Source of the DNA: Butyrivibrio sp.
GTDB taxonomy: Bacteria > Bacillota > Clostridia > Lachnospirales > Lachnospiraceae
Direction: 5' to 3'
Assembly (NCBI GenBank): GCA_024690485.1
Contig: JAILPB010000050.1
Location: forward strand, 1-48,004
DNA: 48,004 bases
A program made the translations under genes and the position numbers. Below the pieces are notes generated by a model, which ran no database searches, was not told where the DNA came from, and worked only from the letters and a program-made list of their open reading frames with translations. Of the stretch, positions 1-48,004 are shown in pieces (position 1 is the first letter of the stretch; every line of letters begins with the position of its first letter).

Positions 1-1
1 T

Positions 2-337
2 TTGAAGGATATTGAGAAGGCTATTCTTGCTTCTGATATCGGAATCACACCCAGCAATGACGGTGCCGTAATCAGATTGATTTTCCCTGAGCTCACAGAG
101 GAGCGCAGAAAACAGCTCGCCAAGGATATTAAGAAAAAGGGCGAGGATGCTAAGGTAGCAATCAGAAATATCCGCCGTGACGGAAACGATGCTTTCAAAA
201 AGCTTAAGGGAACAGATGATGTTTCTGAGGATGAGATTGCTGAGCTTGAAGAAAATCTTCAGAAGATGACAGATCAGTTTGTTAAAAAGATTGATGCTGC
301 AGTCGAAGAGAAGAGCAAAGAAATAATGACAGTATAA
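2..337 (+). CDS. frr: Ribosome recycling factor, 3' part (partial)
   Basis: C-terminal 111 residues of ribosome recycling factor, which splits post-termination ribosomes together with EF-G. The gene is cut by the window edge: the reading frame is open from base 2 and the full protein is normally about 185 residues. The visible part contains the conserved stretch around ASDIGITPSNDG followed by the long helical-arm sequence with ERRKQLAKDIKKKGEDAKVA. Next downstream is uppS, as in many Firmicutes (frr-uppS-cdsA order). The start lies outside the window, so the leucine codon at base 2 is not a real start. Confidence 0.96.
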   Translation: MKDIEKAILASDIGITPSNDGAVIRLIFPELTEERRKQLAKDIKKKGEDAKVAIRNIRRDGNDAFKKLKGTDDVSEDEIAELEENLQKMTDQFVKKIDAAVEEKSKEIMTV

Positions 338-342
338 TGGTT

Positions 343-373
343 ATGAGCCTGTGACTAAAAAACACAGGCTCAT
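343..373 (+). terminator. Perfect 11-bp hairpin between frr and uppS
   Basis: ATGAGCCTGTG (343-353) pairs perfectly with CACAGGCTCAT (363-373) around a nine-base A-rich loop. A T-run (379-385) begins five bases after the stem rather than directly behind it, so this may be a weak or partial terminator, or an RNA-processing or stability hairpin between frr and uppS. Confidence 0.5.
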
Positions 374-403
374 GTTCACTTTTTTAAGAAGAGGTCATAG
401 AAC

Positions 404-1129
404 GTGGAAAATACAACAAAGATTCCTGAACATGTTGCCATAATTCTTGATGGTAACGGAAGATGGGCAAAGGCTAAGGGTATGCCCAGAAATTACGGAC
501 ATATGCAGGGGGCAAAAGCAGTTGAAGATATCCTTGTGGTAGCAAGAGATATGGGCATTAAGTATCTGACAGTATATGCTTTTTCAACTGAGAACTGGAA
601 CCGTCCTGAGACTGAAGTATCAGCTCTTATGACAATTCTTAGACAGTATCTGAAATCCAGTATTAAAAAATCAATGAAGAACAACGTGCGTTGTCAGGTT
701 ATTGGCGAGAGATCCAAGCTTTCTGATGATATCAGAGAAGCTATCGAGGAACTTGAGAATGCCACCAAGGACAACACAGGCCTTACTTTCACAATTGCCA
801 TCAACTACGGAAGCCGTGATGAGATAGTAAGAGCTGTGAGAAAGGTAGCAGCAGAGTGCAAAGACGGAGCACTTGATCCTTCTGAAATAACAGAAGAGAT
901 GATAGCAGAACGCCTTGATACTCATAATATTCCGGATCCTGATCTTATGATCAGAACATGCGGAGAGCAGAGACTTAGCAATTTCCTTCTGTGGCAGTGT
1001 GCTTACACTGAGTTTTATTATACAGATGTGGCATGGCCGGATTTTGATAAGAATCAGCTTCAGATGGCTGTTGATGCCTATGCCGGACGTAACAGAAAGT
1101 TTGGCGGCCTCAATGATACAGCACAATAA
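404..1129 (+). CDS. uppS: Isoprenyl transferase (undecaprenyl diphosphate synthase)
   Basis: Cis-prenyltransferase that condenses isopentenyl diphosphate onto farnesyl diphosphate to make the C55 lipid carrier used for peptidoglycan. 241 residues, normal size. The N-terminus has the family signature AIILDGNGRWAKAKG with catalytic Asp16, and the C-terminal part has RTCGEQRLSNFLLWQ and the TDVAWPDF motif. The start is GTG at 404, preceded by AAGAAGAGGT, and places the signature at the usual distance from the N-terminus. Its substrate supply is encoded nearby: dxr and ispG downstream, and ispA and dxs near 34-36 kb. Confidence 0.97.
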   Translation: MENTTKIPEHVAIILDGNGRWAKAKGMPRNYGHMQGAKAVEDILVVARDMGIKYLTVYAFSTENWNRPETEVSALMTILRQYLKSSIKKSMKNNVRCQVIGERSKLSDDIREAIEELENATKDNTGLTFTIAINYGSRDEIVRAVRKVAAECKDGALDPSEITEEMIAERLDTHNIPDPDLMIRTCGEQRLSNFLLWQCAYTEFYYTDVAWPDFDKNQLQMAVDAYAGRNRKFGGLNDTAQ

Positions 1130-1151
1130 TATATTTGACAGGGGATAAAAC

Positions 1152-1979
1152 ATGAAAACCAGAGTGATAAGCGGCATAGTTATCGTACTTATGCTATTGG
1201 TCACACTTGTGATGGGAGGATATGTAACTGCGGGGGTACTGTTTTTTGTATCACTTATCGCATATCATGAACTTGCAAGGGCACTTTCATTTTCAAATAC
1301 AGATGGGACAATTTCAGTTCTGGAACTCTTAGGAATTCTGGCAATTGTCTTTTTGTACGGCGCTACAGTAATTAGTGGCGGAAACATGATGTTCTATGTT
1401 TTGGCGGTAATGCTTCTTTTCTTTGGAGAGGCAGCAGTGTTTGTATTCACTTATCCGAAACATAGTGCGAACCAGCTGATATTTTCGGTGTTCTCTTTTA
1501 TCTATGCGCCGATGATGCTGTCCTTTATATATCTTTTGAGAATCAGGGAAAACGGTAATTATTTTGCATGGATTCCTTTTGTTGCATGGGTTTGCGATAC
1601 CTGTGCATATTTTGCAGGAAGAGCTTTTGGAAAGCACAAGCTTTGTCCCGTGCTTTCACCTAAAAAGACTATTGAAGGCGCTATTGGCGGATGCCTTGGA
1701 AGCTTAGTTGTGGGAATTATCTTTGGATATGTTTATGCTACCACTGCTAATACCGCAATTACACTGACTGAGAGCATGATCAGTTTTGGTATTATTACTA
1801 TAGTCTCCAGCATTTTTTCACAGGTCGGAGACCTTATTGCATCAGGAATCAAGAGAGACCATGACATCAAGGATTATGGTAATCTGATCCCTGGACACGG
1901 CGGAATAATGGATAGATTTGATAGTGTTATATTTATTACACCGCTTATATTTTTTATGGCTACATTTTTAATTAAGTAA
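1152..1979 (+). CDS. cdsA: Phosphatidate cytidylyltransferase
   Basis: Polytopic membrane enzyme that makes CDP-diacylglycerol from phosphatidate and CTP, the branch point for phosphatidylglycerol and related lipids. 275 residues with about eight hydrophobic segments. The C-terminal family signature is clear: SGIKRDHDIKDYG followed by PGHGGIMDRFDS. ATG at 1152 follows AGGGGATAAAAC. It lies 22 bp after uppS and 10 bp before dxr, in the conserved envelope/isoprenoid gene order. Confidence 0.96.
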   Translation: MKTRVISGIVIVLMLLVTLVMGGYVTAGVLFFVSLIAYHELARALSFSNTDGTISVLELLGILAIVFLYGATVISGGNMMFYVLAVMLLFFGEAAVFVFTYPKHSANQLIFSVFSFIYAPMMLSFIYLLRIRENGNYFAWIPFVAWVCDTCAYFAGRAFGKHKLCPVLSPKKTIEGAIGGCLGSLVVGIIFGYVYATTANTAITLTESMISFGIITIVSSIFSQVGDLIASGIKRDHDIKDYGNLIPGHGGIMDRFDSVIFITPLIFFMATFLIK

Positions 1980-1989
1980 GAGGATTATT

Positions 1990-3138
1990 ATGGGAAGAAA
2001 AATTGTACTACTTGGTTCAACAGGTTCAATCGGAACCCAGACTCTGGATGTTGTTAGAGCAAATCCTGAGGAACTTAAGGTAATAGGAATAGCTGCAAAC
2101 AGAAGCGTTGATATGGTTGAGCAGCAGGTAAGAGAGTTTAAGCCTAAGTACGTCTGCATGTTTGACGAAGAAGCTGCTAAGGACCTTAAGGTAAAACTTG
2201 CCGATATGCCTGTTACGGTTTTATCCGGTATGGACGGACTTGTTGAGATTTCATCAGTGCCTGAGGCAGATACCGTGCTTACAGCAGTTGTGGGAATGAT
2301 CGGAATAAGACCTACAATCGCAGCAATCGAGAGTGGTAAAGATATTGCTCTTGCTAACAAGGAAACTCTTGTAACTGCAGGACATATCATTATGCCTCTT
2401 GCGGAAAAGATGAAGGTTAAGATACTTCCTGTGGACAGTGAGCATAGTGCTATTTTCCAGTCTTTAAACGGAGAGCCTGCGGATAAGCTTGAAAAGATCC
2501 TGCTTACAGCATCAGGCGGCCCTTTCAGAGGCAAAAAGAGAGAAGAACTGGTGGATATGACAGTAGATGATGCCTTAAAGCACCCCAACTGGGATATGGG
2601 CGTTAAGGTTACGATCGATTCATCAAGCCTTGTAAATAAGGGACTTGAGGTTATGGAAGCAAGATGGCTCTTTGGAACAGACCTTGATAAGATCCAGGTT
2701 GTTGTTCAGCCTCAGAGTATTATCCATTCAATGGTTCAGTTCGTAGACGGCGCTGTTATGGCGCAGCTTGGCGTTCCGGATATGAAGCTTCCTATTCAGT
2801 ATGCGCTTTTCTATCCAGACAGAATGCCTATGAGTGAGAAGAGACTGGATTTCTTTGAGCTTTCACAGATCACTTTTGAAAAGCCTGACATGGATACATT
2901 TAAGGGTCTTGCTCTTGCATATGAAGCAGCCAGAATAGGCGGAAGTATGCCTACTGTATTTAATGCGGCAAATGAGATGGCTGTTAAGAAGTTTGTAAAT
3001 AGAGAGATTAAATTCCTTCAGATCTACGATATGATCAGCTCTGCTATGGAGAATCATAAAAAGATCGAGAATCCTAATCTTGAAGAGATCCTTAGGGCAG
3101 AGGCTGAAACCTACGAGTTTCTCAGCAAACAAAGATAA
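1990..3138 (+). CDS. dxr: 1-deoxy-D-xylulose 5-phosphate reductoisomerase
   Basis: NADPH-dependent second step of the MEP isoprenoid pathway, converting DXP to MEP. 382 residues. The N-terminal Rossmann motif is LGSTGSIGTQTLDVV; the metal/substrate segment includes DSEHSAIFQ, and ALANKETLVTAG is characteristic of the family. The start ATG is preceded by AGAGGATTATT. The first MEP enzyme, dxs, lies far downstream at 34.9 kb, while ispG follows rseP here. Confidence 0.97.
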   Translation: MGRKIVLLGSTGSIGTQTLDVVRANPEELKVIGIAANRSVDMVEQQVREFKPKYVCMFDEEAAKDLKVKLADMPVTVLSGMDGLVEISSVPEADTVLTAVVGMIGIRPTIAAIESGKDIALANKETLVTAGHIIMPLAEKMKVKILPVDSEHSAIFQSLNGEPADKLEKILLTASGGPFRGKKREELVDMTVDDALKHPNWDMGVKVTIDSSSLVNKGLEVMEARWLFGTDLDKIQVVVQPQSIIHSMVQFVDGAVMAQLGVPDMKLPIQYALFYPDRMPMSEKRLDFFELSQITFEKPDMDTFKGLALAYEAARIGGSMPTVFNAANEMAVKKFVNREIKFLQIYDMISSAMENHKKIENPNLEEILRAEAETYEFLSKQR

Positions 3139-3206
3139 ACACAATTTGGACACCTTTTCTATATAAAATTAGAGGAATTGTTTTTGGGAGGTTGTTTTAG
3201 AGAAAC

Positions 3207-4253
3207 ATGTCGATAATTATTTTTATTTTAATATTCTTCACATTGGTATTTACTCATGAGCTTGGTCATTTCCTTGTGGCTAAAGCCAACAATATAAGGG
3301 TAAAAGAGTTTTTCATCGGAATGGGTCCTATTCTGTGGAAAAAACAGAAGGGAGAGACTCAGTACAGCATCAGACTTCTTCCTATCGGAGGCGCCTGCGT
3401 GTTTGAAGGTGAGGATGGTCTTGAGGATGAAAAAGAGGAGTTTGACGAGCGTTCATTCCCTAATGCCAATGTGTGGGCGAGAATAGCAGTGCTTTTTGGC
3501 GGACCTTTCTTCAACTTCATTACAGCCATGATCATTGCAGTTATCGTTGTTGCTAATTCAAACTGGGTATTTCCTGTGATTTCAGGTCTTACTGAGGATT
3601 CAGCAGCAGCGGAAGCCGGACTTCAGGAGGGAGACACAATTGTTTCCATTGATGGAGAGAAGATCCATCTCGCATCTGAGGTAACACTTATTTCCCAGTT
3701 CAATGAAGGCGGAGCTATGAAGATTGTCTACGAGAGAGACGGCGAGAGGGGCACGACAGAACTTCAGCCCCACTACGACGCTGAGACTGACCGCTATTAC
3801 ATGGGAATTTATGTTGGAAAATATGATAAGGTAGCGCCTATTAAGGTGATTCCTTACGCATTTTATGATGTGCTCTATTACTTTAAGGCTACTTACAGAA
3901 GCCTTGCACTTTTGATTCAGGGAAAAATGTCATTTAATGATGTTTCAGGCCCTGTCGGAATGGTTAAGATTGTGGATGATACTTATACACAGGTTAAGCC
4001 CTACGGCTTTTCATCTGTTGTGCTCACAATGCTTGAGCTGGTAATCCTGCTTTCGGTTAACCTTGGAGTTATGAACCTTCTTCCGCTTCCTGCACTTGAT
4101 GGCGGACGACTTATTTTCCAGTTTATCGAGGTAGTAAGAGGAAAGCCTGTTCCGAGAGATAAGGAGGGCATGGTTCACCTTGTAGGATTTGTGCTTTTAA
4201 TGGCACTTATGGTAGTCGTAGTAATTAACGACATTTCCAAGTTTATGCACTAA
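3207..4253 (+). CDS. rseP: RseP-family site-2 zinc metalloprotease
   Basis: Intramembrane protease (RseP/RasP, peptidase M50) that cleaves transmembrane helices such as anti-sigma factors and remnant signal peptides. 348 residues. The zinc site HEXXH is His17-Glu18-Leu-Gly-His21 in the first membrane helix, a PDZ-like domain occupies roughly residues 120-200, and the third metal ligand lies in NLLPLPALDGGRL. The nearest Shine-Dalgarno-like sequence, GGGAGG, is about 15 bases upstream of ATG 3207, which is long, but the next in-frame codons give the correct N-terminal helix. Placement between dxr and ispG is usual for Clostridia. Confidence 0.95.
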   Translation: MSIIIFILIFFTLVFTHELGHFLVAKANNIRVKEFFIGMGPILWKKQKGETQYSIRLLPIGGACVFEGEDGLEDEKEEFDERSFPNANVWARIAVLFGGPFFNFITAMIIAVIVVANSNWVFPVISGLTEDSAAAEAGLQEGDTIVSIDGEKIHLASEVTLISQFNEGGAMKIVYERDGERGTTELQPHYDAETDRYYMGIYVGKYDKVAPIKVIPYAFYDVLYYFKATYRSLALLIQGKMSFNDVSGPVGMVKIVDDTYTQVKPYGFSSVVLTMLELVILLSVNLGVMNLLPLPALDGGRLIFQFIEVVRGKPVPRDKEGMVHLVGFVLLMALMVVVVINDISKFMH

Positions 4254-4292
4254 GCCTGTGCCGGGAAGGCACATCGCTAATGGAGGTTTAAA

Positions 4293-5351
4293 ATGGCATA
4301 TCGCGATAATACAAAAGTAGTACATATCGGTAATAAGGTAATTGGCGGTGGCAATCCTATCATGATCCAGTCCATGACCAACACACCTACCGAAAATGTG
4401 GAGGCTACTGTTAATCAGATACTTGCCCTTGAGAAGGCAGGCTGCGATATCGTAAGATGCACTGTTCCTAATCAGGAAGCAGCTGATGCAATTAAGAAGA
4501 TAAAGGAGCAGATCCATATTCCGCTGGTAGCAGATATTCATTTTGATTATAAAATGGCTATCGCTGCTATGGAAAACGGCGCTGACAAGATCAGAATAAA
4601 TCCCGGAAATATCGGATCAAGCGACAGAATAGAAGCAGTTGTTAAGACCGCTAAGGAGAGAAATATACCTATCAGAGTTGGCGTAAACAGCGGCTCTCTT
4701 GAGAAAAACCTCCTTGAAAAATACGGCGGAGTAACAGCAGAGGGCCTTGTGGAAAGCGCCCTTGATAAGGTTGGAATAATCGAGAAGTTTGGCTATGACA
4801 ACCTTGTTATAAGTATTAAATCTTCAAATGTAATGCTCTGCGTAGATGCTCACAGGAAGCTTGCAGAGAAGACAAATTATCCCCTTCATGTGGGAATTAC
4901 TGAGGCAGGAACCGTTTATGGCGGTAATATTAAGTCATCCATTGGCCTTGGAATCATTCTCGGAGAGGGCATTGGTGATACCATCAGAGTTTCACTTTCA
5001 GGTGATCCTACAGAAGAAATCAGAACAGCTAAGATGATCCTTAAGACACTTGGTCTTAGAAAGGGTGGAATCGAAGTTGTTTCCTGTCCTACATGTGGCA
5101 GAACAAAGATAGATTTAATAGGCCTTGCTAATCAGGTAGAGGCCATGGTTCAGGAATTTCCGCTGGACATCAAGGTTGCGGTTATGGGCTGCGCCGTTAA
5201 TGGTCCCGGAGAAGCAAGAGAAGCTGATATAGGAGTTGCCGGAGGTATCGGCGAAGGCCTTCTTATCAAGCGAGGAGAAGTTATCAGAAAGGTTCCGGAG
5301 GAGGAACTTATTGATGCACTAAGAAACGAACTTGTGCATTGGAATGATTAA
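4293..5351 (+). CDS. ispG: 4-hydroxy-3-methylbut-2-enyl diphosphate synthase (GcpE)
   Basis: [4Fe-4S] enzyme for the penultimate step of the MEP pathway, converting MEcPP to HMBPP. 352 residues. The C-terminal cluster-binding part shows CPTCGRTKIDL and the later GCAVNGPGEA; the N-terminal TIM-barrel part has IMIQSMTNTPT. ATG 4293 follows a strong GGAGGT. A small hairpin (TGTGCC/GGCACA) lies between rseP and this gene. Confidence 0.97.
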   Translation: MAYRDNTKVVHIGNKVIGGGNPIMIQSMTNTPTENVEATVNQILALEKAGCDIVRCTVPNQEAADAIKKIKEQIHIPLVADIHFDYKMAIAAMENGADKIRINPGNIGSSDRIEAVVKTAKERNIPIRVGVNSGSLEKNLLEKYGGVTAEGLVESALDKVGIIEKFGYDNLVISIKSSNVMLCVDAHRKLAEKTNYPLHVGITEAGTVYGGNIKSSIGLGIILGEGIGDTIRVSLSGDPTEEIRTAKMILKTLGLRKGGIEVVSCPTCGRTKIDLIGLANQVEAMVQEFPLDIKVAVMGCAVNGPGEAREADIGVAGGIGEGLLIKRGEVIRKVPEEELIDALRNELVHWND

Positions 5352-5371
5352 GGGGTTAGGTAGTAACAGGT

Positions 5372-8300
5372 ATGAGGAAGCCATTTCTTGAGGTGTTTTC
5401 GGCACTTAAATTAGATCAGCATACTAAGGACGAATTGTCGGACGTACAGGTTGAGAAGATTTCAACCACCGAGAAAAAGGACCTCATACGTATTTATCTT
5501 TCCAGCGAGCGCCTTATCGAAAAGGCGAATGTGGTGAAGGCTGAAAAGGAGATCAAGAAACAGCTTTTTAAAGATACCAATTTAAAGGTTAAGATTTATG
5601 AGCGTTTTTTCCTTTCAGCCCAGTACACACCACAGAATCTGATTGATCTCTACAAAGAAAGTATTCTGCTGGAATTCAAGAATTATGATTCAATTGAATA
5701 TACGATTCTTAAAAACGCCGGTTTCGAGTTTCCTGAAAGCGACGTTGTTACTCTTGTCCTTGAGGAATCTGTAATTGCAGAGAAAAAGAGCCCGGATATT
5801 CTGCGTATTCTTGAGAAGATACTTAACGAGAGGTGCGGCTTTGCTGTAAAAATGCAGGTTAAGTACGAGAAGCCAAAGAAGCAGAAGAAGGAAATCGACT
5901 ACAGTAAAGAGACTTCATTTTTGGCTAAAAAGCTGGAGGCAGCAGAGGAGGCTTCAGAAGAGAAGCACAAGGAAAAGGAAGCTGCAAAGGCTAAAAAGCA
6001 GGCTGAGAGTGGGGCTACTAAAAAGGATGAAGCAGCCAAGCAGGCAGCTGAATCCCAGAGTAAGTTTGGCGCAGGCTCTTTGGGAAGTAAGTTTGGAGCC
6101 GGTTCAGCAGGAAAGAGTTTCAAAAAGGGCGGCTTTGGCTCTTTTAAGAGATCTGATGATCCTAACATCATCTATGGTAGGGATTTTGAAGACGAGACCA
6201 TGAACATGGATGAGATCGTAGGAGAGATGGGAGAAGTGACTGTCAAAGGACAGGTTATTTCCTACGATAAGAGAGAAATCCGTGGAGAAAAGGCTATTCT
6301 TATCTTTGGGATGACCGACTTTACGGATACAATTGTGGTTAAGCTCTTTGCCAAGATGGAGAATGTACCTGAGCTTGAGCAAGATATTAAGAAGGGCGCA
6401 TTTTTGAAGGTTAAGGGTATTGCCATGGTGGATAAGTTCGACCATGAAGTTACCATACAAAGCGTTGCCGGTATTAGGAAAATCCCTGATTTTACCACAA
6501 AGAGAGTCGATGATGCAGAGGAGAAGCGCGTTGAGCTCCACTGCCATACCAAGATGAGCGATATGGACGGTGTTTCTGAAGTTAAGGACATCGTTAAGCA
6601 GGCTTATAAGTGGGGGATGCCCGGTATTGCCATCACAGACCACGGCGTAGTTCAGGCTCTTACTGAGGCTAATCATACCTGGGATGACCTCTGGGGCGCA
6701 GAGAAAAACAAGCGAAAAGAAGAGGGCGATAAGAGTCCCGACAGACAGGACTTTTTCAAGCTCATTTTGGGTGTTGAGGGATATCTTGTCGACGACTTAA
6801 AAGAGATAGTAATCAACAACAAGGGACAGAAGGTGGATGGAACGACCTTTGTTGTATTTGATATAGAGACCACCGGTTTTTCACCATCAAAAAATAAGAT
6901 TATTGAGATTGGTGCCGTTAAGATGAAGGACGGTCTTATTGTTGACCGCTTTTCAGAGTTTATAGATCCTAAGGTGCCGATTCCGTTTAGGATTACCAAG
7001 CTTACAAGTATCACGGATGACATGGTAATCGGCTGTCCTACAAGGGATGAGATAATACCTAGATTTGTTGAGTTCTGTGAAGGCTGCGTCCTGGTTGGAC
7101 ATAATGTAGGTTTTGATATCAGCTTTATCAATGAAAACTGTAAGCAACTGGGAATCCCTGCAGATTATACCACTGTGGATACCATGGGACTTTCCCGTGC
7201 ATTTTTCCCAAGACAGGCAAAGCACAATCTGGATGCCCTGTGTAAGACCCTTGGTGTTGTAAATGAGCATCACCACAGAGCCGTTGATGATGCAGAGTGT
7301 ACAGCCAAAATTTTCATGAAGTTCCTGGATATGCTAAAGGACGAGGGCGCTGACGACCTGACTAAGGTTAATGCCCTTGGTGCCACAAATCCTGATATTG
7401 TAAAGCATCTTAGAACTCATCATATAATTATCCTTGCTAAGAACACTGTAGGAAGGGTTAATTTGTATACCCTTATCAGTAAGTCCCATGTGGATTACTT
7501 TAGCAGGTTCCCCAGAATCCCTAAGAGCGAGCTTATTAAGCACAGAGAGGGTCTTATTATCGGTTCTGCCTGCTGTATGGGCGAACTCTATGGCGCCGTT
7601 ATTGAGGGCAGGGATGAGGAAGAGATAGCTAAAATTGTGGATTTCTACGACTATCTGGAGATTCAGCCTATCGCCAACAACCACTTCATGGTGGATTCAG
7701 AGCGCTACGAGGATATTAACTCTGATGATGATATCAGAGAGATCAATAAGCAGATCGTTAAGCTTGGTGAGCAGTACAATAAGCCTGTAGTTGCCACCTG
7801 TGATGCTCATTTCCTTAATCCTGAGGATGAGATCTACAGAACTATTATTATGGCTGGAAAAGGTATGGCTGACGAGGAGCCTGCGCCTTTGTTTGTAAGG
7901 ACCACAAATGAGATGCTCTCTGAATTCGACTACCTTGGAGCTTCTAAAGCTCATGAAGTTGTAGTTGAAAACACCAGGGATATTTTGAAGAGGTGTGATA
8001 GCATTTCTCCTGTGCGACCTGATAAGTGCCCTCCTGTAATCGAAGACAGTGACGGCATTTTGACCAGGATTTGTTATGATAAGGCCCATGAAATCTATGG
8101 CGAGGACCTTCCTGAGATAGTAAGCGAGAGACTTGAGCGTGAGCTTAATTCAATTATTAAAAATGGATTCGCCGTTATGTACATCATCGCCCAGAAGCTG
8201 GTATGGAAGTCTGTGGAGGATGGATATCTGGTTGGATCCCGTGGATCAGTAGGATCCTCTTTTGTTGCCTTTGCATCTGGTATCACTGAGGTTAATTCAC

Positions 8301-9925
8301 TTTCACCTCACTATGTGTGCCCTAAGTGCAAGTACAGCGATTTTGATTCTGAAGAAGTTTTGGCATATGGCGGTAATTCCGGCTGCGATATGCCTGATAA
8401 AAGATGCCCTAAATGCGGAACCATGATGAATAAGGACGGCTTTGATATTCCTTTCGAGACTTTCCTTGGATTTAAGGGTGATAAGGAGCCTGATATCGAC
8501 CTTAACTTCTCCGGTGAGTATCAGTCCAAGGCTCATAAGTATACGGAGGTTATTTTCGGATACGGCCAGACCTTCAGAGCTGGAACCATAGCAGGTCTTG
8601 CAGATAAGACTGCTTACGGTTTTGTTAAGAAATATTATGAAGGTATCGGAGTAAGTAAGAGAAGATGTGAGATTGACAGAATTACTCAGGGCTGTATCGG
8701 CATACGTCGAGGTACAGGTCAGCATCCCGGAGGTATCATAGTACTGCCTGTGGGAGAGGATATTAACTCCTTTACGCCTGTGCAGCACCCCGCAAACGAT
8801 ATGACTACTGCTACTATAACTACGCACTACGACTATCACTCAATCGACCACAATCTGCTAAAGCTTGATATTCTCGGCCATGATGATCCTACCATGATCA
8901 GATTCCTGCAGGATTGTACCGGCCTTGACCCTAAGACTGTGCCTCTTGATGATAAGAACGTCATGGAGCTTTTCATGAGCACAAAGTCTCTTAATATAAC
9001 TCCTGACCAGATCGGTGGAACCAAGCTCGGATGCCTTGGCCTTCCTGAGTTTGGTACCGACTTTGCTATGCAGATGGTTATCGATGCCCATCCCACATCC
9101 TTGTCTCACCTTATAAGGATTTCCGGCCTGTCCCATGGTACAGACGTATGGCTTGGCAACGCACAGACTCTCATTCAGGAGGGAAAAGCTACAATCGATA
9201 CCTGTATCTGCTGCCGAGACGATATCATGATCTACCTTATCCAGAAGGGAATGGATAAGTCACTTTCTTTCAAGACCATGGAGTCTGTTCGTAAGGGTAA
9301 GGGACTTAAGCCCGATATGGAAGAAGCCATGATTGCGGCAGGTGTTCCCGATTGGTACATCTGGTCCTGTAAAAAGATTAAGTACATGTTCCCCAAGGCC
9401 CACGCTGCGGCTTACGTTATGATGGCCTGGAGAATTGCGTACTTCAAGGTATATGTGCCTCAGGCTTTTTATGCTGCATGGTTTTCAATCAGAGCTAAAG
9501 CGCTGAATTATGAGCACATGTTCCAGGGCGAAACCACTTTGAAAATGTGGATGAACCAGTACAGAGAACTTGGGGATAAGATGAGCAACGCCCAGCAAAA
9601 CGAGCTTGCCGCTATGAGGCTTGCAGAGGAGATGTACGAGCGCGGAATAGAAGTTATGCCTATTGATATTTTCAAGGCTCAGTCCAGATCCTTCCAGGTA
9701 ATCGGGGATAAGATCATGCCCAGCCTTCTTAGCATAGACGGCCTTGGTGAAAAAGCTGCCGACCAGATCGTTGAAGCAGCAAAGGATGGTCCTTTCATAT
9801 CCCGCGACGACTTCCGCCAGCGCACAAAGTGCCCTCAGGCAGTAGTAGAGCGCATGGCCGAGATGGGACTCCTTGGCGACATCCCGGAGTCCAACCAGAT
9901 AAGTATTTTTGATTTTATGAAGTGA
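5372..9925 (+). CDS. polC: DNA polymerase III alpha subunit, PolC type
   Basis: Replicative polymerase with built-in proofreading, typical of low-GC Gram-positives. 1517 residues, somewhat longer than the usual 1430-1460. Order: N-terminal domain, an alanine/lysine/glycine-rich linker (about 188-259, with the word SKFGAGS twice), OB fold, split PHP domain (ELHCHTKMSD near 388), DEDDh exonuclease (FDIETTGFSP near 496, HRAVDDAECTA), PHP remainder, a four-cysteine zinc site (CPKC and CPKCG, about 982-1015) and the palm motif PDIDLNFSGEYQ near 1039. The N-terminal linker accounts for the extra length. A long repeat-rich gap follows. Confidence 0.98.
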   Translation: MRKPFLEVFSALKLDQHTKDELSDVQVEKISTTEKKDLIRIYLSSERLIEKANVVKAEKEIKKQLFKDTNLKVKIYERFFLSAQYTPQNLIDLYKESILLEFKNYDSIEYTILKNAGFEFPESDVVTLVLEESVIAEKKSPDILRILEKILNERCGFAVKMQVKYEKPKKQKKEIDYSKETSFLAKKLEAAEEASEEKHKEKEAAKAKKQAESGATKKDEAAKQAAESQSKFGAGSLGSKFGAGSAGKSFKKGGFGSFKRSDDPNIIYGRDFEDETMNMDEIVGEMGEVTVKGQVISYDKREIRGEKAILIFGMTDFTDTIVVKLFAKMENVPELEQDIKKGAFLKVKGIAMVDKFDHEVTIQSVAGIRKIPDFTTKRVDDAEEKRVELHCHTKMSDMDGVSEVKDIVKQAYKWGMPGIAITDHGVVQALTEANHTWDDLWGAEKNKRKEEGDKSPDRQDFFKLILGVEGYLVDDLKEIVINNKGQKVDGTTFVVFDIETTGFSPSKNKIIEIGAVKMKDGLIVDRFSEFIDPKVPIPFRITKLTSITDDMVIGCPTRDEIIPRFVEFCEGCVLVGHNVGFDISFINENCKQLGIPADYTTVDTMGLSRAFFPRQAKHNLDALCKTLGVVNEHHHRAVDDAECTAKIFMKFLDMLKDEGADDLTKVNALGATNPDIVKHLRTHHIIILAKNTVGRVNLYTLISKSHVDYFSRFPRIPKSELIKHREGLIIGSACCMGELYGAVIEGRDEEEIAKIVDFYDYLEIQPIANNHFMVDSERYEDINSDDDIREINKQIVKLGEQYNKPVVATCDAHFLNPEDEIYRTIIMAGKGMADEEPAPLFVRTTNEMLSEFDYLGASKAHEVVVENTRDILKRCDSISPVRPDKCPPVIEDSDGILTRICYDKAHEIYGEDLPEIVSERLERELNSIIKNGFAVMYIIAQKLVWKSVEDGYLVGSRGSVGSSFVAFASGITEVNSLSPHYVCPKCKYSDFDSEEVLAYGGNSGCDMPDKRCPKCGTMMNKDGFDIPFETFLGFKGDKEPDIDLNFSGEYQSKAHKYTEVIFGYGQTFRAGTIAGLADKTAYGFVKKYYEGIGVSKRRCEIDRITQGCIGIRRGTGQHPGGIIVLPVGEDINSFTPVQHPANDMTTATITTHYDYHSIDHNLLKLDILGHDDPTMIRFLQDCTGLDPKTVPLDDKNVMELFMSTKSLNITPDQIGGTKLGCLGLPEFGTDFAMQMVIDAHPTSLSHLIRISGLSHGTDVWLGNAQTLIQEGKATIDTCICCRDDIMIYLIQKGMDKSLSFKTMESVRKGKGLKPDMEEAMIAAGVPDWYIWSCKKIKYMFPKAHAAAYVMMAWRIAYFKVYVPQAFYAAWFSIRAKALNYEHMFQGETTLKMWMNQYRELGDKMSNAQQNELAAMRLAEEMYERGIEVMPIDIFKAQSRSFQVIGDKIMPSLLSIDGLGEKAADQIVEAAKDGPFISRDDFRQRTKCPQAVVERMAEMGLLGDIPESNQISIFDFMK

Positions 9926-9990
9926 TGAGAGGGGCTTGCTGCGTGGGGTTCCGGTCCAGTTGGTTTATGTGCATGCAGGTTTAAGCGCAG

Positions 9991-10104
9991 GCAGGCTTTT
10001 GGGGATTTTGAAGGTTTTGACTTTTTTGCCTCCTTCGCAGGCTTTTGGGGATTTTGAAGGTTTCGACCTTCTTGCCTTCTTCGCAGGCTTATTGGATTTT
10101 GGGC
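9991..10104 (+). repeat. 46-bp tandem repeat, about 2.4 copies
   Basis: Unit 1 (9991-10036) and unit 2 (10037-10082) both begin GCAGGCTTTTGGGGATTTTG and differ at only a few positions in their second halves. A third, shorter and diverged copy starts at 10083. The 46-bp unit is not a multiple of three, which argues against a coding role. It lies just behind polC. Confidence 0.8.
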
Positions 10105-10124
10105 TATATTGCGGAACAAATTTT

Positions 10125-10324
10125 AAAGGTTCCACTTTTTATCACTATATAGATGATTTGCGTTCTCTATCTTGTAAGTTTGGGCGTATATGCAAAATTA
10201 ATCCTGAAGGTTCCACTTTTATGCCGATTTTCGTGGTACCTTCAGGATTTTTTTGCCTAATTATGCCAAAGCCAGCAAAAATCTGCGAAAATATGCCCTT
10301 TTGTGGAACCTTGAGAATTAATTT
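10125..10324 (+). repeat. Cluster of direct and inverted AAGGTTCCAC repeats forming alternative hairpins
   Basis: AAGGTTCCAC occurs at 10126-10135 and 10207-10216. The inverse occurs at 10233-10242 (one mismatch) and 10303-10312. The arm at 10200-10216 pairs with 10233-10249 (17 bp, one mismatch), followed directly by a T-run, and so resembles a terminator. The arm at 10195-10216 can instead pair with 10303-10324 (22 bp, two mismatches). These two structures exclude each other. Confidence 0.75.
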
Positions 10325-10436
10325 AGCGGTCTGTGCCAAAAGGATGTCTGCTTCATTTACGTTGAGGAGGTATACCTTGGGCGTTTTTTATTTAAAACAA
10401 CCCCAAAATCATATTATTTTTAAAAAAATCGCCAAG

Positions 10437-10462
10437 AAACCGCTCAACCACGCGGTTTTTTA
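10437..10462 (+). terminator. Hairpin plus T-run before the tRNA
   Basis: AAACCGC (10437-10443) pairs with GCGGTTT (10452-10458) around an eight-base loop, running into six T residues. It isolates the tRNA promoter from upstream transcription. The remainder of the polC-tRNA gap holds the repeats above and no convincing gene. Confidence 0.75.
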
Positions 10463-10502
10463 AATAACATGAAAATTTTTTAAAAAAATTTGAAAAAAGT
10501 AC

Positions 10503-10531
10503 TTGTCAAAATAAGAATCATGTAATAATAT
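10503..10531 (+). promoter_or_regulatory. Sigma-A promoter for tRNA-Glu
   Basis: TTGTCA (10503-10508), a 17-bp spacer and TAATAT (10526-10531). The tRNA begins 45 bases after the -10 box, leaving a short leader. Confidence 0.8.
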
Positions 10532-10575
10532 AATCAAGTCGCGTCACGAAAGACACGACAGACAAAACCCAATAT

Positions 10576-10647
10576 GGCTCGTTGGTCAAGCGGCTAAGAC
10601 GCTGCCCTCTCACGGCAGAATCAGCGGTTCGATTCCGCTACGAGCTA
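10576..10647 (+). tRNA. tRNA-Glu (anticodon CTC)
   Basis: 72-nt cloverleaf. The acceptor arms GGCTCGT and ACGAGCT pair with one G-U at position 1-72. The anticodon stem CTGCC/GGCAG encloses CTCTCAC, giving anticodon CTC for codon GAG. The T-arm is GCGG/CCGC around TTCGATT. The 3' CCA is not encoded. It has its own promoter and terminator. Confidence 0.96.
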
Positions 10648-10676
10648 CTGACTGTGTAAACAGCCCAACCCTAGAT

Positions 10677-10706
10677 CCCAAGTCACTTAGTGATTTGGGT
10701 TTTTTA
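10677..10706 (+). terminator. Rho-independent terminator of tRNA-Glu
   Basis: CCCAAGTCAC (10677-10686) pairs with GTGATTTGGG (10690-10699) with one G-U, followed by seven T residues. Confidence 0.9.
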
Positions 10707-10745
10707 TTTCCTATAATCATTTCACGATCAGGCTTCTATATTATC

Positions 10746-10774
10746 TTGTACCCTCTAAATCAATGCGATATAAT
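10746..10774 (+). promoter_or_regulatory. Sigma-A promoter of the secreted protein gene
   Basis: TTGTAC (10746-10751), 17-bp spacer, consensus TATAAT (10769-10774), 37 bases upstream of the ATG. Confidence 0.85.
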
Positions 10775-10810
10775 AGCATCTGCTTACTAATTTATAGGGA
10801 GGAAAGTAAT

Positions 10811-11386
10811 ATGAAACACACAAACACATTGGGGGATGTAATTAAGAAGGTACTGGCTTTTGTACTGGTACTTGCAATTGCAGTTACATTTTCACAGCCA
10901 CTTAGCGTTGAGGCTAAGAAGAAGGCTAAGGCAAACAAGGTTACTCTTGCAAAGCAGGGACTTTCAACAGATATTGAGGTTATTAAGAGTGTCTCTAAAG
11001 AGTTAAAGGCTGGTAAGAATGCAGTTACAGTTAAGAGACTTGGCGGTGGTATGTTCAGTACATACGAGGGATATGCAAAGTTTGTTGCACCTGCTGCAAA
11101 GACTTATACATTAAAGTTTAGTAACCTCAAGGCTAAAGGTAGGACAAAAAGTGTTCTTGGTGATGTATCCGGATATACAATCAAGGGACAAACAATAAAA
11201 AGTCTTAAACTTGGACCTGTAAAAAATATGTATAACGCCCAGCTTGGAACTAAGAATGTTTCTAATTATAAGAAGACCTTTACAAGTAAGGTTACCCTTG
11301 AAGAGGGCGAGACACTTTATCTGTTATATAGCTTTTCAGGTCAGTCAAAGAATAAGAGCGTTTCACTGGAAACAACAATAAAATAA
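10811..11386 (+). CDS. Small secreted protein of unknown function
   Basis: 191 residues. ATG 10811 follows GGGAGGAAAGTAAT; an in-frame upstream ATG at 10763 has no ribosome site and lies within the promoter region. The N-terminus has a signal peptide: KHTNTLGDVIKK, a hydrophobic core VLAFVLVLAIAVTF, and a likely cleavage after VEA near residue 35. The mature part is lysine-rich and probably beta-rich (many alternating Thr/Val/Lys), with no catalytic motif and no LPXTG or membrane anchor seen. It is a single-gene unit with its own promoter and terminator. I do not recognise the family; a secreted surface- or matrix-associated protein is a guess. Confidence 0.85.
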   Translation: MKHTNTLGDVIKKVLAFVLVLAIAVTFSQPLSVEAKKKAKANKVTLAKQGLSTDIEVIKSVSKELKAGKNAVTVKRLGGGMFSTYEGYAKFVAPAAKTYTLKFSNLKAKGRTKSVLGDVSGYTIKGQTIKSLKLGPVKNMYNAQLGTKNVSNYKKTFTSKVTLEEGETLYLLYSFSGQSKNKSVSLETTIK

Positions 11387-11397
11387 TTAACGACCAG

Positions 11398-11435
11398 AGG
11401 CTTCCATCTAAAAGGTGGGAGCCTTTGTTATTATT
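11398..11435 (+). terminator. Terminator after the secreted protein gene
   Basis: AGGCTTCCATC (11398-11408) pairs over 11 bp, with G-U wobbles, with GGTGGGAGCCT (11414-11424), followed by TTGTTATTATT. Confidence 0.85.
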
Positions 11436-11603
11436 CTTGGCAATTTCTCGCAAATATATCGCAATTTCTGTGATGAATTAATTCCTTTTTGTTAGTATAA
11501 TTACGTGTGGAATATTATTTGCAGCGTTTTTCTTGATGCCGTAGTCTATGACGCCGTCAGAGGAGGAGCACTGTTTTAGCAAAAAACACACGGGAGGACA
11601 GGT

Positions 11604-13073
11604 ATGTTTTATATAGGTGTAGATTTAGGTACATCATCCGTCAAGCTTATTCTTATGGATGAGGCCGGAAAAATTCATGGTTCTGTATCAAGGGAGTATC
11701 CTCTTTCTTTTCCTCAGCCCGGTTGGTCTGAGCAGAAGCCGGAGGACTGGTACAGAGAAAGTGTTGAGGGATTAAAGGAACTTTTAAAGGACGTAGATGG
11801 CAGCCAGGTAGCAGGTGTAAGCTTTGGCGGACAGATGCACGGCCTTGTAATCTTAGATGAAAACGATGAGGTAATTCGTCCTGCAATTCTTTGGAACGAT
11901 GGTAGAACACAGAAGCAGGTTGAGTACCTTAATAATGAGATTGGAAAAGATACACTTTCCAAATATACAGCAAATATCGCGTTTGCAGGTTTCACTGCTC
12001 CCAAGATCCTCTGGGTTAAGGAGAACGAGCCTGAAAACTTCAAGCGCATTAAGAAGATAATGCTTCCTAAGGATTATCTTGCATATAAGTTCTCAGGAAC
12101 TTTCTGCACAGATTACTCAGATGCATCAGGTATGCTCCTTCTTGATGTTCAGAACAAGAAGTGGTCTGATGAGATGTGTGAGATCTGCGGCATTACCAAG
12201 GATCAGCTTCCGGGGCTCTATGAGAGTTATGAGAAGGTTGGCGTTATGAACCATGAGCTTGCATCAAGCCTTGGACTTTCAGATAACGTAGTTGTAGCAG
12301 CAGGTGCAGGCGACAATGCGGCAGCAGCTGTTGGAACAGGCACAGTTGGTAATTCAAGATGTAATATATCTCTTGGAACAAGCGGAACAATCTTTATGTC
12401 TTCTGAGAAGTTCGGCGTAGATGATAATAATGCACTTCATTCATTTGATCATGCTGATGGAAAATATCATCTTATGGGATGCATGCTCAGCGCAGCAAGT
12501 TGCAATAAGTGGTGGATGGATGAGATTTTAAAGACTAAGGATTATGCAGATGAGCAGAAGGGAATCGAAAAGCTTGGTGAGAACCATGTATTCTTCCTTC
12601 CTTACCTTATGGGTGAGAGATCTCCCTGGAACAATCCTAATGCTCGTGCAACCTTCACAGGTATCACAATGGATACAACCAGAGAGGACATGACACAGGC
12701 AGTTCTTGAAGGCGTTGCATTCGCTACAAGAGATATGTACGAAGTTGCTAAGAGCATCGGCATCACACCTGAGAGAACAATGATCTGCGGCGGCGGAGCA
12801 AAGAGCCCTCTTTGGAGAAAGATGATCGCCAACATCCTCAACATCAAGGTTGATGTACCTGAGTGCGAGGAAGGCCCCGGAATGGGCGGCGCTATGCTCG
12901 CTATGGTTGCCTGCGGTGCTTACAAGACAGTTGAAGATGCATGTGCAGCTATTGTTAAGGTGAAGGAGACAGAGGAGCCTGATGCAGAACTTGTTAAGAA
13001 GTACGAAGCGCGCTATCAGCAGTTTAAGAGCATTTATCCTTCATTAAAGGACACATTTGACAAGATTATCTGA
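11604..13073 (+). CDS. xylB: Xylulokinase (FGGY family)
   Basis: Phosphorylates D-xylulose to xylulose 5-phosphate, which enters the pentose phosphate pathway and is also a precursor family of the DXP used by MEP enzymes. 489 residues. The N-terminal ATPase motif is GVDLGTSSVKLILMDE; GFTAPKILWVKENEP and the second-domain SLGTSGTIF and GAGDNAAAAVGTGTV are typical of XylB. ATG 11604 follows GGGAGGACAGGT. A TATAAT (11496-11501) lies upstream without a good -35 box, and TGACGCCGTCA (about 11547) is an odd-length palindrome that might be an operator. No xylose isomerase or transporter gene is adjacent, so it stands alone here. Confidence 0.94.
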   Translation: MFYIGVDLGTSSVKLILMDEAGKIHGSVSREYPLSFPQPGWSEQKPEDWYRESVEGLKELLKDVDGSQVAGVSFGGQMHGLVILDENDEVIRPAILWNDGRTQKQVEYLNNEIGKDTLSKYTANIAFAGFTAPKILWVKENEPENFKRIKKIMLPKDYLAYKFSGTFCTDYSDASGMLLLDVQNKKWSDEMCEICGITKDQLPGLYESYEKVGVMNHELASSLGLSDNVVVAAGAGDNAAAAVGTGTVGNSRCNISLGTSGTIFMSSEKFGVDDNNALHSFDHADGKYHLMGCMLSAASCNKWWMDEILKTKDYADEQKGIEKLGENHVFFLPYLMGERSPWNNPNARATFTGITMDTTREDMTQAVLEGVAFATRDMYEVAKSIGITPERTMICGGGAKSPLWRKMIANILNIKVDVPECEEGPGMGGAMLAMVACGAYKTVEDACAAIVKVKETEEPDAELVKKYEARYQQFKSIYPSLKDTFDKII

Positions 13074-13092
13074 TGAAAAACGGCGCTACCCC

Positions 13093-13121
13093 TTGACTAG
13101 AGCCAAGGGGAGTGCTATATT
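13093..13121 (+). promoter_or_regulatory. Sigma-A promoter of the rimP-nusA-infB operon
   Basis: TTGACT (13093-13098), 17-bp spacer, TATATT (13116-13121). A perfect 7-bp inverted repeat, CCCCTTG (13089-13095) and CAAGGGG (13104-13110), overlaps the -35 box. It could be the xylB terminator without a T-run or an operator. Confidence 0.8.
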
Positions 13122-13151
13122 GACTATGATAACTATAGATAATGCAAACTA

Positions 13152-13181
13152 GAAGTGGACTTGCGAAAGTCCACTTTCTTT
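13152..13181 (+). promoter_or_regulatory. Leader hairpin upstream of rimP
   Basis: GAAGTGGACTT (13152-13162) pairs with AAGTCCACTTT (13167-13177) around a GCGA tetraloop, followed by CTTTATG. It lies in the untranslated leader between the operon promoter and the rimP start. A weak attenuator or an RNA-stability element is possible; the U-tract is too interrupted for a strong terminator. Confidence 0.6.
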
Positions 13182-13222
13182 ATGCTTGCAGAAATAGAGC
13201 CGTAAAAAGGCAAAGGAATAGT

Positions 13223-13687
13223 ATGTCAAGAAAAGAAGAAATAGAAACAAAAACAGAAGCTCTTCTTAGACCTATTGCTGAGCAGAACGAAGTAAGCATC
13301 TATGATGTTGAATTTGTTAAGGAAGCAGGTGAGTGGTACTTGAGAGCCTACATTGACAGAGAGGGCGGAGTTGATATCAACAAATGCGTTGATGTTTCAA
13401 GAGCTTTATCAGATGCCCTTGATGAGCATGATTTTATTGAAGAAGCTTACACTCTCGAGGTATCAAGTCCCGGACTTGGCAGACAGCTCAAGAAGGACAG
13501 GCACTTTGAGAACAGCCTTGGACAGGAAGTTGACTTAAAGCTTTACAAGGCAATCGACGGAACCAAAGAATTCACCGGAGTCCTTAAGGGCTACGATTCA
13601 GATACAGTAACTGTGACTATTGGTGAAGAGGATCGCACATTTACAAGAAAAGAAATATCTAGTATCCGACTGACACTGGATTTTTGA
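13223..13687 (+). CDS. rimP: Ribosome maturation factor RimP
   Basis: Assembly factor for the 30S subunit, binding near S12. 154 residues, normal size. The N-terminal domain contains YDVEFVKEAGEWYLRAYIDR and the diagnostic LEVSSPGLGRQLKK; the C-terminal SH3-like domain follows. The ATG at 13223 gives the standard N-terminus; an in-frame ATG at 13142 would translate through the leader hairpin and is less likely. First gene of the operon continuing to ribF. Confidence 0.95.
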   Translation: MSRKEEIETKTEALLRPIAEQNEVSIYDVEFVKEAGEWYLRAYIDREGGVDINKCVDVSRALSDALDEHDFIEEAYTLEVSSPGLGRQLKKDRHFENSLGQEVDLKLYKAIDGTKEFTGVLKGYDSDTVTVTIGEEDRTFTRKEISSIRLTLDF

Positions 13688-13715
13688 GTTTTCATATTAA
13701 AGGAGAAAAATCATT

Positions 13716-14900
13716 ATGAGCAAAGAATTGATGGATGCACTCGATTTACTGGAGAGGGAAAAGAACATCAGCAGAGATTCACTGTTTGATGCAATCGAGA
13801 ATTCACTGGTAACTGCTTGCAAGAATAACTTCGGCAGAGCAGAGAATATCCGCGTTGAAGTAGACAGAAGCACATGCGATTTCAAGTGCTTTGCAGACAA
13901 GGAAGTAGTCGAGCTTGAGGACGACGTAATGGATCCTCTTCTTGAGATCTGTCTTGATGATGCACACAAGATCGATCCTAAGGCTAAGATCGGTGATATC
14001 GTTGCTGTTTCTCTTAATTCTAAGGAATTCGGACGTATCGCTACTCAGAATGCCAAGAACGTTATCCTTCAGAAGATCCGTGAGGAAGAGCGTGGTGCTA
14101 TCTACAATGAATACTATACTCAGGAGCATGACATTGTTACAGGTGTGATTCAGAGATTTATCGGTAAGAACATCAGCATTAACCTTGGAAAAGCTGATGC
14201 TATGCTCAACGAGAACGAGCAGGTTAAGACTGAGCGTTATCGTCCTACAGAGAGAATCAAGGTTTATATCCTTGAGGTTAGAAACGGCAGCAAGGGACCT
14301 CGCATTCTTGTTTCAAGAACACATCCCGATCTCGTTAAGAGATTATTTGAGCAGGAAGTTGCTGAGATTCAGGCCGGAACAGTTGAAATCAAGTCAATTG
14401 CCCGTGAGCCCGGCAGCCGTACCAAGATTGCTGTTTACTCAAACAATCCTAATGTTGATGCAGTCGGAGCTTGCGTCGGTGTAAACGGAAGCAGAGTTAA
14501 CCTCATCGTTGATGAGCTTAACGGTGAGAAGATTGATATCGTTAACTGGGATGAGAACCCCGGTAACCTTATTCAGAATGCTCTTTCACCTGCAAAGATC
14601 GTTGCTGTATTTGCAGATCCCGATGAGAAGAGCGCTAAGGTAGTCGTTCCTGATTATCAGCTTTCACTTGCTATTGGTAAGGAAGGCCAGAATGCTAGAC
14701 TTGCAGCTCGTCTTACAGGCTACAAGATCGATATCAAGAGTGAGACTCAGGCTAAGGATGCTCCCGGATTCAGAATCGAAGACTATATGGATGATGAAGA
14801 CGAAGAGTACGAGGAAGAGGAGTACTTCGAAGAGGGCGAGTACGAGGAAGAAGCTTCCGAGGAAGTTCTTGAGGAGTCTGAAGAAGAGACAGAAAAATAA
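13716..14900 (+). CDS. nusA: Transcription termination/antitermination protein NusA
   Basis: RNA-polymerase-binding factor that modulates pausing, termination and antitermination. 394 residues. N-terminal RNAP-binding domain (about 1-125), S1 domain (about 130-205, GVIQRFIGKNISINLG), then two KH domains (GACVGVNGSRV; LAIGKEGQNARLAARLTG). The C-terminal 40 residues are almost entirely Glu/Asp/Tyr, an acidic tail common in Clostridia. ATG 13716 follows AAAGGAG. NusB, its antitermination partner, is encoded at 32.2 kb. Confidence 0.97.
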   Translation: MSKELMDALDLLEREKNISRDSLFDAIENSLVTACKNNFGRAENIRVEVDRSTCDFKCFADKEVVELEDDVMDPLLEICLDDAHKIDPKAKIGDIVAVSLNSKEFGRIATQNAKNVILQKIREEERGAIYNEYYTQEHDIVTGVIQRFIGKNISINLGKADAMLNENEQVKTERYRPTERIKVYILEVRNGSKGPRILVSRTHPDLVKRLFEQEVAEIQAGTVEIKSIAREPGSRTKIAVYSNNPNVDAVGACVGVNGSRVNLIVDELNGEKIDIVNWDENPGNLIQNALSPAKIVAVFADPDEKSAKVVVPDYQLSLAIGKEGQNARLAARLTGYKIDIKSETQAKDAPGFRIEDYMDDEDEEYEEEEYFEEGEYEEEASEEVLEESEEETEK

Positions 14901-14927
14901 TTATCTTATAGATGACGGGTTTTTAAT

Positions 14928-15197
14928 ATGGAAAAGAAAAAACCGATGCGCAGATGTGTTGGCTGCAACGTGAGCAAAGAGAAAAAGGAGCTCATCAGAG
15001 TCATTCGCGACATGAACGGTGAGATCCATCTGGATGCAACCGGCAGGGCGAACGGCAGAGGCGCTTATATCTGCAGAAATATGGAATGCCTGGAACTGGC
15101 TGTCAAGAGAAAAGGTCTTGAGAGATCATTAAAAATGAGCATTCCTGAAGAAACCTTTGAAGATTTAAAAAAGGAGCTTAGTGAGCATGGAGAATAA
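14928..15197 (+). CDS. rnpM: RNase P modulator RnpM (YlxR family)
   Basis: 89-residue YlxR-family protein, described in Bacillus as an RNA-binding modulator of RNase P. It has the family signature RRCVGCNVSKEKKELIRV at the N-terminus and GRGAYIC in the middle. Only a weak GACGGG lies upstream of ATG 14928. The 3' end overlaps the following L7Ae-like gene. The nusA-ylxR-ylxQ-infB order is standard. Confidence 0.93.
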   Translation: MEKKKPMRRCVGCNVSKEKKELIRVIRDMNGEIHLDATGRANGRGAYICRNMECLELAVKRKGLERSLKMSIPEETFEDLKKELSEHGE

Positions 15198-15492
15198 GAT
15201 ATATTCTATGCTTGGATTGTGCCAGAAGGCAGGAAAGCTGGTGAGCGGTGAGTTCTCAGTTGAGAATGCCATTAAGGCAGGTAAAGCTTGTTTGGTTCTT
15301 GCAAGCAGTGATGCTTCTGAGAACACTAAGAAAAAATTCCGAGATAAATGTGATTATTATGGTGTACCCTTTGCTGAGTTTGGAGAAAAAGAGAGACTGG
15401 GCTCAGCTATTGGAAAAGAAGTTAGGACGAGTGTTGCAATTACAGATTCTGGATTTGCTAAGTCGCTTCAAGAAAAGCTTGGACATCAATAA
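15187..15492 (+). CDS. L7Ae-family ribosomal protein YlxQ
   Basis: 101-residue L7Ae/L30e/S12e/Gadd45-family RNA-binding protein (YlxQ, RplGA-like), expected to bind kink-turn RNA. Conserved features are LGLCQKAGKLVSGEF and LVLASSDASENTKKK. ATG 15187 lies ten bases after AAGGAG; a GTG at 15181 in frame is an alternative start. It overlaps the end of rnpM, suggesting translational coupling. Confidence 0.9.
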   Translation: MENKIYSMLGLCQKAGKLVSGEFSVENAIKAGKACLVLASSDASENTKKKFRDKCDYYGVPFAEFGEKERLGSAIGKEVRTSVAITDSGFAKSLQEKLGHQ

Positions 15493-15535
15493 TCTGATAC
15501 ATTGAGGTTAGATGAAAAGTACGGAGGAAATGCGA

Positions 15536-18469
15536 ATGTCGAAAATTAAAATATCCGAACTGGCTTCGGAGCTTGGACTGGAAGGAAAGGAACTTGTAGC
15601 TTACCTGCAGGATCAGGGCGTGGAAGCTGCAAAGAGATCCACCAGTTCAATAGAAGCTGAAGATGCGGAGAAAGCTAGAAAACACTTCGGAAGCGGCAAG
15701 GCAGCAAAGGAGAATGCGCCTGAAGCTTCTTCTGAGAAGGCTCCTGCTCAGCATGAATCTGCTGAAAAGTCAGAAGAGAATAAGGACGATAAGAAGCCTT
15801 TGAAGAAAAAGCCTGAAGCTGCAAAGGAAGCTGATGCTGCAGTAAAGAAAAAGAAGAAGATTATTTTTGTTACAAACCCCAGCAATTCCAAGAATGGTGG
15901 ATTCCAGGGCGGAAATAACAACAATAATAATCAGAACCGTGGTAACCAGAACAGAAACGATCGTAAGGATAACCGCGGTGGTCAGAAACAGGGTACATTC
16001 GCACGTTCTCAGAACGTATATCATCCTATTAAACCTCTTACCGCACCATCTCAGCTTGAGTCATACAACACTGAGATTCCGAAGTATCAGGAAAATACAG
16101 CTAAGTCTGCTGCACCTAAGGCAGAGGCGCCTAAGACAGAGGCACCTGCAAACAAGCCTGTGAAGCAGACAGAAGCACCTCAGCGCAGAGAAAATAACGA
16201 GAATCGTCAGCATGAGAACCGCCAGAACGACAATCGTCAGGGCGGAAACCGTCCAAATGACAACCGCCAGGGTGATAACCGTGACAGACGTCAGGGCGAG
16301 CGCAGATTTGACAAAAATAACCAGGGCGAGCGCAGATTCGATAACAATAACCAGGGCGGACAGCTCAGAGGCGGTAACTCTAATGACAGAGGCAGAGCTG
16401 GTCAGGGACAGGTTCGTCAGGGTGCAGGACAGGGCAGACCCGGTCAGGGTGGTCCTAATAGAGGAGCACAGCCCGGAGCAGGCAAGAACTTTGCTAAGGG
16501 TGGTACTAAGAATGCGGGATTTGAGCCACCTGTAGCTGAAGGAAAGGGCGAAGGAAAGAGACGCTCTCAGCAGGATAAGGATAAGAGATCCAAGAAGGAT
16601 CATATTTATGAAGAAAATGATGAGATGATGCCTAGAAGTAAGAGAGTTGGCCGTTTCATCAAGCCTGAAGTTAAGAAGGTAGAGGAGCCTGAGGAGCAGA
16701 TCAAGGTTATCACAATCCCTGAGAAGCTCACAATCAAGGAACTTGCTGATAAGATGAAGCTTCAGCCTTCAGCAATTATTAAGAAGCTTTTCCTTGCAGG
16801 TCAGATCGTTACAGTTAACTCAGAGCTTTCATATGAGGATGCTGAGAATATCGCTATCGAATACGATATCATCTGCGAGAAGGAAGTTCAGGTGGATGTC
16901 ATCGAGGAACTTCTTAAGGAAGAAGAGGAGGATGAGAGCCTTCTTACTTCAAGACCTCCGGTAGTCTGTGTAATGGGTCACGTTGACCATGGTAAGACAT
17001 CACTTCTTGATGCTATCCGTGACACAAGCGTAACAGATAAAGAGGCCGGCGGTATCACACAGCGTATCGGTGCTTACCAGATCAAGGTTAATGACAGAAA
17101 GATCACATTCCTTGATACACCCGGACACGAAGCATTCACAGCTATGCGTATGCGTGGTGCTAATTCAACAGATATCGCAGTACTTGTAGTTGCTGCTGAT
17201 GACGGTGTTATGCCACAGACAATCGAGGCTATTAACCATGCAAAGGCTGCAGGTGTTGAAATAATTGTGGCTGTCAACAAGATTGATAAGCCCAGTGCTA
17301 ACGTTGACAGAGTTAAGCAGGAAATGACAGAGTATGGTCTTATTGCTACAGATTGGGGCGGATCAACAGAGTTCGTACCTGTATCAGCTAAGACCGGAGA
17401 AGGAATGGATGTCCTTCTTGATACAATTCTTATTACTGCAGATATCCTTGAGCTCAAGGCTAATGCTAATCGTGAGGCAAGAGGTCTTGTCCTTGAGGCT
17501 AAGCTTGATAAGGGCCGTGGTCCTGTAGCTAACGTACTTGTTCAGAAGGGAACACTTCATGTAGGTGATTTCATTTCAGCAGGTGCTTGCTCAGGTAAGG
17601 TTCGTGCAATGATCGACGACAAGGGTAAGAGACTTAAGGAGGCTAAGCCTTCACAGCCTGTAGAAATCCTTGGTCTTTCAGATGTACCCGGAGCAGGTGA
17701 AGTATTCCTTGGTCACAACAGTGATAAGGAAGCTAAGCAGTATGCAAATACATACCTTCAGCAGCAGAAGAAGGATCTTATTGAGGAGACAAAGGCTAAG
17801 ATGTCACTTGATGATCTTTACTCCAAGATTGAAGAAGGTAAGCTCAAAGAGCTTGATATCATCATCAAGGCTGACGTTCAGGGTAGCGTAGAAGCACTTA
17901 AAGCAAGTCTTCTTAAGCTCTCTAACGATGAGGTTGTTGTTAAGGTTATCCACGGCGGTGTTGGTGCTATCACTGAGTCTGACGTATCACTTGCAGCAGC
18001 ATCAAATGCTATCATCATCGGTTTTGATGTAAGACCTGATGCAGTAGCTAAGAGCACAGCTGAGCACGAAGGCGTTGAGATTAAGCTTTACAAGGTTATT
18101 TACCAGGCAATCGAAGACGTTGAGTACGCTATGAAGGGTATGCTTGCTCCTGTGTATGAAGAGAAGATCATCGGTCATGCCGAGATCAGGCAGCTCTTCA
18201 AGGCATCCAAGGTTGGTAACATCGCCGGTGCTATCGTTACTGACGGTATGATCCAGAAGGATTGCAAGGTTCGCATCTCAAGGGATGGCGAGCAGATCTT
18301 TGAAGGTGATCTTGCATCACTTAAGAGATTCAAGGATGATGTTAAGGAAGTTAAGGACGGCTACGAGTGCGGACTTGTATTTGACGGTTTCGATTCAATC
18401 AATGTTGGCGACGTAGTAGAAGCATATATCATGGTAGAAGTACCTCGTGATAAGATTGAGTCCAAGTAA
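15536..18469 (+). CDS. infB: Translation initiation factor IF-2
   Basis: GTPase that recruits formyl-Met-tRNA to the 30S subunit and promotes subunit joining. 977 residues, at the long end. N-terminal IF2N domain ([12 protein letters not shown]), then a low-complexity region, about residues 50-350, rich in Lys/Glu/Ala and then Asn/Arg/Gln/Gly with RGG-like repeats, a second IF2N domain, the G domain (GHVDHGKTS near 481, [19 protein letters not shown]) and domains II-IV. The ATG at 15536 is chosen because GGAGG lies eight bases upstream and it gives MSKIKIS; the in-frame ATG at 15512 is upstream of that site. Confidence 0.97.
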
Positions 18470-18501
18470 TATCAACGATTATGGCAACAGAAGGCGATAA
18501 T

Positions 18502-18912
18502 ATGAGAAAAAACAGTATTAAAAATATCCGTATAAACGGCGAAGTGCAGAAGGTTATTTCTGAGGCTATCAGATTCAGCAAAGACCCCAGAATCAGCCCT
18601 ATGACTTCAGTTATGGACGTAGAAGTTGCTCCGGATTTAAAGACCTGTAAGGTGTGGGTTTCTGTTATGGGTAATGACGAAGACAGAATGCGCACAGAGG
18701 AAGGCCTTAAGTCAGCAGCAGGTTATATTAGAAGCACTCTTGCAAAAGAGCTGAACATGCGCAACACACCTGAGCTTAGATTCATCATGGACGATTCTAT
18801 TGAGTATGCAATCAATATGTCCAAGAAGATTGATGAAGTTGCAGCTAAGGACGCAGCAGCCAGAGCAGCAAGAGGCGAAGAGGATGAGGATGAGTCCTCT
18901 GAGGAAGAATAA
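18502..18912 (+). CDS. rbfA: 30S ribosome-binding factor RbfA
   Basis: Cold-shock-linked 30S maturation factor with a KH-like fold. 136 residues. It has the usual N-terminus MRKNSIKNIRINGEVQKVIS and the DPRI-type motif (KDPRISPMTSVMDVEV); the C-terminus is an acidic tail. ATG 18502 is preceded by GAAGGCGATAAT; the in-frame ATG at 18481 has no ribosome site. Confidence 0.95.
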   Translation: MRKNSIKNIRINGEVQKVISEAIRFSKDPRISPMTSVMDVEVAPDLKTCKVWVSVMGNDEDRMRTEEGLKSAAGYIRSTLAKELNMRNTPELRFIMDDSIEYAINMSKKIDEVAAKDAAARAARGEEDEDESSEEE

Positions 18913-18975
18913 TTTTCCAAGGAAAATCAGTCACTTGTTGGCAGAAATATACTTTATAGAATGTGAGGGACACAG

Positions 18976-19935
18976 ATGAAAATTGATGAACTCTTAACAG
19001 GAGTAAATACAGTTGGTATAAGCGGACATGTTCGCCCTGATGGAGACTGCATCGGTTCCAATATTGCATTATATCTGTATATTAAAAGGAATTTTCCTAA
19101 TATCAGGGTGGATTTATTTTTACAGAAAATCCCGGGAGAGTATCTGTTCTTGGAAGGTACTGAAGAGATCAACTCCGACTACAGCACAGATGTGGATTCC
19201 TATGATGTTTTCTTTGCAATAGATTGTGGAAAAGAAAGACTTGGAGATTCCGAGAAGTTCTTTGACAACGCTAAGAAAAAGGTAAATATCGACCACCACA
19301 TGAGCAATCAAGGTACCGGTGATGAGAACTACATCGTACCCACAGCAAGCTCTGCATGTGAGCTTGTCTATGATGTCATTGATAAAGATAAAATTGATTT
19401 GGATATTGCAAAAGCACTTTATACCGGAATCATCACTGATACAGGCGTACTTAAGTATTCAAATACATCACCTAAGACGCTTACGGTGGTTGCAGATCTT
19501 ATCAAATTTGACTTCGAGTTTGGAGCTCTTGTTGATCATGTTTTTTTTGAAAAGACATATCATCAGAATCAGATTCTTGGAAGAGCACTTCTTGAGAGTT
19601 ACCTTTTCATGGATGGAAAGTGCATTGTCTCAGTTGTTTCTCAGCAGACAATGGATTTGTATCAGGTAGAATCAAGTGACCTCGATGGAATAGTAAGTCA
19701 GCTCCTTCTTACAACAGGAACGGAGTGCGCTATATTCATGTATGAGCTTGAGACCATGAAGTATAAGGTTAGCCTTCGTTCAAAAGGCCAGGTTAATGTG
19801 GCAAAGATTGCAGAGCTTTTTGGTGGTGGCGGTCATGCAAGGGCTGCAGGATGCACCATGAATGGAACTCAGCATGACGTAATTAACAGCTTGTCTGAAT
19901 ACATTGACCGTGAACTTAAGGGAATCGGTGTGTGA
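18976..19935 (+). CDS. nrnA: DHH-family nanoRNase / pAp phosphatase NrnA
   Basis: DHH-DHHA1 phosphoesterase that degrades very short RNAs and/or hydrolyses 3'-phosphoadenosine 5'-phosphate. 319 residues. Metal motifs: RPDGDCIGSN near residue 21, AIDCG near 80, the DHHMSNQG motif near 97, and ITDTGVLKYSNTSP. The C-terminal DHHA1 domain ends in GGGGHARAAGC. ATG 18976 follows GAGGGACACAG. Its position between rbfA and truB is conserved in Firmicutes. Confidence 0.94.
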   Translation: MKIDELLTGVNTVGISGHVRPDGDCIGSNIALYLYIKRNFPNIRVDLFLQKIPGEYLFLEGTEEINSDYSTDVDSYDVFFAIDCGKERLGDSEKFFDNAKKKVNIDHHMSNQGTGDENYIVPTASSACELVYDVIDKDKIDLDIAKALYTGIITDTGVLKYSNTSPKTLTVVADLIKFDFEFGALVDHVFFEKTYHQNQILGRALLESYLFMDGKCIVSVVSQQTMDLYQVESSDLDGIVSQLLLTTGTECAIFMYELETMKYKVSLRSKGQVNVAKIAELFGGGGHARAAGCTMNGTQHDVINSLSEYIDRELKGIGV

Positions 19936-19998
19936 TTTTTAATATATCGAAAAAAATGTGGATGAATCATAAGTCTGCTGTGCATAAAGGGAAAATGA

Positions 19999-20952
19999 AT
20001 GTATAACGGATTAATTAATGTTTATAAGGAGGCAGGCTACACATCAAGCGATGTTGTGGCGCGCCTCCGCGGCATTTTAAAAATGAGAAAGATCGGACAT
20101 ACAGGGACTCTGGATCCGGATGCGGTCGGAGTCCTTGTTGTTTGTGTGGGAAATGGCACGAAGCTTTGTGACATGCTGACAGACCATGACAAAGAGTACA
20201 TTGCTGTCTGCAGACTGGGTGTAACAACTGATACCCAGGACATGTCAGGAAGAGTTATATCTGAAAGTGAAGTCAATGTGACAAGCGAGCAGCTTCATGA
20301 GGCTGTAAAGAAGTTTGTTGGTGAATACGATCAGATTCCGCCTATGTATTCTGCTATAAAAATAAACGGTAAAAAGCTCTATGAACTTGCAAGAGAAGGC
20401 AAGGAAGTAGAGAGAAAGCCCAGAAGAATCAACATTCAGGCAATTACCATTTTGGATGAGTCACATCTTCAGGATGAGCACATTTTTACTATGGAAGTTA
20501 AGTGCTCTAAGGGTACATATATCAGAACTCTCTGCAATGATATAGGAGAAGCCCTTGGATGCGGCGCTGCTATGGAGCATCTGACAAGAACAGCGGTGGG
20601 AAGCTTCCATCTTGAGACAGCTCATACCCTTGACCAGATCGAGCAGCTAAGAGACGCAGGCAGAGTAGAGGAGATTGTGGCTTCTACAGAGAGTCTTTTC
20701 AGGGATTTGGATTATTGCATCGTGAAAGATGATTTCAGACGAATGCTTGAAAATGGTAACGGTTTTAAGGTATCGAATCTTGTAAGTGAAGCTCCGGAGG
20801 ATGAGGAGGATTTTATTGAATCTGAAAAGCTCTATGCTGATGGAACCAGGGTTCGCGTTTATGCAGAGGATGGAACATTCTTTGGAATATACAAGTGCGA
20901 TGAGAGAACAGGCCAGTTCAGGGTTGAGAAGTTCTTTTACACCTCGCAATAA
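19999..20952 (+). CDS. truB: tRNA pseudouridine-55 synthase
   Basis: Isomerises U55 in the T-loop of tRNAs. 317 residues. The catalytic motif is GHTGTLDPDAVGVLVVCVG with the nucleophile Asp in TLDP; YSAIKINGKKLYELAREG and KCSKGTYIRTLCND are also typical. ATG 19999 follows AAAGGGAAAATGA. The C-terminal part from about residue 240 is less conserved but in frame. Confidence 0.96.
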   Translation: MYNGLINVYKEAGYTSSDVVARLRGILKMRKIGHTGTLDPDAVGVLVVCVGNGTKLCDMLTDHDKEYIAVCRLGVTTDTQDMSGRVISESEVNVTSEQLHEAVKKFVGEYDQIPPMYSAIKINGKKLYELAREGKEVERKPRRINIQAITILDESHLQDEHIFTMEVKCSKGTYIRTLCNDIGEALGCGAAMEHLTRTAVGSFHLETAHTLDQIEQLRDAGRVEEIVASTESLFRDLDYCIVKDDFRRMLENGNGFKVSNLVSEAPEDEEDFIESEKLYADGTRVRVYAEDGTFFGIYKCDERTGQFRVEKFFYTSQ

Positions 20953-21014
20953 GAAATACACGGATAAAGAGCGGTGCTGTGGCAATTACTTTCCTGCAGC
21001 ATCCGGGAGGTAAT

Positions 21015-22007
21015 ATGCGGATAATATCCGGGACTAAACAATTTCATATAGAGGATAAGACCGCTGTTGCTATCGGTAAGTTTGATGGTATCCACATGGG
21101 CCATCAGAAACTTTTAAATCATATCCTTGATAAAAAAGAAAAGGGAATGAAAGCTGTTATTTTCACCTTTGATCCTTCACCTGCAGTATTTTTTGCAGAA
21201 GCACGCAAAGTAAGGCATAGTGAGGCATTTAATGGCGAGAACAGTGAAGCATCAAAAGAAAAAAACATGATGCTTACGCAGCTTTTAACAAGGGATGAGA
21301 AGAGACGAAAGTTTGAAAAACTGGGAATAGATATCCTTATAGAATATCCCATGGATGCGGAGACAGCCCATACAGCTCCTGAGGATTTTGTCAGAAAAAT
21401 TCTTCATGAACAGCTAAATGCTGCATATATAGCTGCAGGCGATGACTTATCTTATGGTTACAAGGGAAAGGGTGATTTTGCTCTTTTAAATAAACTTGCA
21501 CCGGAGCTTGGTTACAGGACTCATGCCATTAAAAAGCTTCAGATGTTTGATAGGGACGTAAGTTCCAGCTTTATAAAAGAAGAAATAATCAAAGCTGAGA
21601 TGAGCCGTGCTACAGAGCTTCTTGGCGAAAGCTATTATGTTGGCGGAATCGTTGAACATGGGAAAAAGCTTGGCAGAACAATAGGTTTTCCTACAGTAAA
21701 TATATTGCCTCCGGATGAAAAATGCCTTCCACCCTTTGGAGTGTATTTCTCAGAAGTGAGAATAGACGGGAAAAAATATCAAGGAATGACCAACATAGGC
21801 TGCAGACCTACTGTTTCCAATAATGGGCAGGTCAGTGTTGAGACTTATATCTATGATTTTGAGGATGATCTCTACGGAAAATATCTGGAGATAGCGCTGC
21901 TTACCTTCCATAGAAGTGAGCAAAAATTCCCCACAGTTGAGGCCCTTAAAGCCCAGATGAACCAGGACCTTCAGGCTGGCAGGAACTATTTCAATTTGGA
22001 ATATTAA
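21015..22007 (+). CDS. ribF: Bifunctional riboflavin kinase / FAD synthetase
   Basis: Converts riboflavin to FMN and then FAD. 330 residues. The N-terminal adenylyltransferase domain has AIGKFDGIHMGHQKLL and FTFDPSP; the C-terminal kinase domain has GKKLGRTIGFPTVNI and GVYFSEV. ATG 21015 follows GGGAGG; an in-frame GTG at 20979 lacks a ribosome site. An unusual Glu/Lys-rich stretch (about 63-80) lies within the first domain. Last gene of the rimP operon, ending tail-to-tail with the channel gene. Confidence 0.95.
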   Translation: MRIISGTKQFHIEDKTAVAIGKFDGIHMGHQKLLNHILDKKEKGMKAVIFTFDPSPAVFFAEARKVRHSEAFNGENSEASKEKNMMLTQLLTRDEKRRKFEKLGIDILIEYPMDAETAHTAPEDFVRKILHEQLNAAYIAAGDDLSYGYKGKGDFALLNKLAPELGYRTHAIKKLQMFDRDVSSSFIKEEIIKAEMSRATELLGESYYVGGIVEHGKKLGRTIGFPTVNILPPDEKCLPPFGVYFSEVRIDGKKYQGMTNIGCRPTVSNNGQVSVETYIYDFEDDLYGKYLEIALLTFHRSEQKFPTVEALKAQMNQDLQAGRNYFNLEY

Positions 22008-22021
22008 GCTTCGGCATAGAG

Positions 22022-22750
22022 TTATAGCTCGTACTTGGATTTTTTTCTGCGGATTTCTTCCATGTAGGCTGCAGTAATGATACCGGTTGGAAGGGCTATC
22101 ACAGCCATACCCACCAGGGCAGAGAACATAGTTATAATTCTTCCGACTGTGGTTACAGGTGAGATGTCTCCGTAACCGATTGTTGTAATTGAGATGGTTG
22201 CCCAGTAGATGGCATCCAGAAATGAGTTAAACAGATCGGGCTCTAGTTGGAAAATAAGCATGGCGGAGATGATTATATAAATAACGATCAGAATGAGAAC
22301 AGCCCCAAGCTGCTTTCTGACTTTTCGAAGTACATTGGCAATGACTACCATTGTTTTTGAATAACGGACCAGCTTTACAATTCTGAATGCTCTGAATAGC
22401 CTGAAAAGGCGAAGTGTGCTGTTTACGGGCAATATAATATATAGAATCGGAAGCATGGAGAGAAGGTCGATTATTGCAAGGGGAGACAGAATATAAGCTA
22501 TGTAGGCTCTTATATGCTTATAACCCATCTTATAATCTGCAGTATATATGCGAGCTACATAATCAATGAAAAAGATTATGAATGTGAAGATGTCGATCTG
22601 AGTCGTGTACATGCTCTCTGTTTTCATGGCAAGAGGAATCAGACCGACTATTACGGTGCAGGCCATAAGTGTATCGTAAGCTTTTGATGATGAATCTCCA
22701 ATGCTGGAAGCTTCTAAGACTTCATAAGTTCTTTTTTTGAAATTGCTCAT
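22022..22750 (-). CDS. Voltage-gated-type potassium channel
   Basis: 242-residue six-helix cation channel. The selectivity filter is TTIGYGDISP between two C-terminal hydrophobic segments, and an S4-like voltage-sensor helix with arginines every third position is visible in RLFRLFRAFRIVKLVRYSK (about residues 110-130). A filter TIGYGD indicates K+ selectivity, as in KvAP/Kv-like prokaryotic channels. There is no C-terminal RCK or cyclic-nucleotide domain. The start has AAAAGGATAAAAAC upstream on the minus strand. It is on the opposite strand to the flanking operons, with a small membrane-protein gene just upstream. Confidence 0.93.
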   Translation of the reverse strand: MSNFKKRTYEVLEASSIGDSSSKAYDTLMACTVIVGLIPLAMKTESMYTTQIDIFTFIIFFIDYVARIYTADYKMGYKHIRAYIAYILSPLAIIDLLSMLPILYIILPVNSTLRLFRLFRAFRIVKLVRYSKTMVVIANVLRKVRKQLGAVLILIVIYIIISAMLIFQLEPDLFNSFLDAIYWATISITTIGYGDISPVTTVGRIITMFSALVGMAVIALPTGIITAAYMEEIRRKKSKYEL

Positions 22751-22843
22751 GTTTTTATCCTTTTCATATACAGATATACTCTGGGAACGGATTTTGAAAG
22801 TTCATCGCTTTATGCGGCTTTTGTGAGTATGTATAGCTCTGAC

Positions 22844-23005
22844 CTACGGATTGATGATCGCTATAATGCCAAGGATTATGAGTAGCACAGATAAAATCCG
22901 GCATAGCAGCACAAAAAGAAAACGAACATTGTTGGAAGAGTCTTTGATGATTCCGGAATCAGTAATAAATTCTTTAGATTTGTCATTGTTTTTATCAGTG
23001 ATCAT
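22844..23005 (-). CDS. Small membrane protein, 53 residues
   Basis: A short open frame on the minus strand. ATG (complement of 23003-23005) is preceded by GGAGG at ideal spacing. The protein starts MITDKNNDKSKEFITDSG, polar and charged, and ends with a hydrophobic segment RFLFVLLCRILSVLLIILG followed by IIAIINP, long enough for one membrane helix. On the minus strand a TATAAT lies upstream. It is co-oriented with the channel gene, 93 bp ahead of it, so it may share transcription and could be an accessory peptide; that is inference. No family recognised. Confidence 0.65.
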   Translation of the reverse strand: MITDKNNDKSKEFITDSGIIKDSSNNVRFLFVLLCRILSVLLIILGIIAIINP

Positions 23006-23113
23006 AATAACCTCCATCTATTTATGAGGTTTACAGTTGCTATTATTATATCAAAATAGCGATATATGTTCTACGATTTTTAATCTTGAGACAGGCCGAA
23101 GTTATTTCGGTGC

Positions 23114-23142
23114 TTTACATTTATAGATAGCTATGATAAAAT
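23114..23142 (+). promoter_or_regulatory. Promoter of rpsO (and pnp)
   Basis: TTTACA (23114-23119), 17-bp spacer, TAAAAT (23137-23142). About 105 bases of leader follow before rpsO. That length would fit a leader where S15 represses its own synthesis, but I could not match a known S15-binding fold. Confidence 0.75.
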
Positions 23143-23253
23143 CAATTGGTTTCTCATGTGAGGAACTAGTAGTAATTACCTTATACTCGGATCGAGGCTT
23201 CTCCAGCCACTTCCTGGTATTGGGCAGATCGAAATTATAAAGGAGAAAAAGAA

Positions 23254-23520
23254 ATGATCGCAAAAGAAAAGAAAACAGAAGTAATCAACCAGTTTGCAAG
23301 ACAGGCTGGCGACACAGGATCACCGGAAGTTCAGGTAGCTATCCTTACAGCTCGTATCAAGGAGCTTAACGAGCACCTTAACGTACATCCTAAGGATCAC
23401 CACTCAAGAAGAGGTCTTCTTAAGATGGTTGGTAGAAGACGTGCTCTTCTTGCTTACCTCAAGAAGAAGGATCTTGAAAAGTATCGTAAGCTTATTGCTG
23501 ATCTTGGTCTGAGAAAGTAA
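23254..23520 (+). CDS. rpsO: 30S ribosomal protein S15
   Basis: 88 residues, standard length. The conserved core includes [17 protein letters not shown], the [22 protein letters not shown]-binding stretch and the C-terminal [12 protein letters not shown] 23254 follows AAAGGAGAAAAAGAA. rpsO-pnp is a widely conserved pair. Confidence 0.98.
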
Positions 23521-23522
23521 TG

Positions 23523-23575
23523 AAAATAAGGCGGGGTACCGATTCGCGTCGGTTTATTCCGCCTTATTTTTACTA
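23523..23575 (+). terminator. Terminator or attenuator between rpsO and pnp
   Basis: AAAATAAGGCGG (23523-23534) pairs with CCGCCTTATTTT (23559-23570), with an inner ACCGA/TCGGT stem, followed by TTAC. It separates rpsO from pnp, so pnp expression probably depends on read-through or hairpin processing; rpsO-pnp hairpins are RNase III or processing sites in other bacteria. Confidence 0.8.
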
Positions 23576-23630
23576 TACAGATTTTTAAATTTTTTATGCG
23601 CCCGAGGATGGCGCAAGAAGGAGATGAATG

Positions 23631-25718
23631 ATGAAAACTTTTACAATGGAACTGGCTGGTCGTACACTCAAGGTAGAGATCGGCAAGGTCGGAAAACAGG
23701 CTAATGGCTGCGCATTCATGCAGTATGGTGACACAACAGTATTATGTACTGCTACAGCTTCAGACAAGCCAAGAGACGGAATTGATTTCTTCCCTCTTAG
23801 CGTTGAGTATGGCGAGAAATTCTACGCTGTTGGTAAATTCCCCGGAGGATTCAACAAGCGTGAGGGTAAGCCTTCTGAGAATGCAATCCTTACAAGCCGT
23901 GTTATCGACAGACCTATGAGACCTCTTTTCCCTAAGGACTATCGTAACGATGTAACAATCGAGAACATGGTAATGTCAGTTGATACCAACTGCCGTCCTG
24001 AGCTTGTAGCAATGATCGGTTCATCCATTGCTGTATCTATTTCAGATATTCCTTTTGATGGCCCCTGCGCTATGACACAGATTGGTCTTGTAGACGGTGA
24101 GTTTATTGTTAACCCTTCACAGGAGCAGTGGAATACAGGTGATATGCGCCTTACAGTTGCATCAGTTGGTCAGAAGGTAATCATGATCGAGGCTGGATGT
24201 AACGAGGTTCCTGAAGAGAAGATGAAGGAAGCTATCTATCTTGCACACGATGTAAACCTTAAGGTTATCGAGTTCATTAAGGGCATCGTTGCAGAGGTTG
24301 GTAAGCCCAAGCACTCATATGAGAGCTGCGCAGTTCCTCAGGAACTCTTTGATGCTATCAAGGAAGTTGTTCCTCAGGAAGAGATGGAGAAGGCTGTATT
24401 TACAGATGAGAAGCAGCAGCGTGAAGCTAACATTGCTGAGATCACAGACCGTCTTACCGAGAAATTTGCTGATAACGAAGAGTGGCTTGCTATCCTTGGC
24501 GAAGCTATTTACCAGTATGAGAAGAAGACAGTCAGAAAGATGATCCTTAAGGATCACAAGCGTCCTGACGGAAGACAGATCAACGAGATCCGTCCTCTTT
24601 CAGCTGAGATTGATCTTATCCCCCGTGTACATGGTTCTGCTATGTTCACTCGTGGACAGACTCAGATCTGTGACGTTACAACTCTTGCACCTCTTTCAGA
24701 GCTTCAGAAGGTTGAAGGTCTTGATGCAACAGTAACAGGCAAGAGATATATTCACCAGTACAACTTCCCTGCATATTCTGTAGGTGAGACAAAGGTTTCA
24801 AGAGGACCCGGACGTCGTGAGATCGGTCACGGTGCACTTGCTGAGAGAGCACTTCTTCCTGTGCTTCCTTCAACAGAGGAGTTCCCTTACGCAATCCGTT
24901 GCGTATCATAGACTTTTGAGTCAAACGGTTCTACATCAATGGCTTCTACATGTGCATCATGTATGTCACTTATGGCAGCCGGTGTTCCGATTAAGAAGAT
25001 GGTCGCTGGTATCAGCTGCGGTCTTGTAACAGGCGATACAGATGATGATTTCGTAGTACTTACAGATATCCAGGGTCTTGAGGACTTCTTCGGAGACATG
25101 GACTTCAAGGTAACAGGTACTAAGGATGGCATCACAGCTATCCAGATGGATATCAAGATCCACGGTCTTACAAGAGCAATCGTTGATCAGGCTATCTCAC
25201 AGTGCCGCGAAGCTCGTTTCTTTATCATGGATGAGTGCATGAGCAAGGCAATCGCTGAGCCTCGTAAGGAAGTTAACGAGTACGCTCCCAAGATCATCTC
25301 TATCGAGATTGATCCTGAGAAAATTGGTGATGTTGTTGGTCAGAGAGGTAAGACAATCAACGAGATCATCGCTCGTACAGACGTTAAGATCGACATCACA
25401 GATGACGGCAAGGTAAGCATCTGCGGTGAAGATAAGGATAAGATGCAGAAAGCCATCGATATGATCAACATCATTACAACTGAGTTCGAAAAGGGCCAGG
25501 TATTTACCGGTACAGTTGTAAGCATCAAGGAATTTGGTGCATTTGTTGAATTCGCTCCCGGAAAAGAGGGAATGGTTCACATCTCTAAGATCGCTAATGA
25601 GCGTATCGACCATGTAGAAGATGTTCTTACACTTGGCGATGAAGTTAAGGTTGTTTGCCTTGGCAAGGATCGCATGGGCAGAATCAGCTTCTCAATGAAG
25701 GATGTAGCTCAGAAGTAA
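23631..25718 (+). pseudogene. pnp: Polynucleotide phosphorylase gene interrupted by an in-frame amber codon
   Basis: 3'-5' phosphorolytic exoribonuclease and degradosome component. Codon 427 (24909-24911) is TAG. The sequence before it ends in the second RNase PH core (RREIGHGALAERALLPVLP, YAIRCVS) and resumes in the same frame as TFESNGSTSMASTC, the segment that normally reads VSE-x-x-ESNGS-x-SMAS. So only one residue, normally Glu, is lost; GAG to TAG is a single base change. The rest is intact, with the second-core active site, KH (GDVVGQRGKTINEI) and S1 (GAFVEFAPGKEGMVHISKI) domains; total about 695 codons. A truncated product would lack the second catalytic half and all RNA-binding domains. 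No good ribosome site precedes the in-frame ATG at 24939. Base-call error, true pseudogene or read-through remain open. Confidence 0.9.
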
Positions 25719-25767
25719 TCCTGCGATTGGGTAATATGCCAAATGTAGGTATTATATGTTAAAATAT

Positions 25768-25809
25768 AGGGGATGCGATGTATTTCATCGTGTCCTCTTT
25801 TTTCTTTTT
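25768..25809 (+). terminator. Strong terminator after pnp
   Basis: A 13-bp stem, AGGGGATGCGATG (25768-25780) with CATCGTGTCCTCT (25786-25798), including G-U pairs, and a five-base loop, followed by a long T-rich run. Confidence 0.9.
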
Positions 25810-25846
25810 AGAATAAATTCTTCAGAAAGCTTTTTAGGAGGTAAAA

Positions 25847-26998
25847 ATGGGAAGAATATTTTTGATCGTACTTGATAGCTTTGGTGTGGGCGAGGAGCCT
25901 GACGCAGCTGAGTATGGCGATTTTGACGTAAATACTATCAGATCATGTGCTACAAGTAAGTACTTTGATATGCCAAATATGGGTGCTATGGGACTTTTCA
26001 ATATAGATGGAGTTGACTGCAGACCTTCAGTAGCAAATCCCACAGCAGCTTATGGTAAGTGCCAGGAGGCAAGTAAGGATAAGGATACAACTACAGGTCA
26101 CTGGGAGATTGCAGGTCTTGTTTCTCCAAAGCCCATGCCGAAATTCCCTAACGGATTCCCTAAGGAATTCCTTGATGAGTTCAGTAAGCGCGTAGGCAGA
26201 GGCGTTATCTGCAACAAGCCCTATTCAGGAACAGCAGTAATCAATGATTACGGCGATGAGCATGTAAAGACAGGTGATCTCATTGTTTACACATCTGCAG
26301 ACAGCGTATTCCAGATTGCTGCTCACGAGGATGTTGTTCCTCTTGAGACTCTCTATGAGTATTGTCACATTGCAAGGGAGATGCTTCAGGGCGATATGGG
26401 TGTTGGTCGCGTAATCGCAAGACCTTTTGTTGGAACAAGCGGAAATTACACCAGAACACCCCATAGACATGACTACTCTCTTGAGCCGCCCAAGGACACA
26501 ATGCTTGATCTTCTTAAGAACGCAGGAAAAGAGGTCCTCGGTGTTGGTAAGATAAGAGATATCTTTGAGGGAAAAGGCCTCACAGAGTTTGTATTTACTG
26601 AGAGCAATGCTGATGGAATCGAGAAGACATTAAACTACATGGACAGAGATTTTGATGGCCTCTGTTTTGTAAATCTGGTTGATTTCGATATGCTCTATGG
26701 CCACAGAAGAGACATCGATGGCTATGCCAAGGCTCTTAACTACTTTGACAGTAAGCTTCCCGAGATGGTTGCTAAGCTCCGCGATGACGACATCATCATG
26801 ATGACCGCTGATCACGGCTGTGATCCTGCTTACACCAAGACCACAGACCACACCAGAGAGTACATTCCTTTCATCATGTATGGCAAGAATGTAACTCCTA
26901 AGAATCTCGGCACCAGAAGCAGCTTCACAGACATTGCTGCAACTGTCCTTGATTACTTTGGTATCAAGCCTACATTTGAAGGCAAGTCTATGCTGTAA
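25847..26998 (+). CDS. deoB: Phosphopentomutase
   Basis: Interconverts ribose/deoxyribose 1- and 5-phosphates in nucleoside salvage. 383 residues, alkaline-phosphatase superfamily. Metal motifs: LDSFGVGEEPDAAEYGD at the N-terminus, TTGHWEIAG, and MTADHGCDPAYTKTTDHTRE near the C-terminus. ATG 25847 follows TAGGAGGTAAAA. It is a single gene between two terminators; no nucleoside phosphorylase is adjacent. Confidence 0.96.
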   Translation: MGRIFLIVLDSFGVGEEPDAAEYGDFDVNTIRSCATSKYFDMPNMGAMGLFNIDGVDCRPSVANPTAAYGKCQEASKDKDTTTGHWEIAGLVSPKPMPKFPNGFPKEFLDEFSKRVGRGVICNKPYSGTAVINDYGDEHVKTGDLIVYTSADSVFQIAAHEDVVPLETLYEYCHIAREMLQGDMGVGRVIARPFVGTSGNYTRTPHRHDYSLEPPKDTMLDLLKNAGKEVLGVGKIRDIFEGKGLTEFVFTESNADGIEKTLNYMDRDFDGLCFVNLVDFDMLYGHRRDIDGYAKALNYFDSKLPEMVAKLRDDDIIMMTADHGCDPAYTKTTDHTREYIPFIMYGKNVTPKNLGTRSSFTDIAATVLDYFGIKPTFEGKSML

Positions 26999-27027
26999 GA
27001 TTTAGGGAATAGAGAGAATGAATTATA

Positions 27028-27080
27028 AAGTATATAGTTGTCGTAGTTAGGGTGACTGCGATGGCTATATACTTTTTTAT
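27028..27080 (+). terminator. Terminator after deoB
   Basis: AAAGTATATAG (27028-27038) pairs with CTATATACTTT (27065-27075) enclosing a second stem TCGTAGT/ACTGCGA, followed by T residues and ATT. Confidence 0.85.
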
Positions 27081-27110
27081 TGGGGCAAAATTCTGTCGTT
27101 AGAATTTTGC

Positions 27111-27539
27111 TTGTGTAATACTCAGCATGTGTGGATAAGAATAGGTGAGACAAAATCAACCTGCACACAATATGGGCAAATTGATTATGAATGCAGGAAT
27201 TGTCAGCAATTAAAACAACAGATGGTTGAAAGGGCTGCTCATAATAACAAAGAGCTGTCTAAAAAAGAACCTACTGAAACTGTGCCAGCCCTTGGTCATA
27301 AGTATGAATGGGTGATAACAAAGGAAGCGAATTATCTGCAAGATGGAGTAGAATCCTATAAATGTAAAAAATGTGGAGATATTTCAGACACAAAGACTAT
27401 TCCTCAATTACATAAAGATGGCGACCAAATCTACCAGATTCTACTTGAAGATGGAACCTATGAAACAGTTATCGGTTATTTACAGTTATTACTGGACACA
27501 AAATTTAAAATAAGAATAGTAATAGAGAACTACGAATGA
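27111..27539 (+). pseudogene. Fragment of a cysteine-pair repeat surface protein
   Basis: About 142 codons containing two copies of a Lachnospiraceae/Clostridium surface-repeat pattern: W-x-TKSTCTQYGQIDYECRNC, and later PALGHKYEW with GVESYKCKKCGD and TIPQL. These repeats usually occur in large secreted wall proteins with signal peptides. Here there is no ATG near the 5' end, no ribosome site and no signal peptide, and the frame stays open back through the deoB terminator; a TTG at 27111 is only a nominal start. I read it as the remnant of a larger gene. The last 40 residues (DGDQIYQILLEDGTYETVIG) are unlike the repeats. Confidence 0.5.
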
Positions 27540-27609
27540 TCTAACTAATTAGCAAGAAAGCCTCTTGGTCATAATGATAAAAAATATTGGCTATTAACGC
27601 CACCATTGA

Positions 27610-27717
27610 CAGAACCTGAAAGAGGCGGATGGCAGACTTGCCGACGGTGAGGAACTCAAGAACAATCTGAATTCTTCGCCGTCGGTTTTTCTATTGTGAC
27701 GCCTCTTTCAGAACCTG
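27610..27717 (+). mobile_element. 108-bp MITE-like element with terminal inverted repeats
   Basis: CTGAAAGAGGCG (27616-27627) and its perfect inverse CGCCTCTTTCAG (27700-27711) flank a terminator-like hairpin. CAGAACCTG occurs directly repeated at both outer ends (27610-27618 and 27709-27717). The layout resembles a miniature inverted-repeat element, although the direct repeats partly overlap the inverted repeats. Confidence 0.45.
27641..27690 (+). terminator. 14-bp stem hairpin with T-run
   Basis: CCGACGGTGAGGAA (27641-27654) pairs completely, with G-U wobbles, with TTCTTCGCCGTCGG (27672-27685), followed by five T residues. It is the centre of the small element above. Confidence 0.75.
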
Positions 27718-27731
27718 TAAATGGCAAGCCC

Positions 27732-27753
27732 TTCGGGTGGCTTGGGTTGCCTC
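27732..27753 (+). other. Small hairpin with TTCG tetraloop
   Basis: CAAGCCC and GGTGGCTTG flank TTCG, giving a seven-base-pair stem with one bulged T and the very stable C(UUCG)G loop. It lies between the MITE-like element and the hairpin array. The open frame across 27696-27947 passes through it and is not considered a gene. Confidence 0.5.
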
Positions 27754-27863
27754 CGGATCGGAATCTAAGAACAATCTGCCAAATGACACATCTTACGGCT
27801 GGAGATTGGCTATTGCATTATGGGAGCAAACAAATTGCGGCAGTACAAAATGGCGAGAGAAAG

Positions 27864-28200
27864 TGGCTGCAACTAATGAAAATGTTAGTTGCGGCAGTGG
27901 ATTCTGAGGAGAATTTGAAGAATTTTTCTGCTGCAAATAAGAGATGATTGAATTGTAGCATTGAATTCTGGCTTAAAATGTGGGGAAATCCACTGCTGCA
28001 AAAGGCAATAAGAGGAAAAGCGGTAGAGAAAAAGTGTAAAAATGGACTACCGCAAATGGAAGATAATAAATATGCGGCATTAAATTCGGCGAATAATGCG
28101 AGAAAAGTGACTACTGCAAATGGACGAAAATGAATATGCGGCATTAAATTCGGCGAATAATGCGAAAAAAATGACTGCCGCAAATGGGAGCGGAAGGAAA
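27864..28200 (+). repeat. Imperfect hairpin array, period 64/65 or 54 bp
   Basis: Left arms of a hairpin about 33-34 nt long begin at 27864, 27928, 27993, 28047, 28111 and 28175, i.e. steps of 64, 65, 54, 64 and 64 bp. Examples: GCTGCAACTAA with TTAGTTGCGGC (11 bp), TGCTGCAA with TTGTAGCA, CTGCTGC with GCGGTAG. The two units at 28047-28110 and 28111-28174 are nearly identical over 64 bp. Non-Watson-Crick pairs are G-U on the plus strand. The array fills the gap before the prfC promoter and contains no believable gene. Confidence 0.8.
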
Positions 28201-28244
28201 AACAGCAGAAAACCTGCGCATAACCAATAGGAATACAGAAATAA

Positions 28245-28273
28245 TTGACTTATAAGACGCCTTTTCGTACAAT
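28245..28273 (+). promoter_or_regulatory. Sigma-A promoter of prfC
   Basis: TTGACT (28245-28250), 17-bp spacer, TACAAT (28268-28273), 58 bases upstream of the prfC ATG. Confidence 0.85.
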
Positions 28274-28330
28274 ATGAAATGGCGCGTTTTGCGCTTGTTT
28301 GTTTTAGTTTGAGTTTAGAAAGGCTTTCAA

Positions 28331-29938
28331 ATGAGTACCAATCAGATAGTAGAAGAGATAAATAAGAGAAGAACCTTTGCCATCATTTCTCACCCCGATG
28401 CAGGTAAGACTACACTTACTGAGAAGTTCCTGCTTTATGGTGGAGCTATCAATCTGGCAGGTTCTGTTAAGGGTAAAGCGACAGCAAGACATGCGGTTTC
28501 AGACTGGATGGAGATTGAGAAGCAGAGAGGTATCTCTGTAACATCATCTGTTCTGCAGTTTAACTATGAGGATTGCTGCATCAATATCCTTGATACTCCC
28601 GGACACCAGGATTTCTCAGAGGATACATATAGAACACTTATGGCTGCAGATTCAGCTGTCATGGTTATCGACGCAAGTAAGGGTGTTGAGCCTCAGACTA
28701 AGAAGCTGTTCAAGGTCTGCACAATGAGACATATTCCGATCTTTACATTTATCAACAAGCTTGATAGAGATGCTATGGATACTTATGAGCTTCTTGATGA
28801 TATTGAAAATCACCTTGGCATTGCTACATGTCCTATGAACCTTCCTATTGGTTCAGGTAAAAACTTCAAGGGAATCTATGACAGACGTGAGAAACATGTA
28901 GTAACCTTCGCTGATACCATGAAGGGAACAAAGGAAGGAACAGAGACTATCATTCCTTTTGATGACAAAGACCAGCTTATGAGCACAATCGGCGAGGAAG
29001 CTCTTGAGAATCTTGAGGGCGAGATTGAGCTTATGGACGGCGCAGGAGCTGAGTTTGATCTTGAAGAAGTAAGAGCAGGTAAGCTTACACCTGTATTCTT
29101 TGGATCAGCACTTCAGAACTTCGGTGTTGAGCTTTTCCTTCATAACTTCCTTGAGATGGCTACTCCTCCAAGCGGAAGAACATCAGGAGATGGCGAGATC
29201 GTAGATCCTAAGGAGCACGACTTCACTGCATTTGTATTTAAGATTCAGGCAAACATGAACAAGGCTCACAGAGACAGAGTTGCATTCATGCGTATCTGCT
29301 CAGGTAGATATGATGCTGATAAGGAAGTTAAGCACGTTCAGTCAGGAAAAGTTTTCAGACTTTCACAGCCTCAGCAGCTTATGGCTGATGAGAGAAAAAT
29401 CTTAAGCGAAGCATATGCAGGAGATATCATGGGTGTATTTGATCCCGGTATTTTCTCAATCGGTGATACAGTATGCATGCCTAAGGATACAGTAAAATAC
29501 GAAGGAATCCCTACATTCGCACCTGAGCATTTTGCAAGAGTAAGACAGGTTGATACCATGAAGCGTAAGCAGTTCGTTAAGGGTATTGAGCAGATTGCCC
29601 AGGAAGGTGCTATCCAGATTTTCCAGGAATTCAACATGGGAATGGAAGAGATCATCGTTGGTGTAGTTGGTGTCCTTCAGTTCGACGTATTGAAATTCAG
29701 ACTCCAGAGCGAATATAATGTAGAAATAATACTTGATATGCTTCCTTATGAGTACATCAGACGGGTTGAGAATGAGGATGTTGATATGAATAACCTCGTT
29801 GGAACTTCTGATATGAAGAAGATCAAGGATATGAACGGAAGACCACTTCTTATTTTTATTAACGAGTGGAGTCCGCAGATGGTCATTGATAGAAATAAGG
29901 GACTTGTTCTTAGAGAGTTTAACGAAAACGTTCAGTGA
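28331..29938 (+). CDS. prfC: Peptide chain release factor 3
   Basis: GTPase that removes RF1/RF2 from the ribosome after peptide release. 535 residues, normal for RF3. G1 is SHPDAGKTTLTEKFLLYG, followed by the RF3-specific stretch VKGKATARHAVSDWMEIEKQ with RGISVTSS; then DTPGHQDFSEDTYRTL and FINKLDRDAMD. The C-terminal domain includes VGVVGVLQFDVLKFRL. ATG 28331 follows AGAAAGG. It has its own promoter, downstream of the hairpin array. Confidence 0.96.
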   Translation: MSTNQIVEEINKRRTFAIISHPDAGKTTLTEKFLLYGGAINLAGSVKGKATARHAVSDWMEIEKQRGISVTSSVLQFNYEDCCINILDTPGHQDFSEDTYRTLMAADSAVMVIDASKGVEPQTKKLFKVCTMRHIPIFTFINKLDRDAMDTYELLDDIENHLGIATCPMNLPIGSGKNFKGIYDRREKHVVTFADTMKGTKEGTETIIPFDDKDQLMSTIGEEALENLEGEIELMDGAGAEFDLEEVRAGKLTPVFFGSALQNFGVELFLHNFLEMATPPSGRTSGDGEIVDPKEHDFTAFVFKIQANMNKAHRDRVAFMRICSGRYDADKEVKHVQSGKVFRLSQPQQLMADERKILSEAYAGDIMGVFDPGIFSIGDTVCMPKDTVKYEGIPTFAPEHFARVRQVDTMKRKQFVKGIEQIAQEGAIQIFQEFNMGMEEIIVGVVGVLQFDVLKFRLQSEYNVEIILDMLPYEYIRRVENEDVDMNNLVGTSDMKKIKDMNGRPLLIFINEWSPQMVIDRNKGLVLREFNENVQ

Positions 29939-30039
29939 TAGGCTATAATGGAATGAGGATGAATAGGATGTAATGTCATTTAGCGTTTCACAAAATGCAT
30001 GATGACATTTGATCCGGCAAACAAGTTGGGGGTAATTAT

Positions 30040-31668
30040 ATGAAAAAAGGCAGATGTGGCTTTAACAATTATATGAAGAGAGCATCGGCCTTTTTTGCTG
30101 TTTTTTTGGCTGTTACTTCAGGACTATCACTTACAGGATGCGCAAATCCCGGAGAAAAGATAAAAGATTACCTTCAGGCTAATAACATTCTTGATCCCGA
30201 TAAATATGAAAAAGACGGCGCTGATGAGCCCGGTGAGAATGGGCATGAAAGCAGTAGTGAGTTAGGAAAGAGTGGTCAGGAGAGCGGCGAAGCAGGATCC
30301 AAAAAATCAGGTGAAGGTGCAGAGGCTGCTTCCACTGCAGAATCAGAAAGTTCCGCTGACAATGAAAAAGGCTCGGGTGAAAGCGAATCTTCAGGTGAAG
30401 GAGAGACAACAGAACCTTCTGCAGGTGATAGTTCTTCAGAGGCGTCAACCTTTGATGCGGACGTAGTAAATAAGGCAATAGATGACCTGATTACTCAGAT
30501 AGAGGAGGAAACGGGCAGAACCGGCAGACGGGAGGAAAAGACTGAAGAAGAGAACAGCGCAGGAAAAGATGCCACAACTTTCTTTAGCGATTCCTACCAG
30601 AATAATCAGCGACTTGCCATAGGCCTTGATGATGAGAGTATCCCTCTTCTGATGGAAGGTCAAAAGGGCATGTATGCCTTTGAACATTTAAATGAAGAAG
30701 GAAAAAGGCTCTATGTTGAGCTTTTGACCATCATCACAAATCGCGCTGAGGATATAGTTGTTTCTACGCTGGATGAGGAAGTCCTTGATGTGGTATGCCA
30801 GTTTGTCTTGGCAGACCATCCTGAGATTTTCTACATGGATGGATATACCTACACCAGATACACCATAGCGGGAGAACTTAAGAAGATATCCTTTACCGGC
30901 AATTATATTTACAGGGGCGAGGAACTTGAGCAGAGGCAGCAAAAGATCGATGAATATACTCAGAGGTGCCTTTCTCAGATGCCGGAAGGCCTTGATGATT
31001 ATGGGAAAGTAAAGTACGTTTACGATTACCTTATATCAAATACAGATTATGACAGTAATGCCAAGGACAACCAGAATATCTGCTCTGTATTTTTATACGG
31101 AAAATCTGTATGTCAGGGATATGCCAAAGCAACCCAGTACCTCTTAAACAGGATTGGAATTCCGGCGACACTTGTTACTGGAAAGATCAACGGTGTAGGA
31201 CACGCATGGAATCTGGTTTTTGTGGATGGCGAGTACACTTATGTGGATACTACCTGGGGAGATTCTTCTTATCAGAAGCTTGAGTCAGGATCAGCTGATG
31301 CGGAGAAGCTTCCACTTATAAATTATATGTATCTGTGCTGCACAACTCAGGATATATCCCGCACTCACACAATTGCGGAGACACTTCCCATGCCCAAGTG
31401 CACTTCCATGAAAAACAATTATTTCGTCAAGGAAAATGAATATTTTACGACGGCGGACTTAGATGCAGTGGGAGAACTTTTTAAGAGAAGATATGCGGAT
31501 GGAAGCAATAACGTGACTATCAAATGCAGCACCCAGGCTGTTTACCAGGAATTTATAGATAAGCTTTTGACAAATCAGCAGGTTTTTGGTTATATAGAAG
31601 GCTCAAACAATACAGTTTCATATACAACTTTTGATGATCAGTACATATTGATTATCTGGCTATATTAG
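30040..31668 (+). CDS. Transglutaminase-domain lipoprotein
   Basis: 542 residues. A lipoprotein signal: basic start, hydrophobic stretch and lipobox LTGC with Cys near residue 34. Residues about 45-190 are a Ser/Glu/Gly-rich linker of low complexity. The C-terminal half carries a papain-like transglutaminase core with all three catalytic residues: Cys in SVCQGYA (near 357), His in GHAWN (near 388) and Asp in YVDTTWGD (near 403). Such extracytoplasmic proteins are thought to be proteases or cross-linkers, exact role unknown. ATG 30040 follows TTGGGGGTAATTAT. A perfect 14-bp palindrome, AGTCCCCGGGGACT, overlaps the TAG stop. Confidence 0.9.
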   Translation: MKKGRCGFNNYMKRASAFFAVFLAVTSGLSLTGCANPGEKIKDYLQANNILDPDKYEKDGADEPGENGHESSSELGKSGQESGEAGSKKSGEGAEAASTAESESSADNEKGSGESESSGEGETTEPSAGDSSSEASTFDADVVNKAIDDLITQIEEETGRTGRREEKTEEENSAGKDATTFFSDSYQNNQRLAIGLDDESIPLLMEGQKGMYAFEHLNEEGKRLYVELLTIITNRAEDIVVSTLDEEVLDVVCQFVLADHPEIFYMDGYTYTRYTIAGELKKISFTGNYIYRGEELEQRQQKIDEYTQRCLSQMPEGLDDYGKVKYVYDYLISNTDYDSNAKDNQNICSVFLYGKSVCQGYAKATQYLLNRIGIPATLVTGKINGVGHAWNLVFVDGEYTYVDTTWGDSSYQKLESGSADAEKLPLINYMYLCCTTQDISRTHTIAETLPMPKCTSMKNNYFVKENEYFTTADLDAVGELFKRRYADGSNNVTIKCSTQAVYQEFIDKLLTNQQVFGYIEGSNNTVSYTTFDDQYILIIWLY

Positions 31669-31690
31669 TCCCCGGGGACTTTCCAAAAAG

Positions 31691-31719
31691 TTGCCGATGA
31701 TTGTTGTATTTAGTATAAT
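31691..31719 (+). promoter_or_regulatory. Promoter of the asp23-nusB-xseA-dxs operon
   Basis: TTGCCG (31691-31696), 17-bp spacer, consensus TATAAT (31714-31719), 33 bases before the first gene of the long operon. Confidence 0.8.
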
Positions 31720-31751
31720 TATAAAAGTTTAAGCGAAAGGAATTAGGTTCT

Positions 31752-32126
31752 ATGGATAAGAATTTAGTAAGCGGAGTTCAGACCAGTAGTAATGGCATTG
31801 CATCAGTTAAGATCGCTGATGATGTTGTTGCCAAGATAGCAGCACTTGCAGCGCTTGAGATAGACGGCGTAAGCGCAATGGCAGGTAATTACACAAGCGA
31901 GACAATAGACAGAGTAAGTCCCAAAAACCTTGCAAAGAGTTCAAAGATCTCAGTTTGCGAAGGTAAGGTTCGCGTGGACATGTCCATTCTTATGAAATAT
32001 AGCTACAACATACCTGCAACAAGTAAGCAGGTTCAGGACAGAGTTAAGACATCAATCCAGAGCATGACAGGCCTTGATGTTACAGATGTAAATGTTCGAA
32101 TTGCCGGAATCACTATGCCGGAGTAA
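31752..32126 (+). CDS. Asp23/Gls24-family protein
   Basis: 124 residues of the alkaline-shock Asp23/YloU family, membrane-associated proteins linked to cell-envelope homeostasis. Conserved core: KIAALAALEIDGVSAMAG near the N-terminus, VRVDMSILMKYSYNIPATSKQVQ and the end VNVRIAGITMPE. ATG 31752 follows AAAGGAATTAGG. In Firmicutes this gene typically precedes nusB, as here. Confidence 0.93.
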   Translation: MDKNLVSGVQTSSNGIASVKIADDVVAKIAALAALEIDGVSAMAGNYTSETIDRVSPKNLAKSSKISVCEGKVRVDMSILMKYSYNIPATSKQVQDRVKTSIQSMTGLDVTDVNVRIAGITMPE

Positions 32127-32152
32127 ATAGAAAGCAGGAATTAGTTTAGATT

Positions 32153-32551
32153 ATGAAGAGAACTGAGTTAAGAGAGCAGGTATTTAAGCTTTTGTTTCGT
32201 GTGGAATTCAACACACCCGATGAGATGAAGGAGCAGGCTGATCACTATTGGGAAAACTTCGATGGTGAGATGAGCGAGAAGGACGCTACTTTTATCAAAG
32301 AGCGTTATGAGCAGATTGCTGAAAAATTACCTGAGATTGATGAACTTATCAACAAGGAATCAAAGGGCTGGGATACAGGTCGTATCGGCAAGGTTGAGCT
32401 TGCTATTTTGAGACTTGCGATCTATGAGATCAAGTTCGATGATTCCATTCCTACAGGAGTTGCCATCAATGAGGCTGTTGAACTTTCCAAGAAGTTCGGT
32501 CAGGATGGAGCATCAGCTTTTGTAAACGGAGTACTTGCAAAATTTGCATAA
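32153..32551 (+). CDS. nusB: Transcription antitermination factor NusB
   Basis: 132-residue all-helical protein that binds boxA RNA with S10 in rRNA antitermination complexes. Conserved parts: REQVFKLLFRVEF at the N-terminus, ILRLAIYEIKFDDSIPTGVA and NEAVELSKKFGQDGASAFVNGVL. The 3' end overlaps the proposed xseA start. Confidence 0.95.
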   Translation: MKRTELREQVFKLLFRVEFNTPDEMKEQADHYWENFDGEMSEKDATFIKERYEQIAEKLPEIDELINKESKGWDTGRIGKVELAILRLAIYEIKFDDSIPTGVAINEAVELSKKFGQDGASAFVNGVLAKFA

Positions 32552-33752
32552 TGTATATACTGTCGGACAGATAAATAAATATATAAAGAACATGTTCAAG
32601 CAGGATTTTCTGCTTTCATCCCTGACAGTTAAGGGAGAGATAAGTAACTGTAAATATCACTCCTCCGGTCACATCTATTTCACATTAAAGGATGGGTCCG
32701 GAGCGATTTCATGTGTGATGTTTAGAAGTGCCAGAATGTCAGGCTTGAAGTTCCAGATGCAGGAGGGCCAGCAGGTCCAAGTCACTGGTAGCGTTGATGT
32801 ATTTGAGCGTGATGGTAAGTATCAGCTCTATGCTACCAGGATTGAGTTGGATGGTGCAGGGGCTCTTTTTGAGCGTTATGAGAAACTTAAAGCAGAGCTT
32901 GCTGAAAGAGGCATGTTCGCACCGGAATACAAGCAGCCAATTCCAAGGTATATTCAGACACTGGGAGTTGTAACAGCGCCTACCGGTGCAGCTGTTCAGG
33001 ACATAATAAATATCGCCACCAGAAGAAATCCCTACATTCAGATAATTCTTTACCCTGCAATAGTTCAGGGAACGGAAGCCGCACCCAGCATTGTTAAGGG
33101 AATAGAGACACTTTCTGCCATGAATGTGGATGTCATAATCGCCGGAAGAGGCGGCGGATCTATTGAGGATCTGTGGGCTTTTAATGAGGAAATTGTTGCG
33201 GATGCAATATTCAATTGCCCCATTCCTATTATTTCAGCGGTGGGACATGAGACAGATACCACGATCGCAGACTATGTGGCAGACCTTAGAGCACCGACGC
33301 CTTCAGCAGCAGCGGAGCTTGCGGTATATGAATATGACCTTTTCCTTGAGGATATTCAGGCAAGGAGCGATATTCTGTATTCCAGAATAGATAATAAACT
33401 CCAGAGACTGCGAGATCGGGTAGCCAGTGACAAGAGAGCACTTCAGCATTTATCTCCCACTTCTCAGATCAGGGAAAAGAAAATGAGAGCAGTGACTACT
33501 CAGGAGAAGCTCGAGCAACTTATGCTTAACCTTTTGAGGGAAAAAAGGCATGAGCTTGGTGTGGATATAGAGAGACTTAAGGCTCTTAGTCCACTTGATA
33601 AACTGCAGTCAGGATTTTCTTATATTTCTGATGAAAAGGGGAAAAATGTAAAGACAGTAGCCCAGGTCAAAGCTGATGATCCACTTGATATATTTGTAAG
33701 TGACGGTGTTATTAGTGCTATTGTACAGGGCACGGAAAAGCGGAGTTACTAA
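32544..33752 (+). CDS. xseA: Exodeoxyribonuclease VII large subunit
   Basis: Large subunit of ExoVII, which degrades single-stranded DNA to oligonucleotides. About 402 residues. N-terminal OB fold (TVKGEISNCKYHSSGHIYFTLKD), catalytic core (VVTAPTGAAVQDIINIATRR; AGRGGGSIEDLWAFN; SAVGHETDTTIADYVADLRA PTPSAAAELA), then a coiled coil. No ATG is available; TTG at 32544 gives an N-terminus MHNVYTVGQ like homologues, while TTG at 32535, three bases after CGGAG, is an alternative. It overlaps nusB, and its TAA shares bases with the xseB ATG. Confidence 0.93.
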   Translation: MHNVYTVGQINKYIKNMFKQDFLLSSLTVKGEISNCKYHSSGHIYFTLKDGSGAISCVMFRSARMSGLKFQMQEGQQVQVTGSVDVFERDGKYQLYATRIELDGAGALFERYEKLKAELAERGMFAPEYKQPIPRYIQTLGVVTAPTGAAVQDIINIATRRNPYIQIILYPAIVQGTEAAPSIVKGIETLSAMNVDVIIAGRGGGSIEDLWAFNEEIVADAIFNCPIPIISAVGHETDTTIADYVADLRAPTPSAAAELAVYEYDLFLEDIQARSDILYSRIDNKLQRLRDRVASDKRALQHLSPTSQIREKKMRAVTTQEKLEQLMLNLLREKRHELGVDIERLKALSPLDKLQSGFSYISDEKGKNVKTVAQVKADDPLDIFVSDGVISAIVQGTEKRSY

Positions 33753-33976
33753 TGGCTAAAAAGAGCGAAGAAAAAGAAATGACCATAGAGCAGGCATTTG
33801 CTCAGGTTGATGAAAAGATAAAATCTCTTGAGAGCGGAGATACTACTTTGGAGGATTCCTTTAACCTTTTTAAAGAGGGAATGGATCTCCTTAAATACTG
33901 CAACGATTCGATCGACAAGGTTGAAAAAAAGGTTCAGAAGATAATGGACGATGGCAGTATGGAGGATTTTGAATAA
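33752..33976 (+). CDS. xseB: Exodeoxyribonuclease VII small subunit
   Basis: 74-residue helical partner of XseA. Conserved core: MTIEQAFAQVDEKIKSLESG followed by LEDSFNLFKEG and the coiled coil. The ATG overlaps the xseA stop (TAATG), and its own stop overlaps the ispA ATG the same way, indicating tight translational coupling. Confidence 0.95.
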   Translation: MAKKSEEKEMTIEQAFAQVDEKIKSLESGDTTLEDSFNLFKEGMDLLKYCNDSIDKVEKKVQKIMDDGSMEDFE

Positions 33977-34896
33977 TGTCAGACATAATGAGTATGCTCA
34001 CTACAAGAGCAGCAGAAGCTGAGGATGTTTTAAATGAATATCTTCCTTCTGAGACCGGATATCAAAAGAAAGTAATTGAAGCCATGAATTACAGTCTCAT
34101 GGCAGGAGGAAAGAGGATAAGACCTGTCCTTATGAAGGAGGTTTACAGACTTCTTGGAGGAAAGGATGCTGCAGTTATAGAGCCTTTTATGGCTGCAATC
34201 GAGATGATCCATACTTATTCTCTTGTTCACGATGACCTCCCTGCGATGGATAACGATGAATACAGACGAGGCAGAAAGACAACACATGTAGTTTACGGAC
34301 CCGGAATGGCTACACTTGCAGGGGACGGACTTTTAAACTACGCCTATGAAGTTGCTATGAAGAGCTTTTTTTCTGGTGTAAAGCTTCCTGCCTACGATGG
34401 AGATATAGAGGATAGAACAGCCACAGCACTTACGATACTAGCAGAAAAAGCAGGTATCTACGGAATGGTCGGCGGACAGTGTGCTGACATTGAGGCTGAG
34501 GGTAAAAAGGAAGTTGATAGCAAGGAACTTATTTTTATCCATGAAAATAAGACAGCAGCCATGCTTGAGAGCAGCATGATGATAGGCGCAGTTCTCGCGG
34601 GAGCTGACAAAGCGCAGGTTCTCGAGATAGAGCAGGCAGCAAGAAAAATCGGAGTAGCTTTCCAGATTCAGGATGACATCCTTGATGTTACCGGTGATGA
34701 GAAGGAGCTTGGAAAGCCGATTTTATCAGATGAGAAAAACGAGAAGACCACCTATGTAACTCTTCATGGCCTTGAAGAGTCAAAGAAAGATGTAGAGAGA
34801 TTGTCAAAAGAAGCTGAGGATATGCTTTCTAAGATTGAGGGCAGCCGCGAGTTTCTCATACCGCTTGTGGATTGGATGATTTCGAGAAACAAATAA
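33976..34896 (+). CDS. ispA: Farnesyl diphosphate synthase (polyprenyl synthetase family)
   Basis: Condenses DMAPP and IPP to geranyl and farnesyl diphosphate. 306 residues. First Asp-rich motif HDDLPAMDNDEYRRGRKT and second motif QIQDDILDVTGD; MAGGKRIRPVL is also typical. It uses the products of the MEP pathway and feeds uppS at the other end of the window. Nine bp before dxs. Confidence 0.95.
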   Translation: MSDIMSMLTTRAAEAEDVLNEYLPSETGYQKKVIEAMNYSLMAGGKRIRPVLMKEVYRLLGGKDAAVIEPFMAAIEMIHTYSLVHDDLPAMDNDEYRRGRKTTHVVYGPGMATLAGDGLLNYAYEVAMKSFFSGVKLPAYDGDIEDRTATALTILAEKAGIYGMVGGQCADIEAEGKKEVDSKELIFIHENKTAAMLESSMMIGAVLAGADKAQVLEIEQAARKIGVAFQIQDDILDVTGDEKELGKPILSDEKNEKTTYVTLHGLEESKKDVERLSKEAEDMLSKIEGSREFLIPLVDWMISRNK

Positions 34897-34905
34897 GAGG
34901 GCAGC

Positions 34906-36768
34906 ATGCTTTTAAAGAAGATAAACGCACCAAATGATATAAAGAAAATACCTAAGGACAGATTAGATGATCTGGCTCTTGAAATCAGAGAATTTCTGAT
35001 TGATAAACTCAGCATTACAGGTGGTCATCTGGCTTCAAACCTGGGAGCAGTGGAGCTTACCATGGCTCTTCACTATGAGCTGAATCTCCCCAAGGATAAG
35101 ATCATATGGGATGTGGGACATCAGTCCTATACTCACAAGATTTTAACCGGAAGAAAAGAAGGTTTTGATACCTTAAGAAAATACGGCGGAATGAGTGGAT
35201 TCCCCAAGAGATGCGAGTCTGACTGTGACAGCTTTGATACAGGACACAGCTCAACAAGTATCTCAGCAGGACTTGGTATGGTTCGCGCAAGGCAGCTTGC
35301 AGGCGACAATTATACTGTTGTTTCAGTTATCGGAGACGGCTCTCTTACAGGCGGTCTTGCTTACGAAGCTTTAAACAATGCAGCTAAGCTTGATACGAAC
35401 TTTATCATCGTTCTTAACGACAACGAGATGTCCATATCAGAGAACGTCGGCGGTATGGCGAAATACCTTAACGTTGTAAGAACAAACGAGGGTTACCTTA
35501 ACCTCAGGGATGATATTTATAATTCACTTAAAAATACAAGTCCTAAGGTTGTTAATTCCATAAGAAGAGCTAAGAACAGTTTTAAACAGCTCTTTGTACC
35601 GGGAATGGTATTTGAAAACCTGGGAATTACCTATCTTGGACCAATTGACGGACATGATATAAACGCTCTTCGCGCTGCCATCAAAGAGGCTAAGAAAGTC
35701 CGCAAGGCTGTAATGATACATGTTGTTACCAAGAAGGGAAAAGGTTTCGAGCCTGCAGAGAAGCATCCTGCAAGATTTCACGGTACAGAGCCCTTCCTTC
35801 CACAGAACGGTATACCGAGGAACCCCAGAACAACAGCCAACTATCAGGATATTTTCTCAACAGTTATGTGTAAGCTTGGTGAAAGGAATCCGAAAGCTGT
35901 TGCCATCACTGCAGCTATGGCAGATGGTACAGGATTAAAGCGTTTCAGAAATATGTATCCTAACAGATTCTTCGATGCGGGAATCGCTGAGGAACATGCG
36001 GTAACCTTTGCAGCAGGCCTTGCTGTTGGCGGCTACCATCCGATTTTTGCAGTATACAGCTCATTTTTACAGAGAGCCTATGATCAGGTAATGATGGATG
36101 TCTGTCTGCAGAACCTTCCTGTCACCTTTGCAATTGACAGAGCAGGTCTTGTTGGAAGCGACGGAGAAACCCATCAGGGTGTTTTTGACTTATCCTATCT
36201 GTCAGCTATGCCAAATATGCACATTATGGCGCCCAAGAATAAGTGGGAGCTTTCCGATATGCTGAAGTTTGCAGTGGACTTTGAAGGCCCCTGCGCAATC
36301 AGATATCCCAGAGGAAATGCCTACGACGGCCTTGAGAAGCACAGAGCACCTATAGAAATGGGCAAGGCTGAGCCGATCTACGAGGAGAAGGACATCGTTC
36401 TTCTTGCTGTGGGAAGTATGGTGAAGGTCGCTGAAAAGGTTAGAGATATCCTTATCGATAAGGGCTACAACTGCTCGCTTACAAATGCGAGATTTGTTAA
36501 GCCTTTTGATACGGAATATATAGATAAAGCAGCAAAGAACCATAAGCTCATTGTTACCATGGAAGAAAACGTTATAACCGGCGGTTTTGGACAGCAGGTA
36601 GCAAGCTATATATACGATAAGGGATACGATCTTAGACAGCTTATAATCGCTATTCCTGATGAATTTGTTACACACGGTTCCTGCGACGAACTTTTCAAGA
36701 TGCTTGGAATCGACGCTGAGTCGGTAGCAAATAAAGTAATTCATAAGTACGAGGAAATAAATGCCTAA
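34906..36768 (+). CDS. dxs: 1-deoxy-D-xylulose-5-phosphate synthase
   Basis: Thiamine-diphosphate enzyme for the first step of the MEP pathway, condensing pyruvate and glyceraldehyde 3-phosphate. 620 residues. Motifs: GGHLASNLGAVELTMALHYE, the ThDP motif VIGDGSLTGGLAYEALNNA, and in the second half AGIAEEHAVTFAAGLA and AIDRAGLVGSDGETHQG. ATG 34906 follows AGAGGGCAGC. Overlaps tlyA by eight bases. Confidence 0.97.
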   Translation: MLLKKINAPNDIKKIPKDRLDDLALEIREFLIDKLSITGGHLASNLGAVELTMALHYELNLPKDKIIWDVGHQSYTHKILTGRKEGFDTLRKYGGMSGFPKRCESDCDSFDTGHSSTSISAGLGMVRARQLAGDNYTVVSVIGDGSLTGGLAYEALNNAAKLDTNFIIVLNDNEMSISENVGGMAKYLNVVRTNEGYLNLRDDIYNSLKNTSPKVVNSIRRAKNSFKQLFVPGMVFENLGITYLGPIDGHDINALRAAIKEAKKVRKAVMIHVVTKKGKGFEPAEKHPARFHGTEPFLPQNGIPRNPRTTANYQDIFSTVMCKLGERNPKAVAITAAMADGTGLKRFRNMYPNRFFDAGIAEEHAVTFAAGLAVGGYHPIFAVYSSFLQRAYDQVMMDVCLQNLPVTFAIDRAGLVGSDGETHQGVFDLSYLSAMPNMHIMAPKNKWELSDMLKFAVDFEGPCAIRYPRGNAYDGLEKHRAPIEMGKAEPIYEEKDIVLLAVGSMVKVAEKVRDILIDKGYNCSLTNARFVKPFDTEYIDKAAKNHKLIVTMEENVITGGFGQQVASYIYDKGYDLRQLIIAIPDEFVTHGSCDELFKMLGIDAESVANKVIHKYEEINA

Positions 36769-37651
36769 AGAAAGACTGGATGTTATCCTGGTTTCAAGAG
36801 GTCTCGCACCATCAAGAGAAAAGGCAAAGGCCATAATCATGGCCGGTGATGTCTTTGTTAATGGTCAGAGAGAAGATAAGCCCGGAACATCATTTGACGA
36901 ATCAAAAATTACATCCCTTGAAGTTAAGGGAGACGAACTTCCATATGTAAGCAGAGGAGGTCTCAAGCTTGAAAAAGCCATGAAGAGCTTCGAACTTAAG
37001 CTTGATGGCTTTATATGCATGGATATAGGAGCATCAACAGGAGGCTTTACAGACTGCATGCTTCAGAACGGAGCAGTGAAGGTTTACTCTGTTGACGTAG
37101 GACACGGACAGCTTGCATGGAAGCTTAGAAGCGATGAGAGAGTTGTCTGCATGGAGAAGACGAACTTCAGATATCTCACAAGAGATGATATAGACGACGA
37201 TCTTGATTTTGCTTCCGTGGACGTATCCTTTATATCACTTACCAAGATACTTATTCCTGCAAGAAAGCTTTTAAAGGACGGCGGTGAGATGGTTTGCCTT
37301 ATAAAGCCCCAGTTTGAAGCAGGCAGAGAAAAAGTAGGTAAAAAGGGTGTTGTAAGAGAACCTGAAATACATGAAGAAGTAATCTCTAAGGTAATCGACT
37401 TTGCGGATCTTATCGGATTTAAGGTATTGAATCTGGATTTCTCACCGGTTAGGGGACCTGAGGGAAATATCGAGTACCTTGTTTATATTAAAAAAGACGA
37501 GAGCAGAAACAGCGAAGTCATGGATATAGACGAAGCTAAGGGACAGCATATGCTTAATACTGTTATAAGTGAAAAGACAGGGCTTTCTCAGGAAGAAAGA
37601 GTAAAGAAGCTTATCACTGATACAGTTTCAAGAGCACACGGGGAGCTATAG
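36761..37651 (+). CDS. tlyA: TlyA-family rRNA methyltransferase
   Basis: S4-domain and FtsJ-like methyltransferase, 296 residues, of the family that 2'-O-methylates cytidines in 16S and 23S rRNA; often annotated haemolysin A. S4 RNA-binding domain at residues 1-60 (RLDVILVSRGLAPSREKAK), SAM site MDIGASTGGFTDCMLQNGA near 87, and catalytic-domain motifs FASVDVSFISL and LIKPQFEAG. The ATG lies inside the dxs end. It stops with TAG, showing that TAG is a normal stop in this genome. Confidence 0.93.
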   Translation: MPKERLDVILVSRGLAPSREKAKAIIMAGDVFVNGQREDKPGTSFDESKITSLEVKGDELPYVSRGGLKLEKAMKSFELKLDGFICMDIGASTGGFTDCMLQNGAVKVYSVDVGHGQLAWKLRSDERVVCMEKTNFRYLTRDDIDDDLDFASVDVSFISLTKILIPARKLLKDGGEMVCLIKPQFEAGREKVGKKGVVREPEIHEEVISKVIDFADLIGFKVLNLDFSPVRGPEGNIEYLVYIKKDESRNSEVMDIDEAKGQHMLNTVISEKTGLSQEERVKKLITDTVSRAHGEL

Positions 37652-37656
37652 GACGT

Positions 37657-38514
37657 ATGAAAAGGTTTTTCATAATCACTAACAAAGGTAAAGACCCTGA
37701 ACTTACAGAGACGGGGAAGGTAAAGAAATACCTGGAGGATAGGGGCGCTGAGTGCACACTTGCTCATTCTTTTCTGCCTGCAGAGAGCACGGGGAGTCTG
37801 AGACCTGGCAATATGGATGTGCCGGAGGATGCTGAGTGCGTTCTGGTCCTTGGAGGCGACGGCACCATGCTTCAGGCAGCAGGCAGTATGACAGATAAGG
37901 ATATACCTTTACTTGGAATCAACCTTGGAACAATAGGCTATCTTACTGAGGTTGAGCTTAGTGATCTTGATAAAGCTTTGGATAAGCTTTTAAATGATGA
38001 TTTTCAGACTGAAGACAGAATGATGCTTCAGGGAGTTCTAATGCAGGGCGATAACAAGGGCGTTGTAAACTACGCATTGAATGACATAATTATCGCCAGA
38101 TGCTCATCACTTCAGATTTATAATTTCAATATTTATGTAAATGACAAGCTGCTTACCAGCTATCAGGCTGATGGAATAATACTGTCAACGCCTACGGGTT
38201 CTACCGCCTACAATATGTCCGCAGGAGGCCCCATCGTTGATCCGAAGGCTCAGATCCTTCTTCTTACACCCATATGTCCACATGCTGCAAATGCCCGCAC
38301 CATAGTTTTGTCAGTAAATGACAGGGTAACTGTGGAGATAGGTCAGGGAAGATTTGATTCAGAGCAGATAGTAGAGGTTTCTTTAGATGGTGCAAGGCGC
38401 CAGATAATGAAGAGCGGTGAAAGAATAGATATTTCAGCCGCTGATAAAGTAACGAAGGTGATCAAGCTTAGCAGTGAGAGTTTTGTTAATATTTTGAGGA
38501 AAAAAATAGTATGA
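37657..38514 (+). CDS. nadK: NAD kinase
   Basis: ATP-dependent NAD+ kinase making NADP+, needed among others by Dxr. 285 residues. Motifs: LVLGGDGTMLQAAG (GGDG), NLGTIGYLTEVE, and the NAD-binding stretch ADGIILSTPTGSTAYNMSAGG. Between tlyA and argR, an order conserved in Clostridia; its TGA overlaps the argR ATG. Confidence 0.95.
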   Translation: MKRFFIITNKGKDPELTETGKVKKYLEDRGAECTLAHSFLPAESTGSLRPGNMDVPEDAECVLVLGGDGTMLQAAGSMTDKDIPLLGINLGTIGYLTEVELSDLDKALDKLLNDDFQTEDRMMLQGVLMQGDNKGVVNYALNDIIIARCSSLQIYNFNIYVNDKLLTSYQADGIILSTPTGSTAYNMSAGGPIVDPKAQILLLTPICPHAANARTIVLSVNDRVTVEIGQGRFDSEQIVEVSLDGARRQIMKSGERIDISAADKVTKVIKLSSESFVNILRKKIV

Positions 38515-38954
38515 AAAAAAATCGACAGGACAAGCTAATCGAGATAATTCAGAATAACGTGATCGAGACTCAGGATCAGATTGCAGAGTGCCTAAGGGAT
38601 GCGGGTTTTAACGTAACTCAGGCCACTGTCTCACGAGATATAAGGGAGCTAAGATTGACTAAGAGAGCAACTCCCGAGGGACAACACAAATATGTATATA
38701 TACCTGATGATTCCGGAATGAATGATAAGTATTCAAATGTACTTAGAGCCGGATTTGTAAGCATGGATCAGGCGCAGAATATTCTCGTTATCAGAACTGT
38801 TTCAGGTATGGCCATGGCAGTTGCGGCAGCACTTGATGCCATGGAGTTTTCAGAGATCGTCGGCTGTATTGCCGGTGACGACACAATAATGGCTGCAATA
38901 AGAACCAATGAGGACGTTCCTGTAATAATGGACCGAATAAGGGATCTTTTGTAA
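38511..38954 (+). CDS. argR: Arginine repressor ArgR
   Basis: 147-residue DNA-binding regulator of arginine metabolism that hexamerises with arginine. N-terminal winged helix (ATVSRDIRELRLTK) and C-terminal oligomerisation/arginine-binding domain with VGCIAGDDTIMAA. No arginine gene lies in the window; argR next to recN is the common Firmicutes order. Confidence 0.95.
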   Translation: MKKNRQDKLIEIIQNNVIETQDQIAECLRDAGFNVTQATVSRDIRELRLTKRATPEGQHKYVYIPDDSGMNDKYSNVLRAGFVSMDQAQNILVIRTVSGMAMAVAAALDAMEFSEIVGCIAGDDTIMAAIRTNEDVPVIMDRIRDLL

Positions 38955-39003
38955 CAATAGATAATGAACAATTCCTACACCCGGAGAAGCAGAAAGGGGT
39001 AGT

Positions 39004-40710
39004 ATGTTATATAGTTTGAATGTGAAAAATCTTGCTCTTATAAACGAGCAGGAGATTGAGTTCGAGAATGGACTCAACATCATGAGCGGAGAGACCGGTG
39101 CCGGTAAGTCCGTAATCATAGGAAGCGTGAATCTGGCACTGGGAGGAAAAGCTGACAGTGGCATGATCAGAACAGGCGCAGAGTATGCGCTTATTGAGCT
39201 GACCTTTGGAATAAAGAAAAAGGAGCAGCTTGAAAAGCTTAAGGAATTGGACATTCCTGTAGAGGAAGATGGGACTCTTGTGCTCCAGAGAAAAATCATG
39301 GAGAGCAGAAGTGTATGTAAGGCTAATGGCGAAACAGTAAGTGCTAAGCAGCTTCGTGATCTTTCCAACGTTCTGATAAACATTCACGGACAAAATGATC
39401 ATCAGGAGCTTTTGCACAAGAAAAAGCATCTTGAGATACTTGACGATTTTGCAGGGAGCGAGCTTTTTTCTCTAAAGGAAAAGTGCGGTGTTTCCTACGG
39501 AGAGTACAGGGAGATTCAAAAGGAACTCTCAGAGAGTGATATCGATGAGCGGGAAAGAGAGAGACAGCAGGATCTTGCTAAATTCGAGTACGACGAGATC
39601 ACTTCTGCAGAGATAACTCTTGGAGAAGATGAGGAGCTGGAAGCAAAATACAGAAGAATGGTGAACTCCAGGAAAATTGCGGAGGCAGCAGGAATCGCGG
39701 CAGAGATAACAGGTGCCGGAGAATCCGATGAAAATGCTGCAGATGCCATAGGAAGAGCTGTTCGCGAGCTTTCAAGCGTGTCGGGCTACGATGATAAGAT
39801 TGCTGAACTTTTAGATCAGTTATCTGATATAGACAATCTTTTATCTGATTTTAGACATTCGCTTTCATCCTATATGGATGAGCTTGAGTTTGATCCGGAG
39901 GATTTTAATGAGACAGAGGAGAGGCTAAATACTCTCAATCATCTGAAGGATAAGTACGGCGGCACACTTGATAAAGTGCTGGGGTACTGTGAGGAGAAGG
40001 AAGAAGAGATTAAGAAGCTGGAGGATTATGCAGCTTACAGAAATGATCTCCTTGCAAATGAGAAGAAGAAAAAGGAAGAGGTTCTTGATATCTGCAAACA
40101 GATTTCAGACCTTAGAAAGAAGAGCGCAAAGGCTTTAGCTGCCCAACTTATAAAGGCTCTTCAGGATCTTAACTTTATAGATGTAAGATTCGAGATTGCT
40201 GTAAATTCTGACGAGGAGAAGATTTCAGCAGGCGGGTATGATGATGTGGAATTCATGATTTCCACTAACCCCGGAGAGGCACTTAGACCTCTTGACCAGG
40301 TTGCAAGCGGTGGTGAGCTTTCAAGAATAATGCTTGCCATAAAGACTGTTGTTGCAGGCAAGGATGATATCGACTCACTTATTTTTGATGAGATAGATGC
40401 AGGAATAAGCGGACATACTGCCTGGAAGGTTTCAGAGAAGCTTGGAGCTTTGGCAAAAGACCACCAGATAATCTGCATTACTCACCTTCCTCAGATTGCT
40501 TCAATGGCTGATGTTCACTATGAGATCAGAAAAGAAACAACCGATGAGGATGGAAAAGAGAGAACCGTAACAAGAATCTCAAAGCTCTCTGACAATGACA
40601 GGGCAGGGGAACTTGCAAGGATGCTTGGCGGAGCAGAGATTACAGATGCAGTTTTGGAAAATGCAAAAGAGATGATGAAGCAGGCGTCTGAGGTAAAGGC
40701 TAAGGCTTAA
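39004..40710 (+). CDS. recN: DNA repair protein RecN
   Basis: SMC-like ATPase acting early at DNA double-strand breaks. 568 residues. Walker A GETGAGKSVIIGS near residue 31, a long central coiled coil (about 150-370, rich in Glu/Lys), then signature ASGGELSRIMLAIK and Walker B LIFDEIDAGISG, ending with ITHLPQIASMA. ATG 39004 follows AGAAAGGGGTAGT. Confidence 0.96.
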   Translation: MLYSLNVKNLALINEQEIEFENGLNIMSGETGAGKSVIIGSVNLALGGKADSGMIRTGAEYALIELTFGIKKKEQLEKLKELDIPVEEDGTLVLQRKIMESRSVCKANGETVSAKQLRDLSNVLINIHGQNDHQELLHKKKHLEILDDFAGSELFSLKEKCGVSYGEYREIQKELSESDIDERERERQQDLAKFEYDEITSAEITLGEDEELEAKYRRMVNSRKIAEAAGIAAEITGAGESDENAADAIGRAVRELSSVSGYDDKIAELLDQLSDIDNLLSDFRHSLSSYMDELEFDPEDFNETEERLNTLNHLKDKYGGTLDKVLGYCEEKEEEIKKLEDYAAYRNDLLANEKKKKEEVLDICKQISDLRKKSAKALAAQLIKALQDLNFIDVRFEIAVNSDEEKISAGGYDDVEFMISTNPGEALRPLDQVASGGELSRIMLAIKTVVAGKDDIDSLIFDEIDAGISGHTAWKVSEKLGALAKDHQIICITHLPQIASMADVHYEIRKETTDEDGKERTVTRISKLSDNDRAGELARMLGGAEITDAVLENAKEMMKQASEVKAKA

Positions 40711-40749
40711 GGCTTTTACCGTAAATGCAGAAAGTATAGAGAAGAAGAT

Positions 40750-41382
40750 ATGACAATAGATAAGGATGATTTTTTAAACAGCATAATGGCGAGCCTTGAC
40801 AGGATAGAGCAGGTGGATGTGAATGAGATTCCCAGCATTGATCTCTACATGGACCAGCTTCTTACTTTTATGGATGATAACCTCAGGAAATCATCAAGGC
40901 ACCCGGGAGAGGATAAGATTCTTACTAAGACTATGATCAATAACTATGCCAAGAACGATATCCTTCCTCCGCCTGTTAAAAAGAAGTATTCAAAGGATCA
41001 TATCATTCTTTTGATATTCATCTATTACTACAAAAACATATTGTCAATAAATGATATTCATACGCTTTTAAAGCCTATGTATGATAAGTTTGGAAATGAT
41101 GAGGGAATAACCCTTAAGGATATCTACAAGACAATATATGATGAGCAGGATGATATAATAGAGCACTTGAAGGCAGATATTAAGCATAAGTACGAGAAGT
41201 CTCAGGAGCCCTATAAGGATGTTACTACAAGTGACAAGGGCGAGCTGATGCTTTTCAACTTCATTTCCATGCTTTCCTATGATGTGTTTATGAAAATGCT
41301 GCTCATAGAGACAATCCTCGATAAGGTTGAGGAGACCAGAGAATCCAAGGATTCAAAGGACAATAAAAAGAAGAAAAAGTAA
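40750..41382 (+). CDS. DUF1836 domain protein
   Basis: 210-residue protein of the DUF1836 family, common in Clostridia and of unknown function. The conserved core is ILTKTMINNYAKNDILPPP followed by KKKYSKDHIILLIFIYYYKNILSINDI, resembling a MerR-like helix-turn-helix arrangement. The N-terminus is acidic and the C-terminus highly charged, ending in a lysine run. It lies between recN and pcrA. A regulatory role is inference. Confidence 0.88.
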   Translation: MTIDKDDFLNSIMASLDRIEQVDVNEIPSIDLYMDQLLTFMDDNLRKSSRHPGEDKILTKTMINNYAKNDILPPPVKKKYSKDHIILLIFIYYYKNILSINDIHTLLKPMYDKFGNDEGITLKDIYKTIYDEQDDIIEHLKADIKHKYEKSQEPYKDVTTSDKGELMLFNFISMLSYDVFMKMLLIETILDKVEETRESKDSKDNKKKKK

Positions 41383-41410
41383 TTTTTATAGTGAGGACTT
41401 TTAGTTTTTA

Positions 41411-43837
41411 ATGGGAATTTATAACACACTTAACAGTGAACAGAAGAAAGCGGTTCTGCAGACAGACGGTCCGGTGCTGATACTGGCAGGTGCGGGTTCT
41501 GGAAAAACCAGAGTGCTGACACATAGAATCGCTTATTTAATTGACGAATGTGGAGTTAATCCGTGGAATATACTTGCGATTACCTTTACTAATAAGGCAG
41601 CTGGGGAAATGAGAGACAGAGTAGATAAGATCGTTGGCTTTGGCTCAGAGAGTATCTGGGTTGCGACTTTCCACTCAACTTGCGTAAGGATCCTTAGAAG
41701 ATACGCTGACAGAATCGGTTATGAAACTAATTTTACTATCTATGATTCAGATGATTCCAAGTCAGTTTTAAAGGATATCTGCAAGAGATATCAGCTGGAA
41801 AATCAGCAGCTTAAGGTACGCGCCATTCAGACAGCAATTTCACATGCAAAGGATAACTGCGTAGGTCCTGTGGAATACGCTACTGCTGCAGAAAATGACT
41901 ATAGGAAGCAGAGAATTGCCAAGGCATATGTGGAGTATGAAAACACTCTTAAGAAAAACAATGCCATGGATTTTGATGATCTCTTACTTAATACCGTAAG
42001 ACTTTTCAGGGATAATCCGGAGGTTCTTGAGTATTATCAGGAGCGCTTCAGATACATAATGGTGGATGAGTATCAGGACACCAACAATGTGCAGTTTGAA
42101 TTTATAAGGCTTTTGGCAGATAGATATAAAAACCTCTGCGTCGTAGGTGATGATGACCAGAGTATCTATAGATTCAGAGGAGCCAACATCAGGAATATCC
42201 TTGATTTTGAGCAGGTTTATCCTGATGCCTGCGTTATAAAGCTGGAGCAGAATTACCGTTCAACCCAGAGCATCCTTGATGCAGCAAACGCTGTTATCAG
42301 CAATAACTACGGAAGAAAAGAAAAAGCTCTTTGGACTGATGAGGGTAAGGGAGAGACTGTAAGATATAAGAGAGTTACAACAGGTCCCGAGGAAGCAGAT
42401 TTTATCGCAAGAGAAGTGGCAACCCTTAAGAAAAGCGGAAGAGCTGATTACAAGGACATCGCTGTTTTATACAGAACAAATGCCCAGTCCAGACTTATAG
42501 AAGAAAGATTTGTCTATGAGAGTATACCCTATGAGCTGGTTGGCGGCGTAAACTTCTACGGAAGACGTGAAATCAAAGACCTGCTGGCATATCTTAAAAC
42601 CATTGATTCCGGTTCAGATGACTTGTCTGTAAAAAGAATCATCAATGTGCCAAAAAGAGGAATTGGCTTAACCAGTATAGAGCATGTGCAGAACTATGCG
42701 GATAAGATAGGCCTTAGCTTTTTAAAGGCCTGTGATGAGGCGGATATGATCCAGGGGCTTAATAAGACAGCCCAAGCCAAGATCAAGGCTTTTGCAAATA
42801 TGATAAGAGTTTTCAGGTCTTATTCCATGGAAGTTACTCTTGAAAAGCTTTTGCAGAAGATCATCGTAGAAGTTGGATTTATGGACTATCTGGCAACTCT
42901 TGATGAAAGTAATGATACTGAGGATTCAGAGAGAGAGCAGAACGTAGACGAACTTATTTCAAAGGCGGCAGCCTACGAGGAAAAAGCGGAAGAGCCTTCT
43001 CTTACGGGATTTTTGGAAGAGGTTGCTCTGGTTGCAGATATAGACAGGGTTTCAGAGGATGATGATAAGGTTCTTCTGATGACACTCCATAGCGCAAAGG
43101 GACTTGAGTTCGATTATGTTTTCATGGCAGGCATGGAGGAGAATCTTTTCCCAAGCTATATGTCACTTATAAGTGAGGATAGCGATCCTGAGGCTGTTGA
43201 AGAGGAGCGAAGACTTGCATATGTTGGTATAACCAGAGCAAAGAAACAGCTCACTTTGACCAGCGCCAAGAGCAGGATGACTAAGGGGCAGATTCAGTAC
43301 AATGATGTAAGCCGCTTTGTAAAGGAGATTCCGGATGCTCTTTTGAATGATATAAGCGTATCTGACGGAGGATTCCTGTTTGATGGCGGTGAGTCCATTG
43401 ATGACGATGACGACATCGATATTGATACAGGTACTGTTTTCAAAAAGAAGATGAACTTCTCTACCCCGTCAAGTTATGGACAGGGTTCTGCAATACAGAG
43501 AGGTGCATATTCCGGAACGGGAGCTGCTGTAGGAAGACCTAAGGCAAAGCTAGCGCCTACAAAGCCAAGAGCGGTGCCGGATAAGCCTTTTATTGCAGGT
43601 GCTGCATCTTCTCACAAGAAGGCAGGAAAGGTATCTCTGTCAACACTAAGCAAAGGCATGCCTGCAGGCACAGCGCCTGATTACGGTGTTGGAGACAGAG
43701 TGCTCCACATAAAGTTCGGCGAGGGGATAGTAAAAGAAATAGTAAAGGAGCCCAGGGATTATAAAGTCACCATCGATTTCGATGAGTATGGTCAGAAAAT
43801 CATGTTCGCGGCATTCGCAAAGTTGAAGAAGCTTTAG
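41411..43837 (+). CDS. pcrA: ATP-dependent DNA helicase PcrA (UvrD/Rep family)
   Basis: SF1 helicase for repair and rolling-circle replication that also removes RecA filaments. 808 residues. Motifs: LILAGAGSGKTRVLTHRI (I), TFTNKAAGEMRDRV (Ia), MVDEYQDTNNVQFEF (II), VGDDDQSIYRFRGA (III), LEQNYRSTQSIL (IV), LMTLHSAKGLEFDYVF (V) and EERRLAYVGITRAKK (VI). A disordered linker (about 650-745) precedes a C-terminal Tudor-like domain (VGDRVLHIKFGEGIV) that binds RNA polymerase in other PcrA proteins. Ends with TAG. Hairpins follow. Confidence 0.97.
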   Translation: MGIYNTLNSEQKKAVLQTDGPVLILAGAGSGKTRVLTHRIAYLIDECGVNPWNILAITFTNKAAGEMRDRVDKIVGFGSESIWVATFHSTCVRILRRYADRIGYETNFTIYDSDDSKSVLKDICKRYQLENQQLKVRAIQTAISHAKDNCVGPVEYATAAENDYRKQRIAKAYVEYENTLKKNNAMDFDDLLLNTVRLFRDNPEVLEYYQERFRYIMVDEYQDTNNVQFEFIRLLADRYKNLCVVGDDDQSIYRFRGANIRNILDFEQVYPDACVIKLEQNYRSTQSILDAANAVISNNYGRKEKALWTDEGKGETVRYKRVTTGPEEADFIAREVATLKKSGRADYKDIAVLYRTNAQSRLIEERFVYESIPYELVGGVNFYGRREIKDLLAYLKTIDSGSDDLSVKRIINVPKRGIGLTSIEHVQNYADKIGLSFLKACDEADMIQGLNKTAQAKIKAFANMIRVFRSYSMEVTLEKLLQKIIVEVGFMDYLATLDESNDTEDSEREQNVDELISKAAAYEEKAEEPSLTGFLEEVALVADIDRVSEDDDKVLLMTLHSAKGLEFDYVFMAGMEENLFPSYMSLISEDSDPEAVEEERRLAYVGITRAKKQLTLTSAKSRMTKGQIQYNDVSRFVKEIPDALLNDISVSDGGFLFDGGESIDDDDDIDIDTGTVFKKKMNFSTPSSYGQGSAIQRGAYSGTGAAVGRPKAKLAPTKPRAVPDKPFIAGAASSHKKAGKVSLSTLSKGMPAGTAPDYGVGDRVLHIKFGEGIVKEIVKEPRDYKVTIDFDEYGQKIMFAAFAKLKKL

Positions 43838-43950
43838 ATTCTGGTTTTTCCTCAGAAAAACAAGAATCGTATTGGACCAGCTCCTCGGAATCGAGGAGCG
43901 TGTCCTGCGAAAAGCAGGATTCATGCGTGCGTTTCCTTTTTGCACGCATG
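43837..43950 (+). other. Four consecutive hairpins downstream of pcrA
   Basis: H1: GATTCTGGTTTTT (43837-43849) with AAAAACAAGAATC (43856-43868), one mismatch. H2: GCTCCTCG/CGAGGAGC (43880-43899), loop GAAT. H3: TCCTGC/GCAGGA (43903-43919), loop GAAAA. H4: CATGCGTGC/GCACGCATG (43922-43950). H2-H4 are perfect and separated by only three and two bases. H1 overlaps the pcrA stop. This could be a terminator plus a structured RNA or a repeat insertion; no open frame of note. Confidence 0.7.
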
Positions 43951-44092
43951 AAGTCGTAGGTTCCTGTTTTTATATAAAAAATGGGAAGATTAAAAAAATA
44001 TTAAGTCTTAGCTTTTTAATAGAAACATGATAATCGGTCGTGTACAATAATACATGAGGTAGCAATTTTTCATAATAAAGGGGGCAAATGTT

Positions 44093-44356
44093 ATGGACAA
44101 GAACAGAATTGAAGAACTTCTCGAGCTTACGAGAGTCAATGAGCTGCTGGCTAAGAAAGAGGCTGCAAATGCCAAGAAGCCATCAAATATAGTTTTGTGG
44201 GTACTGGCTGTATTTGGAGCAATCGCTGCGGTAGCAACAATAGCTTATTTTGTGTTCCAGTACATGATGCCTGAATATGAAGACGACTATGATTTCGACG
44301 ATGATGACTTCGATGATTTCGATGATGATTTTGTCGATCTGGATCTGGAGAAATGA
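44093..44356 (+). CDS. Small single-pass membrane protein with Asp-rich tail
   Basis: 87 residues. An N-terminal charged helix (MDKNRIEELLELTRVNELLAK), a single hydrophobic segment (VLWVLAVFGAIAAVATIAYF, about 41-62) and a tail of almost only Asp/Phe/Glu. ATG 44093 follows AAAGGGGG. Its TGA overlaps the rlmD ATG (ATGA), so the two are translationally coupled. Family not recognised; the acidic tail might bind cations or basic proteins. Confidence 0.85.
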   Translation: MDKNRIEELLELTRVNELLAKKEAANAKKPSNIVLWVLAVFGAIAAVATIAYFVFQYMMPEYEDDYDFDDDDFDDFDDDFVDLDLEK

Positions 44357-45774
44357 AAAAAAAAGATATAGTAAGTGGCAAGATTTTAAGAGTTGAATTC
44401 CCTAATAAGGGAGTAATGGAGACACCTGAGGGAAAGGTAATCGTTAAGAATACCCTTCCCGGACAGAAGGTGTCATGTGTGATAATCAAAAATAGAAATG
44501 GCAGAGCTGAGGGCAGACTCCTTGAAGTATTGGAGGAGCCCAGCGATGCTATCGAAAGTCCCTGCATCCATTTTGGAAAATGCGGAGGCTGTAGTTACCT
44601 TACCATGCCTTATGTAAAAGAGCTCGGAATGAAGGAGCAGCAGGTAAGGAGAATTCTTAATCCTATTCTGGAAAGTCAGAAACAGAGTTATACATGGGAG
44701 GGCATAAAGACCAGTCCCGTGAAATTTGCGTACAGAAATAAGATGGAGTTTACCTTTGGAGACGAGGAGCTTGGCGGCCCCTTGACTCTTGGCATGCACA
44801 AAAGAAACAGTATGCATGACATAGTAAGCGTCACAGGATGCAGAATTGTTGATGACGATTACAATCAGATCTTAAGTGCGACACTTGAGTATTTTTCCAA
44901 GGATTATAGTGAAGGAAAAATCAGCTTCTACCACAGAATGAAGCAGACAGGTTACCTGCGTCATCTTCTTGTCAGAAAGGCTGTTAAGACAGGAGATATC
45001 CTCATCGATATCGTGACAACAACACAGGAAAATCACGATTTATCCGGTTACAGGGATATGCTCCTTACTTTGGATCTGTCAGGACACATAGTAGGTATCC
45101 TGCATACGATCAATGATTCCAAGGCAGATGCTGTAATAGACGAGGGCACAACCCTTCTTTATGGTCAGGATTATTTTTATGAGGAGCTGTTGGGACTTAG
45201 ATTTCGCATAACACCCTTCTCATTTTTCCAGACCAATTCTCTTAGTGCGGAAGTTCTCTATGACACTATCAGAGAATACATCAGCGGTCTATATGACAAT
45301 ACCAGTGAAGATCCCGGAGATAAGGTTATCTATGACCTCTACTGTGGAACCGGAACTATTGCTCAGATAATTGCACCTATTGCAAATAAGGTAATCGGTG
45401 TTGAAATAGTCGAAGAGGCTGTCCTTGCAGCCAAGGAGAACTGCGCCCGCAATCATCTCACAGATTGTGAGTTTATTGCAGGTGACGTCCTTAAAGTTCT
45501 GGACGATATCGAAGTTAAACCTGATCTCATAATCCTTGATCCTCCTCGTGAGGGCGTAAATCCTAAGGCCCTCGCCAAGATCATCGATTATGGTGTTGAT
45601 CACATGATCTATGTAAGCTGTAAACCTACTTCTCTCGCCAGGGACCTTGAAATGCTACGCGACGGCGGCTACTACATCCAGAGAGCCGTAGCCGTAGACC
45701 AGTTCCCCTGGACAAATCATGTTGAGACAGTAGTCCTTTTGACTAGGACCAAAGGGACGACGTCGAAAGGCTAA
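44353..45774 (+). CDS. rlmD: 23S rRNA (uracil-1939-C5)-methyltransferase RlmD/RumA family
   Basis: SAM-dependent RNA m5U methyltransferase with TRAM domain (residues about 1-60), iron-sulphur cysteines (CIHFGKCGGCSYLTM) and C-terminal Rossmann domain: SAM motif YDLYCGTGTIAQI, LDPPREGVNPKAL and nucleophile Cys in YVSCKPTSLARDLEML near 423. 473 residues. The usual C-terminal motif HVETVVLLTR is followed by eight extra residues (TKGTTSKG) whose end, including the TAA, lies in the first copy of a 35-bp direct repeat. Exact uracil target (1939 or related site) is not certain from sequence. Confidence 0.92.
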   Translation: MKKKDIVSGKILRVEFPNKGVMETPEGKVIVKNTLPGQKVSCVIIKNRNGRAEGRLLEVLEEPSDAIESPCIHFGKCGGCSYLTMPYVKELGMKEQQVRRILNPILESQKQSYTWEGIKTSPVKFAYRNKMEFTFGDEELGGPLTLGMHKRNSMHDIVSVTGCRIVDDDYNQILSATLEYFSKDYSEGKISFYHRMKQTGYLRHLLVRKAVKTGDILIDIVTTTQENHDLSGYRDMLLTLDLSGHIVGILHTINDSKADAVIDEGTTLLYGQDYFYEELLGLRFRITPFSFFQTNSLSAEVLYDTIREYISGLYDNTSEDPGDKVIYDLYCGTGTIAQIIAPIANKVIGVEIVEEAVLAAKENCARNHLTDCEFIAGDVLKVLDDIEVKPDLIILDPPREGVNPKALAKIIDYGVDHMIYVSCKPTSLARDLEMLRDGGYYIQRAVAVDQFPWTNHVETVVLLTRTKGTTSKG

Positions 45775-46008
45775 CGCTGTCCATGCGATAGCTGTCCGCG
45801 ATTGGCGAGAGCGGAGCACGAACACAGAGGGGAGACAGCGAACCGCTGAAACCGTAGCTCTCTTGACGAAGGCAAGCGTAAGCGCAGGCTGAGTCTAGAG
45901 ACTACGAGTTGTTCCGGATCGCCTGCTTGCAGGCGAGAGCGGAACTTCCTTATGAAATAGTGGAGGGAATCACGGCTAACGCTGTCCATGCGATAGCTGT
46001 CCGCGATT
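45769..46008 (+). repeat. 35-bp perfect direct repeats bounding a GC-rich hairpin element
   Basis: A 35-bp sequence at 45769-45803 recurs exactly at 45974-46008 (offset 205). Each copy contains GCTGTCC twice. Between them lie GGCGAGAGCGGA twice and a two-part hairpin (45911-45945): GTTCCG/CGGAAC outer stem, internal loop, CGCCTG/CAGGCG inner stem and CTTG tetraloop. The region is GC-richer than the surroundings and non-coding. The left copy supplies the rlmD stop codon. Confidence 0.8.
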
Positions 46009-46020
46009 TATGACTATTTT

Positions 46021-46045
46021 GCAGTCCATCTACTTGGTGGACTGC
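46021..46045 (+). other. 10-bp hairpin at the start of the repeat region
   Basis: GCAGTCCATC (46021-46030) pairs with GGTGGACTGC (46036-46045) with one G-U, loop TACTT. The core words GTCCATC, TTG and TGGAC recur at 46564-46578, so copies lie on both sides of the 53-bp array. Confidence 0.65.
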
Positions 46046-46135
46046 TACTATTCTTTTTTTCGAAATATAGGCAGTGCAAAGCAACAATCTTGGTGCTGCT
46101 GATATTCCAAATTATAACTAAATATATCTTGTTTT

Positions 46136-46506
46136 CTGCCACCTGGGGAGTATTTGTAATAGTGGCAGCCAGTTTAACGAGGCGTATTCTGCCACTATTC
46201 AAGGATTGCAGATAGTAGCAGTTGATTTTTAAGGGTGGATCCTGCCACTATTCCTGTTTTGCTAAAAGTGGCAGTGGAATTATCGACATGCATACTGCCA
46301 CTATCAAGGAAATTAGAATAGTAGCAGAAAAACACTACTAAAAATCACTGCCACTATCTAGGAAATTGAAAAAGTAGCAGGAAAATGATACTAAAAAGCA
46401 CTGCTACTATTACGAAAACTGAAATAGTAGCAGGAAAACAATGTTAAAAACCACTGCCTATTTTGAATATTACGGAATAGTAGCAGGAAGAAGGGCTAAA
46501 TAATGG
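46136..46506 (+). repeat. Seven-unit hairpin array with exact 53-bp period
   Basis: Left arms of the type CTGCCACTATT start at 46136, 46189, 46242, 46295, 46348, 46401 and 46454, always 53 bp apart. Each unit is a 33-nt hairpin ending in AATAGTAGCAG or AGTGGCAG, plus a 20-nt spacer. The unit at 46401-46433 is a perfect 11-bp stem with 11-nt loop. Sequences of arms, loops and spacers diverge, but lengths do not change. At the fifth pair four units show C-A on the plus strand, which is U-G on the minus strand. No gene on either strand. Confidence 0.85.
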
Positions 46507-46563
46507 TCTACCCTAAGAAGTTGACACGATAGAAAGTCATTTTGGCAGTATTTTCAGTAGTGA

Positions 46564-46695
46564 GTCCATCTTGTGGACACGAATATGGCTGGAATAATAA
46601 TCCTTCCTGCAAAAAACTAACATGTGGACATGAATCTGGTTGTATAAATATATGAAAACAATAGCAATTCCAACATATGGACATGGATTTAGCTG
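46564..46695 (+). repeat. Three degenerate repeats around (G/A)TGGACA(T/C)G
   Basis: Similar stretches TTGTGGACACGAAT (46571), CATGTGGACATGAAT (46621) and CATATGGACATGGAT (46674) recur at about 51- and 53-bp steps, close to the period of the preceding array. They lie directly upstream of the nuclease-like gene; no long open frame is present. Confidence 0.55.
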
Positions 46696-46776
46696 TAGAA
46701 AAGCATCGCTCTTATAGTGATAAGTAAAAACATAAGCAAATTGTATAGAAAGAAATAAAGGAGATTTAAACATAAA

Positions 46777-47580
46777 ATGATAGGACTAAAGAAATACTTA
46801 ATAGAAGAAGAGAAAAGACTTAAAAATCTAAAGCAGGTAATAGATAAAAGGCTTGAAAACATACCTGAAGGAAATCTAAGGATAACTTCCTCCGGAAAGC
46901 ATATCCAGTATATGCATTGCAAGGAAAAGAATGGTGAATATCAGAAACAGGGTGAATACTTAAAGAAAGAAGATATGTCGCTGGTCAGAAAACTTGCTCA
47001 AAAGACCTATGATCAGAAGATAAAAAGACTTGTGGATAAGAGACTTAGACAAATTAAGAACATGAATAAGGATTATATGGATAATGAGATTGAGCTTATC
47101 TATACCAATATGAGTATCAATAGACAAGAGTTAGTAAGACCTATTGAAAAGACATGGCAGCAGCGGGTTCATGATTGGAAATCACAGCCATATACTGGTA
47201 AAGAATTTAAGCCAGGTACGCCTGAAATATACACCAAAAAAGGAGAGAGGGTAAGATCTAAGTCAGAGAAGCTGATTGCGGATACTTTATTTGATATGGG
47301 AATTGAATATAAATATGAGTGCCCAATACACTTAAAAGGGTATGGACAGATATATCCTGATTTTACAATTCTTAGTCGCAAAACAGGAAAAGAAATGTAC
47401 TGGGAGCATGATGGCAGAATGGATGATCCGCAATACTCGGAAAAAGCTGTGAAGAAAATAAATTCCTATATCAGTAACGGAATACTTCCGGGGGAGAGAT
47501 TGATTCTTACTTTTGAAACTGCAAATATAGTGCTTAATGATAGGATTATCAAGAAAATGATTGATACTTACTTGGTGTAA
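46777..47580 (+). CDS. PD-(D/E)XK-like nuclease family protein
   Basis: 267 residues. N-terminal two thirds: basic, helical, coiled-coil-like (KKYLIEEEKRLKNLKQVIDK; QKIKRLVDKRLRQIKNMNK). C-terminal third resembles the restriction-endonuclease fold: Glu in RVRSKSEKLIADTLFDMGI, YKYECPIHLKGYGQIYPDF with the core Asp, then KEMYWEHDGRMDDPQYSEK. This pattern (SE...PDF...WEH-G-x-x-D) occurs in a clostridial family of unknown role, as far as I recall. ATG 46777 follows AAAGGAG at longish spacing. No methyltransferase or specificity subunit is visible beside it; a hairpin array lies immediately upstream. Confidence 0.75.
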   Translation: MIGLKKYLIEEEKRLKNLKQVIDKRLENIPEGNLRITSSGKHIQYMHCKEKNGEYQKQGEYLKKEDMSLVRKLAQKTYDQKIKRLVDKRLRQIKNMNKDYMDNEIELIYTNMSINRQELVRPIEKTWQQRVHDWKSQPYTGKEFKPGTPEIYTKKGERVRSKSEKLIADTLFDMGIEYKYECPIHLKGYGQIYPDFTILSRKTGKEMYWEHDGRMDDPQYSEKAVKKINSYISNGILPGERLILTFETANIVLNDRIIKKMIDTYLV

Positions 47581-47660
47581 AGGCTACAATGAGCATATTA
47601 TAAAAATGATGGAACAATACTATTTCAGTTTTAATGACGAAAGAAGAAAGAGAGATTTCT

Positions 47661-48004
47661 ATGGAAAAGTATATTGAAGGAAATAAAGCGGCTTGGGAAG
47701 AAGCTTTTGATAAAAGGGATGCCTCATGGGGCGCCGATATAACGGAACGTATACAGAAAGAAGACTATCCGTTTATTGAAAAGGAAATGGCGGATGCTTT
47801 GAAAAACATGGATACGAAAGGAAAGACGATCGGTCAGTTTTGTTGTAACAACGGTCGAGAGCTACTTTCTTTGGTAAAAAGCGGAAATGCCTCAAAGGGT
47901 GTTGGATTTGACATTGCTGAAAACCAAGTGGCTTTTGCAAATGAAAAAGCAAAAGAATTGAACCTGCCTTGTATATTTGAAGCTGTGAATGTTTATGATA
48001 TTGA
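47661..48004 (+). CDS. SAM-dependent methyltransferase, 5' part (partial)
   Basis: First 114 residues of a class I methyltransferase, cut by the window end. The SAM-binding motif is IGQFCCNNGRELLSLVKSG followed by KGVGFDIAENQVAFANEKA, typical of a Rossmann-fold methyltransferase acting on small molecules. ATG 47661 follows GAAAGAGAG; an in-frame ATG at 47634 is a weaker alternative. Substrate unknown. The 80-bp gap after the nuclease-like gene shows no terminator, so co-transcription is possible. Confidence 0.85.
   Translation, partial: MEKYIEGNKAAWEEAFDKRDASWGADITERIQKEDYPFIEKEMADALKNMDTKGKTIGQFCCNNGRELLSLVKSGNASKGVGFDIAENQVAFANEKAKELNLPCIFEAVNVYDI

Follow-up and report, generated by a model that had tools for sequence, protein, structure and literature searches.

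Arrays of palindromes at whole-helical-turn spacing beside a PD-(D/E)XK nuclease gene in Butyrivibrio and other gut and rumen bacteria

Introduction

What purpose could be served by seven imperfect palindromes that follow one another at an exact step of 53 bp? Such a row lies at 46136-46506 of the window, that is, the whole 48,004-nucleotide stretch of Butyrivibrio sp. DNA analysed here (contig C32 of its assembly), in which the order is an rlmD-like gene, the array, and the gene of a 267-aa nuclease. The original prediction captured the array itself and left the adjoining nuclease gene, the main clue, unmentioned. The window array is one example of a module carried by many gut and rumen bacteria, and the interpretation favoured here, whose chances are put a little above even, is that this one-gene module comprises a PD-(D/E)XK nuclease and a neighbouring row of palindromic duplex sites for it, in the manner of a REPtron built on an unrelated enzyme. 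In the openly licensed full-text literature, no account of these arrays or of this protein is among the matches listed.

The window array

Each unit consists of a 33-nt palindrome, with the arms CTGCYACTAT / ATAGTRGCAG, and a 20-nt spacer, the left arms beginning at the first position of each palindrome in Table 1, where pair counts are Watson-Crick pairs with 11 possible. Over 46101-46520, self-match reaches 0.58 at lag 53 and 0.54 at lag 106, and all the remaining lags from 20 to 119 stay at or below 0.42. The best six-unit pairing total is 54, the maxima for comparison being 33 in 2000 single-base shuffles of the region (53 phases each) and 36 in positions 1-46000 of the window. Arm starts, the 33 + 20 nt layout, self-match and pairing totals all agree with the 53-bp array as it had been predicted. 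Tandem Repeats Finder (TRF) gives a period of 53 at 46294-46458 (3.1 copies, 80% matches, 0% indels, score 211) and a second, longer row reaching 46489 with 4% indels; the first three, more diverged units are not reported by it. In the assembly searched (2.26 Mb, 73% complete), the pattern CTGCYACTWT N(6-18) RTAGYRGCAG has 14 matches, confined to the window array and one array on contig C7, and its reversed control has 0. An outlying palindrome, 94 bp (~9 turns) ahead of the first unit, is possibly a relic of the array.

Table 1. Features around the palindrome array, in window coordinates
Feature	Position	Strand	Remarks
rlmD-like uracil-5 methyltransferase gene	44353..45774	+	Pfam tRNA_U5-meth_tr
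Terminator-like stem-loop 3' of the rlmD-like gene	46021..46045	+	candidate from a consensus scan
Outlying degenerate palindrome	46042..46074		pattern match; arm CTGCCTATAT on minus strand
Window array, seven 53-bp units	46136..46506	.	step of ~5 helical turns
Palindrome 1	46136..46168	.	degenerate, 7/11 pairs
Palindrome 2	46189..46221	.	9/11 pairs
Palindrome 3	46242..46274	.	10/11 pairs
Palindrome 4	46295..46327	.	9/11 pairs
Palindrome 5	46348..46380	.	8/11 pairs
Palindrome 6	46401..46433	.	11/11 pairs
Palindrome 7	46454..46486	.	degenerate, 7/11 pairs
267-aa protein, proposed partner of the array	46777..47580	+	basic N-terminal part and C-terminal PD-(D/E)XK core

The nuclease and its family

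The 267-aa protein ends in the core SKxE..PD..EHxG, preceded by a basic helix-strand-helix part. With an E..PD..(D/E)x(K/H) core on a conserved fold, it belongs to the PD-(D/E)XK (Vsr-like) nuclease superfamily, and the catalytic motif is intact in 144 of 146 family copies. Pfam gives no match for it, even at E 10, and a sequence comparison with solved structures yields no relative (best E 0.39). For the N-terminal part, the fold search lists prefoldins (rmsd ~8-10 A) and assorted other helical proteins, none of them convincing, and Nop-domain proteins are absent from the 50 matches listed. By sequence pattern, this part may resemble an AP2/integrase-arm domain, and from its charge and position it is predicted to bind DNA. 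One alignment was made without L027, L040 and L043.

The family is multicopy in Butyrivibrio and relatives, with up to nine diverged matches per genome. Matches occur in 35 of 61 sampled genomes, namely 34 of 37 from the genus (the window's own genome included) and one of 24 from other genera. Scanning across GTDB species yielded at least 581 encoding stretches, the best 80 of which come from Butyrivibrio, Oribacterium, Blautia, Mediterraneibacter, Eisenbergiella, Roseburia, Faecalicatena, Eubacterium, Levyella, Kallipyga, three Treponema, three Fibrobacter, and unnamed Clostridia and Lachnospiraceae; for the window gene, the highest-ranking named matches are Butyrivibrio. Of 398 genomes sampled evenly across the phylum, 25 match: six at full length, all in the window's own family, and 19 partially. 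Mobile replicons hold very few relatives: three of 50,697 phage records match, one with at least 80% coverage, as do ten of 72,556 plasmid records, none with 80% coverage, and IMG/VR contigs and plasmids hold no full-length relative. A single full-length relative sits on a 4.2-kb unannotated faecal phage contig. A phage or plasmid origin is rejected on these counts.

Linkage of gene and array

Arrays beside the gene were sought as inverted 8-mers, with a score threshold of 7.5, at 156 loci, which became 146 distinct ones after identical C-termini were merged. They adjoin 85 of the 146 nuclease copies, 73 of them with a spacing seen three times or more; by flank, an array is present in 94 of 286, that is, upstream in 75 of 142 and downstream in 19 of 144. 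When the flanks are shuffled, 2 of 286 pass, and among control windows elsewhere 11 of 150 do so at score 7.5 (~7%), three of these with repeated spacing, always of 41-42 bp. It counts against the module that 61 of the 146 loci have no array above the threshold, including five of the six from the one other genus with matches in the genome sample (L092-L096). Treponema and Fibrobacter contribute six loci, of which two reach the score and one shows a repeated spacing.

At the rlmD site, where 30 of 58 matching loci were examined and six were too short to score, gene and array come and go together, since an array is found at all ten loci with the nuclease gene and at none of the 14 without it; the module occupies the 3' intergenic region of rlmD in the window and in nine others of the 30 loci. 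Three kinds of directly upstream neighbour recur on the same strand: RlmD-family (14/14; ten cluster members at 53% identity or more, four at 31-36%), GMP-synthase-like (8/8) and ribosomal-protein S9-like (6/6), the last preceded by an L13-like gene in five loci. ABC-transporter-like (13 loci), MATE-like (8) and aminotransferase-like (7) neighbours are found on varying sides, all neighbour names other than rlmD being read from the sequences. A fixed partner protein is rejected, as no small set of partner genes recurs. Motif similarity and protein similarity correlate across 50 five-turn arrays (Mantel r 0.40; 0 of 2000 permutations), which does not single out recognition because co-inheritance alone would produce the same correlation.

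The excess of upstream over downstream arrays (75 vs 19) raises the question of whether the array is no more than a region through which the gene is autoregulated, the nuclease being mainly a repressor or its catalysis having nothing to do with the array. Helical phasing is usual for cooperative regulators, which also speaks for such an operator. However, the catalytic motif is almost always retained, some arrays lie downstream of the gene and others beside unrelated genes, and the 20 or more half-sites of certain arrays (e.g., L041 and L124) exceed what a simple operator needs. This explanation is therefore regarded as quite unlikely.

Spacing in whole helical turns

Distances of 35-100 bp were surveyed; the 94 flanks at a score of at least 7.5 include 77 arrays with a modal spacing seen at least three times, and 66 of these have both arms. 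Modal spacings of the 77 fall at 51-54, 62-64, 74-76, 84-85 and 95 bp, or ~5-9 turns, with one exception at 44 bp. With one value per protein cluster (single-linkage; only two clusters form at 40% identity), the Rayleigh statistic at 10.5 bp is 0.89 for clusters at 50% identity (n=22) and 0.88 for those at 60% (n=32, p ~2e-11). At 10.6 bp, the mean phase is no more than 0.3 bp from zero, and the spacings are therefore whole turns, not turns plus a constant. Periods from TRF, in an unclustered set made up of L010-L021, 80 named loci and the window, give R 0.66 (n=57) for repeats no farther than 900 bp from the gene and R 0.22 (n=29) for the others. In a phylogeny of 72 proteins, with 22 of its 69 inner branches drawn open, the turn class changes at least 14 times, and the well-supported sister switches include 76 vs 63/64, 64 vs 74/75, and 84 vs 74/75 bp. 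Because the class changes repeatedly, the spacing law is not simply one inherited array length.

Steps within arrays tell the same story. Among 270 unit steps in the 66 arrays, 218 equal the period, 13 are off by ~1 bp and none by 1.5-8 bp; the rest are 24 multiples of the period (a missed unit) and 15 irregular steps, most of which are displaced by ~10, 21 or 31.5 bp. When each value is counted once in an array, 13 irregular deviations remain, and all but one of them (12) are within ~1 bp of a multiple of 10.5. This cleaned test, which needs both arms, was chosen after an uncleaned one had given u = 1.72 on 82 array-step pairs that included chance word matches and left little power, and it treats arrays as independent, L115 and L116 being close relatives.

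The proposal that 53 bp represents five helical turns is strengthened by these results, with other clades at ~6, 7, 8 or 9 turns, TRF in agreement and irregular steps in whole turns. Related arrays had been named beforehand as the test of selection on spacing, and they are common and keep the step, frequent indels or random spacing not being seen; the associated claim that strict spacing argues against a neutral minisatellite is borne out by the step counts. Such a minisatellite, spread by slippage and with a functionless 53-bp step, would fit the variation of unit number between relatives and the near-identical units of some arrays. Nevertheless, the period is kept while the sequence diverges, separate clades have periods close to whole multiples of the helical turn, other tandem repeats in the same loci lack the whole-turn pattern, and the arrays are tied to one gene family. 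Contradicted by phasing, step constancy and gene linkage, it is rejected as having next to no probability. The spacing pattern points instead to protein sites along one face of duplex DNA, because quantisation in whole turns is what is expected for contacting proteins on B-DNA.

Two observations lie at the short end of the range. Upstream of the nuclease of Kallipyga massiliensis (L173), in a region with N runs, the period is 44 bp (~4.2 turns), the one clear exception. The 41-42-bp arrays of inverted motifs in control windows (~four turns; L153:7201-8000, L115:8801-9600 and L148:1-800), more than 1.2 kb from the nuclease gene, are possibly orphan arrays of a four-turn class.

Duplex site or RNA

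Counted per array, wobble pairs favour the gene's strand in 27 cases, the other strand in 21 and neither in 18. Pooled, G-T exceeds A-C on the gene's strand by 107 to 63 (p 0.0009), and the window array leans 7 to 1 toward the minus strand. The units had been described as hairpins; inverted repeats they are, but they are better read as palindromic duplex sites because wobble pairs favour neither strand consistently. To our knowledge, nothing in RNA processing would call for whole-turn quantisation.

Could the units nevertheless give rise to transcripts that are processed into guide or decoy RNAs serving the nuclease, as in the stem-loop arrays of TIGR-Tas or in CRISPR? Of four 146-nt stretches taken from the window array, two per strand, three fold with z < -4; the pooled wobble leans to the gene's strand, and tandem stem-loops beside a gene resemble those of some of the TIGR systems described in PMC12045711. 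Set against this, whole-turn periods and shifts are a signature of duplex DNA, the per-array wobble has no consistent strand, that of the window array pointing to the minus strand, and the sequence between palindromes is homologous within arrays and not guide-like. Furthermore, Rfam has no family at the window array (the sole match in the window is a tRNA) or at the arrays of five other loci, and a known RNA is rejected on this ground. Overall, an RNA array is judged very unlikely, more so than an operator. CRISPR-Cas, with its near-invariant repeats and unrelated spacers, is likewise rejected since both parts are homologous and diverged here; the earlier verdict that this is not CRISPR stands.

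Orphan arrays

Palindromes of the cognate type occur both beside the gene and elsewhere in the genome, as in REPtrons. In ten Butyrivibrio genomes, matches to CTGCCTATAT N(8-20) RGCAG form mostly clusters at 53/54-bp steps, together with some single matches, and the reversed control has one match in all ten. The genome G012 has eleven places with this pattern, one of them directly upstream of a nuclease gene. The orphan arrays have similar arms, and the nuclease protein may recognise them.

Several orphan arrays are copies of one another. Family B is present at four loci of G012, in copies of 364-429 bp that are 96.6-98.4% identical but differ in their flanks, and partial copies also occur; family C comprises two loci of G084 and one of G012; and family A has three members in G012 and five in G076, with ~80-97% identity in the stretches aligned by BLAST, some being orthologous between these two genomes. 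Discrete copies in unrelated flanks, as is typical of an insertion element or MITE, are thus seen for family B in G012 and family C in G084. At the orphan arrays, no target-site duplication or terminal inverted repeats are evident by eye, and ten proteins flanking them include no transposase family. A motif resembling CAGGAWTATGNAYAA marks the left end of thirteen array copies, always at exactly 32 bp, or three turns, from the first arm; the search covered 34 stretches, one entered twice, and one further match is due to chance. Neither the nuclease-side arrays examined for it (window, G008 and G076) nor the orphan arrays L010, L014-L016, L020, L228 and L229 yielded this motif.

Between relatives, unit number differs in whole units. 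A second array of G076, with no adjoining nuclease match, is 86% identical over 660 bp to its nuclease-side array ~56 kb apart, and G073 has fewer units at the matching place. The unit number of another orphan array is six in G016 and two in G034, and in G032 this array is missing together with ~1.6 kb around it. G073, a close relative of G012, has no nuclease gene at rlmD, and its best nuclease scores 254 bits against the profile (vs 365 in G076 and 362 in G084); nor is a near-identical family B copy listed for it. The joint lack of a close nuclease and of such a copy in this one genome pair is suggestive. At rlmD, G012 and G073 differ by segment replacement, with no clean insertion site or target duplication, and the place in G084 that corresponds to one orphan site does not qualify as a clean empty site either.

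Further sequences adjoin some orphan arrays. In G016, a repeat region with another motif, CTGTCTAT..ATGGACAG (L016:4250-4800, G016:C1), adjoins a CTGCCTATAT orphan array; the array of a different nuclease at G016:C1:136808 matches this region and two more places in G016. In G012, a flavodoxin-like reading frame, identified by eye, lies next to an orphan array (L294:840-1270, G012:C34) and is absent from G076 (L297, G076:C10), where the upstream sequence meets the array after ~40 bp, a difference that may reflect deletion or replacement at the array end.

The dispersed copies also bear on whether the protein is an anti-phage or anti-plasmid nuclease, for which its own and the orphan arrays would be a storage or self-recognition platform that keeps it docked and off the chromosome. 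Candidate defence models of PADLOC share the nuclease part, in the C-terminal region of the model (PDC-S68, E 7e-27; more weakly PDC-S69, E 2.5e-5, and HEAT_CxxC_PDDEXK, E 1e-4); the PDC-S68 models have 1202-1273 positions with the shared part C-terminal, the other two ~288. The many diverged matches per genome and the near absence of the family from phage and plasmid records are also in keeping with defence. Yet there is no small recurrent set of partners, the recurring upstream genes being RlmD-family, GMP-synthase-like and ribosomal-protein genes, and a pure defence role does not predict dispersed near-identical array copies. Defence is considered unlikely, although less so than an operator.

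Proposed mechanism and significance

In the favoured reading of a nuclease with its own row of duplex sites, the protein, probably as dimers, would bind each palindrome through its basic N-terminal part, and bound dimers would touch their neighbours along one face of the helix; under this proposal, half-turn changes in spacing would therefore be forbidden. The docked nuclease may nick or cut DNA, repair by unequal exchange would alter the number of units, and breakage could lead to copying and amplification of arrays at new sites, both in cis and in trans. A further role of the array may be to hold the nuclease in check. It seems possible, though short of probable, that this is a new class of mobile module in which the nuclease acts as a helically registered filament, arrays are amplified in trans as non-autonomous elements, specificity co-diverges, and the register (5 to 9 turns) can evolve.

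If the favoured reading is right, it provides a partner and a testable job for a family that is common in gut and rumen Clostridia and apparently uncharacterised. The spacing law, with whole turns and class changes between close relatives, would be a natural record of protein-protein register along DNA and would predict the outcome of simple insertion experiments. Similarly, the many diverged pairs of nuclease and palindrome would offer natural material for working out how DNA is read by the N-terminal part. The dispersed copies would amount to a REP-like system on a different type of enzyme, which bears on how populations of bacterial repeats persist.

Relation to known systems

Tandem protein sites at whole helical turns are known from plasmid iterons and partition centromeres, from which the module differs in being chromosomal and palindromic, in having a partner with a nuclease core, and in showing several turn classes within one protein family. 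Vsr-like homing endonucleases (I-Bth0305I; EDxHD family) differ from the module in that here no intron or intein is seen, palindrome arrays are linked to the gene, and the protein has a basic N-terminal part. A homing endonuclease cuts alleles devoid of its element, which is then copied into them; at the sites compared here, no clean empty site was found.

In behaviour, the module is closest to REPtrons, which combine REP/BIME palindromes with a domesticated transposase, TnpA-REP (RAYT) (PMC8266576). The shared traits are an enzyme gene with adjoining cognate palindromes, more of these in intergenic DNA, and alternating orientation in tandem (BIMEs) (PMC8266576). It is not a REPtron, however, because the gene does not encode the defining HuH transposase: the REPtron enzyme is a HuH/Y1 transposase, whereas the protein here has an invariant PD-(D/E)XK-type core and no Pfam match. 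Moreover, the palindromes here stand in ~300-600-bp arrays at whole-turn spacing, and genomes hold several paralogous modules, unlike tnpA-REP, which is mostly single-copy.

TIGR-Tas systems have a tandem array upstream or downstream of the gene, most often of 5-15 units, some with stem-loops (PMC12045711); the 36-nt RNAs made from these units contain box C/D motifs and variable spacers, and the RNA-guided Tas proteins have a Nop domain, some with HNH or RuvC. The likeness lies in tandem, partly stem-loop arrays on either side of a gene. The unit is different here: in place of a ~36-nt unit with alternating repeats, box C/D and variable spacers, modal periods of 44-95 bp are found, and arm motifs differ freely between clades.

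Other repeats in the window

Further repeats are present around the window array and beyond. Directly after the rlmD-like gene, the 35-bp direct repeat GGCTAACGCTGTCCATGCGATAGCTGTCCGCGATT occurs at 45769-45803 and 45974-46008, ~205 bp apart, and a repeat resembling it by eye also follows rlmD in G012. Distant from the nuclease gene, a tandem repeat at 28038-28187 has 2.3 copies with a 64-bp period and 88% matches. Three direct repeats with the sequence TGTGGACACGAATATGGCTG or similar ones (46572-46695) lie in the interval from the array to the start of the nuclease gene; they begin at 46572, 46623 and 46676, with steps of 51 and 53 bp, and are possibly a second, decayed five-turn array with another motif.
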